From positions 1 through 53,960 of IMG/VR virus record IMGVR_UViG_3300017963_000064: a DNA stretch of 53,960 nucleotides; one strand, written 5' to 3'. Positions 1 through 53,960 of the stretch are shown here, in pieces. A model generated the notes under the pieces. The model had not been told where the DNA came from. It made no database searches and was given only the letters and a program-made list of their open reading frames with translations. Positions within the stretch are counted from its first letter, which is position 1, and each line of letters starts with the position of its first letter. Source of the stretch: a virus. The position numbers and the translations under genes were made by a program.

Positions 1-123
1 GACCGTCAGCCCGTAACCATCAAGCAAGCGTGGGACGTGCTCCGGTTCCGCACGCTGAGCGATGCCCTGCAAGCCAAGGTTTTGGAGCAGGCCTCACAGA
101 CTGCCCCTGGGCGGGACTCTGGC
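1..123. repeat. Terminal direct repeat, left copy (circular assembly overlap)
   Basis: The first 123 bases are identical to the last 123 of the window (53838-53960). The reading frame of the Rad52-like gene runs through the overlap without interruption, so this is the signature of a circular contig and one copy is redundant. It may reflect a circularly permuted or circular genome rather than a true fixed terminal repeat; the sequence alone cannot tell these apart. Confidence 0.95.
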
Positions 124-393
124 ACAAATGGACACGAAACTGGCCAAACTGCCGCCCAGGACGCTCCCTGGACAGCGGACCATAGCGAAAACGGCGCCGT
201 GATGCGCTATCACAAGTTCCTGGCTAAAGCCCATATCCCGCCCGCGGAGGCCACCGCCCTGCTGGGCGTCAAGCATATGGCGGACTACACCGGCTCATTG
301 GCAGACGCCGTCATCACCCTTTGCGAGGCCAAGGGGATCACCTACACCCGGACGGACACTGGCCTCAACGTCGAATATCCGCCCGCCGACTAG
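1..393 (+). CDS. Rad52-like annealing protein, C-terminal part (continues from 52836-53837)
   Basis: This is the 3' end of the gene that starts at 52836; the frame is open from base 1 to the stop at 391-393. Joined across the circle the protein has 464 residues. This C-terminal segment follows a low-complexity proline-rich linker and has two parts: a short helical piece shared by both copies of the overlap, then a segment resembling a small helical domain, ending in Pro-Pro-Ala-Asp. It lacks the catalytic or DNA-binding core, which lies in the 52836 part. The GTG at 37 is an internal codon, not a start. The C-terminal region may bind a partner such as a single-strand DNA-binding protein, as in other phage annealing proteins, but that is inference. 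Confidence 0.9.
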   Translation, partial: DRQPVTIKQAWDVLRFRTLSDALQAKVLEQASQTAPGRDSGTNGHETGQTAAQDAPWTADHSENGAVMRYHKFLAKAHIPPAEATALLGVKHMADYTGSLADAVITLCEAKGITYTRTDTGLNVEYPPAD

Positions 394-466
394 ACGCCAC
401 CCGTGCTCAAGCTGACGCCCTGGGAGATGAAAGGCCCAGGGCGTCAGAACACGAAAGGTCAAGGAA

Positions 467-1489
467 ATGAAGAGAAAACTGGCAGCCTTTGACATCGAAA
501 TCGCGCGCCCGCTCCCGTCCGGAGACTGGATGATGGCGCCCTTTTTTGGAATCTCGTGTGTTGGCCTGATGATTGACGGAGACACCGGCCCGACCATTTT
601 CCACCCGAACGATGGGCAGGCGCTCCCGCTCCCTGGGCAGCCCTACCGTTTGGAGATGAGCGATTCGCAGATCCGTGACATCGCCCTGCTCCTGTTGAGC
701 TTGGCCAATGATGGCTATGAAATCGTGTCTTGGAACGGCCTGGGGTTTGACTATCCCGCCATCGCCAAGGGTGCCCGTGACCCGGACGTGGCCGCCCGCC
801 TGGCCCGCCTGGCGCTAGAGATGTACGATCCGGGCTTTCAGCAAGTCTGCAAGATGGGCTACATGGTCAAGCTGGCCAAGATAGCGGAGGCCCTTGGCGT
901 AGGCTCCAAGACGGCTGGGATGTCCGGCGCCCTGGCGCCCGTGTTGTGGTCCGCCGTCTGGCCCGAAGAGGACGCGATGAGGCCCGAAAGCCGCCAGAAG
1001 TTGGACGCCAACGTGGCCGCCCTGCTGGCCAGAGGTATCCAGCCTGGGACGCGCCAGGCCCACGACCTGGTCCTTGAGTACGTGGGCCAGGACGCTCGGC
1101 TGACTCTGGACGTCTACATCAGGATGCTCCAGGTCCGGGCAACGAAATGGGTCACCGCGCGCGGGACGCTCAGCCGTAACCCATGGCGCCCCACGATGGT
1201 CCAGACGACCCAAGGCCCGCGTATGCTCAAAGCCTGGGAGGCGATGGGCCAGCCTGTTCCAGATACATCCTGGATGACCGGAGGCGCCAGGCCGCGCGAG
1301 GCCTACTATGGGTGGACCATTGACGCCCTGGGCGTGGAGGCCTGGGAGGACATCGTGGAGAGCAGGCCGACGCCCTTCGGGCCTTCTGCTCGGCAGATTC
1401 TGGCCGAGCGAGCAGCGTACCCGGACGTGCCAGAAGGCCCACCGGACTGGCCCAGTCAAGAGCCGCCCGCAGGGGATGGCTTGCTGTGA
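467..1489 (+). CDS. DEDDy-type 3'-5' exonuclease (DnaQ/RNase H-like fold)
   Basis: This 340-residue protein carries the three exonuclease motifs of the DnaQ superfamily. Motif I is FDIE with Asp9 and Glu11, motif II is SWNGLGFD with Asp95, and motif III is YVGQD with Tyr205 and Asp209, which gives the DEDDy spacing. Such enzymes degrade DNA or RNA from 3' ends using two metal ions. It lies 73 bases after the Rad52-like gene in the same rightward unit, so a role in end resection or recombination repair with the annealing protein is plausible. The region after residue 215 is not recognised. The ribosome site is weak (AAGG about 7 bases before the ATG). The motif-based family call is firm; the substrate is not known. 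Confidence 0.85.
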   Translation: MKRKLAAFDIEIARPLPSGDWMMAPFFGISCVGLMIDGDTGPTIFHPNDGQALPLPGQPYRLEMSDSQIRDIALLLLSLANDGYEIVSWNGLGFDYPAIAKGARDPDVAARLARLALEMYDPGFQQVCKMGYMVKLAKIAEALGVGSKTAGMSGALAPVLWSAVWPEEDAMRPESRQKLDANVAALLARGIQPGTRQAHDLVLEYVGQDARLTLDVYIRMLQVRATKWVTARGTLSRNPWRPTMVQTTQGPRMLKAWEAMGQPVPDTSWMTGGARPREAYYGWTIDALGVEAWEDIVESRPTPFGPSARQILAERAAYPDVPEGPPDWPSQEPPAGDGLL

Positions 1490-1665
1490 AACACATTTTG
1501 AAGCTCAGGGACGGAAAGATGCTTTGGGTACGCCACTTGGGCCTAAAAGTGTTCTTGGTCTTGTGGCCCGTAGGGCTGGCGCTTGGCTTTGAGTCTGGCC
1601 GCGTGTTCGTGGCCAGCTTGTGGCCACTGCGCCTTGTAACTGAAAAGCTGAGCTTCACCCACTGA
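1486..1665 (+). CDS. Small single-span membrane protein
   Basis: This 59-residue frame starts at a GTG that overlaps the stop of the exonuclease gene (GTGA), a typical translational-coupling arrangement. The middle of the protein (about residues 21-36) is a hydrophobic span rich in Val, Leu and Phe, preceded by a basic N-terminus, consistent with an inner-membrane protein. It ends 15 bases before the next gene and fills a gap that would otherwise be empty. No family is recognised. It may belong with the membrane-protein cluster downstream. Confidence 0.6.
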   Translation: MKHILKLRDGKMLWVRHLGLKVFLVLWPVGLALGFESGRVFVASLWPLRLVTEKLSFTH

Positions 1666-1680
1666 AAAGGAGAGCCACCC

Positions 1681-2520
1681 GTGATGAAAGCCACCACAGT
1701 GCATCAGGCCCAGGTGATGCCGTTTTACAAAGAGGAACCACGGCGCCCGTGGACAGACTGGCGCATGTTCGGTATGCTGGTCCCCATCCTGCTCAGCGCC
1801 CTTGGTTTCTTTGTCACTGGGCTGTTCGCTTTCACGTTCGAGGACATCCAGGTTATCCCCGGCCCGGTTCAATCGTGGCTGGTCATCTTGGGTAGTGGCC
1901 TGATTGTGTTCGGCGCCGAGCTCAACACGCCGTTCACGACCATTGAGACGTTCCGTAAAATCTTACGCAAGGAGGCGAACGGGTGGGACTATAGCGCCCT
2001 GGTCGTGTCCTTGGTGGGGACTCTGGCTAACCTGCTGGTGACGTTCTCCGCGCGCCTCAAGGTCGCCGCGCCCTGGACGGCCTGGATGCTGGACTGGGGA
2101 CCTCTCTTGTCGGGGATTGCCGTAGCGTGCGACTACTACGGCGCCCTTGTGGAACTGGGATTCCTGTTCGGTTCGTTCGAGATCCGGAAAGAGGCCTGGC
2201 TGGAAGAGCGCCGCGCCTGGCTCCTGGGCCAGGGCATCCCCGCCGCGCTGCCGGCCAGCGCCGAGGCCGAGGCCGACGTGGCCACCTGGCGGACCGTAGA
2301 GGTCCCCGGCAAGCCTGGCCAGGTCGTTCGCATCAACCCGGACTGGCCACCTGCCAGGCGGGAACACTTGGACGCCGTCCTGGGCAAGCTGAATGGCGCC
2401 TCCGCCACCTTGGACGCCCAGGGCCTAGAAGTGGAGTTTGCATACCTTGAGCGCGCGCTACCAAGCCGCTCAACCACGAGGCGATACTTGAAAATCGCCC
2501 ACGCCAAACACAAGGAGTAG
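1681..2520 (+). CDS. Multi-span membrane protein with C-terminal cytoplasmic domain
   Basis: The 279-residue product has about four hydrophobic segments in its first 170 residues (near 31-52, 66-80, 103-122 and 130-155) and a soluble, charged C-terminal third. The start may be GTG 1681 or ATG 1684, both behind AAAGGAG. The topology of four N-terminal spans plus a soluble tail, at the head of a cluster that ends with an FtsK-like ATPase, recalls the Spd/transfer-type membrane proteins of actinobacterial conjugative plasmids. That is an analogy of layout, not a homology I can show. Function unknown. Confidence 0.75.
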   Translation: MMKATTVHQAQVMPFYKEEPRRPWTDWRMFGMLVPILLSALGFFVTGLFAFTFEDIQVIPGPVQSWLVILGSGLIVFGAELNTPFTTIETFRKILRKEANGWDYSALVVSLVGTLANLLVTFSARLKVAAPWTAWMLDWGPLLSGIAVACDYYGALVELGFLFGSFEIRKEAWLEERRAWLLGQGIPAALPASAEAEADVATWRTVEVPGKPGQVVRINPDWPPARREHLDAVLGKLNGASATLDAQGLEVEFAYLERALPSRSTTRRYLKIAHAKHKE

Positions 2521-2523
2521 AAC

Positions 2524-3210
2524 ATGAACCCGATGGACTTGACACCCGAAAACCGCAAAGTAATCCAGGCCCTTGTGGATTCCGAAACGGTCAACTTGGC
2601 CCAGTGCGGGCAGCTAAAAGGTTTCATGGCTCGGAAACGAGTGGCCGCCACTTTGTCGCCCAAGGTATCGCCCCAGGTTCTCAGGCGATTCCTTGACGGC
2701 GCTGAACTGGGCGAGGCGATGGCCGCCGAGCAGGCCGCCGAGCAGGCCGCCGCCGCCAAGAAGGCCGTCAAGGCCGCCCGCCAGGCCCACGGCCACGAGG
2801 CGCCGACCACCGCCCGCCAGGCCATCCAGGCCCGCCTCGATGACAGGTCATTTGAAATGGTCATCAATGGCCGCAAGGTGATAGCTACCCGTGGATCCGC
2901 CCATGTCCCTTCCACGGGTACCCGCATAACCAAGTACGGCGAACTGCGCGCCTTCCTGCTCAAGATGCGCCCAGGGGACGCGAGCTTGGTGCTCCAGTTC
3001 AGCAGCAGGGCTGAGGGTCGCGCAGCGCAAAACGCGAGCTCTGGCGTCTCAAGCAAGCCGCGCGGTTCGACAAATGCGACGGGAGGCACGCGCTTACCTT
3101 GGCCGTTTGCCACCGTGACCCGCTGGACGCCCGCCGACCCGAACAAGCCCGATGGCGCCGGAACTGTTGAGTTTTGGGTCATCAGTCGGGAAGGAGGGGC
3201 TGCCAAATGA
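2524..3210 (+). CDS. Hypothetical protein with Ala/Lys-rich helical segment
   Basis: This 228-residue protein starts at an ATG nine bases after AAGGAG and three bases after the upstream stop. Residues 60-95 are an alanine-, glutamine- and lysine-rich stretch likely to form a long helix. The C-terminal half looks globular, with alternating beta-type segments. No family is recognised. It is translationally adjacent to membrane-protein genes on both sides and to the FtsK-like ATPase, which suggests a soluble partner of that cluster. Confidence 0.7.
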   Translation: MNPMDLTPENRKVIQALVDSETVNLAQCGQLKGFMARKRVAATLSPKVSPQVLRRFLDGAELGEAMAAEQAAEQAAAAKKAVKAARQAHGHEAPTTARQAIQARLDDRSFEMVINGRKVIATRGSAHVPSTGTRITKYGELRAFLLKMRPGDASLVLQFSSRAEGRAAQNASSGVSSKPRGSTNATGGTRLPWPFATVTRWTPADPNKPDGAGTVEFWVISREGGAAK

Positions 3211-3728
3211 GACACGCCAAGAGTGACCAAGGCTGGAAAAAAGACTGGCTGTTCTGGCGCCCTCGCACATTGAGGACGCCGCCCGCCCCGGAGCCTCTTG
3301 GTGTGAGAGACTGGCTTTTGCTTATTCTCTCTATTGCCTGTATGGCCTATGCCGCCATCACCTATACCATCTTGGTCCGGGACGTGCGGCTGGCCCGCGC
3401 TTGCGCTGACGCAGGCTATGACGACTACTACATAGGGTACAATTCCTGGTGCATTCAGGCCAGCCCGCTCCGGCTGGTCCCGGGTGATGAAGTGATGGAG
3501 GACAAGCCATGGATGGACAGAATCAGGGACCGGCTACAGGGAAGCGGAGATGGTTTTCCGGATGGGGTAGGCAGCCAGCCCAGGCAGAGAGGATCCTCCG
3601 CGGAGAGCGAACCGACCCGCGGGCTGTTCTGGCCACGTGTGCCGCCTTTGCACTCGTCGGGATCGTTTTTGTCGTGGTCGCCTACGCCCTCATTGGCATG
3701 TGGATGGAACGGCCTTGGGAATGGTTGA
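3207..3728 (+). CDS. Probable single-span membrane protein; 3' half overlaps the next gene
   Basis: The ATG overlaps the upstream stop (ATGA) and follows a strong AAGGAGGGG site. Residues 32-55 form one hydrophobic span after a basic, aromatic N-terminus, and the next 45 residues look extracytoplasmic. From about residue 101 the frame is overlapped for 220 bases by the next gene, which starts at 3509 in another frame. The end of this frame is low in hydrophobic order and rich in Ser, Pro and Gly, as a frame that is not under selection would be. Either the two genes truly overlap, or the real stop has been lost by a frameshift near 3500-3520. The N-terminal part is well supported and the C-terminal part is not. 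Confidence 0.55.
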   Translation: MRHAKSDQGWKKDWLFWRPRTLRTPPAPEPLGVRDWLLLILSIACMAYAAITYTILVRDVRLARACADAGYDDYYIGYNSWCIQASPLRLVPGDEVMEDKPWMDRIRDRLQGSGDGFPDGVGSQPRQRGSSAESEPTRGLFWPRVPPLHSSGSFLSWSPTPSLACGWNGLGNG

Positions 3729-3958
3729 GGACGCACATCAGGGAGCTTGCCACCGGCCTGGGCGTCTCTGTGCTGGCTGGATGCGTCATCGCCCTGGGCG
3801 TCCTGTGGTATGAGGCCTGGGACCCGAACTACCCAGGAACGCGCCCAGCTATTCCCACAAGCCGAGTTGTGTACCCGTGGTCCAAGGAAACGATCGACAG
3901 GGAGCTATACTATGAACAAGACGGCGATACCTACGAACTGCCCTCAGTCAAAATCTGA
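3509..3958 (+). CDS. Two-span membrane protein
   Basis: The ATG at 3509 follows GGAGG with about seven bases of spacing; an in-frame stop at 3488-3490 rules out an earlier start. The 149-residue product has two clear hydrophobic spans (about 41-65 and 83-100) and a soluble tail rich in Tyr and charged residues. It begins inside the preceding frame and overlaps the next gene by 47 bases. No family is recognised. The run of overlapping small membrane genes before an FtsK-like ATPase suggests a membrane complex. Confidence 0.7.
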   Translation: MDGQNQGPATGKRRWFSGWGRQPAQAERILRGERTDPRAVLATCAAFALVGIVFVVVAYALIGMWMERPWEWLRTHIRELATGLGVSVLAGCVIALGVLWYEAWDPNYPGTRPAIPTSRVVYPWSKETIDRELYYEQDGDTYELPSVKI

Positions 3959-4253
3959 GCCAGTCGCCCAGGCTGGTCGGCTGACCATGGTCGCCCGCCT
4001 TCTGCTGGGCGGCCTGCTGGGCCTTGCTGTAGCCGTTTCTGCGATTATGGTCGCGGAGTCGTGGCCCACGCTGGGCGCCCGTGCGACAATGGTCTGGGCC
4101 AGACTGTGGACGGTTAAGGGAATCGCCCGTGCCCTGTTCACCGTGGGCGCCCTGGCTGGCCTGGCCCGCCTGGGCTTCTGGCCTGGGATGCCTGGTTCAA
4201 GCGGATGCGTCGGCTTGAGCTCCACCGTATCAAAGCAAAGCACATGCGAGTGA
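3912..4253 (+). CDS. Small membrane protein
   Basis: The ATG at 3912 follows AGGGAGC and lies inside the end of the preceding gene. The 113-residue product has hydrophobic spans near residues 27-48 and 71-90. Its last 16 codons overlap the start of the FtsK-like gene, so translation of the two is probably coupled. It has no recognisable domain. The overlap on both sides, together with its position, groups it with the membrane cluster at 1486-4253. Confidence 0.65.
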   Translation: MNKTAIPTNCPQSKSEPVAQAGRLTMVARLLLGGLLGLAVAVSAIMVAESWPTLGARATMVWARLWTVKGIARALFTVGALAGLARLGFWPGMPGSSGCVGLSSTVSKQSTCE

Positions 4254-5473
4254 TGGCCACCCACGCCCAGGTCCGGCAACTCATGCCGAGCGATGGGCGT
4301 GGGGGTTGGACTGTAGAGGTTGCCCCGGATGGATCGTTTCAGGTTAGTGCCCTGGACCTTCCGATGGAGCGCCTCTTGATGGCCGCCCAGGCTCAAGGCT
4401 CAAGACCTGCCCAGGCTGCCCAGGCCGCGCCCGTTGCGAGCATCAGCGGACCGGCGCCACAACTCCCGGAGTTCATTCCGATGCATCAGCTTATTCGTGG
4501 TGACCCTACGTATCGCAACCTGGTCCTTGGCCAGGGCGTGGATGGGCCAGTGACCGGCAACGTGATGCGCTTTGTGCACGGCGCTATTGCAGGCGTGACT
4601 GGATGGGGCAAGTCTATGCTGGCCAGGTTTCTGGCCTGGCAGATTGCGAACTCCACCGATCCGGTCCACCTGGTCCTTGTGGACCCACAGGACGTCACGC
4701 TGGCGCCCTTTGAGCGATCACCGAACGCTCTATGGCCCGTAGCCAGCGACGAGAGAACTATACTGGCCGTAATGCAGGAGCTTGCGGGCGAACTGAATCA
4801 CCGAGAAGAGCTATACCGCGCCTACCGCGAGCAGGGCGTGGACACGCTGGCCAAGTATAACGCCCTGGCGCCCCAACCGCTGGTTCCCATCATTGTCTTT
4901 ATGGATGAGGCCGCCACCGTTCTCGAGGATCCAGCCATCCGCGCCCTTGGGGCTGACATGCTCAAGCGCGCCCGCAAGTATGGCTTTGGCCTGTGGTTCA
5001 TTTCCCCTGTATGGTACGCGGACACCATCCCCTCTAAGATGGGGACCATGTTTTCCACCAAGGTCCACTTCCACGCGGAAAAGCCCAGTCAGGCGCGCGT
5101 TTTGGGCCTGCCGGACGCCGCACACTTGACCACCGTGGGACGCGCCTGGGTCACGCTGCCCGGCAAAACGCCCGTGGAGATACAGGCGCCCTTTGTTTCA
5201 GACTCGGATCTCCGCAGCGTTCCGAGCGGAGGCCCGCGTCACCCGGCGCCCGCGTCTGTTCCTGTCGACGTGGAGCCGGAGCAAGCCGACAACCTGGCCC
5301 GCCTCCTTAGCACACCCCTGGCTGCCAAGGTAAAGGGCCTGGTAGACCTCGGCTGGGACAAGCCTACCCGCATTTGCCAGGAACTGACTGGAAGCTCAGG
5401 CGGAAAGCCATGGTACGACGTCAACACGCTATTTCAATACTACACTTCTACTACTTCTTCTCAGGCCACATAG
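4205..5473 (+). CDS. FtsK/SpoIIIE-like DNA translocase ATPase
   Basis: This 422-residue protein has the FtsK/HerA-type P-loop: Walker A is GVTGWGKS at residues 130-137 and Walker B ends in Asp234-Glu235 of VFMDEA. The segments between them (LVLVDPQDV, and later GFGLWFISP) follow the FtsK motor order, and the C-terminal 60 residues resemble the winged-helix end of such motors. FtsK motors pump double-stranded DNA using ATP. This copy lacks its own membrane spans; the overlapping upstream genes could supply them. An alternative start is ATG 4244. FtsK motors are common in conjugative plasmids and rarer in tailed phages that already have a terminase, so the role is open: DNA transfer, segregation, or injection. 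Confidence 0.85.
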   Translation: MRRLELHRIKAKHMRVMATHAQVRQLMPSDGRGGWTVEVAPDGSFQVSALDLPMERLLMAAQAQGSRPAQAAQAAPVASISGPAPQLPEFIPMHQLIRGDPTYRNLVLGQGVDGPVTGNVMRFVHGAIAGVTGWGKSMLARFLAWQIANSTDPVHLVLVDPQDVTLAPFERSPNALWPVASDERTILAVMQELAGELNHREELYRAYREQGVDTLAKYNALAPQPLVPIIVFMDEAATVLEDPAIRALGADMLKRARKYGFGLWFISPVWYADTIPSKMGTMFSTKVHFHAEKPSQARVLGLPDAAHLTTVGRAWVTLPGKTPVEIQAPFVSDSDLRSVPSGGPRHPAPASVPVDVEPEQADNLARLLSTPLAAKVKGLVDLGWDKPTRICQELTGSSGGKPWYDVNTLFQYYTSTTSSQAT

Positions 5474-5523
5474 CTGGCCCAGGCCGCCCGCGCGGTAGTA
5501 GTAGTAGTCGCCAGGAGGACACA

Positions 5524-5811
5524 TTGGGAAAAACCGTATACTTTCAGGAGGATATTGCGCGCGCCCTAACGGCTACCCGTTTCAGCATAGAGGCCGCCCT
5601 TTCGACCGATACGAGCCCTCTCTCTCGAGCGTACAGGGAGGGCGCCCTGAGCGCCTTGATCTCTGTCGGATTCGCGTTTGGGTTGGACCCGACCGCTTCC
5701 CAGGAACAGGCCCATATGACTCGATGGCGCAGCCCACCAAAGGGCGCTTTCTTGGATGCACATACAACAAAGGACGCCACTAAGCGCCCGAAAGGAGACG
5801 AACGTGGGTAA
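5524..5811 (+). CDS. Hypothetical small protein (TTG start)
   Basis: The 95-residue frame starts at a TTG five bases after a strong AGGAGG (5513-5518), much better placed than any upstream start in the frame. The first 60 residues look helical and globular, and the C-terminal 30 are basic and polar. No family is recognised. Just upstream (5437-5510) is a run of CTACTTCT and GTAGTAGTAG repeats on opposite sides of a GC-rich stretch, which could fold into a leader hairpin. Confidence 0.65.
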   Translation: MGKTVYFQEDIARALTATRFSIEAALSTDTSPLSRAYREGALSALISVGFAFGLDPTASQEQAHMTRWRSPPKGAFLDAHTTKDATKRPKGDERG

Positions 5812-6100
5812 CGCAAGATGGGCCAGCCATTTCATGCTGGAGGCCGACGAGTACGACCCGGACGCGACGCCTGACCTTAGCACGATGCTAGAGACGCCCG
5901 TCAAGGATGGCTGGAAAGTCGTTTCGATGGACGCAGACCTGTACCACCTGTGGTCAGCCGTAGCCCACAAGGGATTCCCCGCCCTGGTCCACGTGTTGAC
6001 CGCCCTGGCCGACCCGACCGCCGCCGATTTTACGCTGACCGTGACGCGCGCGAACGTGGTCGTGGATGGCCACCTGGCGCCCGTTGAACGCGCCCGCTGA
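5804..6100 (+). CDS. Hypothetical small acidic protein
   Basis: The GTG at 5804 follows AAAGGAG with six bases of spacing and overlaps the end of the upstream gene by eight bases. The 98-residue product is acidic, with alternating hydrophobic and polar residues that suggest a compact fold. No motif or family is recognised. The stop is immediately followed by the next start (TGATG), so the two are probably co-translated. Confidence 0.7.
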   Translation: MGNARWASHFMLEADEYDPDATPDLSTMLETPVKDGWKVVSMDADLYHLWSAVAHKGFPALVHVLTALADPTAADFTLTVTRANVVVDGHLAPVERAR

Positions 6101-6729
6101 TGCTGTTCAAGACCGCCCTGGGGATCGAGACGGGGATGCTCGTGGCCAGTTCCTGCAGCCACCTGGTCCACGTGGTCACGGACATCGTTGGCCCGCGCTA
6201 CTACGACCATTGGAACGACCATGCGGAATGGATCGTGCGCGCCTGGCCCGTGGTCAACCTTGTGATGAAAGAGGCGGGGAAACCCTTGGCCACGAACAGC
6301 TACATGGGCGCCATCCGCCGCGAACCGGATGGCCGCTACTTCTCTGATATGAATGACGAGATTTGGTTCGCGCCAGGCCCGCCGATGGCCCAGGAGATGG
6401 ACCTTTTCCTGAGCTATCCGCCCGAGCCGCCCCAGTTTGTGTTTCAGCCTGGCGTGGACTACAGCCCGAGCGCGCCCACCTGGCGATGCTCCGCCTGTGG
6501 GCGGGACTTCAACCTGGCGCCGCCGCCAGGCGTCCCGCACCTAAAGAGCACGACGTGCATCCACTGTGGTAGCTGGGACGCCCATCGGGTGTTCGTGATG
6601 CGCCCGCGCGTCATCGGGATGGTGCAGTCGTCCGCCTACACCGTAGCGCTGAACTGCGAGGATCCTCCACCGCTCAGGCCGTGGGGACCACGCAAGAACG
6701 AGGCGCCGCCCTGGGCGGCCACCGAATAG
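6100..6729 (+). CDS. Zinc-ribbon hypothetical protein
   Basis: This 209-residue protein is the last gene of the rightward block. A zinc ribbon is visible in the C-terminal half: WRCSACGRDF, about 25 residues, then CIHCGSWD. The N-terminal half looks globular and is not recognised. It starts one base before the stop of the previous gene ends and is followed three bases later by the bidirectional terminator. Several early proteins in this genome carry similar two-CxxC ribbons. Confidence 0.75.
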   Translation: MLFKTALGIETGMLVASSCSHLVHVVTDIVGPRYYDHWNDHAEWIVRAWPVVNLVMKEAGKPLATNSYMGAIRREPDGRYFSDMNDEIWFAPGPPMAQEMDLFLSYPPEPPQFVFQPGVDYSPSAPTWRCSACGRDFNLAPPPGVPHLKSTTCIHCGSWDAHRVFVMRPRVIGMVQSSAYTVALNCEDPPPLRPWGPRKNEAPPWAATE

Positions 6730-6730
6730 C

Positions 6731-6764
6731 AAAAGGCGCCTGGTCGTGTGACCGGGCGCCTTTT
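6731..6764. terminator. Bidirectional Rho-independent terminator between converging blocks
   Basis: A long hairpin has outer arms AAAAGGCGCC (6731-6740) and GGCGCCTTTT (6755-6764), inner arms GGTC and GACC, and a four-base loop. Because it is flanked by As on one side and Ts on the other, it can stop transcription in both directions. It lies between the last plus-strand gene (ends 6729) and the last minus-strand gene (ends 6792). Confidence 0.92.
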
Positions 6765-6791
6765 GAAAATGGTCAACTTGGGCGTTTTGCG

Positions 6792-7190
6792 CTACGGCTT
6801 TGGATTTTTGGTTACCTCCCTGGTCAAGTCTGCCAGGCCGTAGCCCACGGCTGCCGCCTCGCGTATGGTCAGGCCCAAGAGCCTTTCAAACACTCCCATC
6901 ACCGTCGCCAAAATCACCGCGTACCCGATGGCCGACGCCAGAAACGTGGTCACATAGACAGGTTCAAACTTGGGCCAGGCCGCCCACGTTTTTTCGTCCT
7001 GGACAACCTTTAGCCCAGTGAGGATATAGGGCAGGAACGCCCGCCCAGCTACGCCGCCCACCAAGGACAAGAGGGGCGGCCAAGCCGCCGCCCACGTGAA
7101 CACGGGTACATCCTGGGCGGCCCGCGTAAAGCCCAGGGCCAGCAAGGCGCCCACCGCAAACACCAACACGATCCATTGACGATTCCTCAA
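6792..7190 (-). CDS. Multi-span membrane protein, last gene of the late block (holin candidate)
   Basis: The 132-residue product starts at TTG 7190, about eight bases after AAAGGAG; a start further upstream would lie inside the previous gene and its ribosome site. Three hydrophobic segments are visible: near residues 5-22, 32-50 and 80-105. It is the final gene before the terminator and lies next to an XhlA-like protein and a cell-wall-type hydrolase gene. Position, size and topology fit a holin or lysis-associated membrane protein, but no holin signature is recognised, so this is inference from context. Confidence 0.7.
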   Translation of the reverse strand: MRNRQWIVLVFAVGALLALGFTRAAQDVPVFTWAAAWPPLLSLVGGVAGRAFLPYILTGLKVVQDEKTWAAWPKFEPVYVTTFLASAIGYAVILATVMGVFERLLGLTIREAAAVGYGLADLTREVTKNPKP

Positions 7191-7194
7191 GGGG

Positions 7195-7653
7195 TTACTC
7201 CTTTCTTGTGGGCTGTCCGCCCACTTCAAACGGCTCCGATTCCCACATGTGGGTCAATCTTGGCCCGAGCGTGCCCAAAGGGCTGTATTCCACTACGCCA
7301 CGCGCTACACACGTGCCGTTCGCCGTCTCCGGGACGGGGATGGCCAGGCCAAACGTTGACGCGCCCTTTTCCAATGGGCAGGCGCGCGCCCCAAACTCAT
7401 AAACCTGTTCGCATTGTAGTTCCCTGGAGCACGTTCCCGCCATGTCCAGCCTGGCCCATCTGTGGTACAGCAGGAGGATTTCCTCTTGATTGACACTCAA
7501 AACGGGGACTGGCTGCTCCACGTGGTAGATTGAGCCATTGGCGAACAGGCTCAGGAGTGACATAGCAATCACCCAAGCCACCGCGGCCACCGCACACGCA
7601 GTCAGGGCGGAAACGCAAATCAGCCTCCATCTGTGGTATCTTGGCGTCCTCAA
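7195..7653 (-). CDS. Membrane-anchored extracytoplasmic protein
   Basis: The 152-residue product begins at TTG 7653, five bases after GGGAGGG. A basic N-terminus is followed by a hydrophobic span near residues 14-36, then a soluble domain containing a cluster of cysteines near residues 74-95 that could form disulfides outside the cytoplasm. No family is recognised. Its place between the XhlA-like and last membrane proteins suggests a lysis or envelope function, possibly spanin-like, but spanin features such as a lipobox or coiled coil are missing. Confidence 0.65.
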   Translation of the reverse strand: MRTPRYHRWRLICVSALTACAVAAVAWVIAMSLLSLFANGSIYHVEQPVPVLSVNQEEILLLYHRWARLDMAGTCSRELQCEQVYEFGARACPLEKGASTFGLAIPVPETANGTCVARGVVEYSPLGTLGPRLTHMWESEPFEVGGQPTRKE

Positions 7654-7871
7654 GGTATCCCTCCCTGCCACATGCTAAAAGCCACACTAACCAGGCCAGA
7701 AATCACCAAAAACACTAACGCCCATATAATCTTCAGTTGTGACCGAATGTCCGTAACGGCCACCCGCAAGTCCGCGCCCAGCTTCGCAAGGGCTTCTTCT
7801 TCCAGGGCCTTTAGTCGTTCGTCGACACGCGCGAGGGCGATTTTAGTTGAGATGGTCGCGTCGTCAGACAC
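7650..7871 (-). CDS. XhlA-like small membrane protein (lysis)
   Basis: This 73-residue protein has the layout of the phage haemolysin XhlA family: an N-terminal amphipathic, acidic coiled-coil segment (about residues 8-44) followed by one C-terminal membrane span (about 47-66). XhlA-type proteins work with holins during lysis. The GTG start follows AGGGAA. It overlaps the next gene by four bases. The assignment rests on layout and size; residue-level similarity is modest. Confidence 0.65.
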   Translation of the reverse strand: MSDDATISTKIALARVDERLKALEEEALAKLGADLRVAVTDIRSQLKIIWALVFLVISGLVSVAFSMWQGGIP

Positions 7872-7880
7872 GGGCTTTCC

Positions 7881-8792
7881 CTACTCTGGCCAGGTTACAA
7901 TAGGCCTCGCGGCCCGAACCTCCTGGCCCACGATTTCCCGAATGCGGCCATAGTCCACGCCCTGGCCACCGACTGGGCACTCCGGGCACTCCGGGCAATC
8001 CCCAGGGCCTGGGCAGTTACAATCTTCCCCAGGGCCAGGGATTTCTCGGATGGTGCAATTGTCTACGTAGACCGTGTGGGACGTGGGCCACTTCGGATTA
8101 GATGCGATGATGACCGTCGCCATGCCTCCCCACGCTTGCGCCCGGACTGTCATCCGATGCCATTCATCAGGGACGCCCGTTTCTTCTCCCCAAACGGTCT
8201 GACGATCCCACACGCCGCCACCCCAGGGGTTGAGTCCCACAAAGATAGCAGGCCCACCCGGCCTGTCTTGCTTGGCTTTCATATCGCACGAAAACTCATA
8301 CCACGCGCGCGGCTCCACTTCCACCCGCTGGGTCAGTGTTCCGAACATGCGCGCGTGAGTGGAAAAAAACCGCTGGCTGAACTGGCCATCTGTCACATAC
8401 TGGGCTTGGTCGTGGTCTGCCCGGTTGACTGGCTTGTACTCTGGCCGATGGCAAGGCGCCCTACATAAGGGATGGTCGCCCTGCAGAAAGAGAAGCGTCC
8501 ACTCGCGCGCGCCCTCCAACTCCGAGGCCTCGCGCACCGTAAAGCCATCCTCAAAGGATGGATTGAGCAGGGCCGGAATGCGCCTGGGAGGGGGAACGCT
8601 GGCCACCTGGGCCAGGCTGCCCGCCGTTTCCACTTCCTTGGCGGCCACCGGGGAAGGCGGAGTCAGCATCGCGCACACGGTCAACAGGCCAGCCAAGGCC
8701 AAAAGCCATGCGTTCGCCGCTGCCGGCCGACGTCGCCCAAGGCGCCTATGATAGTGCCGCCGCTCAAGTCGCCATTGATCAAATTGCCTCAC
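7881..8792 (-). CDS. Exported protein with carbohydrate-binding-module-like domain
   Basis: The 303-residue product has an Arg-rich N-terminus and a hydrophobic segment at about residues 28-47 ending near Pro-Val-Ala-Ala, consistent with a signal peptide or anchor. The central part (about 75-250) starts with LLNPSFEDGF and ends with VYVDNCTIRE, the typical opening and closing strands of CBM4/9-like jelly-roll domains. A Cys-Pro-rich stretch follows near residues 258-275. The GTG start lies eight bases after AAGGGAG and overlaps the hydrolase gene by 14 bases. Next to the glycoside-hydrolase-like gene, it probably binds host surface sugars. Confidence 0.7.
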   Translation of the reverse strand: MRQFDQWRLERRHYHRRLGRRRPAAANAWLLALAGLLTVCAMLTPPSPVAAKEVETAGSLAQVASVPPPRRIPALLNPSFEDGFTVREASELEGAREWTLLFLQGDHPLCRAPCHRPEYKPVNRADHDQAQYVTDGQFSQRFFSTHARMFGTLTQRVEVEPRAWYEFSCDMKAKQDRPGGPAIFVGLNPWGGGVWDRQTVWGEETGVPDEWHRMTVRAQAWGGMATVIIASNPKWPTSHTVYVDNCTIREIPGPGEDCNCPGPGDCPECPECPVGGQGVDYGRIREIVGQEVRAARPIVTWPE

Positions 8793-9867
8793 GGATCACA
8801 CTCCCTTCTATTCTGTACTGTTGGCCATCCGGGCCGACAAGGCGCCCGGTCAAGCTCCACGTGTTCCCCCCTGGGTCCGGGTCCGGGTCCGGGTTGATGG
8901 GCGGAACTGTAGGATCGTCCGCCCCCGGCGCCATATACCCATCATAGGCAGCCTGCTGCCAGTCTTGCAGGAGGGCGTTCTTGCCCTTCATCTCCCACCG
9001 GTCGTATTCCCACCTGTAGGTCGCCAGGGCCTGGATGGCCGCTGGGCCAGCATCGCGCGTTTGGTTCCAGGCGAAAATCTCGAGAACGGCCTGGCGAATG
9101 AAGCCCACGTTGATGTCCTGCCAGGGCTTGTTTGCATTGAACTCTGTAATGAACCTATAGCGGCTTTGGTACTTGGCCAGTGTCGCCCGGTGCCAGTCCT
9201 CAAATACGTGGAACTCCCAGTGATGGTCCGTCCAGCCTGGCTGGTCCATATAGTGATGCCGCGAAAGGCGCGTCGCGTCCTGCTCTCTGGCGTAGGCGTG
9301 CCATGCAAACCCGTCAATGTCTGTCTCGACTGCCGCCTGGGCGTCCTGGTATGCGCGGAGCCAGTCGCCGCGCTCATTGGTTTTGTAAACCGTTTCAGGG
9401 TTCCACGGCCCGACCGGCGCAAAGAGGACAATGTCCATTTCGTGGCCTGGGACGTTCCGAATGCGCTCCCTGGCCATGTCGTAGTAAGAAGCGTATTCCC
9501 ATGGCATGATGGGCGGGCGGGTCCCGTTTGGGTAACGTGGGCGCTCCCAAGAACAATTCCATTCGTTCCCGATAACCCAAACGTCACAGCCCTTTGAGTC
9601 CCGCACGTAGACCGCCGCCCTGTGGGATCCTTGGTCGTACCGGTCACGCCTTGGGATAGTGCCTCGCTCCCCGTAGCCCACATTGAGGCGGACGATGGGG
9701 CGTCTCCCTTTTTCGAGAACAAAGCGGAAGTCCCCGCCACCCGTGTGGGTGGGATCGTCGCCGTGCTCCCTGGTCAGCACAGTCCACCCGCCACCCTCCA
9801 TGGGGGACTCGCCATGCATTCCCAGGATGGGCCAGGGATCTCTAAGCAGTAGCCTAATCGGCTCCAT
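8779..9867 (-). CDS. Glycoside-hydrolase-like protein (TIM-barrel, clan A type)
   Basis: The first 290 residues of this 362-residue protein follow the plan of a retaining clan-A glycoside hydrolase. The acid/base would be Glu102 in VWVIGNEWN after strand 4, and the nucleophile Glu242 in YRFITEFNAN after strand 7. The spacing of 140 residues is normal for the clan. A Pro-Asp-rich linker (about 310-328) leads to a short C-terminal beta segment. The ATG follows GGAGG by six bases. No other endolysin candidate is seen, so this could be the peptidoglycan- or polysaccharide-degrading enzyme for lysis or adsorption. The substrate is unknown. Confidence 0.75.
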   Translation of the reverse strand: MEPIRLLLRDPWPILGMHGESPMEGGGWTVLTREHGDDPTHTGGGDFRFVLEKGRRPIVRLNVGYGERGTIPRRDRYDQGSHRAAVYVRDSKGCDVWVIGNEWNCSWERPRYPNGTRPPIMPWEYASYYDMARERIRNVPGHEMDIVLFAPVGPWNPETVYKTNERGDWLRAYQDAQAAVETDIDGFAWHAYAREQDATRLSRHHYMDQPGWTDHHWEFHVFEDWHRATLAKYQSRYRFITEFNANKPWQDINVGFIRQAVLEIFAWNQTRDAGPAAIQALATYRWEYDRWEMKGKNALLQDWQQAAYDGYMAPGADDPTVPPINPDPDPDPGGNTWSLTGRLVGPDGQQYRIEGSVIREAI

Positions 9868-10084
9868 CTGACGCCTCCTTGTCCGTATCCGCCTTGTCTG
9901 CCAGGGCGAGCTCCACCTGGGCCTTGGCGTAGGCCTCGCGCGCCCTTATCTCCAATTCCCGCCGAACCGCAGCGCACGCATCCGCGCCCATGTCCGGCGT
10001 GACGCCCTCGCTGAGGACAAACTGTATACTTGGCGGCTGGCCCGCCTCCCCGGTGATGATGTGTATACTGATGATGTGCGTCAA
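9854..10084 (-). CDS. Small hypothetical protein behind the fibre gene
   Basis: This 76-residue protein starts at a TTG that overlaps the fibre gene's stop (TTGA) and sits behind GGAGGGAG. The N-terminal 20 residues look like one beta strand and turn, and the rest is helical, Ala- and Glu-rich. The size and position just after the fibre gene could fit a fibre-assembly chaperone, but no family is recognised. Confidence 0.6.
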   Translation of the reverse strand: MTHIISIHIITGEAGQPPSIQFVLSEGVTPDMGADACAAVRRELEIRAREAYAKAQVELALADKADTDKEASDGAD

Positions 10085-13000
10085 TTCGCTCCCTCCGTTA
10101 GCTGGCCCAGGGCCAGGCCAGGTCCTAGATAACGTTCGATTGCCGCCAGGCGCGCGCCCGTTTGTCGCGCGCTTCCAACCAAGAGCATGGTCAGTTTGGT
10201 CCAGTTGACCATGGCGTGTCCCGCCTGGCCATCATAGGTCGCAATTCCCAGGCCCTCCAATTGCGCCCGGTGCTCGTCCGCGAACTTACCAAAGGAGCTT
10301 TCCAGCAGGCCCAGTAGCCCCACATCGTCATGTGCGTCGAACGTGGTCCACTCCACGTCACTGTGGGCGCTGCCCTCTGCGTCAAAAATATAACGCACAG
10401 ATCCGTGGCTCTCAATAGATACAATGTTGGCGTCCGAGTTGGCCGCAGTTACGCCGCCGCCGCTTTCTATTCCGCCGATAAGACGTATTATACCATATCC
10501 CCCTCCTGATGTCTTGGTCGTGTTGGCGTTCTCGTCAAGGTAGCCGCCCAACTCTAGCGCGCCGTATGGCGTTGAGGTGCTAGAGTTCTCGCGCCACCCA
10601 CGCACACGCAAGCCACCGCGCGTGGAACTGGCCCTCTGAAAATGTCCAAACGTGTCATTGTCGGCCAAGGTCGTAAAGCCATGGTTGACGCCTGTTCCCT
10701 GCAGGGCAAGGATAATGTCCGTCTCGCTGCCTTGGTGAATAGTCAGGCCCTTGCCTTGCTTGGTACTCGCGGCCGACGTGTTTATAGCCACCTGGCCCGC
10801 CTCTAGAACGCGGAACAGGGGCGTGGTTACGCCCCCTGACGTGCTAACGTTATTGATGATGGAAAAATGGCCTGAGCTGCTGCCGCTATCTGGATCTATG
10901 AACACCCACACGTTATCGCCCGCCAAGCCAAGCTGGGAGGTTGCCTTGAAATCTGGCCCAGTCGAGTCAACATCCCCATGGGTAAAAACTTCCAGGGAGG
11001 TCCCGCCGCCCGCGGCCTTGATGGTCAACTTGGCCGCTGTGAACTCGTATTGGTCGTTCCCCGCGACCGAAAAGATGGCCGTGTCCTCCGTTGCGTACAG
11101 AGTTGTGTCCCCGTCCGGGTCGAGCACGAGGGCGTTCCCGTCCAGGTCAAGGTTTGCGTCGTCAACGCGTATGTTGTCCGGACTAGGCGTAGAGTCGAAC
11201 ACAAAACGCCCGCCGTTGTAGGCCAGCCCGACCCATCCGTCATCCGCGAATTTGATCGAATTATCACTCGCGGTGCTGGCGCCGCCGATGCCCAGCCGCA
11301 TCACGCGCACCTGCCCATTGGAATCCGTAGCCAGCAAGGACGCCGCGCTCCCCGGGTTGGAACTGCTCGTGACCGTGTGGGTGTGACTGGTCGCTGTAAC
11401 GCCATTGGAAGAGGTCACGGACAAGGTTCCCGGCGTGCCAAGGAACAAGGTGTAGGCGCCATTTGCCCCGCCGTCTGTATCGTCCAACCCGTTGCCCGCC
11501 GTGAAAAGCCGCTCGGCTGACAGGTCGCCGTCATAGGCCAGCGTCAAGTATTGCGCGTCGGATGGCGCCCCACTTGCGGCCACGCTGATAGCGTGTGTAT
11601 GGTCACTTCTAGCGAATGTGGAGGCTGTTCCCTCTGTGTTTGTGGAAGATTCTGTCAGGGTGCCCGTGGGCGCCGCACACGTGATGGCATGCGCGTGGTC
11701 GCGTCGAGCGGCCACGCTGGCAGAACCTGCCGCGCCCGCCTGGTCCGGCGTCAAGGTGTCCGGCGCCGTAGCATCAAAAACCGCTATGGTCGCATCCGTT
11801 CTTACATACGTAGAGGCCGAGCCTGCCGCGTTGGCCGTGCTCAAGGTCAGGCCAGGCGTCCCGCCCAGGGCTGGCAGGTCCGCAGCCTGGATACTCTGGA
11901 ATGCGGCAGAGGTCGCGCCCGTAGCCCGTAAGACTTGGCCAGACGTCAGGCCGCTCGTCGTGTGGTCCGCGCCCAGGCCCGCCGTCGTGGCCAAGACGTG
12001 GCTTTGATTGTGGTGCAGGTCCGCGCCCAGGCCCGAGGGGTGATTGTGAACGTGGTCACTGCGGACCATGCTGTCCGCGCTGCCCTCCGCATTGGCTGTC
12101 CCGATATTGCTGGGCGCCACCGTTTCAAACCCGTGTTGATGGTCCTCGCGGGCAGCATACCTGGACACGCCCGCCGTGCTGGTATCGTCCGGCTCAATGT
12201 CTGTATGCTCGGAGCCGTCTCCAAATATTGGCCCGCGCCCACTCGTGCTACCCGCTGGCCCGCCGCCCGAGAATGACCCATCCGTTAGTCGATGGTCCCC
12301 TAGCTCGATCCGGCATGCGACGGCTGGATTTGTTCCGTCGCTTAGAGCCCATAGCTCCGCCCGGTTGACAAACAAGTCCTCATAGCCAGATGTAAACTCG
12401 CTATGCTTGAGCCGCACACCTGGCGCGTGAAACGGGTTTTCCCTATTGGTAACAAGCGTGTAGCTGGTCATGGGGTTCTGCCAGGCCGTGATAGCCTGGC
12501 CCAGGGCGGTCAGCGCCGCGGAAGAGGTCACGGTTTCATCCCACACGATGGCCTGGTAGGTGCCATACACTGGCCCATACCACCCTTCCACGCCGTCCCC
12601 GACAATGTATACCCGGTCCACGCGCCTTGTGTTGTCCTCTATGTACTCGAGTTCTGCATACGGAGACGCCGAGTACAAGAGATGGTCTGTCGGGTCGTCT
12701 GAGAGGTCCAGCCCGGTCCAGCTTGGGGCGGAGAGGTCCGCGGGAGCCTCAAAGTAGTGGAATTGCTTATAGGCGTCAATGTAGAAGTAGGCGCCCGCAG
12801 CCTGGGCGGCGATGGCCTCCATAGCCTGGCGGAATGTCCCTTGTAGAAAGATTTCTTCCAGAGACGCTTGGATCGTGTCAATCTGGCCCACCGTGACGCC
12901 CAGGGGCACCAGATACGTATTGACTAGGGCTGTAACTTCTGTGCTGTCCGTATCGCCGGCGTCCACTGTGTAGTCCGGGACCACGATTCGATCCAGGAGG

Positions 13001-13302
13001 GATGTGTAGTCAACTAGCTCGTAATTGGCGCCCAGCATCGTGCCGCGCCGCTTCATTTTCCGCCTGGCCACATAGCCACCAAAAAACGTGTTGAGGGCGC
13101 CAGAAATGCGAATCTCGTCCCCGCAGTCCGTATCCCAAGCGTCGTCCCCCTCCACTGAAAACCTGGCCAGCGTCACGCGGTTTGCGCTTTGCTTTTGACA
13201 GGTCATCGCCTGCAAGCCCAGTTGTGGGTAGCCGCGCAGTGGGACCGTAGCCGTGATGTCTGTCCAGGCCGAACCGGTCCACCGTTCGATCGTGACGGTC
13301 AT
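10081..13302 (-). CDS. Tail fibre / receptor-binding protein with H-x-H repeats
   Basis: This is the longest gene of the window (1073 residues). The first 340 residues resemble the baseplate-hub type start of siphovirus tail proteins. From about 385 to 660, units ending in S/R-D-H-x-H recur (DHQHGF, SDHVHNH, RRDHAHAI, RSDHTHAI, TSHTHTV). Such H-x-H units coordinate metal ions along trimeric fibres, as in the T4 long tail fibre. The C-terminal third contains beta-rich fibre-tip sequence and ends with a helical segment (DVGLLGLLESSF) that could be an intramolecular chaperone region. The ATG follows AGGAG. It directly follows the tape measure, the usual siphovirus order. Confidence 0.85.
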   Translation of the reverse strand: MTVTIERWTGSAWTDITATVPLRGYPQLGLQAMTCQKQSANRVTLARFSVEGDDAWDTDCGDEIRISGALNTFFGGYVARRKMKRRGTMLGANYELVDYTSLLDRIVVPDYTVDAGDTDSTEVTALVNTYLVPLGVTVGQIDTIQASLEEIFLQGTFRQAMEAIAAQAAGAYFYIDAYKQFHYFEAPADLSAPSWTGLDLSDDPTDHLLYSASPYAELEYIEDNTRRVDRVYIVGDGVEGWYGPVYGTYQAIVWDETVTSSAALTALGQAITAWQNPMTSYTLVTNRENPFHAPGVRLKHSEFTSGYEDLFVNRAELWALSDGTNPAVACRIELGDHRLTDGSFSGGGPAGSTSGRGPIFGDGSEHTDIEPDDTSTAGVSRYAAREDHQHGFETVAPSNIGTANAEGSADSMVRSDHVHNHPSGLGADLHHNQSHVLATTAGLGADHTTSGLTSGQVLRATGATSAAFQSIQAADLPALGGTPGLTLSTANAAGSASTYVRTDATIAVFDATAPDTLTPDQAGAAGSASVAARRDHAHAITCAAPTGTLTESSTNTEGTASTFARSDHTHAISVAASGAPSDAQYLTLAYDGDLSAERLFTAGNGLDDTDGGANGAYTLFLGTPGTLSVTSSNGVTATSHTHTVTSSSNPGSAASLLATDSNGQVRVMRLGIGGASTASDNSIKFADDGWVGLAYNGGRFVFDSTPSPDNIRVDDANLDLDGNALVLDPDGDTTLYATEDTAIFSVAGNDQYEFTAAKLTIKAAGGGTSLEVFTHGDVDSTGPDFKATSQLGLAGDNVWVFIDPDSGSSSGHFSIINNVSTSGGVTTPLFRVLEAGQVAINTSAASTKQGKGLTIHQGSETDIILALQGTGVNHGFTTLADNDTFGHFQRASSTRGGLRVRGWRENSSTSTPYGALELGGYLDENANTTKTSGGGYGIIRLIGGIESGGGVTAANSDANIVSIESHGSVRYIFDAEGSAHSDVEWTTFDAHDDVGLLGLLESSFGKFADEHRAQLEGLGIATYDGQAGHAMVNWTKLTMLLVGSARQTGARLAAIERYLGPGLALGQLTEGAN

Positions 13303-13303
13303 G

Positions 13304-15280
13304 TTATGCTCCTATAGGAGGCAAGGCCCTATTGACTAGCTGTAGGTGCTCTTCTATGTCGCGGACAAGGCGCTCCGGGTTTGGATCTATGATGGTATTG
13401 TACACATTCACGGTAACTGCGCCGCGCCCGGCCATGCTGGCTGACGCCGAGTTGCTGAACACCTGGCTACCGCGCGGCAGATGGACAAGCTCGGCGCCCT
13501 TTTCCCCGACCACTGCCCAGCCACCCGGCGCAAAAGATGTCCCCTGTGCATAGGTTGGGACATCGCTGGGCAGACTAGGCGGAGAAGATACCTTGTAGTT
13601 GATTTTGATATCAATGTTGCTGGGCAGGGCGTCCAGGGCGCCGCCCAGGTCGTTCACTTTGCCCGTGGTCGTCCCAGCCTGGCCCGCCAGGTCGCCCAGG
13701 CTGGAGGTCTGTTCTCCTGTTTTCGTCGTGGCCGTTGACAGAAGCTCCCCGAACTTTTCTAGCTGGCCCTTTTCCGTCTCGTGCATCTGGATGACCACTT
13801 CCAAGCTGTCGCTGTAGTCCTCCGCGGCAAGCGTCCCATCGGCGACGCCCGTGGTCAGGGCTGTCATGCGAGTAGCCAGGTTCAAGGTCGCTTCATCCAT
13901 GAAGCCGAACGCGCTGTTCATCTCACCCACGGCAGTGTTATACTGGTCGATTGTGATGTCCCCTTCGGCCAGGGCGCCACCTAACTGCTTCGTGGCCGCC
14001 GCGACAATCTCCACCTCGGACGCGCCCTTGAGGCTCTGTGCTAGCTCAAGGTTGCTCTTGATCCCGTACTGGATGGCGTCATTGGCCGCGGCCTGGGCCT
14101 CCGCCATAGCATTCGCGGAGGCTACGGCGCTCAAGCTTGCCGCCTCCTGGGCAGCAATCGCCGCTTGGTACTGAGTGAGGCTGTCCGTACTGGCGCCCAC
14201 GCTTTCGTGAACACGGTTCTGTGCATCCCAGTAACGCGTCAGGCCCGTCGCGCTGGCGTCCCGCAGGGCGTTCAGCGTTTCAAGGTTCGCTTGCTCCTGC
14301 TGATACGTGGGAAGGCCCGCCAGGCGCGCATACTGTAACTCTTCTGTCCCGCGCCTGTAGTCGTCCAGCAAACCGGCGCCCTTTAGCATCGCATTGCTAA
14401 AGGCGTACTGCGCGCGCTCCATTCTGACAGCCATCGGGACAAACTCGTCGCCCGTTTTGAGGTAGCCGCCCAGGGCCTTGGCGCCCGCGCCCACAAACGT
14501 GGCCACCTGGCGGAATGTCTGCGGCAGGTCGCGCATTCGTTTCGAGAGTTCCTTGACGCCCTCCACGCCACCCACGATTTCCACAAAGAGCTCAGCGAAA
14601 CCGGTCTTGGCGTCCTCCACCGCGGCCGTAATCATTTCGATCTTGGCCATTTCATCCAGGCTGTCACCCAAAGCGAGCATCTTTTCTTCGCCTTGGGCCA
14701 ACATTTCATTCAGGAATGCCTGCTTCTTTTGGGCGTCCGTGAGGCTGGCAGAGGTAACGCCCAGCTTTCGGGCGTAGTTCTCGTTTGCCCGGGACAGTGA
14801 GATGGTGAGGCCGAGATTGTCCGCGATCATGACCGACTGGCGCGCTGCCGCGGTCATAAAATCGTCCATACCCTTGGTGACGTCCTCGCCCATCGCGCGG
14901 GACAAGGCCGTAGCCACCTTGGTCATCCGGCCAAACTCTTCCGGTGTTTTGGCCACCTCCATCACCAAGGCCCGGTTTGCTGCTGCCATAGCATTCGATC
15001 TGTCGATGGTCAGGTCAGACGCCTCTTGCATGGCATTGACAATGGCGTCCCCCGTTGTCCCTGCCGCCTCTGCCAGGTTTTCAAGGGCGCCGCGCTGGCG
15101 TCTGGATTCGGCGCCCACCTTGGCCACCTCTACGACGGCTTCCGCGCTCTTGATAGTCGCAAAGGCACCCGCTGCAAACTTGGCCGCTTTTCCAATAGCT
15201 TCCAAGCCCTTGTTGGCCTTTTGCGAGCCGTCTCCCTCGGCTTTTGTTTCGAGAATGATGCGTAGTCGCTCTACCGTCAT
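13304..15280 (-). CDS. Tail tape measure protein
   Basis: The 658-residue protein is almost wholly helical and Ala/Glu/Lys-rich, with a mid-region typical of tape measures and a C-terminal segment (FAPGGWAVVGEKGAELVHLPRGSQVFS) that is characteristic of the family end. It follows the frameshifted tail chaperone genes, as in most siphoviruses. Its ATG overlaps the stop of the G-T frame. Tape measure length sets tail length; at the usual ratio of about 0.15 nm per residue it would give a tail near 100 nm, an estimate only. Confidence 0.93.
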   Translation of the reverse strand: MTVERLRIILETKAEGDGSQKANKGLEAIGKAAKFAAGAFATIKSAEAVVEVAKVGAESRRQRGALENLAEAAGTTGDAIVNAMQEASDLTIDRSNAMAAANRALVMEVAKTPEEFGRMTKVATALSRAMGEDVTKGMDDFMTAAARQSVMIADNLGLTISLSRANENYARKLGVTSASLTDAQKKQAFLNEMLAQGEEKMLALGDSLDEMAKIEMITAAVEDAKTGFAELFVEIVGGVEGVKELSKRMRDLPQTFRQVATFVGAGAKALGGYLKTGDEFVPMAVRMERAQYAFSNAMLKGAGLLDDYRRGTEELQYARLAGLPTYQQEQANLETLNALRDASATGLTRYWDAQNRVHESVGASTDSLTQYQAAIAAQEAASLSAVASANAMAEAQAAANDAIQYGIKSNLELAQSLKGASEVEIVAAATKQLGGALAEGDITIDQYNTAVGEMNSAFGFMDEATLNLATRMTALTTGVADGTLAAEDYSDSLEVVIQMHETEKGQLEKFGELLSTATTKTGEQTSSLGDLAGQAGTTTGKVNDLGGALDALPSNIDIKINYKVSSPPSLPSDVPTYAQGTSFAPGGWAVVGEKGAELVHLPRGSQVFSNSASASMAGRGAVTVNVYNTIIDPNPERLVRDIEEHLQLVNRALPPIGA

Positions 15281-15519
15281 TGCGCGCCTGCTTTCGCCGC
15301 CTGAATGGCGGCCCGAACCTTGGCAGCGTCCTCCTGAACGGCCATCCCTTCCACGATAATGTCAAGCCATATTTCAGGAATGTCCCCCACGTTCCAGGGC
15401 GTTATAGTAGTCGTGCCCAAGGCAGCATTGAGCTGCCTGGCCAATTCAACGCGTGACCAATCAACTGGCGGCTGGGATCTCCCGTGTCCCAGGGCATAGG
15501 TCGTCAGCCGCCGTGTTAG
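15277..15519 (-). CDS. Tail assembly chaperone T extension, made by -1 frameshift (G-T fusion)
   Basis: An open frame of 80 codons follows the stop of the G gene without a ribosome site or plausible start. It joins the G frame exactly at the heptamer A-AAA-AAC (15519-15525 on the minus strand), which directly precedes the zero-frame stop TAA. A -1 slip there gives a 229-residue G-T protein. The T part is helical, ends in an Ala-Lys-rich tail, and its stop overlaps the tape measure ATG. Lambda G/GT and most siphoviruses use the same design; the G:GT ratio is needed for tail assembly. Confidence 0.88.
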   Translation of the reverse strand, partial: LTRRLTTYALGHGRSQPPVDWSRVELARQLNAALGTTTITPWNVGDIPEIWLDIIVEGMAVQEDAAKVRAAIQAAKAGAQ

Positions 15520-15965
15520 TTTTTTATGCGCGCGTCCCTATAGGCGCCAATGGCAAACGCGGTCTGTTGTATAAGCCACTCCCACGCCATTGGATTCTTT
15601 TCGTCCAGCAACCTGTACAACTCGCGGACATGTTCCTCTTCCCAGTCGAGCCACGTTACAGCCAGCCACTTGACCATGCGCTCATTGTACCCTTGGCGGA
15701 TTTCCTCCGCCCTGGCTACATCGTAAGCGTCCCGCTCTGGCCCTTCCGGCATTTGGTCGCGCGATTCCCTGCCCTCAGCAATCTGGGCTTCGCGCCATTT
15801 GTTGTTCGCTATCCACCACTCTTTGTGGGACCGGGTAAGCGTCACCCAAACTTCAACGGTGACGCCCTCGTATTGTGGGTGGAGCTCCGCCATGTCCAGC
15901 GTGACGCTATCCTGCAGGCAGCCTGCTGCCTCAATGATGCTGAGTTTGTTTTGCTTGGTTGCCAC
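15516..15965 (-). CDS. Tail assembly chaperone G
   Basis: The 149-residue product is acidic and helical, rich in Trp and Glu, and lies between the tail tube and tape measure genes, the conserved position for lambda gpG-type chaperones. The GTG start follows GGAGAG. The last three codons, ATA AAA AAC, form the slippery site for the G-T product. It is expected to coat the tape measure during tail assembly and is not part of the final virion. Confidence 0.85.
   Translation of the reverse strand: MATKQNKLSIIEAAGCLQDSVTLDMAELHPQYEGVTVEVWVTLTRSHKEWWIANNKWREAQIAEGRESRDQMPEGPERDAYDVARAEEIRQGYNERMVKWLAVTWLDWEEEHVRELYRLLDEKNPMAWEWLIQQTAFAIGAYRDARIKN
15519..15525 (-). promoter_or_regulatory. Programmed -1 ribosomal frameshift site A_AAA_AAC
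   Basis: On the minus strand the zero-frame codons are ATA AAA AAC TAA. The heptamer A AAA AAC matches the X XXY YYZ rule and is one of the most efficient bacterial slippery sites. The stop codon right behind it would hold the ribosome on the site. The -1 frame is open for 80 codons downstream up to the tape measure start. Confidence 0.9.
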
Positions 15966-15976
15966 TGTTCTCTCCT

Positions 15977-16993
15977 TTAGATGCCTGAGACGCCCGTTAC
16001 AACTTCCACCCGGAGGCCCTGGGCGCCCGTTGCGTCATAGCCGAACGTCAGGGTTGCCACGTCCAAGGTGTTGCCGTTTTTGCTGGTGCCCATCGCGCCC
16101 CAGTCCTGCCATTGCCCAGCCATGTCGACGGTAAGGGTATGGTAGGCGCCGCCACCAATCAGGGGACCCGTGTTCACAAGTCGCACAAACCGCGTCGTTC
16201 CGCTGTAGGTGGACGTGGGCCTGTAGTTCAATTCCTCGCTGGCCAATGCCGAGTTTCTTTCAAACGTCATAACCAGGCTGCCGCCAACAAAGCCCTGCTG
16301 ATGGTCGTCTAGCTCCATCTGTGCGCTTCCCCACAGTTTTTCGTGAACGCCCGTATCAATGTTCAATTCCCAGGAAACGAGACCGTTGGCCAGCTCGGTG
16401 TTGCCCAGGTTAGCCCAGGAGCTATCCACATACACCCGGCTCTTTTTGCCCACCATCATGTTGACCGTGGGGAGGCTGATAGCGCCCGTAGCCGTGGTTT
16501 GCGTGACCTTGTCTCCGCATAGGTCTGACCGCAGGGTGACATCCCCTTCATCGGACACGCCGGACATGTTGATGGTCTTGGCGAACACGTGGCCCACCTC
16601 GTAGGCCTGGACATCGTCCGAGCACTCAAAGGTTGCCGTGTCCACGTCCACGGTGCCGGTCTGGTTGACTGCAAACTCCCACGTGTAGTCGCCGCTCCCG
16701 CCCGCGCTGGGTGAGATGCCTCCCCGCAGGCCCAGGCTGAAAATCAAGGGCAGGATCTCAAAGTAGGCGCCCGCGTTGCACTCGAGCGAGATACCATCTG
16801 CCAGGACGCGCTTGCAGTAGGCAGCGTCCAGGTAGTTGGCCATCCTGACGCCAAGCTCCATTTGAGGGATAACCTGTTCTCGGTCGCTTGAGGGAAGGCC
16901 CATTGTGACGCCCAGCTTGGTGTCCGCGGCCACATGCGTTCCGTGGACGGATTCCAGGCCGTACTGATTAAACTTGAGTACCTCAACTCCCAT
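15977..16993 (-). CDS. Major tail tube protein
   Basis: The 338-residue protein is beta-rich, with Gly/Thr/Asp repeats and a paired-domain look, and sits directly before the tail chaperone genes, where tail tube proteins of siphoviruses lie. The start motif (MGVEVLKFNQYGLES) and the many alternating polar and hydrophobic strands fit the tube fold; residues 130-200 could be an added Ig-like or virion-surface domain because the length exceeds the usual 150-250. The ATG follows GGAGACGACG. Assignment rests on gene order and composition. Confidence 0.8.
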   Translation of the reverse strand: MGVEVLKFNQYGLESVHGTHVAADTKLGVTMGLPSSDREQVIPQMELGVRMANYLDAAYCKRVLADGISLECNAGAYFEILPLIFSLGLRGGISPSAGGSGDYTWEFAVNQTGTVDVDTATFECSDDVQAYEVGHVFAKTINMSGVSDEGDVTLRSDLCGDKVTQTTATGAISLPTVNMMVGKKSRVYVDSSWANLGNTELANGLVSWELNIDTGVHEKLWGSAQMELDDHQQGFVGGSLVMTFERNSALASEELNYRPTSTYSGTTRFVRLVNTGPLIGGGAYHTLTVDMAGQWQDWGAMGTSKNGNTLDVATLTFGYDATGAQGLRVEVVTGVSGI

Positions 16994-17213
16994 CGTCGTC
17001 TCCTTCGGCGCCCTGGGCGCCTTTTTCCTCTACCGGGACAAACTCCCAGCATTGAGCGTTGGCCAGGACCGCCTCGCCTCCGTACCGCTCCACCTCTTCC
17101 GCGGAGAGGTCGCGGGCGGGGACGCCTGGGACCGCGCGGTGTTCAGGCGTGCCTACATAGCGCGCCCAAACCCTAGAAGAACGTAAAGGTGTCCTTGTGG
17201 TCGATTTTGACAT
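16983..17213 (-). CDS. Small head-tail region protein
   Basis: This 76-residue protein overlaps both neighbours (40 bases with the terminator-type gene, 11 with the tail tube gene). The central segment, VGTPEHRAVPGVPARDLSAE, resembles a short motif seen in small phage proteins next to connector genes. The ribosome site is weak, which suggests coupling to the upstream gene. Function unknown. Confidence 0.6.
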   Translation of the reverse strand: MSKSTTRTPLRSSRVWARYVGTPEHRAVPGVPARDLSAEEVERYGGEAVLANAQCWEFVPVEEKGAQGAEGDDDGS

Positions 17214-17601
17214 CTAGCTCAAACCTCACTCCAAAGTATTCTTGTCCCTGCCATTTTATGGGGCCAGGGCCTACCCCTCTTACCACCATACAGTACTGAC
17301 ATGTCCCGCCCACGTACACATCATCAGCGAATGCCGCCAGGCCCTTTAGAACAAAAGGCCGCGCGGCCACCATGTCATCCGGCAGAGAGGACCGCGCCAG
17401 GATGATCTCTGCGTGGACACGGTAAACCACCAAGGAGTTGGAGGCTGGCGTCCAGTAGACCACATAAGCCATAGCCATCGGTGGGTCACCCAGGCCCTCC
17501 GGGGGATTCTCCACAGCCTGCTGCACGCCCGTGATGCCACCCAGTAACGCTTGTAGGGCAATGAAAAAATCATCCAGTTCGTCTGTCGTCCTAGTGGTCA
17601 T
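17173..17601 (-). CDS. Tail terminator-like protein
   Basis: The ATG at 17601 overlaps the end of the HK97 gp10-like gene and gives a 142-residue product; an upstream extension would run out of frame through that gene and has Arg-rich, non-coding character. Length, helix-first beta-rest pattern, and position after the gp10-like gene and before the tail tube match tail terminator (lambda gpU-like) proteins, which cap the tail tube and join it to the head. Confidence 0.65.
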   Translation of the reverse strand: MTTRTTDELDDFFIALQALLGGITGVQQAVENPPEGLGDPPMAMAYVVYWTPASNSLVVYRVHAEIILARSSLPDDMVAARPFVLKGLAAFADDVYVGGTCQYCMVVRGVGPGPIKWQGQEYFGVRFELDVKIDHKDTFTFF

Positions 17602-18115
17602 TTTCTGCGGCCACTTTCTGTACAATCTTGTACAAAGCTTGGTCAAACCGGGCGGCCACCCAGGGCTGAGCCTCGCGCCACCCGAACGCAAACATGCCGT
17701 AGCCCACTGTCCCGACCCGCGCGATTTTGGCCTGCACCGCGTAAGCCGCGCTCTCGTCGCCAAGGACAAGGTGTGCCCACCGCTTCAATGGTTCGATGGG
17801 GACCCAGTGGGGATCTGTTCCCATTTCCACGGCCTGGGCGTACTCCATGTCAGATTCTACGATCCCGCGTACCACGCCACCGACCGAGCCGATAACGGTC
17901 AGTTCTTCCACAAACCCACTGATGGAATTTCTCAGGGCGCCCGTGTTGACCGGCGTCAAGGGTTGTATGCGGCTGATGACATAAACCACGCTGGAGGCCA
18001 TCGTGTCCTTGATGACGGCCCGCGCGATGTCCGGGTACCGCTTTAGCACCTTCGCGAACTGCTCCACGTCGTAAGCGTCTACGACATAGTTGACAGCTAT
18101 ACTGTCACTGGCCAC
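17591..18115 (-). CDS. HK97 gp10-like neck/tail completion protein
   Basis: The 174-residue product contains TPVNTGALRNSI near residues 54-65, the hallmark of the HK97 gp10 family that acts in head-tail joining. The GTG start follows GGGAG with a short spacer. The 88-bp inverted repeat copy A (18169-18256) lies just upstream, and a small 27-codon frame begun by the strong ribosome site inside the repeat runs into this start (18105-18188), so expression may be coupled to it. Confidence 0.82.
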   Translation of the reverse strand: MASDSIAVNYVVDAYDVEQFAKVLKRYPDIARAVIKDTMASSVVYVISRIQPLTPVNTGALRNSISGFVEELTVIGSVGGVVRGIVESDMEYAQAVEMGTDPHWVPIEPLKRWAHLVLGDESAAYAVQAKIARVGTVGYGMFAFGWREAQPWVAARFDQALYKIVQKVAAENDH

Positions 18116-18168
18116 AAGGCGCTCCCAGGTTTTGGTTTAGAATGTCCCGCCCCTGCTTTTTTGCGGAC

Positions 18169-18256
18169 AAATCCCCAGGACGTCGCACAGTAACCCCTCC
18201 TTTGAATATCCACGCTCATTCTGAGATACGTTATGATATGGTCACTTGACACTCAG
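18169..18256 (-). repeat. 88-bp inverted repeat, copy A
   Basis: This stretch is identical, in inverted orientation, to 39867-39954. Read on the minus strand it contains two short dyads (GTCA-AG-TGAC and CTCA-GAA-TGAG), then AAAGGAGGGG and a GTG. The GTG opens a 27-codon frame (18105-18188) which overlaps the start of the gp10-like gene by 11 bases. The repeat fills most of the 169-base gap between two late genes. It may be a regulatory leader, a recombinase or repressor binding region, or a recent duplication. Confidence 0.95.
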
Positions 18257-18284
18257 ACGTGTTTTTGCTCAAAACCCGCGGTTT

Positions 18285-19166
18285 TTACAGCCTGGCGCCC
18301 CTGGGAGGCGCCTTGGCCACCATCTGCTTGACGGCAGGGTCCAGCTTACGGGGGTAGTCCAGCATGCCGAGCTCCTGGGCGCCCGAACTGGCGCTCCACC
18401 CGGTCATAGCCATCTTATACCAGATGGCGCATTGGACCTTGACCGCCCGCACAATCAGGTCAGGCGGAGTCGCGGAGACGCCCCACACTGCCGTTACGCG
18501 AACACGGGATGGGCCATAGGTCCATACGCTCTTGGTCGTTCCACTTTTTGGATTCACATCCACGCGTCTGTATGGGCGCCCGGCAATGGCGTTTCGCGGA
18601 AAGAGAAGGTAGTCCTGGTTGAGCGTCCATTCCGTGAACGTTCCGTCTGTCTCTTCTACCTCCACTAGGCTGACGCTGACGGCTGGCCAGGGGAGCTTGA
18701 GCCTCACTGCTCCGTTGCCATCAATGAGCCTGGCGGATGATGCTGTAGCCATGTAGGCGCCGTCCTCAAGAGACCGGTAGCTATCGACAAGGCGAGAGGC
18801 CTCCACAGCCATGTTCCATAGCACGTGTTCCCACTTACCGCCAATAGCGGCCTTCCCGCTCCCCACGCTGAGCTCTTGCCGAACCGCATAGGCGGACACA
18901 TAGGCGTCAATGGTCGCGCCTTGCTGGCTGTCGCTTTTGGCGCTCTCGCCCGTAGCCGCGCCATAGAAGGCGGACTTGTAGTAAGTTGAACTGTCACCGT
19001 CCGTATCAATGTAGCTGTAACCAGTGGTTTCAGCTACCAGGGCGACGGACCCGTCCAGCGTCGAAAAGGCGCCATCGGCCGTGGAATCTGTGTAGACGCG
19101 GATGTGCGTGTAGCCCTGGTCCAATAGCTGGCCAATTTCCGCTACGGTGATTTCTAGCCGAATCAT
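18285..19166 (-). CDS. Head-tail connector (adaptor) protein
   Basis: The 293-residue product sits between the decoration-type genes and the gp10-like gene. Its C-terminal half (about 120-290), with helices around residues 110-135 and 250-285 separated by beta segments (SVSLVEVEE, YLLFPRNAI), resembles the gp6/gp15-type adaptors that bind the portal. The N-terminal 90 residues form an added beta domain (IRVYTDSTADGAF) with an Ig- or fibronectin-like look. The ATG overlaps the upstream stop. The adaptor call is moderate. Confidence 0.65.
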   Translation of the reverse strand: MIRLEITVAEIGQLLDQGYTHIRVYTDSTADGAFSTLDGSVALVAETTGYSYIDTDGDSSTYYKSAFYGAATGESAKSDSQQGATIDAYVSAYAVRQELSVGSGKAAIGGKWEHVLWNMAVEASRLVDSYRSLEDGAYMATASSARLIDGNGAVRLKLPWPAVSVSLVEVEETDGTFTEWTLNQDYLLFPRNAIAGRPYRRVDVNPKSGTTKSVWTYGPSRVRVTAVWGVSATPPDLIVRAVKVQCAIWYKMAMTGWSASSGAQELGMLDYPRKLDPAVKQMVAKAPPRGARL

Positions 19167-19384
19167 ATCACCCTTGCCTCTCTAAGAATTGGCGCAGGCA
19201 CATCATGGGCTTGGCGGATGTCCGGGCCTGCACTGGTATACACTAGCCCATCGCCAACATAGCACCACGCCACATGCTTTCGGTCCCCGGCGCCGACCGA
19301 TCCGGTTGGAGCCGGGAGGGCCAGGCCATAGGTCCGCAAAACTTGGGCTGCGGACGCGCGCTTTGCCCTTGTGTCGATACTCAC
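19163..19384 (-). CDS. Small hypothetical protein
   Basis: A 73-residue protein begins at a GTG overlapping the upstream stop and ends in an ATGA overlap with the connector gene, so it is held in a tightly coupled operon. It has a basic N-terminus and a central stretch HVAWCYVGDGLVYTS that may form beta strands. No family is recognised. Position suggests a minor head or neck component. Confidence 0.6.
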   Translation of the reverse strand: MSIDTRAKRASAAQVLRTYGLALPAPTGSVGAGDRKHVAWCYVGDGLVYTSAGPDIRQAHDVPAPILREARVI

Positions 19385-20103
19385 GGCCCGCTCTCGATCT
19401 CGCCCCTGGTGAACGTGGTTCCGTCGTCACTCGTGGTCGCCTTTTGGTCCACCGTATCGCCCGCGTCATTGTAGATGGACAGTTGGGTAGCCGTTTGGGT
19501 CAGCTTGTTCCGCATAACCTTGTACAGATACCCGAGCTTGGTGCTCAAAGACGCTGTCGCGGCAGGCGCGCCTTGGCCAGGCTCCGCATATGTGTCCGTT
19601 GCCAGGGCGTCTACAACCTGGGCGTTCACGTCCGCCGTGCTTAGATCGTTCAAAGCGGCCACCGCGGCAGCGGTTGCCAGTAAGCCTATCTGGGTGTCCA
19701 GGTTTGCGGAGGCCAGGCCTACGGCCGACCGCACGCCCGCGGCGTCCAATGCCGCCGAGGCGATAGCGTCCACGGCTGCATCTGTCGTATCGTGCGTTTG
19801 GGCGGCTGTCTGAATGTGGACAAGCAGGTCTTGCCATTCGCTCCCGGACGCGTCGTGAAAGCGAACGGTAACCCGGTCTGCGTTCATCTCGCTTGTCGAA
19901 AGCGCGACGGTCAGAATGCCCGTGCTTCCCGACTCGGTTGGCAACGTGGCTATGTTTGCTGGCGTGCCTCCGTCCTTCTGGACAGTCACATCACCCGCCG
20001 CCAAAGTGACGGACGTTTTGAACACGTTTGTGTCTGCCTGGCTGACCAGACTGACCTCACAAGAGAACGCCTGGCCCTTTACAGGGGGAATTGTACTAGC
20101 CAT
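19381..20103 (-). CDS. Virion-type structural protein, beta N-domain plus helical C-domain
   Basis: The 240-residue product begins with a beta-sandwich-like domain (about 1-95: GQAFSCEVSLVSQADTNVFK and the following strands) similar in style to BppU-type N-domains or virion attachment domains. An Ala-rich helical linker (100-185) follows, then a segment LYKVMRNKLTQTATQLSIYND that resembles ends of fibre-like virion proteins. It lies in the decoration-gene group. A structural role is likely; the precise one is unknown. Confidence 0.65.
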   Translation of the reverse strand: MASTIPPVKGQAFSCEVSLVSQADTNVFKTSVTLAAGDVTVQKDGGTPANIATLPTESGSTGILTVALSTSEMNADRVTVRFHDASGSEWQDLLVHIQTAAQTHDTTDAAVDAIASAALDAAGVRSAVGLASANLDTQIGLLATAAAVAALNDLSTADVNAQVVDALATDTYAEPGQGAPAATASLSTKLGYLYKVMRNKLTQTATQLSIYNDAGDTVDQKATTSDDGTTFTRGEIESGP

Positions 20104-20107
20104 AGCC

Positions 20108-20701
20108 TTACCTCAATCCGTACACTTGGACATCGCTGGTCACACGAGACAGTAGGGCGCCCAAGAACAACTTTACCAACCGGCGCCCGCTGTCCACCTC
20201 AACAGGCATAGAGACGCCCAGCATGTTCAACATCCGGCTGGCCCAGATCTCAGCATCCCCCGTAGCCCATCCGTCCTTTAATGCGCCCACGTGAGTGCCG
20301 GAATCGTCGACGGTGACGTCGTTTTCTACCACAGGGTAACACTGGCCATCCTGTGCGATGGCCACCGCGTCCGAGTCAGCGCCGCCCCAATGTAGCAGGT
20401 AGAACGCCGGAGCAGCGTCTATGTCGTGGGAATGCTCTGGCCCGTTGACGGTGACTAAGACGCCCTCCACTAGATAGTGGTGATGGCCCTCCCCGGTCTG
20501 GCCCGCCAGGTTATCATCTGGCAAGGCGATGCCGCCCGCCAGAAGATGGACATGAGGGGCGGCTGTCGGCCCTGTAAGCCTGCGAACGTCCCCCGGACAC
20601 GTCCACCGCCCGCCCACGCCAGGGGGCAAGTGAGGGCGGTAGGGATCGCCGTCCGTCCCGCTTCCGTCTCGCGCCGCAAAGAGCCAAAAAACCTTTACCA
20701 T
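20108..20701 (-). CDS. Hypothetical virion-region protein
   Basis: The ATG at 20701 follows a near-ideal GGAGGAAAC, so the product has 197 residues. A histidine-rich stretch (GHHHYLVEGVLVTV near residues 68-82) is followed by a beta-rich domain and a C-terminal helical segment. No family is recognised. It is co-directional and close to the LamG-like gene. A role as a virion surface or attachment protein is inferred from position only. Confidence 0.6.
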   Translation of the reverse strand: MVKVFWLFAARDGSGTDGDPYRPHLPPGVGGRWTCPGDVRRLTGPTAAPHVHLLAGGIALPDDNLAGQTGEGHHHYLVEGVLVTVNGPEHSHDIDAAPAFYLLHWGGADSDAVAIAQDGQCYPVVENDVTVDDSGTHVGALKDGWATGDAEIWASRMLNMLGVSMPVEVDSGRRLVKLFLGALLSRVTSDVQVYGLR

Positions 20702-20709
20702 GTTTCCTC

Positions 20710-22053
20710 CTATACTGCGTCCAGAGCCGTGTCGTAGGTCGTGCTTGTACGTGGGTAGACAGCAAACTTGTCCCACGCTTGCGTGTTCACCCCTGCATCT
20801 CGCCGGAGACCGTGCAATGTTGCTGTCTCGTTGAACGAGGCCGACGCATAGGCCAGCCGTGTGCTCTCATCAGCATACCCCTGGATGTCTTGCCCGTCAG
20901 CAGTAACTCTCAGTGCATACGTTTGGTCGTCGGTCACTGTAAACGCCGATGACGCTCTTGTCGTGCTAACGGCGTCAACGGTCTCTATCAGCCGCACATC
21001 ATCATCTGGATTCCTGAGCGATAAGTGCCAGTAGTTTGTGCTATCAGACAGCCGAAAAACCAGGGCCGAACGCGCCCCAGACGGCATGAACACCTCCACG
21101 TCACAAACCACATCTGCGATACCGGAACTCACGGTCGCAGTCACGGAATCCTGATCGGCAACAGCCCGGTTGCCTTGAATCTCCCAATTCCCGCTCTGCT
21201 CCGTCCACGTCCCGCCGACCTCGGGCGTTATGGCGTCCAGCCCTGTTCCATTTGATGCATCGAACGTGCTCAGACAGGTCGGCTGGAGAACGTCACTCAA
21301 GTCGACGTCGGGGACGCGCATGTTTTTGTAGTAGTGCGTTCCTGAGCTATACCGAGCTACGCCCGCATATAGAGTGGATGTGTTTGGCCTCACGGCCCTC
21401 CATAGCAGGGTCCAAGCTGCGTATGTAGTGGACTTGGCAAACACCGCCGCGCCATACAGGTAGCTGGATGCCGTCTCGCCGTCTCGCCAAGGGACACCGT
21501 TGGAATCGTATCCCCCGAGAACTATGGCTAGATGCAGCGTGTCACCGCTCGAGTATTCGCCTATCTGCTGGCTGCGGTATGCCACCCCGTCGTAGCATCT
21601 GTAGGTGATGCTAGATTGATTGACAATGTCCGCGCCGTGCTGGCTGGCGCTATGTTCGTTTGTTGGCGTGGCCGTGTTCAGCCAGGTCAGCATGCCAATG
21701 CCATTTGTTGAGGATTTCATATCGCACAGCAGGCCCAGGCCCAAACTCCTGCTCATGCCATCCGGCTCAATGAGAGAGCTCAAGCCCCAAGAGCCGCCCG
21801 TAGAGACGAGTTTTGCCCAGTTGCTTTCTACTGTCCAGGTCCGATTCGTATCCTCGTTGACGACCAAGGAGCCGTCCTCGACGCCCTCTGCTACGGTGTC
21901 CAAGACCTGTTCATCGTCATAACCTTGGTCGTCTGCGCTGTTCCACGTGGCCCGCAAGTGGTACTCGACCACTTCCGCGCCCATGGGGAACAAGGCATAT
22001 ATCCAGCCACCGGGGATATTGACAATCCCCCGGCTTTGCCCTGTTACATACAT
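20710..22053 (-). CDS. LamG/concanavalin-like virion surface protein
   Basis: The 447-residue protein is beta-rich. Residues 270-447 read like a concanavalin/LamG-type jelly-roll: GTWTEQSGNWEIQG, VVCDVEVFMPSG, ALVFRLSDSTNYWHLSLRN, YALRVTADGQDIQGYAD. The N-terminal part carries a second similar domain (DMKSSTNGIGMLTWL, LHLAIVLGGY). Such domains bind carbohydrates and are common on capsid decorations and fibres. It follows a hairpin at 22071-22097. The ATG follows GAGG. The exact position in the virion is unknown. Confidence 0.7.
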   Translation of the reverse strand: MYVTGQSRGIVNIPGGWIYALFPMGAEVVEYHLRATWNSADDQGYDDEQVLDTVAEGVEDGSLVVNEDTNRTWTVESNWAKLVSTGGSWGLSSLIEPDGMSRSLGLGLLCDMKSSTNGIGMLTWLNTATPTNEHSASQHGADIVNQSSITYRCYDGVAYRSQQIGEYSSGDTLHLAIVLGGYDSNGVPWRDGETASSYLYGAAVFAKSTTYAAWTLLWRAVRPNTSTLYAGVARYSSGTHYYKNMRVPDVDLSDVLQPTCLSTFDASNGTGLDAITPEVGGTWTEQSGNWEIQGNRAVADQDSVTATVSSGIADVVCDVEVFMPSGARSALVFRLSDSTNYWHLSLRNPDDDVRLIETVDAVSTTRASSAFTVTDDQTYALRVTADGQDIQGYADESTRLAYASASFNETATLHGLRRDAGVNTQAWDKFAVYPRTSTTYDTALDAV

Positions 22054-22070
22054 AAAGCGCCTCTTTTAAT

Positions 22071-22097
22071 GGATGGCCTGGCTTGCCCAGGCCATCC
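22071..22097 (-). terminator. Intergenic hairpin in late operon (attenuator or mRNA-processing stem)
   Basis: An 11-bp perfect stem (GGATGGCCTGG and CCAGGCCATCC) with a five-base loop lies between the stop of one late gene (22100) and the start of the next (22053). The minus-strand side is followed by ATTAAAAG rather than a U run, so it is not a full terminator. It may protect or partially attenuate mRNA downstream of the capsid group. Confidence 0.5.
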
Positions 22098-22099
22098 GG

Positions 22100-22330
22100 T
22101 TACTTCGTTGTCACTTCATCTGGCTCGACGGTCGTGGTTCGTTTTGGCGTCCGCCTGGGTTTGGGCCTGGCGGACGCTTGTGGCGCCACGATCTCAAAGA
22201 CACCCGGCGCATCGCGCTGCAGCCAGGCCGCATGCTCAGGTGTAGTGTCGAACTGCACACCCTCCGCCCACTGCTCCGTCGCGCTACGATAGGGCGCCAG
22301 AGTCCTGAGCGTCACCATTTCTGACGCCAT
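22100..22330 (-). CDS. Small basic hypothetical protein
   Basis: The 76-residue product starts at an ATG overlapping the stop of the upstream gene (TAATG) behind GAGGAACAATA. The first 45 residues look folded (with QWAEGVQFDTTPEHAAWLQRD, a helix-turn of the sort seen in short phage head proteins), and the tail is Arg/Lys/Pro-rich. No family is recognised. Confidence 0.6.
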   Translation of the reverse strand: MASEMVTLRTLAPYRSATEQWAEGVQFDTTPEHAAWLQRDAPGVFEIVAPQASARPKPRRTPKRTTTVEPDEVTTK

Positions 22331-22749
22331 TATTGTTCCTCGATATGGACAAACACACATCCCACGACACTGGGCGTGGTCCCCGCCGCCCAGGAGGCGT
22401 CTGTGGTCATGTCCATCCCGATGCGCTGGCCCGCCGTGAACTGGTAAGTCCCCCTGGCGTAGGTCACCGTGTTGTACTGGGTTGGGTCGTCGTCAATGAT
22501 CACGCCGTCGCCGTGGGCAGTCCCATTGATGGTGGGCTGCAAGGTGAGGGTCCCCGCCGTCCGGGCAGCCTCCACGGCCACCGAGAGGCCCACGATAGAG
22601 CCTTTCCACGGGATAGGTTGCTCCGCGACATCTGTCGCCGTAGCCTCGCCCGGAGGCGACAAGGCTACCGCCGTCTGCGAGGCTGCCGCGTCCGCGATAT
22701 AGAACGGGAGCCGAATAACGTTACTTTTGTCAGCCGACAACTCAGTCAC
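22330..22749 (-). CDS. Putative capsid decoration protein
   Basis: The 139-residue product is a compact beta-rich protein (LTLQPTINGTAHG, VTYARGTYQFTAGQRIGMDMTTD, SVVGCVFVHIEEQ) of a size typical for capsid-stabilising decoration proteins. The GTG follows GGAG by six bases. It lies a short way downstream of the capsid gene, after two lipoprotein genes. The assignment is from size, fold style and position. Confidence 0.6.
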   Translation of the reverse strand: MTELSADKSNVIRLPFYIADAAASQTAVALSPPGEATATDVAEQPIPWKGSIVGLSVAVEAARTAGTLTLQPTINGTAHGDGVIIDDDPTQYNTVTYARGTYQFTAGQRIGMDMTTDASWAAGTTPSVVGCVFVHIEEQ

Positions 22750-22781
22750 ATTGTACTCCTTAGGCGCGCTCGGCGCCCTTT

Positions 22782-23108
22782 CTATGGTTTTGCTTGTGGC
22801 CGCCCCACGCTCAGCGTAACGGGCTGGCCACCCATTTCAAACTCGATGACGTCCCCGGCCTGGGCGCCTGCTACGGCCTGCAATTGCAGGCCCTCGCTCT
22901 CCTGTAGGGCGACTGGCCCGCCAGACGTCAAGATGATAACCAGGTATTCCGCCTCTGGCGTTTGGCCAGGCTCGGCCAGGCGGATTTCTGTCTCGCGGCC
23001 AAGGTCCTCCGCCTGGGCGTCATCGCCTCCTGCCGAGCAGGCCGCTACGGCGAACAAAAGCGCCAAAAACACCCAAGCCACCCATTTCTTGTACCGCCCG
23101 CTGCCCAT
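22782..23108 (-). CDS. Small lipoprotein in the capsid region
   Basis: This 108-residue protein starts with a basic stretch and a hydrophobic core ending in Val-Ala-Ala-Cys (Cys24), a lipobox that would be cleaved and lipidated. An Asp/Glu-rich linker follows, then a compact beta domain. It overlaps the upstream lipoprotein stop by one base (TGATG), so the two are translated together. Lipoproteins near the capsid genes of tailed phages are unusual; possible jobs are superinfection exclusion at the host surface or a host-derived moron function. Confidence 0.75.
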   Translation of the reverse strand: MGSGRYKKWVAWVFLALLFAVAACSAGGDDAQAEDLGRETEIRLAEPGQTPEAEYLVIILTSGGPVALQESEGLQLQAVAGAQAGDVIEFEMGGQPVTLSVGRPQAKP

Positions 23109-23785
23109 CAGTTGTTCGCCCTGCTGACTTCCAGCCAGTTTGTCCCATCGCTGAGCAGTGTCAGGACATCATACTGGCCCATCGCAAAGGCCGCCGTCAG
23201 CATCAAGGTTCCGCTGTCCGCCAGGTTCACCGTCTGGTCCGACGTGTTCACGATGATGGCCAGGTTGCCCGCAGTGGCGCCCGCCGTGATGGTGGGCGTA
23301 ACCTCGCCCGCCGCCGCGATGGGCGTGTAGGTCCCCGTGGGCGTGAACGCCGCGCCGTTTGTTACGGTGATGCTGGTTTGGGCGGTGATGCGTAGGTCGT
23401 CGGCCACCACAAGGTCGCCGTCGCTGAGCGTAAGGTCCCCGGCCGTAATGGTCAGGTCGCCCGCCGTCAAGGTCGCGCTGCCGGCCGTAAGGCCCAGGTC
23501 GCCCGCCGTCAAGGTCAGGTCACCCGTGGCCAGCGTTACGTTGCCCGTATCCCCAGCCAAGCCGATGGTTTGCGTGGTCAGGTTGTCCGAGTAAAAGAGC
23601 AGGTCGCCGCCCAGCCTGATGTAACTGTCATCCGCGCAGTTGATACAGATACGCTCTCTTGGAGAGCCTCCCCGCGCGCCGATGTCGCCCAGGTCTAGAG
23701 TTGGTTCCGGCGTGGGCGTTTGGCGGCAGCCCGCCAAGGCCACAAGGGCCAGTAGGCACATGGCTACCGCAGTGATGCGTTTCAT
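23108..23785 (-). CDS. Lipoprotein with GDLTLTA repeats
   Basis: The 225-residue product has a textbook lipobox, Leu17-Ala-Gly-Cys20, after a basic start and hydrophobic core. Residues 80-130 are a run of six- to eight-residue units of the form G-D/S-L/A-T-L-T-A, which should form a narrow beta-solenoid or stacked strands. The C-terminal part is a beta domain ending in GTNWLEVSRANN, a form often seen at the ends of trimeric virion proteins. It lies directly after the capsid gene behind GGAGG. It could be a virion appendage with a lipid anchor or an envelope protein displayed by the infected cell. Confidence 0.8.
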   Translation of the reverse strand: MKRITAVAMCLLALVALAGCRQTPTPEPTLDLGDIGARGGSPRERICINCADDSYIRLGGDLLFYSDNLTTQTIGLAGDTGNVTLATGDLTLTAGDLGLTAGSATLTAGDLTITAGDLTLSDGDLVVADDLRITAQTSITVTNGAAFTPTGTYTPIAAAGEVTPTITAGATAGNLAIIVNTSDQTVNLADSGTLMLTAAFAMGQYDVLTLLSDGTNWLEVSRANN

Positions 23786-23848
23786 AGGTCGTCCTCCTGT
23801 GGGGCGGACGCCCAGGCCGCCCGCCGATAACTATGGCGCCCTTGGGCG

Positions 23849-25282
23849 TTAGAGCAAGATATTGCGAATGCCGCCCGTGTGCGTATTGCTCGACCGCGTC
23901 CCGTGGGCGCCCACGGCTTCCCGGAAAGACGTCACAAGAATGTACATCCGTCGCCGGATGTCCCGGTCCGCCTCGACCAAGACCTGACGCCGGAAACCCA
24001 TGTACCACATGTCACGGTTCCAGAACGTGGCCGATCCAAGCGTATTGCTGGCCGCCGTCGCGCTGATTTTGCCGTCCGCCTCCGCCTTGCCATGGCTGGC
24101 CGAGATAACGATGGGGAAGCCGCGGTAAGCAGCAAGCTGGCCCGAGATAATGGGCGTGTTCGGCCCAAACTTGTCGATCCCGATGACGTTGTCCAGGTCC
24201 AGGAAGTTTTTCAGGTAGGTCCAGATGTCCGTCACGATGGAGCAGCGATTCGGGTCCACCGCATACTTGCCCATCGCGGACATCACGTTGAGAATGTCCG
24301 CATCGGCCAGGGCGTCCCCGCCCGCGTTGATGCTCATGTTCGTGTTGTCCACAAGCCATTGATGGCGCAAGCCGTCTTGCCCATCGGACAAGAAGCTGGC
24401 GTCATCGGCTGGCGCCGCGTCGTCGCTGTTGATATTGCCGGTCGCGGCACTGGTCGCGTCGGCGTTGATAGCAAAGTAGTCGATCTGTTCCGCGCCCGAC
24501 CGAGCCAGGGCGGCCCGCATAGCTGGCGCCATCGCGATGGCTGCATCCTCGGTCAGCGTGTAGCTCCACGTCTGTTCGGTGACCTGCTCGGTGCTGGTCA
24601 GCGTGGACTTGGCCGTGCTCAGGTTGGATACCGTCGTACTGATCGTCTCGGTCCCCTTGCGCCATGTGGGATCCCCCAGGCCCAGGGGCACATTGAACGG
24701 ATCTGTGGGCATCGGGACGTTGACCATCAGGCCGCTGATCTGACTGGCCAGATGCACGTCCTCCCACAGGGTAGCCGCCAAGTCCTCCGGGACCACCTCG
24801 TCGCCCGTTCCTGTCCCCGTGCTGGTCAGCGCCTTGATGGCCCTGGTCAGGTCGTCGGAAGGGTTAGCCGCGTGCTCGTCGCCGTCTGCCCGATGGCCCA
24901 GCATTTTCGCCCGCATCTGAGCGTCCAGCATCACCTGGGCCAGGCACAAGTCCACGGGCTTGATGATCTGGCCACCGTCACGCGCGTAGCCGTCTACAAG
25001 CATGTGGCGCACGTTCCTGGCGTAGCGGTTGTTTTTCAGCAGGCCCTGCACGTCCGCGCGGCCCGCCACGTAAGGCCCAACCGGCGTTCCGCGTACCGGC
25101 TGCTTGGCCATCTGTTCCGTGACCTGGATCTGGACCATCTCCCGGATCTCGCCTTCAAACAAGACCTTGACGCGCTCCCAGTCCACGGTCGCCTCGCCCT
25201 TGTTCTCCCGGAGGTAGGTCGTCAATTCTTGGACGCTCTGCAAGACATCGTCCATCGTCACTTCGCGCAATTCATCACCCAT
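23849..25282 (-). CDS. Major capsid protein, HK97 fold
   Basis: The 477-residue protein lies between prohead protease and decoration-type genes, the standard order. Residues 1-110 are helical and charged, like a delta or scaffolding domain removed by the protease. The rest shows HK97-type elements: an E-loop-like segment near 195-235, a long spine helix region, and PNRCSIVTDIWTYLKNFLDL followed by a terminal A-domain-type end (WYMGFRRQVLVEADRDIRRRMY). The ATG follows GGAGGACAATCCG. The start overlaps the protease stop by eight bases. Confidence 0.9.
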   Translation of the reverse strand: MGDELREVTMDDVLQSVQELTTYLRENKGEATVDWERVKVLFEGEIREMVQIQVTEQMAKQPVRGTPVGPYVAGRADVQGLLKNNRYARNVRHMLVDGYARDGGQIIKPVDLCLAQVMLDAQMRAKMLGHRADGDEHAANPSDDLTRAIKALTSTGTGTGDEVVPEDLAATLWEDVHLASQISGLMVNVPMPTDPFNVPLGLGDPTWRKGTETISTTVSNLSTAKSTLTSTEQVTEQTWSYTLTEDAAIAMAPAMRAALARSGAEQIDYFAINADATSAATGNINSDDAAPADDASFLSDGQDGLRHQWLVDNTNMSINAGGDALADADILNVMSAMGKYAVDPNRCSIVTDIWTYLKNFLDLDNVIGIDKFGPNTPIISGQLAAYRGFPIVISASHGKAEADGKISATAASNTLGSATFWNRDMWYMGFRRQVLVEADRDIRRRMYILVTSFREAVGAHGTRSSNTHTGGIRNILL

Positions 25283-26726
25283 CGGATTGTCCTCCTATGT
25301 GGGGCGCCACGCGCCCGCGTAGTTGCTCCGTCATTTCCTGTAGGGCCTGTAGTAGGCGCTGAGCAGCTTCCGCCGAGGATGCGTCGAGCTCCTTCCCCGT
25401 GCTGTCGCCGCCCTGGTCGCCCGCCCAGGCCGTTGTCCGTCGCGCAATCAATGACCGCGCGAGGGTAACACCGCGTCTCGTTAGCTGGCAGAGGCCCAGG
25501 CCGCCCAGGCCCAGGCTGTCCTCCCTCAGCAGGCTATTCAAAAACGCTTGTCGCCGTTCCGCATCAGACAGGCCTACGCTGGCCCCCTGGCCTGTCGGTG
25601 GGCTGGCCTTGATGCTGGCCAGTATCTCGCCCATCTCCACGACCTCCCAGTCATCGTGTCCCGCCACTATGGCGTCATCCGGCTTGCTCCTGCTGCCCAC
25701 GCAATAGGTAGCATCGTCGCCCCATTTCTCGCTATGGTAGGCCAGGGGCGGCACAAAGAAGCAGTCCACCCACTCCACCGTTTGGCCCGCGTCCGGATGG
25801 GGGACCTCTACTAGTTCCCCTTCGTCGTCGCAGTCCAGCGCAGTGGCGTCCTCCGGGATGTCCACCCGGCTGAGCGAAAAGCAAGCAAATAGCGCCTGGC
25901 GGCCTGTGTTCGTGTCGACCACAAGGCGCCTAATCCAGGCCCTTAGCGAATCGCCATGTTCGCCCCCGGCTTCCCTTTGGTCTTTTTCGCCTATGATGAC
26001 GCTCAGTGTTTCAGAGTGCCTGGTCGCTCCGCTTTTGGGCGGGACGCTGATGGTGGGCTGGCCCTCTGTGGTCGATGATGGCCCGAATGCCTCCGAGTAA
26101 GGCCCAAGCCCAAGCGTGTCCGTGCCCAGCACATTGTCCCACAAAAGGCTCCCTCTATCGTCGCTACTGAGCGTGGCCCCCTGGGGTGTTCGTGGGCCAA
26201 GGAGCGGCTGAGCCTGCCAGCCCGTGGGCGTTCCGTCCGAACGCCCGCCACCCAGGCCCAAGGCCGCCGCCCGCAGGGCTTCCGCGTTCGCCGGGACCGG
26301 GACCAGGCTGACTTCTAGGATCTCCGCCCGCGTGAAGTCAAACCCGCCCTCTTCGTTTTCCTCCCAGGACTTGGGCAGAAACCCGATCGAAAAGGCCCGG
26401 ACCATCCCGCTGTCCCACAGGAGGCGGACGATATTCATCGGGTCCGCGTCGTTGGCCGCCTCGCGCCATACAGGCAAAAGCGACATCCCGCTGGCGTCAA
26501 CCTCCACGCCTTGAGCCTGGCCAATGACCGCGTAGGGCTCTTGGCTATTGTGGCCCCACAGAAGGACCGGGTTGTTGAGGTAAGCAGACACGTCCAGCCC
26601 CTGACCAAGAACGCGGTCGCCGTGCCGGTCCAGACTGGGCGTAGAGACGGTGACGCGCCCATCGTTGCCTACCACGGCGGGAAACTCCTTGTGCAAAACG
26701 TCTGTAGTCTGAATTGCTCGCTTCAT
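25275..26726 (-). CDS. Prohead protease with a long C-terminal extension
   Basis: Residues 1-170 match the HK97 gp4-type (S78/U35) prohead protease: His59 in LLWGHNSQEP and Ser113 in RAFSIGFLPKSW, then LEVSLVPVPANAEA. These enzymes process the capsid shell and scaffold. The protein is 483 residues, more than twice the usual length. Residues about 200-420 form a second part of mixed alpha/beta character (HSETLSVIIGEKD, LFACFSLSRVDI, EWVDCFFVPPLAYH) that I do not recognise, followed by a helical end (440-475) that may act as scaffold. The ATG at 26726 follows AGGAG. Confidence 0.85.
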   Translation of the reverse strand: MKRAIQTTDVLHKEFPAVVGNDGRVTVSTPSLDRHGDRVLGQGLDVSAYLNNPVLLWGHNSQEPYAVIGQAQGVEVDASGMSLLPVWREAANDADPMNIVRLLWDSGMVRAFSIGFLPKSWEENEEGGFDFTRAEILEVSLVPVPANAEALRAAALGLGGGRSDGTPTGWQAQPLLGPRTPQGATLSSDDRGSLLWDNVLGTDTLGLGPYSEAFGPSSTTEGQPTISVPPKSGATRHSETLSVIIGEKDQREAGGEHGDSLRAWIRRLVVDTNTGRQALFACFSLSRVDIPEDATALDCDDEGELVEVPHPDAGQTVEWVDCFFVPPLAYHSEKWGDDATYCVGSRSKPDDAIVAGHDDWEVVEMGEILASIKASPPTGQGASVGLSDAERRQAFLNSLLREDSLGLGGLGLCQLTRRGVTLARSLIARRTTAWAGDQGGDSTGKELDASSAEAAQRLLQALQEMTEQLRGRVAPHIGGQSDG

Positions 26727-26757
26727 GTTTGTTCTCCTGGCCTGGCCACCGCCTGGC

Positions 26758-29019
26758 CTATTGTGGTATCCACCACTCGGCGCACCGGCAATTAATGTTT
26801 TCCTTTGCGTCGCTGCCGGTCCGAGGCGAAACCATCCGGTCATCTCCTACCTGAAATAGGGCGTCCAGCGCGATGGGCTGGTCCATGTAGCGATCATGGG
26901 CGTTTCGGTGACTGGTACGCGTCCTTTCGTCCAGGGCGGCAAGCCAGCCCTTGAGCAAGTCCAGCCCGGACTGAATGGCGCCCTGATGGCGCCCCAGGGA
27001 CCGCGCCTTGCCCATCTCGGTTCTAGCAATCCGCTCGCGCTGCCATAGCTCGGTCCGCAGCCCGAATACATCGTTGGTCCGCTTCCCCAGTTCCTCTTGA
27101 ATCTTGAACGATCCCCACCCGTTTTCCGCGGCCTCGGTGAGCAATTTCCGCAGGGCCACGTCAAGCATCTCCAAGGTCGTCCCGTTGATGTCCTCCGCGA
27201 ACTTGAGCTTCATCGTCTGGATGGCTTGGGAGATGTGCGGGCGGCTCAAGTCGAAAAGAATGTCGCTGCCCAGGGTAGCCAGGGCGTCCGCACCTGCCGC
27301 CCGCGTCATGTCCGTGAATAGTGGCTCATAGGCTGTCTCAAAGAACGTCACCCAGGCCGCCAGGTCGAAAAACTGGGACGCGGTATCTGGTATCCTTGGC
27401 TCTTGCTGGGTCGCCTTTGTGGGCGCCATATACTCGGCCAGGGCATCCGCGATGTCATCCCGTTGCTTGCCAAAGTCAGTGGCTAGACGCTTGGCCATCC
27501 TCCGCTCGAATGGCATGCTAACGGCCTGGATGGCTTTCCAGAGGGCCTTGTGGCGTGGGCTTCCATAGGCTGGGACCCCGGCCTTTACGGTCGCCGGCAG
27601 CCTGGCCACCTGGGCGGCCTGGCCCACGCGGAGAACCTCGGCCGCGATTCGCGCCACCTGGGCGGCCTGGCCCACGCTGAGCAGGTCGTTTCCTCGCTCT
27701 CCTGGCGGCTCTGTGGGAATTTGAGTTCCGCCCGCGCTCCCAAAATCCGCCACTTGGCGCTCAGCGGCAGCCACCACAGGCACCATCCCCACGGGTACAA
27801 AGCCAGTGTCCCCGCCTGGGACCTCTCCAAACCCTAGGCCCATTCGCTCGTCCACTGTGTTCCAGGGGACGCCCATCGCCCAGTATATCCGGGCGGCCTC
27901 CGCCTTCGTAGAAATGTCCTCCTGCAGAGCGGTTACCTGGCCCAGGTCAGTGGCCACCCGTTCCCCCGGCGCCAACATTGGCCGCCTCCGCCGAAAGAAG
28001 GATGTCAAGCCCGTGTCCCTAGCGCCGACAAAGGGAAGGAGCGTCAAGCGCCAGAACCACCGATGGGCCTGGTCCATGTTCTCGTACGTATTGGCCTCCC
28101 CCCATCCCATAATCTCAGGGGGGACGCCGAACACACCGGCCACCTCTACTCTGCTGGTTTTGCGCTGTTCCAGCCATTGGATGTCCACGGGCGCCCAGGA
28201 GAATGTCTTGATGTCCGTCACGCCGTTTTCCAAGATGATGGGCTTGTGGGCGTTTTCTATTCCGCTGTAGTTGTCTGCCAGCGTCTGTAAATACTCCTGA
28301 CGCTCCGTCTCGGTAAGGCCCTCCGGGGCAACCAGGCCGTAGTCTGGCCGCGCGCCGCTCCGCAAGAAATTGCGTGACCATGCCTGGGCGTACATGTCGA
28401 TGATGATGCCGTGACGTGCTGCCGTCACAGGCGCCAGGCCGCGCCAAGGGTTTCGAGGATTGTAAAACTTGTCATGAATGATTGAACTGGCGGGAAGCTC
28501 CCGCTCCCCATAGACGTATCCGGCCACTATGGGGTAATCCGGTGTTGTCTCATCAGGCACCACGTCCACTAGGTCGGGGCGTCTGTTCCACAACTCCACA
28601 GGCCGCCCGCGCGCGTCATCGACTATCTCCAGGAACACTTCGCCGCCCAAGAGCTTTTGAACACAATAGGCCTCCCACAGGTCAATCGGCGTGTGGTCCG
28701 GGTTGACGCTGTCCAGCAACTCGGTGACTGGGTGAGCCAAAAGGGCCATCCCGTCCGCGTCCACTACGCGGACCGGCAAGGGCGCGATGGCTTCCGCATA
28801 CTTGAGTACAGCCTTCCTTATCCAGGCGTAGATCTCGTACACCTTGGCATAGCTGTCAAAGTCGCCCGCCACCTGCTGCTCAAAGGTCAGCCCGCCGCCA
28901 GAACTGTAGACGTGTTCGCGCCCGGTCAACTCAGGATGATGGCTGATGGCCTTGGCGGGCTGGCCACCTGCCCGCCAGGCCGCCAAGGCCGCCCGTGCAC
29001 GGTCTGCGATTGTCGTCAT
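26758..29019 (-). CDS. Portal protein fused to a MuF-like minor head domain
   Basis: The 753-residue product starts at an ATG overlapping the terminase stop (ATGA). Residues 1-420 have the HK97/SPP1-type portal plan: the helical wing (AKVYEIYAWIRKAVLKYAE), the stem region VEVAGVFGVPPEIMGWGEANTYENMDQA, and a crown-type tail. Residues about 490-753 form a MuF (SPP1 gp7/Mu gpF) domain: RIARTEMGKARSLGRHQGAI, then the C-terminal zinc-like motif ending NINCRCAEWW. Portal and MuF are usually separate neighbours, so this looks like a natural fusion. The portal forms the DNA entry ring and the MuF part is an injected or head-completion protein. Confidence 0.9.
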   Translation of the reverse strand: MTTIADRARAALAAWRAGGQPAKAISHHPELTGREHVYSSGGGLTFEQQVAGDFDSYAKVYEIYAWIRKAVLKYAEAIAPLPVRVVDADGMALLAHPVTELLDSVNPDHTPIDLWEAYCVQKLLGGEVFLEIVDDARGRPVELWNRRPDLVDVVPDETTPDYPIVAGYVYGERELPASSIIHDKFYNPRNPWRGLAPVTAARHGIIIDMYAQAWSRNFLRSGARPDYGLVAPEGLTETERQEYLQTLADNYSGIENAHKPIILENGVTDIKTFSWAPVDIQWLEQRKTSRVEVAGVFGVPPEIMGWGEANTYENMDQAHRWFWRLTLLPFVGARDTGLTSFFRRRRPMLAPGERVATDLGQVTALQEDISTKAEAARIYWAMGVPWNTVDERMGLGFGEVPGGDTGFVPVGMVPVVAAAERQVADFGSAGGTQIPTEPPGERGNDLLSVGQAAQVARIAAEVLRVGQAAQVARLPATVKAGVPAYGSPRHKALWKAIQAVSMPFERRMAKRLATDFGKQRDDIADALAEYMAPTKATQQEPRIPDTASQFFDLAAWVTFFETAYEPLFTDMTRAAGADALATLGSDILFDLSRPHISQAIQTMKLKFAEDINGTTLEMLDVALRKLLTEAAENGWGSFKIQEELGKRTNDVFGLRTELWQRERIARTEMGKARSLGRHQGAIQSGLDLLKGWLAALDERTRTSHRNAHDRYMDQPIALDALFQVGDDRMVSPRTGSDAKENINCRCAEWWIPQ

Positions 29020-30428
29020 GCTCCCGCCCTTCCTCTGAGCCATACCCAATTCTCTACCGCTTGAGCAGCGTGGTCGTTTCCGTCCGCTGGCTCATCCACA
29101 AACCCGTCGCGCGTCTCCCGGTTTTTGTAGCCCGTTTGGAGCTCGTCCAGCAGATTCTTGCACCGCCGATGTACTAGCAGGGTCCGCCTCCGCTGGCCAT
29201 CCAAGATCAAGGCCCTTGTTTCTCGGATGGCCGCCGCGCGCGTTGAGCCACCTCCGCCCGCCTTCCTAGCCATCCAGTTGCGCGCGGGAATGTCCGCCTG
29301 GCGGAACCGTTTACGCAGCGCTGCCGCTTCGTGGGCCACCGCTGCCATTTCGGGCAGCCTCACGCTACGTTCACGTAGCCACCTGGCCAGGTCTGTGTTC
29401 TTGTCCACGTCATCCGGGAACGGGTCCTTTTTCCCCCGGGTCCGCGCCCGCGGATCAATGGCTGCCCACGGGCTGTAGTTGTAACACTTGGCCAACACGC
29501 CCCTTACCGTTTCCTCTTCCAGCTTGTAGCTTTCGTAGATCTCGTCAAAGACAACGACGTGGGCGCCCTGCTTCTGGATGAACACGACCGCGCGCGGGTC
29601 CACGTAGCCATCATCAACGCCCAGTTCAAAAGGCCGCTCCGGATCATAGTCAATGGTCGTCACGTTGCCGCTCCCGAATGTGGCGTAGACCAAGCCATCC
29701 ACGCCCACGTACCAGTCCCCATCCACCCAGGCCTGCCGCAGGGCCTTGGGTAACGTGTTGAGCATAGCCCAGTAGCCTGCGTCAAGGTATGGATTGTCCG
29801 CGGGCAGGGCGGCCACATAGACAAAGTCATCCTCGCATCCGGCCAGATTCTCCGGCAGATCCCGCTCGATCCAATACCGCCGTACCCACTTGAAGTAGCG
29901 CCCGTTTGGGTTTGTGGCCGCGGCAAAGAATGGGTCCGTGACACCTGGCCACCTCAAGCTGCCGCGGAGAATGTCGAACACGCTCTCTGGATCCTTGGTC
30001 AGTTCGTCTATGGCCAGGCCCGCGAACTCCACAGACTGGTACTTAGTTGGGTCGTCCAGGTTTCTCAGCAGGATGCCGCCACCGCCGTAGCACTCGTGTA
30101 GATAGAAACCCAGGCCGTCTGTGCGCGTCGACCGGAGCCGCCCAAGCCAGGGCGGAAACTCGGCCATCTTTGAGATCTGCCGGTCTGTCAAGCTCGGGTA
30201 GTCCTCGCAGAACAGGCCCACCCGGACGCCGCGGTGCCCTGTGCCCGCCCATTGCAACAAACGCCGTATCAGATACCACCGTAGCCAGTAGCTCTTCCCA
30301 GGCCCACGGCTGCCGCCGTACAAGGTGTAGAGGTGGGTGTCCGCTGCCTCGCAGGCCGCCATCTGTTTTTTGGTGAATTGGCAAAGGTCTGAAAAGGCCA
30401 CCTCTGGCTGAGCCGCCCGGACTACCAC
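29016..30428 (-). CDS. Terminase large subunit (TerL)
   Basis: This packages DNA into the prohead. With the GTG at 30428 the protein has 470 residues. The Walker A motif is GGSRGPGKS at about 38-46, and the Walker B is LAIDE within SVEFAGLAIDELTK. A coupling-type motif (FFAAATNPNG) follows, and the C-terminal half carries a RuvC-type nuclease domain (ELGVDDGYVDPRAVVFI, then VVFDEIYES and AIDPRA). The GTG follows GGAGGGTGGGC; a start at 30566 is possible but has no good ribosome site and adds a low-complexity Trp/Gly/Arg-rich end. The 174 bases before 30428 hold no other gene. Strongest family match in this region. Confidence 0.92.
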   Translation of the reverse strand: MVVRAAQPEVAFSDLCQFTKKQMAACEAADTHLYTLYGGSRGPGKSYWLRWYLIRRLLQWAGTGHRGVRVGLFCEDYPSLTDRQISKMAEFPPWLGRLRSTRTDGLGFYLHECYGGGGILLRNLDDPTKYQSVEFAGLAIDELTKDPESVFDILRGSLRWPGVTDPFFAAATNPNGRYFKWVRRYWIERDLPENLAGCEDDFVYVAALPADNPYLDAGYWAMLNTLPKALRQAWVDGDWYVGVDGLVYATFGSGNVTTIDYDPERPFELGVDDGYVDPRAVVFIQKQGAHVVVFDEIYESYKLEEETVRGVLAKCYNYSPWAAIDPRARTRGKKDPFPDDVDKNTDLARWLRERSVRLPEMAAVAHEAAALRKRFRQADIPARNWMARKAGGGGSTRAAAIRETRALILDGQRRRTLLVHRRCKNLLDELQTGYKNRETRDGFVDEPADGNDHAAQAVENWVWLRGRAGA

Positions 30429-30602
30429 GCCCACCCTCCAGACAAGGCCCGCGCCTTCGTGGCTGGCAGGGCCACGTCGCAGGCCGCCCAGGCCGCCCTC
30501 GCCAGGCCAAGGTCGGGACGCCAAGAGCACACGGGTTGAGTGCTGGCCCTTGGCCCACCAAGCCACCTGGTCCCACAGATGCCGCCCACCTCCATCGCCA
30601 TA

Positions 30603-30986
30603 CTACACGTCCATCCTTATGAGCACACCGGCCACCTGGCCCGCGCCCTCCCTATCGTAGAGGCCCAGCAAGCGCGCCTCGTCTTGCAGGACCTCCAACT
30701 TGAACGCTTCATCTTGCGATGCTCTCCGCAGGGCGCGACGCGCGCCGATGGCGTCCGCTAGTGCCGACGCCTCTATTTCCTTTGATAGCTCTTGCTTCCT
30801 GGCCAGGGCTTTTTTTATGTAGTTTCGCGCCTGTCGCTCCCCGATGTCCCACAACTCGGAAATCCTGGGAACTATGGCCGACGAGTCCCAGCCCTCATAC
30901 ATCATAACCAAGACCATATGCACCCGGCGTTCTACGGTCAGTGGGCTGGCCCGCGTCTGTTTTTTGTCGCCTGATACCTTGGCCAC
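30603..30986 (-). CDS. Terminase small subunit (TerS)
   Basis: The 127-residue product contains a helix-turn-helix (DIGERQARNYIKKALARKQ, about 47-65), followed by long helices, which is the plan of small terminase subunits. It binds the packaging initiation site and lies directly before TerL, after the GT gene. The GTG start at 30986 is behind a weak ribosome site. The small size and composition fit well; a pac or cos site was not identified. Confidence 0.75.
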   Translation of the reverse strand: MAKVSGDKKQTRASPLTVERRVHMVLVMMYEGWDSSAIVPRISELWDIGERQARNYIKKALARKQELSKEIEASALADAIGARRALRRASQDEAFKLEVLQDEARLLGLYDREGAGQVAGVLIRMDV

Positions 30987-30989
30987 CGC

Positions 30990-31751
30990 TCAGCCCTTCT
31001 TCTTGGCCCTTGCCAGCATCGCCCGATAGTCCGGCAGTTTTAGGACGACCTCGTTTTCGCCGCGCGTGGGGTGAGGCTTGATCCAGTTTGGGTAACGCTC
31101 TCTCAGGATGGCGATGGCCTGGGCCTCCGTAGCATCGTCCCGGTAAGCTACACATCCGCCCGCGTTACTATAGTGGATGGCGTCACACCACACGTTATTG
31201 AACCGCAGGGCCAGGCCGCAGGCTTTCCACACCTTGACCGTGAAGTCGTAGTCCTCCTTGAGGGGGAGCGTCTCGTCATAGCGCACCGGGCAGCCCTTGC
31301 GGTATCCGGAGAACGTCCCGATCAAGAACAGGTTTGTGGCGGTAGGCCTGCGAGGATTGTAGTAGAATGCGTTTGTGGTAGGCGCGCCGGAAAAGGCCCA
31401 TCCGCGCGCCCGATCCAAGGCGTCAAATAGCTGGCCCAGGCGCTCTTGTCGCATCTCTGGCGTATCCCACACGACCTTGTCCTTGTTGTTTTTCGTGGTG
31501 AAATGGCCCAGGGCGCGAACGTCATCATCAAGCATCAGGACGTTATGGTCCCCCACAAACGTGTCCAAGACAGTGTTCCGCGCGTTAGAGACACCGCGTC
31601 CACTTTGGGGGATGGCCGTGCAGCCCGCCGCCTCGTAGTCAGCGACCTGCTCCGGGGGGACCACGACCGGCGCATCAGGGAACAAGCCCAAGGTCAGGCC
31701 GCGTATAGCCTCCGCGCGCCCGCTTGAAATCACGCAAACAAGATACTCCAC
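30990..31751 (-). CDS. GT-A-fold glycosyltransferase, TAGT-like (GT1)
   Basis: Starting at GTG 31751 behind a strong AAGGAGGTG, the 253-residue protein shows a nucleotide-sugar-binding fold: SSGRAEAIRGLTLGLF after strand 1, then LMLDDDVRAL with Asp75-77, the metal-binding DxD motif. A later acidic pair in KEDYDFTVKVW marks the acceptor/base region. The design resembles the TET-associated glycosyltransferase family, known in phages and in the base J enzyme. It is the last of the cassette and directly precedes TerS. Substrate unknown: either a DNA base or a virion protein. Confidence 0.78.
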   Translation of the reverse strand: MEYLVCVISSGRAEAIRGLTLGLFPDAPVVVPPEQVADYEAAGCTAIPQSGRGVSNARNTVLDTFVGDHNVLMLDDDVRALGHFTTKNNKDKVVWDTPEMRQERLGQLFDALDRARGWAFSGAPTTNAFYYNPRRPTATNLFLIGTFSGYRKGCPVRYDETLPLKEDYDFTVKVWKACGLALRFNNVWCDAIHYSNAGGCVAYRDDATEAQAIAILRERYPNWIKPHPTRGENEVVLKLPDYRAMLARAKKKG

Positions 31752-31752
31752 G

Positions 31753-32664
31753 TTACACCTCCTTGGCCGCCAGGCCGCAGGTAGCCAAGGCCAATGCGTC
31801 CGGCGTAGACGCCCTGGGCAGCAGGCCGTTTCTGGTCGTTTTGACATCGCAGACGTCGCAGGGCGCCAAGCTGGCCCTTTTCCCCACGCGCAAGAACGCC
31901 CGCGCATGGCTGTAGCAGGCCGAACGCCAGATGGTCGCCAGGGCGCCGTCGTCCGGGAAACGCCCTATGATAGCCTGCTCCCGCCAGTCGTTGCAACACA
32001 AGGGGACAAGGCCGTCATAGAAAATGGACAGTTCCCTGAACGGATGTGCACAGGGGCTGTCTAGTGGGGCGGCCAATGGTCCGCTGCCCTTGACCGCATT
32101 TCCGGCGTGATTGGTCAGCCGCCTCGTTTGGGCCAGCCCGCCCGCGCTGCCCTCCCCTATGGAGGGCATATAGACAATGTGGCGGCCCGTGTGGTATAGC
32201 CAAGGGCTGAAATCGCCTGGGTAGTCGTGTTCTTCTGCGGGCAGATTGAGCGCGCGTACCTGTTCCCGGATGGGCCGATAGAGCTCCACTAAAAGCGTGG
32301 TAAGCCCAGCCTTGAACAGGGCCACGCCGAGGTCCCTTGTCAGCAGCAGCCCATTTGTGGCCACCATCAGAGACGCCCGTGGTATGAAATAGCGGAAGGT
32401 GCGAATGAGGCCCGGAAGGTCTGAATGCATCAGTGGTTCGCCGCGGATCTGTAAGTCAATGCGTGGATGCGACCGCATCCCGCGAATGTGCAGGGCGATG
32501 GCCTTGGCCAGGGGCAGCGACATTTCGCCCACGACCGTGTTCCGCGGCCACCCAGTCGCGTGAATGCCGCAGAAGGAACACCACAGGTTACAGCCTGCTA
32601 CGCTTTCAACCTTGAAATAGTTGGGCCATCCTTGTGCGGGCGGCTCCCAGCCTGACACGTTCAT
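31753..32664 (-). CDS. Radical SAM enzyme with SPASM-like C-terminal cluster domain (rSAM1)
   Basis: The 303-residue protein carries the radical SAM iron-sulfur motif C-x3-C-x2-C as Cys25, Cys29 and Cys32 (GCNLWCSFC). Middle segments (LQIRGEPLMHSDL) hold the G-x-G/E-P SAM-contact region. The C-terminal third has a SPASM-type arrangement: PCAHPF, GLVPLCCNDWRE, then CDVCD near residue 280. SPASM enzymes modify peptides, proteins or sugars, and some modify nucleotides. Its ATG overlaps the stop of GT2; a GTG six bases later (32658) has better spacing behind AGGAGG. It lies between two glycosyltransferase genes, which points to a joint pathway. Confidence 0.85.
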   Translation of the reverse strand: MNVSGWEPPAQGWPNYFKVESVAGCNLWCSFCGIHATGWPRNTVVGEMSLPLAKAIALHIRGMRSHPRIDLQIRGEPLMHSDLPGLIRTFRYFIPRASLMVATNGLLLTRDLGVALFKAGLTTLLVELYRPIREQVRALNLPAEEHDYPGDFSPWLYHTGRHIVYMPSIGEGSAGGLAQTRRLTNHAGNAVKGSGPLAAPLDSPCAHPFRELSIFYDGLVPLCCNDWREQAIIGRFPDDGALATIWRSACYSHARAFLRVGKRASLAPCDVCDVKTTRNGLLPRASTPDALALATCGLAAKEV

Positions 32665-33437
32665 TCCTCCTTTTGTCCAAACTTGGCCAAGTGGGCGTCA
32701 ATGGCGTCGTAGCGAATGCGGGACCATCCAATCACCTGGCCCGGTTTCAGTGGCAAAAACTCAAGAAAGCGAGACATGCGCGCTGCCGCGGCCTTCCCAC
32801 ACCTGTTCGCGTTCTCTGTGCTATAGACATCGCTGCACCCGCCCTCTAGCTCCCCGGACACGGCTTGTGTGGTTATGCCGTAGGCATTGACCTTGACGGT
32901 CCGCCAAAACGCCTCCACGTGGGCCAGCCAGAAAACAAGGTCCTCCGCAAGGAACAGGCCCGGGTCATAGTCAATGCCTGTGGTCGTATTGATTAGTACA
33001 CACCTGGCCCCAAACCTGTTCCAGTCCCATGCTTTCCTGGCGCCCCAGGCATACTCTCGCGTATTGTAGCCCACCATCCCCACGCGCGCGTAGGCGTCCA
33101 TGATACCCTCCCCGTAAGCCAGGGCATCCACGGCGAAACAGTCCCTGGCACGTCGGTTCTCCACGCGGCAAAACCGCGTCAGGTCGTCGTCGAGCTGCCA
33201 GTGGGCCTTTACGCCCAGGCGCCGAGCGTGTTCTAGGCACGCTTGACGCGCGCGCTGTACGCCGCGGTCGCGCACCGGGTCCAAGGCCAGAATGTCCGCG
33301 TGTGGGAAGGCGCCCTTGTACGCGTCGGCCTCCGGCGCTTCCACCGCCAAGATGGGCTGCAGGCCACCCAGCAGGTTCGGAGTCGTGGCCAGGCCCGCGC
33401 GCCCTTTCGACGGTATGTACACCGGGTATTTTAGCAT
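32661..33437 (-). CDS. GT-A-fold glycosyltransferase, TAGT-like (GT2)
   Basis: The 258-residue protein starts with YPVYIPSKGRA, the typical N-terminus of TAGT-like glycosyltransferases, followed by the DxD motif HWQLDDDLTRF (Asp83-85). FLAEDLVFWLAHVEAF provides a second acidic pair. It is clearly paralogous to GT3 next door: the two share YIPSKGR, ADILALD, QLDDDLT, GIDYDP and YSTENA and align over the whole length, so they arose by tandem duplication. The ATG follows GAGGGAGGG and the upstream stop by a few bases. Likely transfers a sugar to a modified base or to protein; acceptor unknown. Confidence 0.82.
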   Translation of the reverse strand: MLKYPVYIPSKGRAGLATTPNLLGGLQPILAVEAPEADAYKGAFPHADILALDPVRDRGVQRARQACLEHARRLGVKAHWQLDDDLTRFCRVENRRARDCFAVDALAYGEGIMDAYARVGMVGYNTREYAWGARKAWDWNRFGARCVLINTTTGIDYDPGLFLAEDLVFWLAHVEAFWRTVKVNAYGITTQAVSGELEGGCSDVYSTENANRCGKAAAARMSRFLEFLPLKPGQVIGWSRIRYDAIDAHLAKFGQKEE

Positions 33438-34232
33438 CTACGCGCCCTCCCTCTCTAGCCTGGCCGAGGTGCTGCCCAGCCTGGCCAAGTGAGCGTCAAC
33501 GGCGTCGTAGCGCACACGGGACCACCCAATGCATTCCCCTGGGCGCAAAGGCTTGAACTCCACAAATCGGGCGTAGCGCCTGGCTACCATCTTCCCGTAT
33601 CGAGTCGCGTTCTCTGTAGAATACATCTTCTGGTAGCCGCCCTCGTGTGCGCTGGCCATCGGCCTGGCGGCCACCGCGTAAGCGTTGACCTTGATAGAAC
33701 GCCAAAACGCCTCCACGTGGGCCAGCCAAAAGGCCAGGTCCTCGGCCAGGTAGATGTCCGGGTCGTAGTCGATGCCTGTGGATGTGCTGGCCAGGATGCA
33801 CATCACCGGGTATCTGTTCCACTCATACGCTTTACTTGCAGACCAAGCGAACTGGCGCACAGCAAACCCCACGATCCCCACGCGCGGGAGGGCGTCCATC
33901 AGGGTTTCCGCGTAGGCCAGGGCCTCCGCAGCAGGGCACCGCGTACACTTTCCGGCCGCGACGCGATACAGCCCGGTCAGGTCGTCGTCAAGTTGCCACA
34001 AGGCGCCCACGCCCAGGCCTCGGGCGTGGGCAAGGGCGGCCTGGCGTGCGTATTGCGCCCCACGGTCGCACGTGTCCAGCGCGAGGATGTCTGCACCCGG
34101 GAAGGACTCACGGTATGCGCCCAGGTCTGTCGGCTCAACTACCAAGGTGTATGGCAGGTCGCCCAGCAGCCTGGGCGTAGAGGCCGTAGTCGCCCGCCCT
34201 TTTGACGGTATGTAGATCGGGTACCTGGTCAT
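33438..34232 (-). CDS. GT-A-fold glycosyltransferase, TAGT-like (GT3)
   Basis: The 264-residue paralogue of GT2 begins with YPIYIPSKGRA and carries LWQLDDDLTGL with Asp82-84. It shares FLAEDL-type acid pairs and YSTENATRYG with GT2. Its start directly follows the rSAM2 stop, and its stop precedes GT2 by one base, so the genes form a translationally coupled chain. Two retained paralogues suggest that they add successive sugars or act on different acceptors. Confidence 0.82.
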   Translation of the reverse strand: MTRYPIYIPSKGRATTASTPRLLGDLPYTLVVEPTDLGAYRESFPGADILALDTCDRGAQYARQAALAHARGLGVGALWQLDDDLTGLYRVAAGKCTRCPAAEALAYAETLMDALPRVGIVGFAVRQFAWSASKAYEWNRYPVMCILASTSTGIDYDPDIYLAEDLAFWLAHVEAFWRSIKVNAYAVAARPMASAHEGGYQKMYSTENATRYGKMVARRYARFVEFKPLRPGECIGWSRVRYDAVDAHLARLGSTSARLEREGA

Positions 34233-35504
34233 CTATGCCGCCTCTCCATTGTACACATAGACCACGTCGCCCGCCGCGTCCAGGTCCTCGGCCGGCAACA
34301 AGACGCCGCCGAAATACTTGTAAGGCCCACGTGGCCCGTTGACGTGGTTCCACAGGTAGTGCAGCCAGTCGAACATGCTCCAACTGTGGAACTGCCCACG
34401 CTTTTCGCTGGACGTCTGATTGAATCCGGTCGCAGTGGTAAACGGGATGCCGCGCGCGTACTCCAAGGCTGGCGCGATGTCTGACCACATCACCCGCCCG
34501 CGCTCCTTGGCAATGAGCAGGGCTTGGGTGAATTGGCCACGAGAGTAGTTCCAGGACTCCCGCAGGCCGCAGCAGGACGCGCCCACGCACATCTCCTTGA
34601 AGTGGGCGTCACTGACATAGAACCGCAGGCCCAAGCGTTCGCATTCCGCTTGCATCGACCGCATAAAGGGCGCCTTCATCCCTCGGGATCCTCGCAGGTA
34701 GCCGCTCTGGCCTGGACTGTGTAGCTGATATTGCTCAATCAAAGGGTAGCCAGCCAGCTTGCCGATTCTCCTGTAGCGCGCCTTGGCGCCCGGTGTGCGT
34801 AGCTCCACGCACAAAAACTCAGTGCTGACAGCCTCCGCGCCCGCGTCCGCAGCCTGGCGAATGAGCTCCAGGTAGCTGGGCGTGGAAACGCCCAAGATGA
34901 ATGGGCGGAGCCGCAGCGTAATGCCGCCAATGCCCCACCTGGCCATCCGCTCTATAGCCTTGAGACGCAGGGCTGGCCCAGGGACGCCGCGCTCTATCTT
35001 GGCGGCCTTGGCCTTGTCTGTGGTGATAATGGACATCTTGACGTGGAAGTGGTCGGCGCCTTTGAACTGCTCTACATACCGCGCGTCCTCCGTCCACCAT
35101 GTGCCCTTGGTGCTGAACGAGATAGGGTAACGCAGCTCCCTAAAGAACTCGATCAATTCAAGGCCCACTCCATAGCGATGCTCCAGGGGACAGAACGGGT
35201 CAGCCATGCCGCCCCATTGGACAGCCAAACGCTGGCGTGTGAAGGCGCCAAACTGGGGATACTCTGGATCTGTGAAAACGCGCTTGACCTTGTTCACATC
35301 GACTACGCCCACGCCCCTGGACAAGTACCGAGCCTTTGTGTTCCCAATGGCTTTTCTGAAATAGGCAAAACAGTATTGGCAATCGTATCCGCACCGGCTG
35401 TACTGGTCCAGCGTCAAAGGCATAGAGCAGTCCGTGATTTCCTGGCTCCACCGCGGACTCTCGTAGGCTGGCAGGTCGTCAGCCGCCCTATAGTGGGCTG
35501 TCAT
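34233..35504 (-). CDS. Radical SAM enzyme, SPL/photolyase-like type (rSAM2)
   Basis: With the ATG at 35504 the protein has 423 residues; it starts inside the end of the ParB-like gene by 17 bases, and a longer frame would be Arg-rich and unlikely. The radical SAM cluster is Cys38, Cys42 and Cys45 in RCGYDCQYCFAY, with preceding TDCSMPLTLDQY. WGGMADPFCPLEHRY gives the second SAM-binding loop. This C-x3-C-x2-C-F-A-Y form is typical of enzymes related to spore photoproduct lyase, which act on DNA thymine dimers. A link to DNA-base chemistry is thus plausible, but the family also covers other substrates. C-terminal 90 residues carry extra conserved aromatic residues. Confidence 0.82.
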   Translation of the reverse strand: MTAHYRAADDLPAYESPRWSQEITDCSMPLTLDQYSRCGYDCQYCFAYFRKAIGNTKARYLSRGVGVVDVNKVKRVFTDPEYPQFGAFTRQRLAVQWGGMADPFCPLEHRYGVGLELIEFFRELRYPISFSTKGTWWTEDARYVEQFKGADHFHVKMSIITTDKAKAAKIERGVPGPALRLKAIERMARWGIGGITLRLRPFILGVSTPSYLELIRQAADAGAEAVSTEFLCVELRTPGAKARYRRIGKLAGYPLIEQYQLHSPGQSGYLRGSRGMKAPFMRSMQAECERLGLRFYVSDAHFKEMCVGASCCGLRESWNYSRGQFTQALLIAKERGRVMWSDIAPALEYARGIPFTTATGFNQTSSEKRGQFHSWSMFDWLHYLWNHVNGPRGPYKYFGGVLLPAEDLDAAGDVVYVYNGEAA

Positions 35505-36261
35505 CTGCCAGCCTGGGCGCGACCTGGGCGTCCACGTCGCTCTCGGTCTCCTGGTCCTCTTCAGTCGCCAGCGTGGTATCCCTGAAGTGGAAGCGAACAC
35601 GGCCAGATTTCCACTCAAGCCCGAGGTGCATCGCCAGGCGCTCAAGCTGGCCCTCGCTGGCGCATTGGACAATGAGCCTGTGGTCCTTGGCTGGCTCTTC
35701 CCAACCCGCCAGGTCGGGGATCTCTTCCCCCACAAACGTCTCATCAGAGAGGAATCTCAGGGTGTCCAACGTGTCGCCGTCAATAGACACGGGGAGCTGG
35801 TCGGCCTGGGCCAGGGCGTCAAGGAACGTCACGTAGTCTGCACTATACATGCGTGTGTAGTCGAACGCGGTCAAGTCCCCGCCCGCCAAGGTCAGGTTGT
35901 TGTGGTCCAGGCTGTACGCCTTGGCCGCCGCCTCGCTCTCCGCGTCGACGCCGAACAACACCGGGACCGCCCAGTCTCCATCCTCCGCCAGGGCGATGCC
36001 ACGCGGGACGTCGCGCCCCTGCTTTTGCATCCAGCGTAGCGCCTGGGTCCGCCCGTTTCCCTCCACTACGCCACCGCTGCCGCCGTTCAAGGTCGGCTCG
36101 AACTTGGGCGGGTCCTTGAATCCGTAACGCCCTATGGAGTCAATCAGGGCGCCAAGGTCATGCAGCTTGGGGTTATCGTCCAGGAGAAGTAACTGCGCCA
36201 GTGGGATGTACTCGATCCGGAGAATGCCATCTTGGCTCTGAGGTACGGTAGAATCGGACAT
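35488..36261 (-). CDS. ParB/Srx-like domain protein
   Basis: The first 130 residues of this 257-residue protein follow the ParB N-terminal (ParB/sulfiredoxin-fold) plan: IPLAQLLLLDDNPKLHDLGALIDSIGRYGF, then VVEGNGRTQALRWMQ, which matches the G-x-x-R phosphate-binding loop. The rest is acidic and not recognised. ParB-fold proteins bind or hydrolyse nucleotides or cut DNA. Genes of this type often occur in phage modification and packaging regions. It begins next to the exported-protein gene (TGA then ATG) and ends inside rSAM2. It may recognise or prime DNA for the cassette. Confidence 0.8.
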   Translation of the reverse strand: MSDSTVPQSQDGILRIEYIPLAQLLLLDDNPKLHDLGALIDSIGRYGFKDPPKFEPTLNGGSGGVVEGNGRTQALRWMQKQGRDVPRGIALAEDGDWAVPVLFGVDAESEAAAKAYSLDHNNLTLAGGDLTAFDYTRMYSADYVTFLDALAQADQLPVSIDGDTLDTLRFLSDETFVGEEIPDLAGWEEPAKDHRLIVQCASEGQLERLAMHLGLEWKSGRVRFHFRDTTLATEEDQETESDVDAQVAPRLADDSPL

Positions 36262-36680
36262 TCAGTCGCCCTTTCCGCTTGCTTGACCAAAACGGCCAAG
36301 TTGACGATTTTGACGCGCGCGCTCAAGGCTGGCCAGGGCGCCAGAGCGCGAGGCACGTCTACAATGATAGGATGCCGCCCCACATAGTAGCCATCCAGAG
36401 GCCCAGCGTCCAGGGCTTGGACCACAAGCGACGCCCAGGCTGGATTGTTGGGGACGACAAGAATCGGGTCTCCGCAGGCCCAAGTCCCGCCCACGGGCAG
36501 GGCCACCCAGGGCGTCTGTTGTAGCTGGGCCTGGGTGTAGTAGAGATGGGGGCCACCTGGCGGAGAGCAATAAAGAGGGCGGCCAACGAACTCCCCAGCG
36601 TAAGAGGTTCCGGCTCCCCCTATGGCGTTCGCAACGACCAAGAAGATGAAAAGCTGAGCCAAGACACCGCCTTTTGTCAA
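36144..36680 (-). CDS. Exported hypothetical protein at the head of the late block
   Basis: This frame encodes a protein with a signal-peptide-like hydrophobic stretch (LAQLFIFLVVANAIGGAG) soon after the TTG at 36680, then a Pro/Gly-rich part (LYCSPPGGPHLYYTQAQLQQTPWVALPVGGTWACGDP) and a beta-type segment ending in VDVPRALAPW. The last 39 codons overlap the start of the ParB-like gene (36144-36261) in a different frame. The start is uncertain: no strong ribosome site is present and GTG 36782 is another option. It is the first gene after the late promoter. Function unknown. Confidence 0.55.
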   Translation of the reverse strand: MTKGGVLAQLFIFLVVANAIGGAGTSYAGEFVGRPLYCSPPGGPHLYYTQAQLQQTPWVALPVGGTWACGDPILVVPNNPAWASLVVQALDAGPLDGYYVGRHPIIVDVPRALAPWPALSARVKIVNLAVLVKQAERATECPILPYLRAKMAFSGSSTSHWRSYFSWTITPSCMTLAP

Positions 36681-36829
36681 AGGACCACCGCCTGGGGGGG
36701 AGGGCGATGGTCCCTTGTATGTGGTCACGCCACCCAGCGTGAGAGCCACCGATTGAGCGGGCGCCCTGTGGTTTAGTCCCACCCGCTAGTAAGACATCAG
36801 GGCGCCCTCCCTGGGAGCAGAACAACTTC

Positions 36830-36858
36830 ATTGTAACACATCACGCGCGCCCTGTCAA
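36830..36858 (-). promoter_or_regulatory. Leftward late promoter (sigma70 type)
   Basis: On the minus strand a perfect TTGACA (36853-36858) and TACAAT (36830-36835) are separated by exactly 17 bases. Transcription would start near 36823 and run through the cassette and structural genes. It lies in the divergent region facing the first rightward promoter at 36908-36936. A GC-rich dyad (AGGGCGCCCT at about 36799-36808) lies in the early leader and could act on expression. Confidence 0.85.
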
Positions 36859-36870
36859 CCTGGTCGTACC

Positions 36871-36936
36871 CCAACCTTAAAATTTGAGCAAAGGTCAAAA
36901 CTGGCCCTTGACAATCTTTGCTTATTGTGGTATGAT
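36871..36936 (+). promoter_or_regulatory. Rightward promoter P1, 66-bp module copy 1
   Basis: The 66-base block runs from CCAACCTTAA through TTGACA (36908-36913), a 17-base spacer and extended -10 TGGTATGAT (TATGAT 36931-36936). The same 66-base layout occurs at 40021-40086 and 41473-41538. It drives the genes 36978-39798. The conserved A-rich upstream half could be an UP element or a binding site for a phage regulator. Confidence 0.9.
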
Positions 36937-36977
36937 AGTGCCATAGTTTGATGAACTGAAACCCAGGAGGTAGCGAG

Positions 36978-37361
36978 ATGGCAGTTTATGTGAAGAGAGC
37001 AGACCTTGAGGCTTTTGTCGAGTTGGTGGGTGGGCGCTTTTATGGGCCGAGCACCAACCGCGCGCGCGCCCATGTGGCGTTTGTCCTCCCAGAGTCCGGC
37101 GTGAAGGCCGAGTTGAGCTTTTCGACGATCCTGAACAAAGGCGCCCAAGGGCGCTTTTATGGGCGTCAGGACTACTGGGGTTTTGATGAGCGGTCAGACG
37201 TCGGTTGGAACGAGATCAAGCTAAACACAAGCCCGCTAGACAATTTTTCATTTTTCGGCAAGGGCGCCCGCGCGCTGGCCACATATGCCGAGGCTCGAGA
37301 GTTCGCCGCGCTTTTGGCCGGGCGCGAAATTGATCAATGGGGCGAGTTTGTGGCCAAGTAG
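36978..37361 (+). CDS. Early hypothetical protein, first gene of the rightward block
   Basis: The 127-residue product starts at an ATG with AGGAGG seven bases upstream, 42 bases after promoter P1. Two short repeated pieces are visible inside it: GRFYG occurs near residues 19-23 and 58-62 with similar neighbours, suggesting an internal duplication. No family is recognised. Being the first early gene behind a strong promoter, it is probably highly expressed and may act on the host. Confidence 0.7.
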   Translation: MAVYVKRADLEAFVELVGGRFYGPSTNRARAHVAFVLPESGVKAELSFSTILNKGAQGRFYGRQDYWGFDERSDVGWNEIKLNTSPLDNFSFFGKGARALATYAEAREFAALLAGREIDQWGEFVAK

Positions 37362-37458
37362 CCACGCAGGCCCAGCGCGAAATAGCCTAAGTAGCCGCCA
37401 AGGGCGCCGCCCCAGGGCGCCCACCTTGGCCCGTTTGGGCCAGAAAGAGAGCCGACCG

Positions 37459-37782
37459 ATGATGACAAAAGCACTGAAACAGGCCACCCAACAGGCCACC
37501 GCCCACCTGATAGCCGACCAGGACGCCCGGACGTATAAAGACCGATGGGGAACGCCGTGGGTTTTGGAACTGGCTCTGGACTCCGAAACGCCGACCGAAA
37601 TCACCATCACCACCTGGGGATTCGACTACGAGACGATCCACATCCCCCAAACGCGCGGAGAACTGACCGCCGCCAAGATCGTCGCCTTTCAGCAGATCAC
37701 GCAGTGTGACGATGGCCTGGCCAAGGTGGCCTATCGCTACTACCTGGACATCCTCCACCGCGAGTGTGAAATAGCCGACTAG
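37459..37782 (+). CDS. Early hypothetical protein
   Basis: A 107-residue product starts at ATG 37459 (second ATG at 37462). Its leader of 27 bases is identical to the one before the 42051 gene, including the GAAAGAGAGCCGACCG ribosome region. The N-terminal half is helical and the middle shows beta-type repeats (VLELALDSETPTEITITTWGF). No family is recognised. Confidence 0.65.
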   Translation: MMTKALKQATQQATAHLIADQDARTYKDRWGTPWVLELALDSETPTEITITTWGFDYETIHIPQTRGELTAAKIVAFQQITQCDDGLAKVAYRYYLDILHRECEIAD

Positions 37783-37836
37783 AACCGCCAAGGGCGCCGC
37801 CCACTAGGCGCCCAGGCGCCACCAAGGAGCAGACCG

Positions 37837-38538
37837 ATGACGACCGCCACCAAGATGGTCAAAGCCTTCAAAGAGCACCGCTATGAAACCACCAAGGCCG
37901 CCGAACTGGCCGACGACTATGGGATACGCCTGCGACAGACGAAAAAGACGCGCCACCTGGGCGCCCAGGTTTGGGAACTGGCCACCTCGTACTACTACAC
38001 GAGCCAGAACAGCACGCTGGCCCGCCTGGCCGACCTGACCCATTTCGCCGTCGCCCACGGTCTGGAAGTGACGCCCTTGGCCTGGCAAAACGGCGCCTAC
38101 CGCGCCACCGACAAGGCCACCAAGGACCACCTACGGTTCGAGACCAAGCCTTGGCCGAAAGATTCCTGGGCCATCCTCTACGTCGAGATCAGCGAGGCGC
38201 CCGCCCACCCGACGCGGTCCTGGTGCATCGAAGTTCAGCAGGCCATCGCTCACAGCCTGGCCCAGGCCCTACGCGAGACGGGTTTCAACGCTGGCGCCGA
38301 GATCGACGGCGCCGATGGGTACGTCTTTGTGGACACCGCCATTTTCGGGGACGCCGCCGACTTCCAGCGCTACATCTGGGACCTGGATGGTGGGCGCTAC
38401 GGGATGAACGCCGTAGACGTCTACGCCCTGGATTTTGACGACATCGCCGCCGACCTGGAACCGCCGCCAGGCTGCACGCCCGAAGAGATCGAGGCTTGGG
38501 AGCAGATCCAGCGCGAACAGTTCCCGCCCGAGGACTAG
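37837..38538 (+). CDS. Early hypothetical protein
   Basis: The 233-residue product is acidic in its C-terminal half and contains strands WAILYVEISE and DGYVFVDTAIF, suggesting a mixed alpha/beta fold. The ATG follows AAGGAG. An intergenic GGGCGCC palindrome follows the stop. No family is recognised. Confidence 0.65.
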   Translation: MTTATKMVKAFKEHRYETTKAAELADDYGIRLRQTKKTRHLGAQVWELATSYYYTSQNSTLARLADLTHFAVAHGLEVTPLAWQNGAYRATDKATKDHLRFETKPWPKDSWAILYVEISEAPAHPTRSWCIEVQQAIAHSLAQALRETGFNAGAEIDGADGYVFVDTAIFGDAADFQRYIWDLDGGRYGMNAVDVYALDFDDIAADLEPPPGCTPEEIEAWEQIQREQFPPED

Positions 38539-38594
38539 AAACCGCCAAGGGCGCCGCCCGTGGGCGCCCTCCACGCCACCCAAGGAGGCAACCG

Positions 38595-39164
38595 ATGTCA
38601 GAGAATAACGTAGCCGTTCAACTGGATTATGAGCACGAGCACACCTACACAGCCACCGTCGTGTTCCCGCTGGACCCGAACATGACCCACGACTTGGAGG
38701 CCCAGGCCGTCACCGCCGCCCTTGAGGCCATCCCGCCCGAGCTCAAGCTGGACGCGATGTGCGACCCGGATGTGGAACTGCTCGGCCCGTCCGAACTGCA
38801 CGAGGGCGTGTTCCGCGCCCGCCTCACCTGGACGTTCACCGCCGTGTCTGGCCGCCAATGTTTCTACGCCCAGGTAGACGTACCCGAGCCGACGCCCGCC
38901 ACCGTCCACGCCCTGGATGCCGACTTCCAAGGGTACAAGTACACCCTCATCTTTCGGGAGGACGACACGATCACGTTCCACGCCAACGAGATCGGCAAGC
39001 CCTTGGGCGCCGCCCTGTACACCACTCGCTGCGGCTCCCGGATGGGCGTCCGCCTCCAAGGGCGCCTGGCGGGAAAACGGCGCTCCCTGTACCTGGCCCG
39101 CCGCGTCATCTTGGACTTTTTGGAAGAGAACATGGACGCGCCCGAACTGGAAACGTGGCTGTAG
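38595..39164 (+). CDS. Early hypothetical protein
   Basis: The ATG at 38595 lies seven bases after AAGGAGG; earlier starts in frame have no ribosome site. The 189-residue protein has strands around residues 20-32 (HTYTATVVFPLD) and 112-122 (KYTLIFREDD), then a basic C-terminal helix region (RMGVRLQGRLAGKRRSLYLARR). No family is recognised. It might bind nucleic acid, given the basic end. Confidence 0.65.
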   Translation: MSENNVAVQLDYEHEHTYTATVVFPLDPNMTHDLEAQAVTAALEAIPPELKLDAMCDPDVELLGPSELHEGVFRARLTWTFTAVSGRQCFYAQVDVPEPTPATVHALDADFQGYKYTLIFREDDTITFHANEIGKPLGAALYTTRCGSRMGVRLQGRLAGKRRSLYLARRVILDFLEENMDAPELETWL

Positions 39165-39220
39165 AGCCATCACCGCCAAGGGCGCCCGCCTGGGCGCCCT
39201 GGCCACAAAGGAGCAAGACA

Positions 39221-39577
39221 ATGCACATCAAACTGAATCCCCTCCGGATCTCGAACCGTTACGGCCGAGTGCTCACCCGCCTGGCCCTGGCCGAGATGTG
39301 GACCGATGCTAAGATGGAGGCCGCCCACTACTGGCGATACACCCAGCGTATGGCCGCCGAGGACAAGGCCTACACCTACCACCTGGCCCACGATCCAGAC
39401 GCAGACGCCGAAACGCGCGGCGAGGCCCAGGCCCACGCGCCCAGGACGCCCAAGTGGACGGTATGGGACCGCCTTCACTGGCACTTCACGAACTGGCGCC
39501 CTGGCGCCTTCCTGGTCAGCTTGGTGACTTTTTTCACAGAAGAGCCGGACATGTCCGGCGTCAGGCCCTACGGGTAA
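39221..39577 (+). CDS. Early hypothetical protein
   Basis: The 118-residue product starts at an ATG after AAAGGAG with nine bases of spacing. The first half is amphipathic and helical with many Trp, Tyr and Arg. The C-terminal part includes a hydrophobic run (AFLVSLVTFF) that could associate with membrane. No family is recognised. Confidence 0.6.
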   Translation: MHIKLNPLRISNRYGRVLTRLALAEMWTDAKMEAAHYWRYTQRMAAEDKAYTYHLAHDPDADAETRGEAQAHAPRTPKWTVWDRLHWHFTNWRPGAFLVSLVTFFTEEPDMSGVRPYG

Positions 39578-39588
39578 AGGAGGCCCAC

Positions 39589-39798
39589 GTGGCTACACAA
39601 CGTCAGCGCACCGTCGCACGCTGGAGCGGATGGGACGCCCACGGTTCAGGCGTCTCCCTGAATGACTGCCCGTTCAAGGGCCAGGACGCCGAACTTGTGG
39701 ACGCCTGGCGCCAAGGCTGGCAAGACCGCAACGAACAGATGAACCGAATCGCAGAGGCCCAGGCCGCGCCCAAGGCGCCACCTCAAGCTACCCGATAG
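39589..39798 (+). CDS. Rmf-like small protein (RMF/CrpP family)
   Basis: The 69-residue product matches the ribosome modulation factor plan: G-x-x-A-x-x-x-G-V-S-x-N-x-C-P-F then L-V-D-A-W-R-Q-G-W-Q-D. In E. coli, Rmf (55 residues) causes dimerisation of 70S ribosomes in stationary phase; related small proteins occur in many phages and plasmids with unknown roles. The GTG starts behind AAAGGAGG. A second Rmf-like gene is at 43706, so the phage keeps two. The family call is from the sequence pattern; the function in the phage is open. Confidence 0.75.
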   Translation: MATQRQRTVARWSGWDAHGSGVSLNDCPFKGQDAELVDAWRQGWQDRNEQMNRIAEAQAAPKAPPQATR

Positions 39799-39820
39799 CC
39801 AGGCCGCCCAGGCCCACCAA

Positions 39821-39862
39821 GACGCCCAAAAGGACCAAAAAAGCCCTTTTGGGCGTCTTTTT
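39821..39862 (+). terminator. Rho-independent terminator after the first early unit
   Basis: A strong stem (GACGCCCAAAAGG with CCCTTTTGGGCGTC) is followed by TTTTT. It lies 22 bases after the Rmf-like gene and directly before the 88-bp inverted repeat copy B. It closes the P1 unit. Confidence 0.9.
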
Positions 39863-39866
39863 GTCG

Positions 39867-39954
39867 CTGAGTGTCAAGTGACCATATCATAACGTATCTC
39901 AGAATGAGCGTGGATATTCAAAGGAGGGGTTACTGTGCGACGTCCTGGGGATTT
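39867..39954 (+). repeat. 88-bp inverted repeat, copy B
   Basis: Exactly identical, in inverted orientation, to 18169-18256. On the plus strand it contains dyads GTCA-AG-TGAC and CTCA-GAA-TGAG, then AAAGGAGGGG seven bases ahead of a GTG that opens a 31-codon frame to 40030. It fills the interval between a terminator and the next promoter. It is a candidate regulatory or recombination site. The whole 358-base gap 39799-40156 holds, in order, the terminator, this repeat, a T-rich tract (39951-39966), promoter P2 and the next ribosome site; no longer gene is seen. Confidence 0.95.
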
Positions 39955-40020
39955 TACTTTTTTTTTCTTGGCCAAAACGCGCCAAACGGCCATCCCCAGG
40001 GCGCTGCCTGGCCAGCCTGC

Positions 40021-40086
40021 CCAACCTTAAACTTTTAGAAAAGGGCAAAACTGGCCCTTGACAAGTTTTTGCTATTGTGGTATGAT
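40021..40086 (+). promoter_or_regulatory. Rightward promoter P2, 66-bp module copy 2
   Basis: This copy has TTGACA 40058-40063, a 17-base spacer and TATGAT 40081-40086 with an extended TGG, and shares the CCAACCTTAA start and ACTGGCC-type centre with P1 and P3. It drives the ArdC-like gene and the 41077 gene; a hairpin follows at 41414-41443. Confidence 0.9.
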
Positions 40087-40156
40087 GGCTGTGTAGTTTA
40101 CACCCGCGACCTAGAGCAGGGCGCCCGCCGCTACGGGCAGCCCAAGGAGCAGAACA

Positions 40157-40996
40157 GTGAAAATCAAACTTTCAGCCAAGGCCCAAGCCTCCCTTGATTC
40201 GGTCGTCGAACGGCTCAAGTCCGGCGACCTCTCACCCGTGACCAGAATCGCCCGCATAACCCGGCACCCGGACGACGACTGCCCAATGGCGCATTGGTCG
40301 TTCAATAACGTCGTTTTGGCCTACTTGCAGACAGGTAGCTTGGACTGCCGCGGTTACCGCCAATGGCAGGAAGTTGGTCGCCAGGTCAAGAAGGGCAGCT
40401 CTGCCGCGTTCATCTTTGCGCCCATCAACGTCTACAAGAAGGGCGCCGATGGAAAACCCCTAGTTGAGGACGGCCACAAGGTTGTAGCCTTTACGCGGTT
40501 CCGCACGATCCCCGTTTTCCCGGTGGAGTCGACCGAGGGCGAACCGCTGCCCGACTTCAACTATGCGCCCACCAAGCTGCCTCCGCTGGTTGACGTGGCC
40601 ACCCACATGGGCGTGAAAGCAACGTGGACGCCTCTCCCTCCTGACCGCCTGGCCGACTACAGCCCGACCAAAGACGCCATTCGGGTGGGCACCCACGGCG
40701 CCGCCGAGTTTTTCCACGAACTGGCCCACGCGGTTCACGCGCGCGTTTTGAAGGCCAGGGGCGAGACGATCAAAGGAGGCCAGCAAGAAGAGCAAGAAAC
40801 CGTAGCCGAGTTTACGGCCAGCGTCCTGATGGACCTCTACAACATTGGCGACACGACCGGCAATAGCTGGGCGTACATCCAAAAATACGCCAAGGATCCC
40901 ATTGAAGCAGTGATGGCCAGCCTCAAGGACGTTGAGGCGATTCTGGCCGCCATTGAGCAGGCTCAAGCCGAGATGGGGCTGGCCCAGGCCGCATAA
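40157..40996 (+). CDS. ArdC-like antirestriction protein (ssDNA-binding domain plus metallopeptidase)
   Basis: The 279-residue protein has the two-part design of ArdC. The N-terminal domain (about 30-130) carries WSFNNVVLAYLQTGSLDCRGYRQWQEVGRQVKKG, the ArdC-type single-strand DNA-binding pattern. The C-terminal domain carries the zinc protease motif HELAH (His187-Glu188-x-x-His191) with a later Glu in QETVAEFTASVL. ArdC proteins protect incoming plasmid or phage DNA from host restriction. The GTG lies eight bases after AAGGAG. Its place directly after P2 fits expression soon after infection. Confidence 0.88.
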   Translation: MKIKLSAKAQASLDSVVERLKSGDLSPVTRIARITRHPDDDCPMAHWSFNNVVLAYLQTGSLDCRGYRQWQEVGRQVKKGSSAAFIFAPINVYKKGADGKPLVEDGHKVVAFTRFRTIPVFPVESTEGEPLPDFNYAPTKLPPLVDVATHMGVKATWTPLPPDRLADYSPTKDAIRVGTHGAAEFFHELAHAVHARVLKARGETIKGGQQEEQETVAEFTASVLMDLYNIGDTTGNSWAYIQKYAKDPIEAVMASLKDVEAILAAIEQAQAEMGLAQAA

Positions 40997-41030
40997 AGCG
41001 CCAAGCCGCCCAGGCCCACCAAGCCACCTG

Positions 41031-41057
41031 CTAGGGCGCCCACCGTGGGCGCCCTAG
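41031..41057. repeat. Perfect GGGCGCCC intergenic palindrome
   Basis: Arms CTAGGGCGCCCAC and GTGGGCGCCCTAG are separated by one base, giving a 27-base near-perfect palindrome between the ArdC-like gene and the next. Related GGGCGCC dyads lie in the gaps after 37361, 37782, 38538, 39164 and 41975. Their mRNA stems could stabilise or separate transcripts. Confidence 0.8.
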
Positions 41058-41076
41058 AACAGATAAGGAGACGACC

Positions 41077-41388
41077 GTGACAGACCACAGAGACACCCAA
41101 GCACTCGCCCGCATCAATCAGGCCCACGCCATCGCCCTGGGCGGCCACTTGGCCACAAACATAGAAACTGCCGCCGCTGCGTTTCACGTCACGCAGATGG
41201 ACACGATGGTGTCCCTCCAATGGTTCGGCCTGGTCATCCTCAAGGCCCTGCAGAACGACATCCGCGAATGTGCCAGGCTACACCAAGGCGGGCGCCTGAC
41301 CCGCCAGGATCAACGCGACCTCGCCTTGATCCAAACCGAGCTTGAGGCTTGCCTGGGCGCCTGCGAACGGGCAGCCGCGCGCGAGTAA
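41077..41388 (+). CDS. Early hypothetical helical protein
   Basis: The 103-residue product starts at a GTG after AAGGAG. It is entirely helical with heptad-like spacing (ALARINQAHAIALGG, LVILKALQNDIRECARLHQG, LIQTELEACLGAC). Cys residues at the end could pair. No family is recognised. Confidence 0.65.
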   Translation: MTDHRDTQALARINQAHAIALGGHLATNIETAAAAFHVTQMDTMVSLQWFGLVILKALQNDIRECARLHQGGRLTRQDQRDLALIQTELEACLGACERAAARE

Positions 41389-41413
41389 AACGCCCAAGTT
41401 GACCATATTCTAG

Positions 41414-41450
41414 CCGCCCTGGCGCCCACCTGGCCCAGGGCGGTGACTTT
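41414..41450 (+). terminator. Hairpin terminator after the P2 unit
   Basis: Arms CCGCCCTGG (41414-41422) and CCAGGGCGG (41435-41443) are followed by TGACTTTTT. It lies 26 bases after the 41077 gene and about 60 bases before the -35 of P3. Confidence 0.75.
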
Positions 41451-41472
41451 TTGGATGCACATCCAAGGCCGC

Positions 41473-41538
41473 CCAACCTTAAAATTATAGCAAAGCGCAA
41501 AACTGGCCCTTGACAAACCTTTGCTATTGTGGTATGAT
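41473..41538 (+). promoter_or_regulatory. Rightward promoter P3, 66-bp module copy 3
   Basis: TTGACA at 41510-41515, a 17-base spacer and TATGAT at 41533-41538 with TGG before it. The upstream 37 bases closely match P1 and P2. It drives the genes 41583-43918. Confidence 0.9.
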
Positions 41539-41582
41539 GGTGTCACAGTTTGGTTGAATGCGAGACACAAAGGAGCAGAACG

Positions 41583-41975
41583 ATGACAAACATGAGCCGC
41601 TATAACCACCGCGATGATTTTGTGGCCTGGTTTTTCCAGGTAACCGCTGACGGAGACAGGTCGAACGACGAGCGCGCCCTGGCGCGCTTGGCCCGCGATT
41701 TTTACAGGGGGATCTGGACCGCCAAGGCCGTAAACCAAATTTTGACTGAGCTGCGGAACAGGCGCGCCAAGGTTTGGTTCGCTCAGCAGGCCGCCCGAGA
41801 TGAGCAAGTGGCCCGCCTGGTTTTTGCTTGGATCGGTGACTGGCCCGCCCCGGAGGCGCCCACCACAAGCCGCCAGGCCGCGTTTGTGGAAATGGCCGCC
41901 ACCGCGCTGGCCCGCCAAGAGCACATTTTGGACATCCAGGCGCTAAACCGCATGCGCTTGGTTTGCTACAACTAA
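41583..41975 (+). CDS. Early hypothetical protein
   Basis: The 130-residue product starts at an ATG behind AAAGGAG. It is helical, with many Arg, Trp and Ala residues, and a conserved-looking NDERALARLARDFYRGIW region. No family is recognised. Confidence 0.65.
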   Translation: MTNMSRYNHRDDFVAWFFQVTADGDRSNDERALARLARDFYRGIWTAKAVNQILTELRNRRAKVWFAQQAARDEQVARLVFAWIGDWPAPEAPTTSRQAAFVEMAATALARQEHILDIQALNRMRLVCYN

Positions 41976-42050
41976 ACGCCACCCAACCCGCCAGGGCGCC
42001 CACCGTGGGCGCCCGCCTTGGCCCGCCTGGGCCAGAAAGAGAGCCGACCG

Positions 42051-42848
42051 ATGAACGCCGACCAACGAACCACCGTTTTTGACGCCCACCTTGAGACCTT
42101 GGCCGAGGCCCAGCAGGCCGCCAAAGCCCGCTACCCGATGACGCCCGAAGGCCGCGACCGCCGCCGCCTCTGGATGACCAAGTGGACGCAGCGGAACACG
42201 TGGCTGAAAGGCCCGGACGGCCCGAAAACGCCCTCCGGCCGTATGCCCAAGAAAACGCGCGACCTGATAGCACGAAACCAGGCCCGCATTGACCAGATCG
42301 TCAAGGAACTGGACGGAGCGCCGCCCGACCGCGAGGACTGGCGCTATGTGTACGAGTTCTTGACCTACCAGGCCAGAGACATTGCCCAGGCCGGAGCCGA
42401 TGCCGTCAACGTGCTGCACGAACGTCTGGACACGCGAGGCCCGATCGAAACGCTCCGTTGGTGCGATCGCCAGATGAAAGAAGCCGCCGCCGCCGAGGTC
42501 GCGGAGCAGTTCTTGGCCCAGGCCGATCAGATCCGCGCTGAGCTGGGCGAAACCTGGAAGGCCCTCCGCTTGATAGCCATCCGACTCAAACAAACGGCGG
42601 ACCAAACCGAGGCCGATCTCTACCGCGAGGCCTACATCTCAACTGAGAACATTACGAATTTGATGGCCAAGCAATACCGCCAATATGGACGCGCCCAGTT
42701 TGTGGAAAGGACGCGCTACACCATCCGGAACGCCCAGAGATACCTTGACGCCTACATCCTCCACGTGGAGAGCGAAGAGGCCGAGCTAGCCGAATGGCAA
42801 GCGCGCCAAGTCCGCGATTATGCCGTCGAGGCCAGAGACGCCAGGTAG
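42051..42848 (+). CDS. Early helical protein
   Basis: The 265-residue product starts at an ATG whose 27-base leader is identical to that of the 37459 gene. Nearly all of it is predicted helix, with Gln/Glu/Ala-rich coiled-coil-like stretches and a basic N-terminal third (WMTKWTQRNTWLKGPDGPKTPSGRMPKKTRD). No family is recognised. It may form extended helical bundles. Confidence 0.65.
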   Translation: MNADQRTTVFDAHLETLAEAQQAAKARYPMTPEGRDRRRLWMTKWTQRNTWLKGPDGPKTPSGRMPKKTRDLIARNQARIDQIVKELDGAPPDREDWRYVYEFLTYQARDIAQAGADAVNVLHERLDTRGPIETLRWCDRQMKEAAAAEVAEQFLAQADQIRAELGETWKALRLIAIRLKQTADQTEADLYREAYISTENITNLMAKQYRQYGRAQFVERTRYTIRNAQRYLDAYILHVESEEAELAEWQARQVRDYAVEARDAR

Positions 42849-42865
42849 ACGATTTCATCACAGCG

Positions 42866-42892
42866 CCAGGGCGGCACACGTGGCCGCCCTGG
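42866..42892. repeat. Intergenic hairpin
   Basis: Perfect ten-base arms CCAGGGCGGC and GCCGCCCTGG with a seven-base loop between the 42848 stop and the 42911 start. No T run follows, so it is not a clear terminator. Confidence 0.6.
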
Positions 42893-42910
42893 CCAAGGAG
42901 ATGCACGCGA

Positions 42911-43300
42911 ATGGACACTATGCCAGCGAAACACACGCTCTACCAACCCACACAGACAGCCACCCCTCACGGATGCATGCCTGGGTTCTTTGTCTTGATC
43001 CCTCACGCCCGCCAAGCCTGGCCGACCGCCCTGGGGACCGTCTACGCCGTAATCCCTGGCCCGACCGCCCCCACCGAATGGTACACTTGGCCAGAAACCG
43101 CGAACGGATTCCCGCACAGGACGCGCGCCCAGGCCGCCCAAGCACTCATTACGCTACAAGTCGAAAGCCATGAGATGGGCTGGTGCCCAGCTTGCGACAA
43201 CCTTGTGGAAGTGGAGGGCGCCCTTGACGCCCGTGGTATCCGCGACATTTGTATGGCTTGTGGGGCCGATATACTTGGCCTTGAGCCGGAAAGAGGGTAA
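42911..43300 (+). CDS. Zinc-ribbon hypothetical protein
   Basis: The 129-residue product has a C-terminal ribbon: WCPACDNLV, then ICMACGADI about 25 residues on. The N-terminal half has beta strands (PGFFVLIPHA, GTVYAVIPG). The start is ATG 42911, with ATG 42920 also possible; AAGGAG lies at 42894-42899. Two neighbouring genes have the same design, pointing to a family of small ribbon proteins. Confidence 0.7.
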   Translation: MDTMPAKHTLYQPTQTATPHGCMPGFFVLIPHARQAWPTALGTVYAVIPGPTAPTEWYTWPETANGFPHRTRAQAAQALITLQVESHEMGWCPACDNLVEVEGALDARGIRDICMACGADILGLEPERG

Positions 43301-43301
43301 A

Positions 43302-43709
43302 ATGGGAAAGAGAAAGACGATCCAGGCCCGCGCCCGCCCTGGGGACAATAGCGGAACAAGGGGGTTTTGGATCGAGATCCCGAGCTCCTATGTAGGCCCA
43401 CAAGGCTGGACGGCCATCGGTTTCATGTACGCACGCGGCTGCAAACGTTCGCTCAGGTGGAGATCCCACCCGTACACCTTGTCTCGGCCGGATTTCTCAG
43501 ACGTGGCCCAGGCCTTGATTTACGAGTTCGCGGAACGCGAGGGCCTGGGCTGGTGCCCGCATTGCCAGGACGTTGCCTATGAGCAGGAGGATACTTCTAA
43601 CCTGACCCGCTACTGCTCAATCTGTGGGACCGAGACGTGGGCAATCGTGGCGCCCGAGACACCGCCCGAGATCGCCGGCGCCGCCCGCGACCAGGAGGCC
43701 GCCAAGTGA
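43302..43709 (+). CDS. Zinc-ribbon hypothetical protein
   Basis: The 135-residue product starts at ATG 43302. It has a basic N-terminus, a short beta domain (FWIEIPSSYVGPQGWTAIGFMYARG), and a C-terminal zinc ribbon (WCPHCQDV, then YCSICGTETW). It resembles the preceding gene, and the ATG immediately follows that gene's stop. No family is recognised; nucleic-acid binding is possible. Confidence 0.7.
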   Translation: MGKRKTIQARARPGDNSGTRGFWIEIPSSYVGPQGWTAIGFMYARGCKRSLRWRSHPYTLSRPDFSDVAQALIYEFAEREGLGWCPHCQDVAYEQEDTSNLTRYCSICGTETWAIVAPETPPEIAGAARDQEAAK

Positions 43710-43918
43710 ACCGTTTCACGCTTGAGGACATCCACCAACAAGACCTTGATAGCGCCCGCGAACGTGGGCGGGTCGCGTTTCGGGCCAATAGGCGCTACAC
43801 AAGCAATCCATACGCCCTGGGCGTGGGAGAGGACGCCGCCCTGGCATATGCCTGGTCCCAAGGATGGCTTGAAGAAGAGGCCGCCCAAGCCCAGCAAAAC
43901 GACAAAACCCGCCCTTGA
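43706..43918 (+). CDS. Rmf-like small protein (second copy)
   Basis: The 70-residue product follows the Rmf pattern: A-x-x-x-G-x-x-A-F then T-S-N-P-Y-A-L-G, and A-W-S-Q-G-W-L-E-E. It starts at a GTG overlapping the upstream stop (GTGA). Its own stop TGA lies inside the -35 element TTGACA of promoter P4. It differs from the 39589 copy at most positions, so the two are old paralogues or separate acquisitions. Ribosome binding is likely from the family. Confidence 0.75.
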   Translation: MNRFTLEDIHQQDLDSARERGRVAFRANRRYTSNPYALGVGEDAALAYAWSQGWLEEEAAQAQQNDKTRP

Positions 43919-43943
43919 CAATACCGCGCGCCTGTGGTAGAAT
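43915..43943 (+). promoter_or_regulatory. Rightward promoter P4
   Basis: TTGACA (43915-43920), a 17-base spacer and TAGAAT (43938-43943) with TGTGG before it. The -35 element provides the TGA stop of the preceding gene. It lacks the conserved 66-bp upstream block. Confidence 0.85.
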
Positions 43944-43982
43944 GGCTACACAGTGACGCCGCCCAAGCGAAAGGAGCAACAC

Positions 43983-44300
43983 GTGAACCAATTGGCCGTG
44001 ACGCCCGCCGTTTTCCTCAGAGCGCTAGACGCCGCCCGCGGAAACGTGGCCCGCCTATCCACTCTCCTGGCCGACGCCGAGCGCCTGGCCGAAACACCTG
44101 ACGACAGGTTCCCCCGGTTTTACGCCTTCCTGGGCCAGTTGACCAGAGCGCCCAATGGTGACGCCATTGACGCCCTGATGGCTGGCCCAGGCCAGGCCCT
44201 CATTGCAGCCCTGGACGCGGAGTTCTGCCAGGGCTGCTTCTATTTTCAGGATGGCGGATGCGCCATTGCCCGCGTGCCGTCCATTGACGGCTGCTGCTAG
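43983..44300 (+). CDS. Hypothetical protein with C-terminal Cys cluster
   Basis: The 105-residue product starts at GTG 43983 behind AAAGGAG. The last 25 residues contain five cysteines (EFCQGCFYF, GGCAIA, DGCC) that could bind metal. The rest is helical. No family is recognised. Confidence 0.65.
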   Translation: MNQLAVTPAVFLRALDAARGNVARLSTLLADAERLAETPDDRFPRFYAFLGQLTRAPNGDAIDALMAGPGQALIAALDAEFCQGCFYFQDGGCAIARVPSIDGCC

Positions 44301-44311
44301 GAGAGCCACCT

Positions 44312-44614
44312 ATGACCACCCAAAACACCGTTCGCGCGTTTCCCCCCGAGCCCGTGGGCGCCCTGGCCCGCCAAGGCCCAAGCCCTTTTCCAGTCTCCGC
44401 CCAGGTCCCGAGCCAAGCCTGGCTGGACCGCCAGAGCACAGAGCGACTAGAAACCTGCCTGGCTGGCCTTCCGGCCGATAGCCCGCGCGCCCAGGCCCTC
44501 CAGGCCGAGCTATCCGCCCGGGCACCGAGCGGCCCGCTAGAGGGCGACTATGTGCTGGCCCTACTTGTCCCGGATGACACAGAAGAGACCATTCGCTATG
44601 GAGGCTGCCCGTGA
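44312..44614 (+). CDS. Small early hypothetical protein
   Basis: A 100-residue protein starts at ATG 44312 behind GGAGAG. The first 45 residues are Pro- and Ala-rich, and the middle has a helix (ERLETCLAGLPADSPRAQALQAELSA). Its stop overlaps the next start (GTGA). No family is recognised. Confidence 0.6.
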   Translation: MTTQNTVRAFPPEPVGALARQGPSPFPVSAQVPSQAWLDRQSTERLETCLAGLPADSPRAQALQAELSARAPSGPLEGDYVLALLVPDDTEETIRYGGCP

Positions 44615-44949
44615 TAACCATCGAATACAGCCCGGAAGGGCTGGCCCACGCGGTTCATTTAGACCTGACCCTTTATGGGATCGTTGAATCCGCCGCAGAG
44701 TGGAAACGCCAATTGAGCGAGGACCTCCGCGAGGCTGGCGTGGAAGCGTTCCAGATCCTGGAGGCCGACCTGCACACCGATGGGAACGCATGGCGCGTCA
44801 AAGGCCCGCTGGACGCCCAGGCCGCCCACGCCATCCGCCTGACGGGAGAGCGAACCGACGCGCCCACCTGGCGCCGCTACGGAGCCAATCGCTACCGCAT
44901 CCCGGATGACATGGACCATGCGGCCACCTGGGGGACCCACCGCGAATGA
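44611..44949 (+). CDS. Early hypothetical protein
   Basis: The 112-residue product begins with a strand-rich domain (ITIEYSPEGLAHAVHLDLTLY), then an amphipathic helix and further strands. Start GTG overlaps the previous stop, and its own stop overlaps the nuclease gene ATG (ATGA). No family is recognised; position suggests nucleic-acid metabolism. Confidence 0.65.
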   Translation: MITIEYSPEGLAHAVHLDLTLYGIVESAAEWKRQLSEDLREAGVEAFQILEADLHTDGNAWRVKGPLDAQAAHAIRLTGERTDAPTWRRYGANRYRIPDDMDHAATWGTHRE

Positions 44950-45242
44950 GCAACAAACCACGCTACGCCACCCAGCGAGACGCAAACCAAGCCGAGATTA
45001 CCGCAGGCCTCCGGGCTTGTGGCCATCACGTTTGGGACGCATCGCCCTACTTTGAGACGCCCGACATTTTCACGTGGGGTTACAATGCCCGCCTGGGCCT
45101 CTGGCTGATACGTGGCGTGGAAATCAAAACCGACGAGGGCGACCTGACGCCTGGCCAAGAGCAGTTCATAGCGACCTGGCCAGGCGCTATCCTTGTCGCC
45201 CGCACACTTGAAGAGGTCCTGGCCGATTTTGGCCAGGGATAA
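44946..45242 (+). CDS. PD-(D/E)XK nuclease of VRR-NUC/HJR-like type
   Basis: The 98-residue protein has the core nuclease pattern: an N-terminal helix (NQAEITAGLRACG), then Pro-Asp40 in TPDIFTW, and Glu59-x-Lys61 in GVEIKTDEGDLTPGQEQF, which gives the D...ExK triad. This is the plan of small phage endonucleases that cut branched or flap DNA. It overlaps the upstream gene and sits in the DNA-metabolism group. Substrate not known. Confidence 0.8.
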   Translation: MSNKPRYATQRDANQAEITAGLRACGHHVWDASPYFETPDIFTWGYNARLGLWLIRGVEIKTDEGDLTPGQEQFIATWPGAILVARTLEEVLADFGQG

Positions 45243-45253
45243 GGAGCAGAACC

Positions 45254-45871
45254 GTGTCTATCTATGGCATGAACGACGACGCGCCCTTGACCGTCGAAAA
45301 ATCACCCGCCGCTGATATGTGGCGCCTGGCGACCGGGGAAGGCGTCCCCGTCGCCCTGGTCGCAATGAACGCCGAAATCCCCGAGGCCCGCGCCCTGGCC
45401 ATCCTGGAACGATGGGCAGCCGCCGAAATCTGGCGAGAGGCCGTGATGGCCCATCAGCAGTACCGCGCCCACCTGGCCGACTGCGACAAGTGCAGCGCCC
45501 TGGCGCCCACGATGGAAGAGGACTTTTGCTACCTTGGGTGGGCCTACAGCTTGAGAGCCGAGGCCCGCCTGGCCGACGCCCTGGCCATCCCGCCCGCGCC
45601 CGCGCCCGCGCCCGCGTTCTGGACTGATCCCGCCCTAGAGCTGCCAACCGACACGACCACGGTCTTGGCCTGGGTCAAGTTTGACGATGGCAGCCCGGAA
45701 GGCCCTATGGAGTGGGCACATCTGGCCCACTACCGCAGCGACTACCAGGAGTGGAGAGTCCACGGGTACGACTACAGCGAAAACCAGGACATGACCGTCC
45801 TCGCCTGGCGGGCGATTCCCGCCTATACGCCCACCAAGGGCCAGGAGCAGAACAGTGAAGACGTGGAATAG
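45254..45871 (+). CDS. Hypothetical protein with DUF551-like C-terminal domain
   Basis: The 205-residue product starts at GTG 45254 after AAGGAG. The N-terminal half is helical with a CDKC motif near residue 76. The C-terminal part (about 125-195: ALELPTDTTTVLAWV...WAHLAHYRSDYQEWRVHGY...VLAWRAIP) resembles the DUF551 domain of phage proteins, with the pattern P...VLAW then W.AIP. The next gene shows the same domain. Function unknown. Confidence 0.65.
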   Translation: MSIYGMNDDAPLTVEKSPAADMWRLATGEGVPVALVAMNAEIPEARALAILERWAAAEIWREAVMAHQQYRAHLADCDKCSALAPTMEEDFCYLGWAYSLRAEARLADALAIPPAPAPAPAFWTDPALELPTDTTTVLAWVKFDDGSPEGPMEWAHLAHYRSDYQEWRVHGYDYSENQDMTVLAWRAIPAYTPTKGQEQNSEDVE

Positions 45872-46709
45872 GTTCGGAGAGGGACCACCGCCGCCAATGA
45901 TGAAGTGGACCGAGATCTGGATGAAGTACGTGCCGGGGATGGCCACCCCGGACACGCCCGGTTTCATTGCGTTTGGCCGCCGCTCGACCGCAGACGACGC
46001 CCTGAACGGGATCGACTTTGGGGACGACGCGGCCCTGGCTGGCCTGGCCTGGCAACGCGGAGAGGCCGTCCCGACCGCCTGGCGCTACATCATTGGCCCG
46101 GAGGCCGAAGAGGACGAAGTGGACGAGACGACCGCTGCCCTCCTGGGCAGCATCAGTAGCGGGATTGACGAACTGAACGCCCTGACCGCCCAGTTTGTCA
46201 GCGTCGCCCAGGCGCCCATCACGTTCAAGGTTGAACGCCCATGGCCGTGGAGGCTGGTCGACCAAGAGCCGCCACCGCCCGGCGAAAAGGTTTGGGCCTG
46301 GGTGGACACGGGGAACTTCCCGCCCTACGCCGACACGCTGAGCCGCCTCAAAGATGGCCGATGGTTTGACGCCCAGGGCGTGGAGGCCCACGCCGTCACT
46401 CACTGGGCGCCCATCGTGGCGCCCGCCCTGGGCCAGGCCACCCAAGGCCGCCCGGACCTGGATGGTGAGCTCCTAGCCACCGACCCGACGCCCGGAGGGC
46501 TGGACCTGGGCTTGCTGTCCGGCGACGTCCTGGGCGCCATCCGCCAGAGCATGGGCGCCCGAGACGAGACAGACGCCGCCCTGGATGACGTGGTCCAGGG
46601 GCTGGCGCCCGTGGAGGCATTTGAAAAGTACCTCTCCTGGTACGGGCTGGATGGCTACGTCGCTCAGATCCTAGAGGCTATCCAAGAGATCCGGAGCTCG
46701 ACCCAATGA
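45855..46709 (+). CDS. Hypothetical protein with DUF551-like domain
   Basis: The 284-residue product has a DUF551-like segment at about 130-190 (PPPPGEKVWAWVDTGNF...RLKDGRWFD...VTHWAPI), matching the upstream gene's C-terminal domain. The end is acidic and helical. It overlaps the previous gene by 17 bases and the next by 4. Two such proteins in tandem suggest a duplicated unit. Confidence 0.65.
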   Translation: MKTWNRFGEGPPPPMMKWTEIWMKYVPGMATPDTPGFIAFGRRSTADDALNGIDFGDDAALAGLAWQRGEAVPTAWRYIIGPEAEEDEVDETTAALLGSISSGIDELNALTAQFVSVAQAPITFKVERPWPWRLVDQEPPPPGEKVWAWVDTGNFPPYADTLSRLKDGRWFDAQGVEAHAVTHWAPIVAPALGQATQGRPDLDGELLATDPTPGGLDLGLLSGDVLGAIRQSMGARDETDAALDDVVQGLAPVEAFEKYLSWYGLDGYVAQILEAIQEIRSSTQ

Positions 46710-47644
46710 GCACGCCCGCAGTAGCAAACGCGATAGGGCAAATCATCGAGGGCGCCCAGGTTCACCGCCTGGGCGCCCAGGCGGCAACGTTCCGCTGGGA
46801 CAATGACGCCGCCCACGTTGTAACCATCCAGACGCGCAACCTTCCGCAGGGCCTAACGCATGGAACAAAAGGGCGCCTTTTGCACTGGAATTTCAATGGT
46901 CATCACGGCAGAGGGGAATGGTACTTTGATCCCTATCCCACAAACGCAGGCCAGCCCGCCAGTCTACCCGTAGTTCCCTCTGACGTCCTAGAGATCTCGG
47001 AAGTGGGCGCCCGGTTCACGCGCAACCCGACGTTGGAAGAATGGGGATACCTGACTGGGCGCCTGGTCAAGGCCCATTTCAGGATGCCCTTCATCCTGGG
47101 CGACCTGATAAACTATGGCGCCAGTCGATGGGGAGACACCTACACCCAGTACATAGAACTGACTGGCCATCAATATGACACCTTGGCGTCTTACGCCTGG
47201 GTGTGTCGCCACGTTCCCTATGAAATCCGCCGCCCCGACCTGACTTTTGAGCATCACAAGAGCGTAGCCAAAAGCGCCCTTAGCAGACCGATGAAAGAGG
47301 CCTACTTAGAGCGCGCCTGTCAAGGCGAGTTTGAAAATACGCGCGAGATGAAGGACGTCATCAACCGGGAGCTATGGGAGAGCGACGGCGCCCCTCTTGT
47401 GGTCATCGAGGCCGAGACGTGTCCCTTCTGCGGGGACCGCCAAGGCTGGCGCCTGGCGGCCCTCCACAAGGCCCGCTGCACTTGTGGCGCCTACGGGGAG
47501 GAACTGGCCCGCCTGGCCCAAGATCTACAGGTCGAGAACGACGAGTTACGCCACGAACTGGCCCAGGCCAGGCAACAACTAGAGCGCGCCCTGGCCCACA
47601 TCGGGTCGCTTGAACCAAAAACCAAGCCAGTCCTTGACAATTGA
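46706..47644 (+). CDS. DNA-binding-type protein with zinc ribbon and coiled-coil tail
   Basis: The 312-residue product has a middle region (about 108-225: TLEEWGYLTGRLVKAHFRMPFILGDLINYGASRWG...HHKSVAKSALSRPMKEAYLERACQG) that resembles a helix-rich DNA-binding region of ParB- or KorB-like type. A zinc ribbon (CPFCGDRQGW...CTCGAYG) and a coiled-coil tail (about 270-300) follow. The gene end overlaps promoter P5 (the stop is at 47642-47644, within the spacer). It may regulate the unit downstream. Confidence 0.65.
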   Translation: MSTPAVANAIGQIIEGAQVHRLGAQAATFRWDNDAAHVVTIQTRNLPQGLTHGTKGRLLHWNFNGHHGRGEWYFDPYPTNAGQPASLPVVPSDVLEISEVGARFTRNPTLEEWGYLTGRLVKAHFRMPFILGDLINYGASRWGDTYTQYIELTGHQYDTLASYAWVCRHVPYEIRRPDLTFEHHKSVAKSALSRPMKEAYLERACQGEFENTREMKDVINRELWESDGAPLVVIEAETCPFCGDRQGWRLAALHKARCTCGAYGEELARLAQDLQVENDELRHELAQARQQLERALAHIGSLEPKTKPVLDN

Positions 47645-47662
47645 CTGTACCTATGGTATGAT
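47634..47662 (+). promoter_or_regulatory. Rightward promoter P5
   Basis: TTGACA (47634-47639), a 17-base spacer and TATGAT (47657-47662) with TGG. It overlaps the end of the preceding gene. It drives the regulator, initiator and loader genes. Confidence 0.9.
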
Positions 47663-47706
47663 GGACTAGCGGCCACCCAAACCCACAAACGAAAGGAGCA
47701 TTTTAC

Positions 47707-48222
47707 ATGGTTCGCAATCCGTACACTCCGCAGGACGATAGCACGATTCGCGCCCTGGCTGGCACACGTACCGCCGCCGAGATAGGGCAACTCCTGTCCC
47801 CAAGGCGCACCGCGTCCAGCGTCTACGCCCGCGCCCACAAGCTCAGGGTCAGCCTGGATAGAAGGGCTGGCGCCTGGAGCGATCAAGAAATAGCCTTCCT
47901 GGTCCAGCAGGCCGAAAAGGGCCAGTCCGCGGAGCAAATCGCCCAAGGGCTGCCCAAGCGGACACAATCGGCCGTGATAAGCGAGGCCAAACGCCGAGGC
48001 TTGAGCTTGCGCCGCGCGCCTGTGTTCGACGCCAGGGAGCAACTATGGTTCAGGGCGCCCACGGGCAAGGAGGCCAGCTTGGCCGCCATGCTGAACGAAC
48101 TGGCCGACGCGTTCCCCCATGCAGACACCAAGGGCAGTGTTATCTATGAGGCCATCCGCTACGCCTATGAGCAGGTCGAGGCTGCGGCAGACTACCGCCA
48201 CGACAGGACCCGCTATGAATAG
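47707..48222 (+). CDS. Myb/SANT-like DNA-binding regulator
   Basis: The 171-residue protein carries two tandem helical units: YTPQDDSTIRALAGTRTAAEIGQLLSPRRTASSVYARAHKL (5-46) and GAWSDQEIAFLVQQAEKGQSAEQIAQGLPKRTQSAVISEAKRRGL (56-100). This spacing of aromatic residues and the A-E-I-x-x-L helices match Myb/SANT-type domains of phage regulators. The C-terminal region is acidic and helical. First gene after P5, so it may control the replication genes or the P1-P6 promoters. Confidence 0.75.
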   Translation: MVRNPYTPQDDSTIRALAGTRTAAEIGQLLSPRRTASSVYARAHKLRVSLDRRAGAWSDQEIAFLVQQAEKGQSAEQIAQGLPKRTQSAVISEAKRRGLSLRRAPVFDAREQLWFRAPTGKEASLAAMLNELADAFPHADTKGSVIYEAIRYAYEQVEAAADYRHDRTRYE

Positions 48223-48700
48223 CCGCCGTGTTCACACCGACGACAAACGCCGACGCGTGGGCTACCGTGGGGAACTGGGCGTGGTCTACCTGCTGCACTT
48301 TGAACAGCCCTATCTGCATTGCCAGCACTACCTTGGCTTTACCGCCAGGCCGCTGCCCTTCCGCCTGGGCGAACACGTCAGCGGGAACGGCTCTGGCCTG
48401 ACATCCGCCGTAGCAGCCCAGGCATCCAATGGGCTGATTCTGGCCCGCACGTGGCCGCCAGAGGCCGCCCTTGGCCCAGTCCCGGAAGAGGACCTTGTGG
48501 ACCAGGCCGTGGAGATGGTCCTGAAATGCAGAGCAGAGTCCCCGCGCCTCTGTCCCATTTGTAACCCGGATGGCGCCTACAGCCTGGCCCGCTACTTCAC
48601 CCGCCCGCCCGCCGAGGATGGCCAGTTCTTGTATGTACATCCAAAAGGAGCAGAATATGGTATCCCTATCCGATCTACAGCTTGGCCCGCTCAAGTTTAG
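48215..48700 (+). CDS. GIY-YIG-like nuclease-fold protein
   Basis: The 161-residue product shows the GIY-YIG opening strands in variant form: GVVYLLHFEQPYLHCQHYLGFT, followed by LPFRLGEHVSGNGSGLTSAVAAQASNGLILARTW, as in small phage GIY-YIG proteins. The catalytic set is incomplete to my reading, so activity is not sure. A Cys pair (RLCPICNP) near residue 114 may bind zinc. It overlaps the initiator start by 44 bases. Confidence 0.65.
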   Translation: MNSRRVHTDDKRRRVGYRGELGVVYLLHFEQPYLHCQHYLGFTARPLPFRLGEHVSGNGSGLTSAVAAQASNGLILARTWPPEAALGPVPEEDLVDQAVEMVLKCRAESPRLCPICNPDGAYSLARYFTRPPAEDGQFLYVHPKGAEYGIPIRSTAWPAQV

Positions 48701-49799
48701 GAACGTTGTCCAGAGCGCTGGGTGGGCTGGCCTGTACCACGCCGCCACCTTGGACCACCGCGTCACAGACGGCGCCCTCCGCTTGTACCTGGTCCTGCTG
48801 ATGCATGCCCAGCAGGCCGATTCTTGCTACCCAGGCCGCGAACGCTTGGCCGCCCTGATGGGCGTCACCGAAAAGACCATCACCCGCCGCATGTCCAACC
48901 TGGTCAAGGCTGGCTATGTGACGCGCGAACGCCAGATGGGCACGTCCTCCATCACTTGGATCGAGGATTTGACCAGAAACGCCCAAGTGGTCGCTGTAGC
49001 CAGGCTGGAAATGTCTCGCAGGGCTGTATCGCGCGCCCTGAAACAAGACGGGCTGGAACTTACCTGGGCGGAGCGCGAGGCCCTGGCCGAGACCTTGGCC
49101 GCCCGCCTGGCCAGTGGGGACAAAAATGTCCCCTTGGACAGTGGAGACAAAAATGGGTCCACAGTCGGGTCAAAAATGGGTCCACCACCGGGTCACAAAA
49201 GGACACGAAAAGAACAACAAGGAGGAAAACAACAAGAGGAAGGATTAGGTCAAAACGAGGACGCTCTTCTCTTTTGGGGGGAAGGCGGGGAGCCACCCCA
49301 GGACGGCGCCGCGCCTGCCGCGCCGATGGTCCTCGTTCCAGGAGATCAAGGGCTGGCCGAGGGATGGCTGGCTCTGGCCCAGCAGACTCAGGCCGCCCAG
49401 GCCGCCCGTAACTGGGCGTGGGTTCAAGACGACGGCAGCCCGGAGCCGTGGGCGCCTGCCGCTACCGCCTTTTGTGCGCTTGTCGGCCGGACGCCTGGCG
49501 GCCTGGACAATGCAGAACGCGAGGCTTGGCCGCGCGAACTGGAACGATGGGCCACTGCCCGCGACCAGGCCGCGACACCCCAGGAAACTGCCCAAGCCAT
49601 CCAGGCCATCACCCAAAGTGAACATAGCTGGCGTTCGTTCGCGTCCCCGTTTGAAACGGGTTTTCACAGCATCTTGAACACGATGCTGGACCGCCTGCGA
49701 ACCGGAGCGCCCATCAATGCAAAAGGCCGCAAAAACGGCCGAGCCACCCAGGCCGCGCCCGCCGAGCAGGCCCAGGCGCTAGAACACGCCTTCCAATAG
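48657..49799 (+). CDS. Replication initiator with winged helix; carries the origin inside its gene
   Basis: The 380-residue product starts at ATG 48657 behind AAAAGGAG. Its N-terminal domain has a clear winged-helix motif: ALRLYLVLLMHAQQADSCYPGRERLAALMGVTEKTITRRMSNLVKAGYVTRERQ. The middle (about 150-200) is a Gly/Lys/Gln-rich linker coded by iterons and an A-rich tract (49116-49258). The C-terminal part (about 250-360) is helical, with a DnaD-like look, and would bind the helicase loader, encoded two genes downstream. This design is like lambda O: DNA-binding domain, internal ori, loader-binding end. Confidence 0.82.
   Translation: MVSLSDLQLGPLKFRNVVQSAGWAGLYHAATLDHRVTDGALRLYLVLLMHAQQADSCYPGRERLAALMGVTEKTITRRMSNLVKAGYVTRERQMGTSSITWIEDLTRNAQVVAVARLEMSRRAVSRALKQDGLELTWAEREALAETLAARLASGDKNVPLDSGDKNGSTVGSKMGPPPGHKRTRKEQQGGKQQEEGLGQNEDALLFWGEGGEPPQDGAAPAAPMVLVPGDQGLAEGWLALAQQTQAAQAARNWAWVQDDGSPEPWAPAATAFCALVGRTPGGLDNAEREAWPRELERWATARDQAATPQETAQAIQAITQSEHSWRSFASPFETGFHSILNTMLDRLRTGAPINAKGRKNGRATQAAPAEQAQALEHAFQ
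49116..49258 (+). other. Putative replication origin: four iterons and an A-rich unwinding tract
   Basis: Inside the initiator gene, four copies of a GGNNACAAAAATGGGTCC-type unit lie at about 49116-49133, 49141-49162, 49165-49184 and 49188-49206 (centre spacing 23 to 27 bases). The first is a perfect dyad (GGGGACA-AAAA-TGTCCCC). A purine- and A-rich stretch follows (49205-49258), unusual in this GC-rich genome. The order iterons then AT-rich region within the initiator gene matches lambda ori. Confidence 0.8.
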
Positions 49800-49814
49800 G
49801 CCAAGGAGACGAAC

Positions 49815-50537
49815 ATGGGTTACTTTGCGAACGGCTACGACGCCGACCTTTACGAGGCCAAATATTGTACCGCGTGCGCCCATGGAGGGGACCGCCCTGG
49901 CGAGATCTGTCCCGTGATGGCGCTGCACCTAGACTGGAACTATGAACAACACACGGCGGAAGAAGGGGACACCATCCGCCGCCAGGCCCTAGAGGCCCTG
50001 ATACCGACCACCAAGGAACACGGTAATGGCGCCTGTGCTCTGTGGACGCCCGTTCACGCTGGCGCCCCAGGCCCGCTACCGGCCGATGCGTCCCAGCCCG
50101 TCCCGATGTGCCAGGCCGACCGCCAGATGGCCTACCTGGGCCTGCTGGCTGGCCAGGCTTGGAACGCCATCACGGAGCCGTCCAAGACCGCGTTCCTGTG
50201 GGTGCCGCCCACGGCGCCCGATGTGCTGAATCTGTTCTACCACCGCCCAGGCTTGCCCCAGGGCGCCACCGACGAGGTCCACCTGGCGCCCTATAAAACC
50301 CAAGAGGGGGAAACCGTCCACTTGGGCTACAGCGTCAAGGCGAACGCCCTTTTTGTCCGCATCCCCGCCGAGGATGAGGACCAGGCCCGCCAGGCCCAGG
50401 AGGACGCGAACAAAAGGCCCGCCCTGATGACGTCCGCCGAGGTAGCCGACCGCTACGGCCTGGAATCCGCGCCCGGCAGCCGGCAGCGCATCCAGGATAG
50501 CGTGGACGCCATCGCTCGCGCCTTGGCCGCCAAGTAG
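49815..50537 (+). CDS. Hypothetical protein with N-terminal cysteine cluster
   Basis: The 240-residue product starts at ATG 49815 behind AAGGAG. The first 45 residues contain YCTACAHG...CPVMALHLDWNY, a Cys/His pattern seen in phage proteins near replication genes. The C-terminal third is charged and helical. It lies between the initiator and helicase loader genes. No function is known. Confidence 0.7.
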   Translation: MGYFANGYDADLYEAKYCTACAHGGDRPGEICPVMALHLDWNYEQHTAEEGDTIRRQALEALIPTTKEHGNGACALWTPVHAGAPGPLPADASQPVPMCQADRQMAYLGLLAGQAWNAITEPSKTAFLWVPPTAPDVLNLFYHRPGLPQGATDEVHLAPYKTQEGETVHLGYSVKANALFVRIPAEDEDQARQAQEDANKRPALMTSAEVADRYGLESAPGSRQRIQDSVDAIARALAAK

Positions 50538-50568
50538 GCCAGACCCACGCCACCCAAGGAGTATGACG

Positions 50569-51420
50569 ATGACACAAGGAAAGATGGGGGCCAAGTTTGC
50601 CGCCTTCAACGAACGTTGGGAAACTGACCAAGCCGCCCTCCTGGCGGAACACGCCGTTTTCTGTGAACACTGTGGGCAGCCGCGCCCGCGCGCGCCCATC
50701 GAATTTGAGGGGATGGTCATCATGCTTGGGCAGCCTGGCGTATGCCCTTGCGACAAGGCCCAGGCCGCCCAGTCTAAAGAGGAATGCCAGGAACACGCCG
50801 CCCGGATGGCTGCCGCCCGTGTGGCCGCAGGCCTTAACGGACGCCTGGCCACCCACACGTTTGATAGCTATAGCTTGACCAAGCCGGACGGCAGCCCGAG
50901 CCCGGACAAGGCCCACCGCGAACGGCAGCTTGACGCCGCGCGCGCCTACGCTGACGGCCTGATATCTCGAGAACTGGGCGCCAAGCGATGGAGAATCTTC
51001 CACGGCGCCTACGGCCTGGGCAAGAGCCATCTGGCCGCCGCCGTGATGAACGCCGTCCTGGAATACGGGTGGGACCGCGTCTACTTTCGCGTGTGGCCCG
51101 AATACCTGAGCAGGCTCAAGGCCACGTTTGACCGTGACAGTATGGAGCGAACCGCTACCGTGGAGACGGAACTGAAACGCGCCCGCCTTCTGGTTCTGGA
51201 CGACGTCGACAAGGCCAAGCCCACCGATTGGACGCATGAAATCCTCTACACTGCGCTGGACTCTCGCTACAATAGAGGGCGCCCGACCATCATCACCACG
51301 AACGCCGCCCCGAAAGACTTGGAACCGTGGGTGGGCAAAGCCCTTTTGGATCGGATGGCAGAGATGTCCAAGGCCATCCCGTTCAAGGGGACAAGCTACA
51401 GGAGTGGAATCCGATGGTGA
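50569..51420 (+). CDS. DnaC-like helicase loader (AAA+ ATPase)
   Basis: The 283-residue protein has a Walker A motif (GAYGLGKS, Gly146-Ser153) and a Walker B (LLVLDDVD, Asp211-212), with a sensor-type ITTNAAP and an arginine in LLDRMAEM, the order of DnaC/IstB-like loaders. An N-terminal zinc region (CEHC at 32-35 and CPC at 59-61) precedes it. It would load the host replicative helicase at the iteron origin. ATG 50569 has better spacing behind AAGGAG than ATG 50563. Confidence 0.88.
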   Translation: MTQGKMGAKFAAFNERWETDQAALLAEHAVFCEHCGQPRPRAPIEFEGMVIMLGQPGVCPCDKAQAAQSKEECQEHAARMAAARVAAGLNGRLATHTFDSYSLTKPDGSPSPDKAHRERQLDAARAYADGLISRELGAKRWRIFHGAYGLGKSHLAAAVMNAVLEYGWDRVYFRVWPEYLSRLKATFDRDSMERTATVETELKRARLLVLDDVDKAKPTDWTHEILYTALDSRYNRGRPTIITTNAAPKDLEPWVGKALLDRMAEMSKAIPFKGTSYRSGIRW

Positions 51421-51887
51421 ACCATCCACCGCTAGAAGTGACCCTGGCGTTTGGGGCCGACCCCGAACTTGGCTACAGCCTGACCGGGACGCTCGTGGGC
51501 GTCTCGGTCCCTGGCCTGATTTCCGTGGAGGCCACCCGATGGAGCCATAATAGGCGCCTACGGTTTCCTCACGGGATTGTGGCCCGCCTGGACGACATCA
51601 GCGATACGCTGATTGCGGAGGGCGCCATCTGGATGCTTGCCGACACGGCGCCCGCCGTGGGCCTGGGCGGGCTGGCCACCGTGATGATGGAGCCTGGCCA
51701 GGTCGCAGGCCTCCTTGGTCAGGTTCGCGCCCGTGGGTTCAGCATCGTGCTAGAAACCCGCCTGACCCACGACGCCCACCTGGCCGACCTATGGGACCAG
51801 GACCACGCGCCCACCTTGGCCGAGCTCGTGGCCGCCCAGGCCCGCGCCCAAGCTATCCAGCAGGACATACAACAAACTGATGCTTGA
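51414..51887 (+). CDS. Early hypothetical protein
   Basis: The 157-residue product begins with beta strands (LEVTLAFGADPELGYSLTGTLVGVSVPG) and continues with mixed alpha/beta sequence, ending in an Ala/Gln-rich helix. The start overlaps the end of the loader gene by seven bases. Its stop TGA lies inside the -35 of P6. No family is recognised. Confidence 0.65.
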   Translation: MVNHPPLEVTLAFGADPELGYSLTGTLVGVSVPGLISVEATRWSHNRRLRFPHGIVARLDDISDTLIAEGAIWMLADTAPAVGLGGLATVMMEPGQVAGLLGQVRARGFSIVLETRLTHDAHLADLWDQDHAPTLAELVAAQARAQAIQQDIQQTDA

Positions 51888-51912
51888 CAATTTGATTCTA
51901 TTGTGGTATGAT
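51884..51912 (+). promoter_or_regulatory. Rightward promoter P6
   Basis: TTGACA (51884-51889), a 17-base spacer and TATGAT (51907-51912) with TGTGG. It drives the last rightward unit, from 51951 through the circular join to 6729. Confidence 0.9.
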
Positions 51913-51950
51913 GGCTTTAGTAGCCTTCGCCACCCAGTAAAGGAGACGCT

Positions 51951-52769
51951 ATGAACGCGACCAGAATCTTGTTTGACGTTGATGATGTGGCACACCCCAA
52001 GGCCGCCCCTGTCCACGAGGGGGACATTCTCGGTGAACACGCCCTTCGCATCTACAGCATGGCAAACGAGGAACACCGCAAGGAGGCCCTCCGCTTTGCC
52101 TTCCACTCCGCTGAGCAGTTTATCCTGACGTTCCTCCCGGAGCCGGAGGGGTGCGAGCCTGGCGACGAGAACGCCCACATCGGGTACTACCTGGAAAACC
52201 TGACCATCGTGGACATCACGCCTGGCCTGGCCAGGCTTGAGATGGGCGGCCACCGCATTGAGGCCCGCCTATGCATAGAAGGGCTGGATTTTTACCTGGC
52301 CCAGGCTTGCGGTACGTGTCACGCTGTCCAGTGGAACTGGATCGCAAGCCCGGAGATCTTGGGCTGGCACCTGGCCAATCAGACCTATTGCCCGTCCTGC
52401 TCCGGAGTGCACAGGCCCTTTGAGGCTTTCGTCAGACTGAGCGACCTGGACAAGATGACGGCCACCTTGGCCGCCGCCAGTCGCGCCATTGCCCACGCCA
52501 AACGGTTTATCCGAGACGCCCAAGCCGTCGCTGACGACATCAAGGACGCGTTCCTTGGTGCATACGAGGCCGAGGGCGCTAGTGTGACCGAACGAAAGGA
52601 GGACCGCGCGCGCGCCCTTGGCGCCCACGAACCGTACCGCCAGGCCCTCGCACAAGTCCAGGACTGGGAGGACGCCCTGGCCGAGGCCGAGGCCGACCAC
52701 GAACAGGCCGAGCAGGCCATCAGCTTGTACAGGGCGTTCTTGTACAGTAAGGCGCCCGCCCGACACTAG
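51951..52769 (+). CDS. Zinc-ribbon hypothetical protein with helical C-terminus
   Basis: The 272-residue product has a central ribbon (CGTCHAV then CPSCSG, about 30 residues apart) and a long C-terminal helical part (about 165-265) with heptad-like Ala/Glu/Arg spacing. The N-terminal 110 residues are acidic, mixed alpha/beta. It is the first gene of the recombination unit, before the Rad52-like gene. Family unknown. Confidence 0.7.
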   Translation: MNATRILFDVDDVAHPKAAPVHEGDILGEHALRIYSMANEEHRKEALRFAFHSAEQFILTFLPEPEGCEPGDENAHIGYYLENLTIVDITPGLARLEMGGHRIEARLCIEGLDFYLAQACGTCHAVQWNWIASPEILGWHLANQTYCPSCSGVHRPFEAFVRLSDLDKMTATLAAASRAIAHAKRFIRDAQAVADDIKDAFLGAYEAEGASVTERKEDRARALGAHEPYRQALAQVQDWEDALAEAEADHEQAEQAISLYRAFLYSKAPARH

Positions 52770-52835
52770 GCCAGGCGCCACCGCTATTGAACCGGAGGGC
52801 GCCCCTGGCCCTCCCGCAGAAAAGGAGACTGAAAA

Positions 52836-53960
52836 GTGACAGAAGAAACCAAAGCCACCCGTTCCGATCCAACCGCAGCTATCCCCGCCGACACCTTGGC
52901 CGCCCTGGCCGATGGCCTGAGCTCCACCTTCTTGACCGCCATCTTGGCCGCCAAGGGCCTCGCCCAGGCGCCACCGTCCAAAGTTGACCCGGAGGCCGCC
53001 GAACACATCCGGCACTGCCTCTTGGCGCCCTTCCCCGAATATTACATTGGCTGGAAACTCCAACACACGATGGAAGATCGAAAGCAAGGGCTTGCCGTGT
53101 GCTACGTCGACGCCCGCGCGGTTCAAGACCGCCTGGACGACGTCTTTGGGGTGGAGGGCTGGACCGAGGAATACACCGCCATCAATGGCGGCCTGCTTTG
53201 CACCTTGAGAACCTTGTGGCCTGGCGGAGTTTGGGTCACCAAGCAATCTTTCGGCGCCGCAGGTGGAGGTCGCGGCCCGGACGTCAACAAGTCCAGCGAA
53301 TCGGACGCCCTGAAACGTGCTGCCGTCAAGCTGGGCGTGTTCCGCTATGGCTACCGCATCCCTGCCCAGTGGGTCCCCATCAAGAAACGCGGCAAGGGAT
53401 GGGTCATCGCCGCCAGGCCAATGCTGGAACAGGTCGCGCCCTGGGCACTCCCGAGGTCGAGCGATGGGCTGGCCACCGACGTCCCCTACTGGGAACTGGA
53501 CGAGTTCGCCGCCCACGTGTCCGCCTACAATGAGCAAAATCCGCCGCCCGAGCCGCCCGAGCCGCCCGAGCCGAAGGCCAAGACCACCGCAGGTCGAGAT
53601 CCAGCCACCTTGATCGAACAGGACAAGGGCAAGGCCAAAGACGCCGCGCCAGGTCAGCAAAGCGAGGGCGCCGCGTTTGTTCTCCGGGACAGCGACGACC
53701 ATCCGGTCCCGGCCGACTGGAACGAGTTTTACGCCCGCGCGCTCGACAATCAGGAGCTCGGACATTACAAGGCCAAGGCCCACATCTATAACGCCGTTCG
53801 CCGGTTCTACCCGGGTTTCAACGTCCGCAAGAAAGCCGACCGTCAGCCCGTAACCATCAAGCAAGCGTGGGACGTGCTCCGGTTCCGCACGCTGAGCGAT
53901 GCCCTGCAAGCCAAGGTTTTGGAGCAGGCCTCACAGACTGCCCCTGGGCGGGACTCTGGC
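52836..53960 (+). CDS. Rad52-family single-strand annealing protein (continues at 1-393)
   Basis: The protein (464 residues across the join) contains the Rad52/Rad22 core at about 55-200: WKLQHTMEDRKQGLAVCYVDARAVQDRLDDVFGVEGWTEEY, then SFGAAGGG...KSSESDALKRAAVKLGVFRYGYRIPAQWVPIKKRG. In phages this family anneals complementary single strands in recombination-dependent replication and repair. The GTG starts after AAAGGAG. A Pro-Glu repeat linker follows (about 231-245), and the C-terminal part is at bases 1-393. The last 123 bases shown here repeat the start of the window. Confidence 0.9.
   Translation, partial: MTEETKATRSDPTAAIPADTLAALADGLSSTFLTAILAAKGLAQAPPSKVDPEAAEHIRHCLLAPFPEYYIGWKLQHTMEDRKQGLAVCYVDARAVQDRLDDVFGVEGWTEEYTAINGGLLCTLRTLWPGGVWVTKQSFGAAGGGRGPDVNKSSESDALKRAAVKLGVFRYGYRIPAQWVPIKKRGKGWVIAARPMLEQVAPWALPRSSDGLATDVPYWELDEFAAHVSAYNEQNPPPEPPEPPEPKAKTTAGRDPATLIEQDKGKAKDAAPGQQSEGAAFVLRDSDDHPVPADWNEFYARALDNQELGHYKAKAHIYNAVRRFYPGFNVRKKADRQPVTIKQAWDVLRFRTLSDALQAKVLEQASQTAPGRDSG
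53838..53960. repeat. Terminal direct repeat, right copy
   Basis: Identical to bases 1-123. See the left copy. The unique circle is 53,837 bp. Confidence 0.95.

Follow-up and report, generated by a model that had tools for sequence, protein, structure and literature searches.

The window, the whole 53,960-nucleotide stretch of viral DNA analysed here, carries a six-gene cassette that we interpret, at roughly two chances in three, as a system for post-replicative hypermodification of phage DNA. The radical SAM protein rSAM2 would activate the base, TAGT-family glycosyltransferases would add sugars, and a second radical SAM protein, rSAM1, would remodel the sugar. The assignment to DNA hypermodification is strong, and the placing of rSAM2 as the base-activating enzyme is, by inference, well supported. 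The genes concerned are as follows.

35488..36261, minus strand: ParB-like protein, 257 aa, cassette gene 1 (PHROG profiles and an HMM of relatives' ParBs)
34233..35504, minus strand: rSAM2, 423 aa, spore photoproduct lyase-like radical SAM protein, proposed base activator in DNA (cysteines, profiles, AF2 fold)
33438..34232, minus strand: GT3, 264 aa, TAGT-family glycosyltransferase (PF20691 1e-22, DDD motif)
32661..33437, minus strand: GT2, 258 aa, TAGT-family glycosyltransferase, tandem paralogue of GT3 (PF20691 3.2e-21)
31753..32664, minus strand: rSAM1, 303 aa, SPASM/twitch radical SAM protein, proposed sugar-tailoring enzyme (SPASM 7.8e-7, AF2 fold)
30990..31751, minus strand: GT1, 253 aa from the GTG at 31751, TAGT-family glycosyltransferase (PF20691 2.8e-10 for the long ORF, DDD motif)
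30603..30986, minus strand: TerS, putative small terminase, 3 bp after GT1 (position directly before TerL)
29016..30566, minus strand: TerL, large terminase (phrog_2 1.4e-18, Terminase_3 5.7e-4)

As the preliminary description had it, the six genes, TerS and TerL follow in this order as one coupled chain on a single strand. There is a 17-bp overlap between ParB and rSAM2 and one of 4 bp between GT2 and rSAM1; rSAM2 runs directly into GT3, and GT3 into GT2; gaps of 1 and 3 bp separate rSAM1 from GT1 and GT1 from TerS. Translation starts at ATG 35504 for rSAM2 and, for GT1, at GTG 31751, not at the long-ORF start 31907. For TerS, Pfam and PHROG profile searches returned nothing above noise. An exact 123-bp direct repeat at the window ends indicates a complete genome assembly, so that gene absences in the window are meaningful.

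Glycosyltransferases and rSAM1

All three glycosyltransferases exceed the curated cut-off of 27.5 bits for PF20691 (TAGT), with 81.6 bits for GT3, 76.7 for GT2 and 40.9 for GT1, which bears out their suspected membership in this family; across Pfam and PHROG, the profiles matched were TAGT and beta-glucosyl-HMC-alpha-glucosyltransferase. GT2 and GT3, 58% identical, do begin with the YIPSKGR segment reported for them (YP[VI]YIPSKGR) and carry the DDD motif (metal-binding, DxD-type), which is also present in GT1. A single-sequence search for close relatives of GT2 found none.

rSAM1, noted earlier for its SPASM-type cysteines, has a SPASM domain that scores 29.7 bits against a cut-off of 21.5. 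The AF2 model of rSAM1 (pLDDT 82) has BtrN, AbmM and SpeY as its top PDB matches, with a TM of 0.81 to BtrN by target length, and from this predicted BtrN-like fold the protein looks like a sugar-tailoring enzyme. The sugar and aminocyclitol radical SAM enzymes BtrN, AbmM, SpeY and DesII are the solved folds nearest to its model, with SPASM/twitch cysteines in common; unlike them, it is phage-encoded and linked to DNA glycosyltransferases. Relatives of rSAM1 surfaced only with an alignment as query, a single-sequence search having found none, and isolated-phage records gave no match; a TAGT lies in the neighbourhood of 32 of its 70 phage relatives.

The glycosyltransferases and radical SAM enzymes might instead serve to modify a protein of the virion or the surface of the host, the alternative raised in the preliminary description. 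SPASM enzymes often have peptides as their substrates. TAGTs, for their part, are akin to GT2-family cellular glycosyltransferases (PMC13216743). We nevertheless consider protein or surface glycosylation very improbable, as it is disfavoured by the profiles that the GTs match, by the swapping of TAGTs with 5hmU-kinase and AADT modules, by the mutual exclusivity with TS-type hydroxymethylase (TS) and TET, and by the coupling to ParB, all described below.

rSAM2 and the candidate base activators

The cysteines C38, C42 and C45 reported for rSAM2 (CX3CX2C) are invariant in 63 aligned relatives, as are C26, C232, C311 and C312. Its AF2 model (pLDDT 93.4) returned spore photoproduct lyase as all of the top five PDB fold matches; the PDB sequence search gave noise only, leaving the fold search alone informative. 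Kinship with the spore photoproduct lyase family, proposed earlier for checking, is thus upheld by motif and predicted fold but not by profile scores: the long ORF reaches the Rv2578c and PA0069 radical SAM models at 2.8e-15 and 8.8e-15, with 56 and 54 bits against curated cut-offs of 430 and 360. Spore photoproduct lyase acts on thymine in DNA. It shares only about 14% identity with rSAM2, which has extra invariant cysteines and does not stand in a spore-repair context. That rSAM2 is an ordinary repair photoproduct lyase, present here by chance, would suit this closest predicted fold; we give the idea hardly any weight in view of the tight linkage of rSAM2 to tailoring modules, the TAGT-rSAM2 fusion and the mutual exclusion with TS and TET.

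rSAM2 represents a large phage family, found in more than 200 viral contigs, with one weak match only (MT835521) among isolated-phage records. Where a host or source is named, gut and rumen account for many of these phages; one is a prophage within the genome of Bacteroides fragilis S82, with the gene order ParB, kinase, rSAM2, TerS, TerL. Identity of rSAM2 with the radical SAM protein gp053 of phage M6 (M6 rSAM) was considered and rejected, with an HMM score of 3 bits and with rSAM2 and a relative of gp053 both encoded at one locus (L014).

Each of the 29 records with rSAM1 and a TAGT carries exactly one candidate base activator, namely a TS-type enzyme (21), TET (5) or rSAM2 (3). The chance of such exclusivity is 5e-7 after dereplication at 90% and 4e-5 at 60%, for a small rSAM2 class of three scored records, to which the window, L092 and L087 can be added. 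The suggested survey of relatives with and without TET revealed a toolkit that swaps, with rSAM2 replacing TS or TET in rSAM1+TAGT phages without overlap. TS (PF00303) and TET (PF12851) were absent from all 38 rSAM2 records and from the window in searches that did match, respectively, the positive control M6 and related phages, confirming that the window lacks a TET oxygenase. Many relatives are contig fragments, so absences there are soft, and, with rSAM2 phages mostly from gut and rumen, habitat could confound the absence of TS outside the rSAM1 set. The earlier idea that the radical SAM enzymes take the place of TET in C-H functionalisation is favoured for rSAM2, by exclusivity and swaps, and not for rSAM1, which looks like a sugar-tailoring enzyme.

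The reported lack of a DNA methyltransferase holds in the window for C5-cytosine methyltransferases, none of which was found. ParB matches phrog_620 (1.8e-9) and phrog_498 (DNA methyltransferase with ParB domain; 6.4e-8) and scores 33 bits with an HMM built from ParBs adjoining rSAM2 in relatives; Pfam gave no support for the assignment in the window. Within the rSAM1+TAGT set, ParB is present in 8 of 8 TET or rSAM2 records and in 0 of 21 TS records (p 2.3e-7). Its company with TET and rSAM2, never with the nucleotide-level TS, is expected if rSAM2 acts on DNA and not on nucleotides.

Tailoring modules around rSAM2

Among 100 rSAM2 loci, 64 carry at least one gene of a toolkit made up of a 5hmU-DNA-kinase-like, an amino acid:DNA-transferase-like (AADT) and a GNAT gene, 29 carry a TAGT and none carries both; TAGT and rSAM2 were scored with separate HMMs, since fused ORFs occur (the TAGT-rSAM2 fusions of L045 and L047). 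The window belongs to the TAGT class, with no kinase, AADT or GNAT found near its cassette. At least 13 toolkit switches are forced on the rSAM2 tree, and modules swap at the DNA level between ParB and rSAM2 flanks of about 84-90% identity. The relatives' kinase HMM matches M6 gp054, a PF18748 5-hmdU DNA kinase, while the AADT assignment is weak (Pfam 0.0013). GNAT is the sole tailoring gene at five loci, and some loci consist of ParB and rSAM2 alone.

Conceivably, rSAM2 acts late, as a tailoring enzyme in the manner of the M6 rSAM, which works after handle formation and adjoins the M6 kinase and AADT; an unrecognised phage or host enzyme would then supply the handle. GNATs usually acylate amines, so the GNAT-only loci hint at an amine-bearing product, and the handle might bear an amine, not a hydroxyl. 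We regard late tailoring as unlikely. At L014, rSAM2 adjoins a 41% identical relative of gp053, which suggests that the two do different jobs; loci with only ParB and rSAM2 would be odd for a late enzyme; rSAM2 stays constant while tailoring genes swap; and it is exclusive with TS and TET.

The modified base could also be cytosine or 5-methylcytosine in place of thymine. TET can take 5-methylcytosine as a substrate. In T6-type phages, the TAGT that has been characterised works on glucosylated hmC (PMC13216743). A cytosine target nonetheless seems improbable to us, given the spore photoproduct lyase-like predicted fold of rSAM2, the relationship of the relatives' kinase to the 5hmdU DNA kinase, and a window devoid of C5-methyltransferase.

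Proposed pathway and known systems

The TAGT profiles, module swaps and TS/TET exclusivity together support the original reading of the cassette as TAGT-type DNA glycosylation; its chemistry we infer, together with substrate, step order, handle, ParB role and protective function. We envision that rSAM2 would form a 5'-deoxyadenosyl radical and functionalise a pyrimidine, most likely at the thymine 5-methyl group, in finished DNA and without oxygen. The product would be a handle, most simply 5-hydroxymethyl-dU, as made by TET and TS-type hydroxymethylases in other phages. ParB would probably hold or load the enzymes on DNA, GT3, GT2 and GT1 would attach sugars in succession, and rSAM1 would then oxidise or otherwise remodel the sugar. 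Co-expression with the terminase would place the modification just ahead of packaging, plausibly for protection of the DNA from restriction. More tentatively, and with rather less than even confidence, rSAM2 may oxidise the thymine methyl group of double-stranded DNA directly and independently of O2, which would make it the anaerobic equivalent of TET/JBP and give phage DNA hypermodification of this kind a third independent starting route; in this phage, the three GTs would build a sugar chain on it that the BtrN-like rSAM1 then oxidises. We know of no radical SAM enzyme that hydroxylates thymine in DNA.

To our knowledge, the enzymes that initiate the known base hypermodifications of phages are TS-type hydroxymethylases, TET/JBP oxygenases and modifying methyltransferases. 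Our data suggest an additional initiator, a radical SAM protein distributed over more than 200 uncultivated viral contigs, many from gut and rumen, where an O2-dependent TET could hardly work. Modified DNA is predicted for many gut phages and prophages, including the one in Bacteroides fragilis. If true, this would offer a testable account of DNA protection in anaerobic phages and supply a new enzyme with which thymine in DNA could be edited.

T-even phages rely on dCMP hydroxymethylation and on GT-B enzymes for transfer of the first sugar, and no counterpart of either was recognised in the window; GT1-3 share the Pfam/PHROG family (TAGT, PF20691) of the T6-type beta-glucosyl-HMC-alpha-glucosyltransferase (PMC13216743). 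In the thymidine hypermodification of Pseudomonas phage M6 (PMC6449724), 5hmdU is probably made at the nucleotide level. Relatives of its 5hmdU DNA kinase, AADT-like gene and rSAM occur in rSAM2 relatives, whereas M6 has a TS homologue and the window has TAGTs but no TS, kinase or AADT. Rhodococcus phage Tonitrus encodes ParB, a TET-like protein, aGPT-Pplase2 and a 5-hmU DNA kinase (PMC11955845). The window resembles such TET-kinase phages and the TET/JBP-TAGT phages in that ParB adjoins a base activator and interchangeable tailoring enzymes, on DNA, and TET-type relatives with rSAM1 and TAGT were found in this survey. TET, however, needs O2 and 2-oxoglutarate, and in the window a spore photoproduct lyase-like radical SAM protein stands in its place.

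Gene content and predicted folds

The six cassette genes and the downstream terminase genes lie on the minus strand as the preliminary description had them (ParB, rSAM2, GT3, GT2, rSAM1, GT1, TerS, TerL), with cassette genes overlapping or lying only a few bases apart, much as in a single operon with coupled translation. The TAGT membership suggested for GT2 and GT3 was borne out by profile search, with GT1, GT2 and GT3 all above the Pfam cut-off; all three also carry the DDD motif and match the PHROG of beta-glucosyl-HMC-alpha-glucosyltransferases. As tandem paralogues, GT2 and GT3 share 58% identity. The ParB assignment is backed by a PHROG and by an HMM built from relatives' ParBs. Further features of the window are:

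1-123 and 53838-53960: 123-bp direct repeat, identical at both ends
31751, minus strand: GTG, the true start of GT1
40157-40996: early region, weak match to an ArdC N-terminal domain (anti-restriction type)
47707-48222: GcrA-like cell-cycle regulator domain, score at the Pfam cut-off

Because of the exact repeat, the assembly is likely to be complete and to close into a circle. The GcrA-like domain hints at an alphaproteobacterial host.

By profile, rSAM2 (423 aa) matches only general radical SAM families, plus the Rv2578c/PA0069 families well below cut-off. Its structural model is confident (pLDDT 93.4), and spore photoproduct lyase takes all of the first five places among its PDB matches (E 1.2e-8 to 5e-8), followed by Mmp10 (4e-6). 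At an identity of ~14%, this similarity is one of fold and gives a lead on the substrate, short of proof. In 63 sequences the CX3CX2C cysteines never vary, nor do C26, C232, C311 and C312, a second set that possibly ligates an auxiliary Fe-S cluster. For rSAM1 (303 aa), the anticipated SPASM domain was found by profile search; the best match of its model (pLDDT 82) is BtrN (E 1.3e-15; TM 0.81, normalised to the target's length), with AbmM and SpeY next and DesII lower in rank. All of these work on sugars or aminocyclitols. One relative with rSAM1, TAGT and rSAM2 (L148) also encodes a PIG-L deacetylase.

Exchange of tailoring modules around rSAM2

Alignment searches turned up rSAM2 relatives (44-53% identity) at 205 loci in viruses, of which 80 were kept, and at a further 18 in bacterial or archaeal genome assemblies. 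The gene order typical of the 100 non-redundant loci is [MetK]-ParB-AADT-like-P-loop kinase-GNAT-rSAM2-TerS-TerL, with a terminase-cluster gene at most four genes downstream of rSAM2 in 68 of 98. An HMM of the relatives' kinase matches gp054 of the thymidine-hypermodifying Pseudomonas phage M6 (44.5 bits), itself a PF18748 5-hmdU DNA kinase (7.7e-18), and one relative's kinase exceeds the PF18751 cut-off. The AADT-like (amino acid:DNA transferase-like) name is tentative, as the matches to PF18724 and M6 gp051 are both weak. Purified M6 5hmdU kinase is active on 5hmdU in DNA, cited as an unpublished result (PMC6449724). We found no description of the rSAM2 family in the literature searched; central papers lay outside its reach, and Iyer 2013 may note some of the neighbourhood.

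Several neighbours vary. An S-adenosylmethionine synthetase-like protein lies near rSAM2 in 35 of the 100 loci (e.g. L061:5640-6545), as if to supply SAM. At L014:6931-8271 and 9983-11272, one phage encodes a relative with 41% identity to gp053, the M6 radical SAM protein, and also an rSAM2; kinase and AADT-like genes accompany the pair. L045 (4512-5348), L047, L057 and L058 have a third radical SAM protein, shorter than the others (~280 aa), encoded upstream of ParB.

Kinase/AADT/GNAT genes occur at 64 of the 100 loci, TAGTs at 29, both at none and neither at 7, and whole-record Pfam searches confine TAGTs to TAGT-type records. The rSAM2 tree shows some 19-21 switches of the tailoring label, of which well supported branches force no fewer than 13-14, so the modules have been replaced repeatedly rather than following two old clades. 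In L077 (TAGT), L059 (AADT-kinase-GNAT) and L063 (GNAT), ParB and rSAM2 are 89-90% identical at the DNA level around unrelated inserts; L104, L105 and L099 repeat the pattern (flanks 84-96% identical). L045 and L047 fuse TAGT and rSAM2 in a single 698-aa frame. The swapping of modules around it makes rSAM2 the constant enzyme. As the kinase and glycosyltransferases of known systems require a pyrimidine already functionalised, rSAM2 is, by analogy, the natural candidate to functionalise it. Loci with ParB and rSAM2 alone fit an enzyme whose product already has a use. Five loci have GNAT as the only tailoring gene, a situation that a hydroxyl alone accounts for poorly and that would allow for a product bearing an amine.

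A HAD/APH-like protein lies beside TAGT and rSAM2 in L013 (7596-9246), L044, L069, L077 and L105; with the cytidylyltransferase that accompanies it in L013, it could perhaps serve synthesis of an activated sugar or alcohol. At L110:9243-11017, rSAM2 precedes two putative non-TAGT glycosyltransferases, judged by eye, which may form another branch of tailoring. Mutual exclusion of TAGT and kinase, as observed around rSAM2, does not hold everywhere: a TS-type phage (L141:5471-9465) carries TAGT, AADT-like and kinase genes together.

Partition of candidate base-activating enzymes and proposed pathway

Among 38 rSAM2 records, window included and many relatives' records being fragments, none contained a thymidylate synthase family member (TS, a profile that takes in pyrimidine hydroxymethylases and found the M6 positive control) or a TET oxygenase; the window's lack of TET had been suspected from sequence. 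With rSAM1 as internal control, an alignment search gave 72 viral loci, 32 with TAGT nearby. Whole-record searches of 43 found TS in 31, TET in 5, rSAM2 in 3 and none in 4, with two in no record. All 29 records with TAGT nearby contain exactly one of the three; the four with none also lack a nearby TAGT. Given these counts, the chance of this perfect partition is 5e-7, 6e-6 or 4e-5 (dereplication at 90%, 70% or 60% rSAM1 identity), values that ignore deeper relatedness, one group at 50% mixing TET and TS members. The window is an additional case, with rSAM1, three TAGTs and rSAM2 but neither TS nor TET. A sugar-tailoring role, as proposed here for rSAM1, would account for its presence beside TAGT whichever base-activating enzyme is used.

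Of these 29 records, the 8 that have TET or rSAM2 all carry ParB, and none of the 21 with TS does (p = 2.3e-7). TET acts on DNA and TS on nucleotides; in having ParB, rSAM2 groups with TET.

We envision that rSAM2 would functionalise thymine in DNA, GT1-3 would attach sugars, rSAM1 would alter a sugar and the terminase would package the modified DNA; the sequence of steps, the target base and the chemistry of the handle are all inferred. That the cassette hypermodifies DNA we put at roughly 0.9. It is reasonably likely that rSAM2 is the enzyme that activates the base, with thymine in DNA as its target, while anaerobic methyl oxidation as its exact reaction is a tentative proposal. The system would represent a phage DNA hypermodification variant whose starting enzyme belongs to a new class. 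ParB domains are also found with a DNA carboxymethyltransferase, with no role assigned there (PMC12783734). A parallel in gene content is Rhodococcus phage Tonitrus, which encodes ParB, a TET-like protein, aGPT-Pplase2 and a 5-hmU DNA kinase (PMC11955845): the same set as in the rSAM2 relatives, with TET at the place of their rSAM2.
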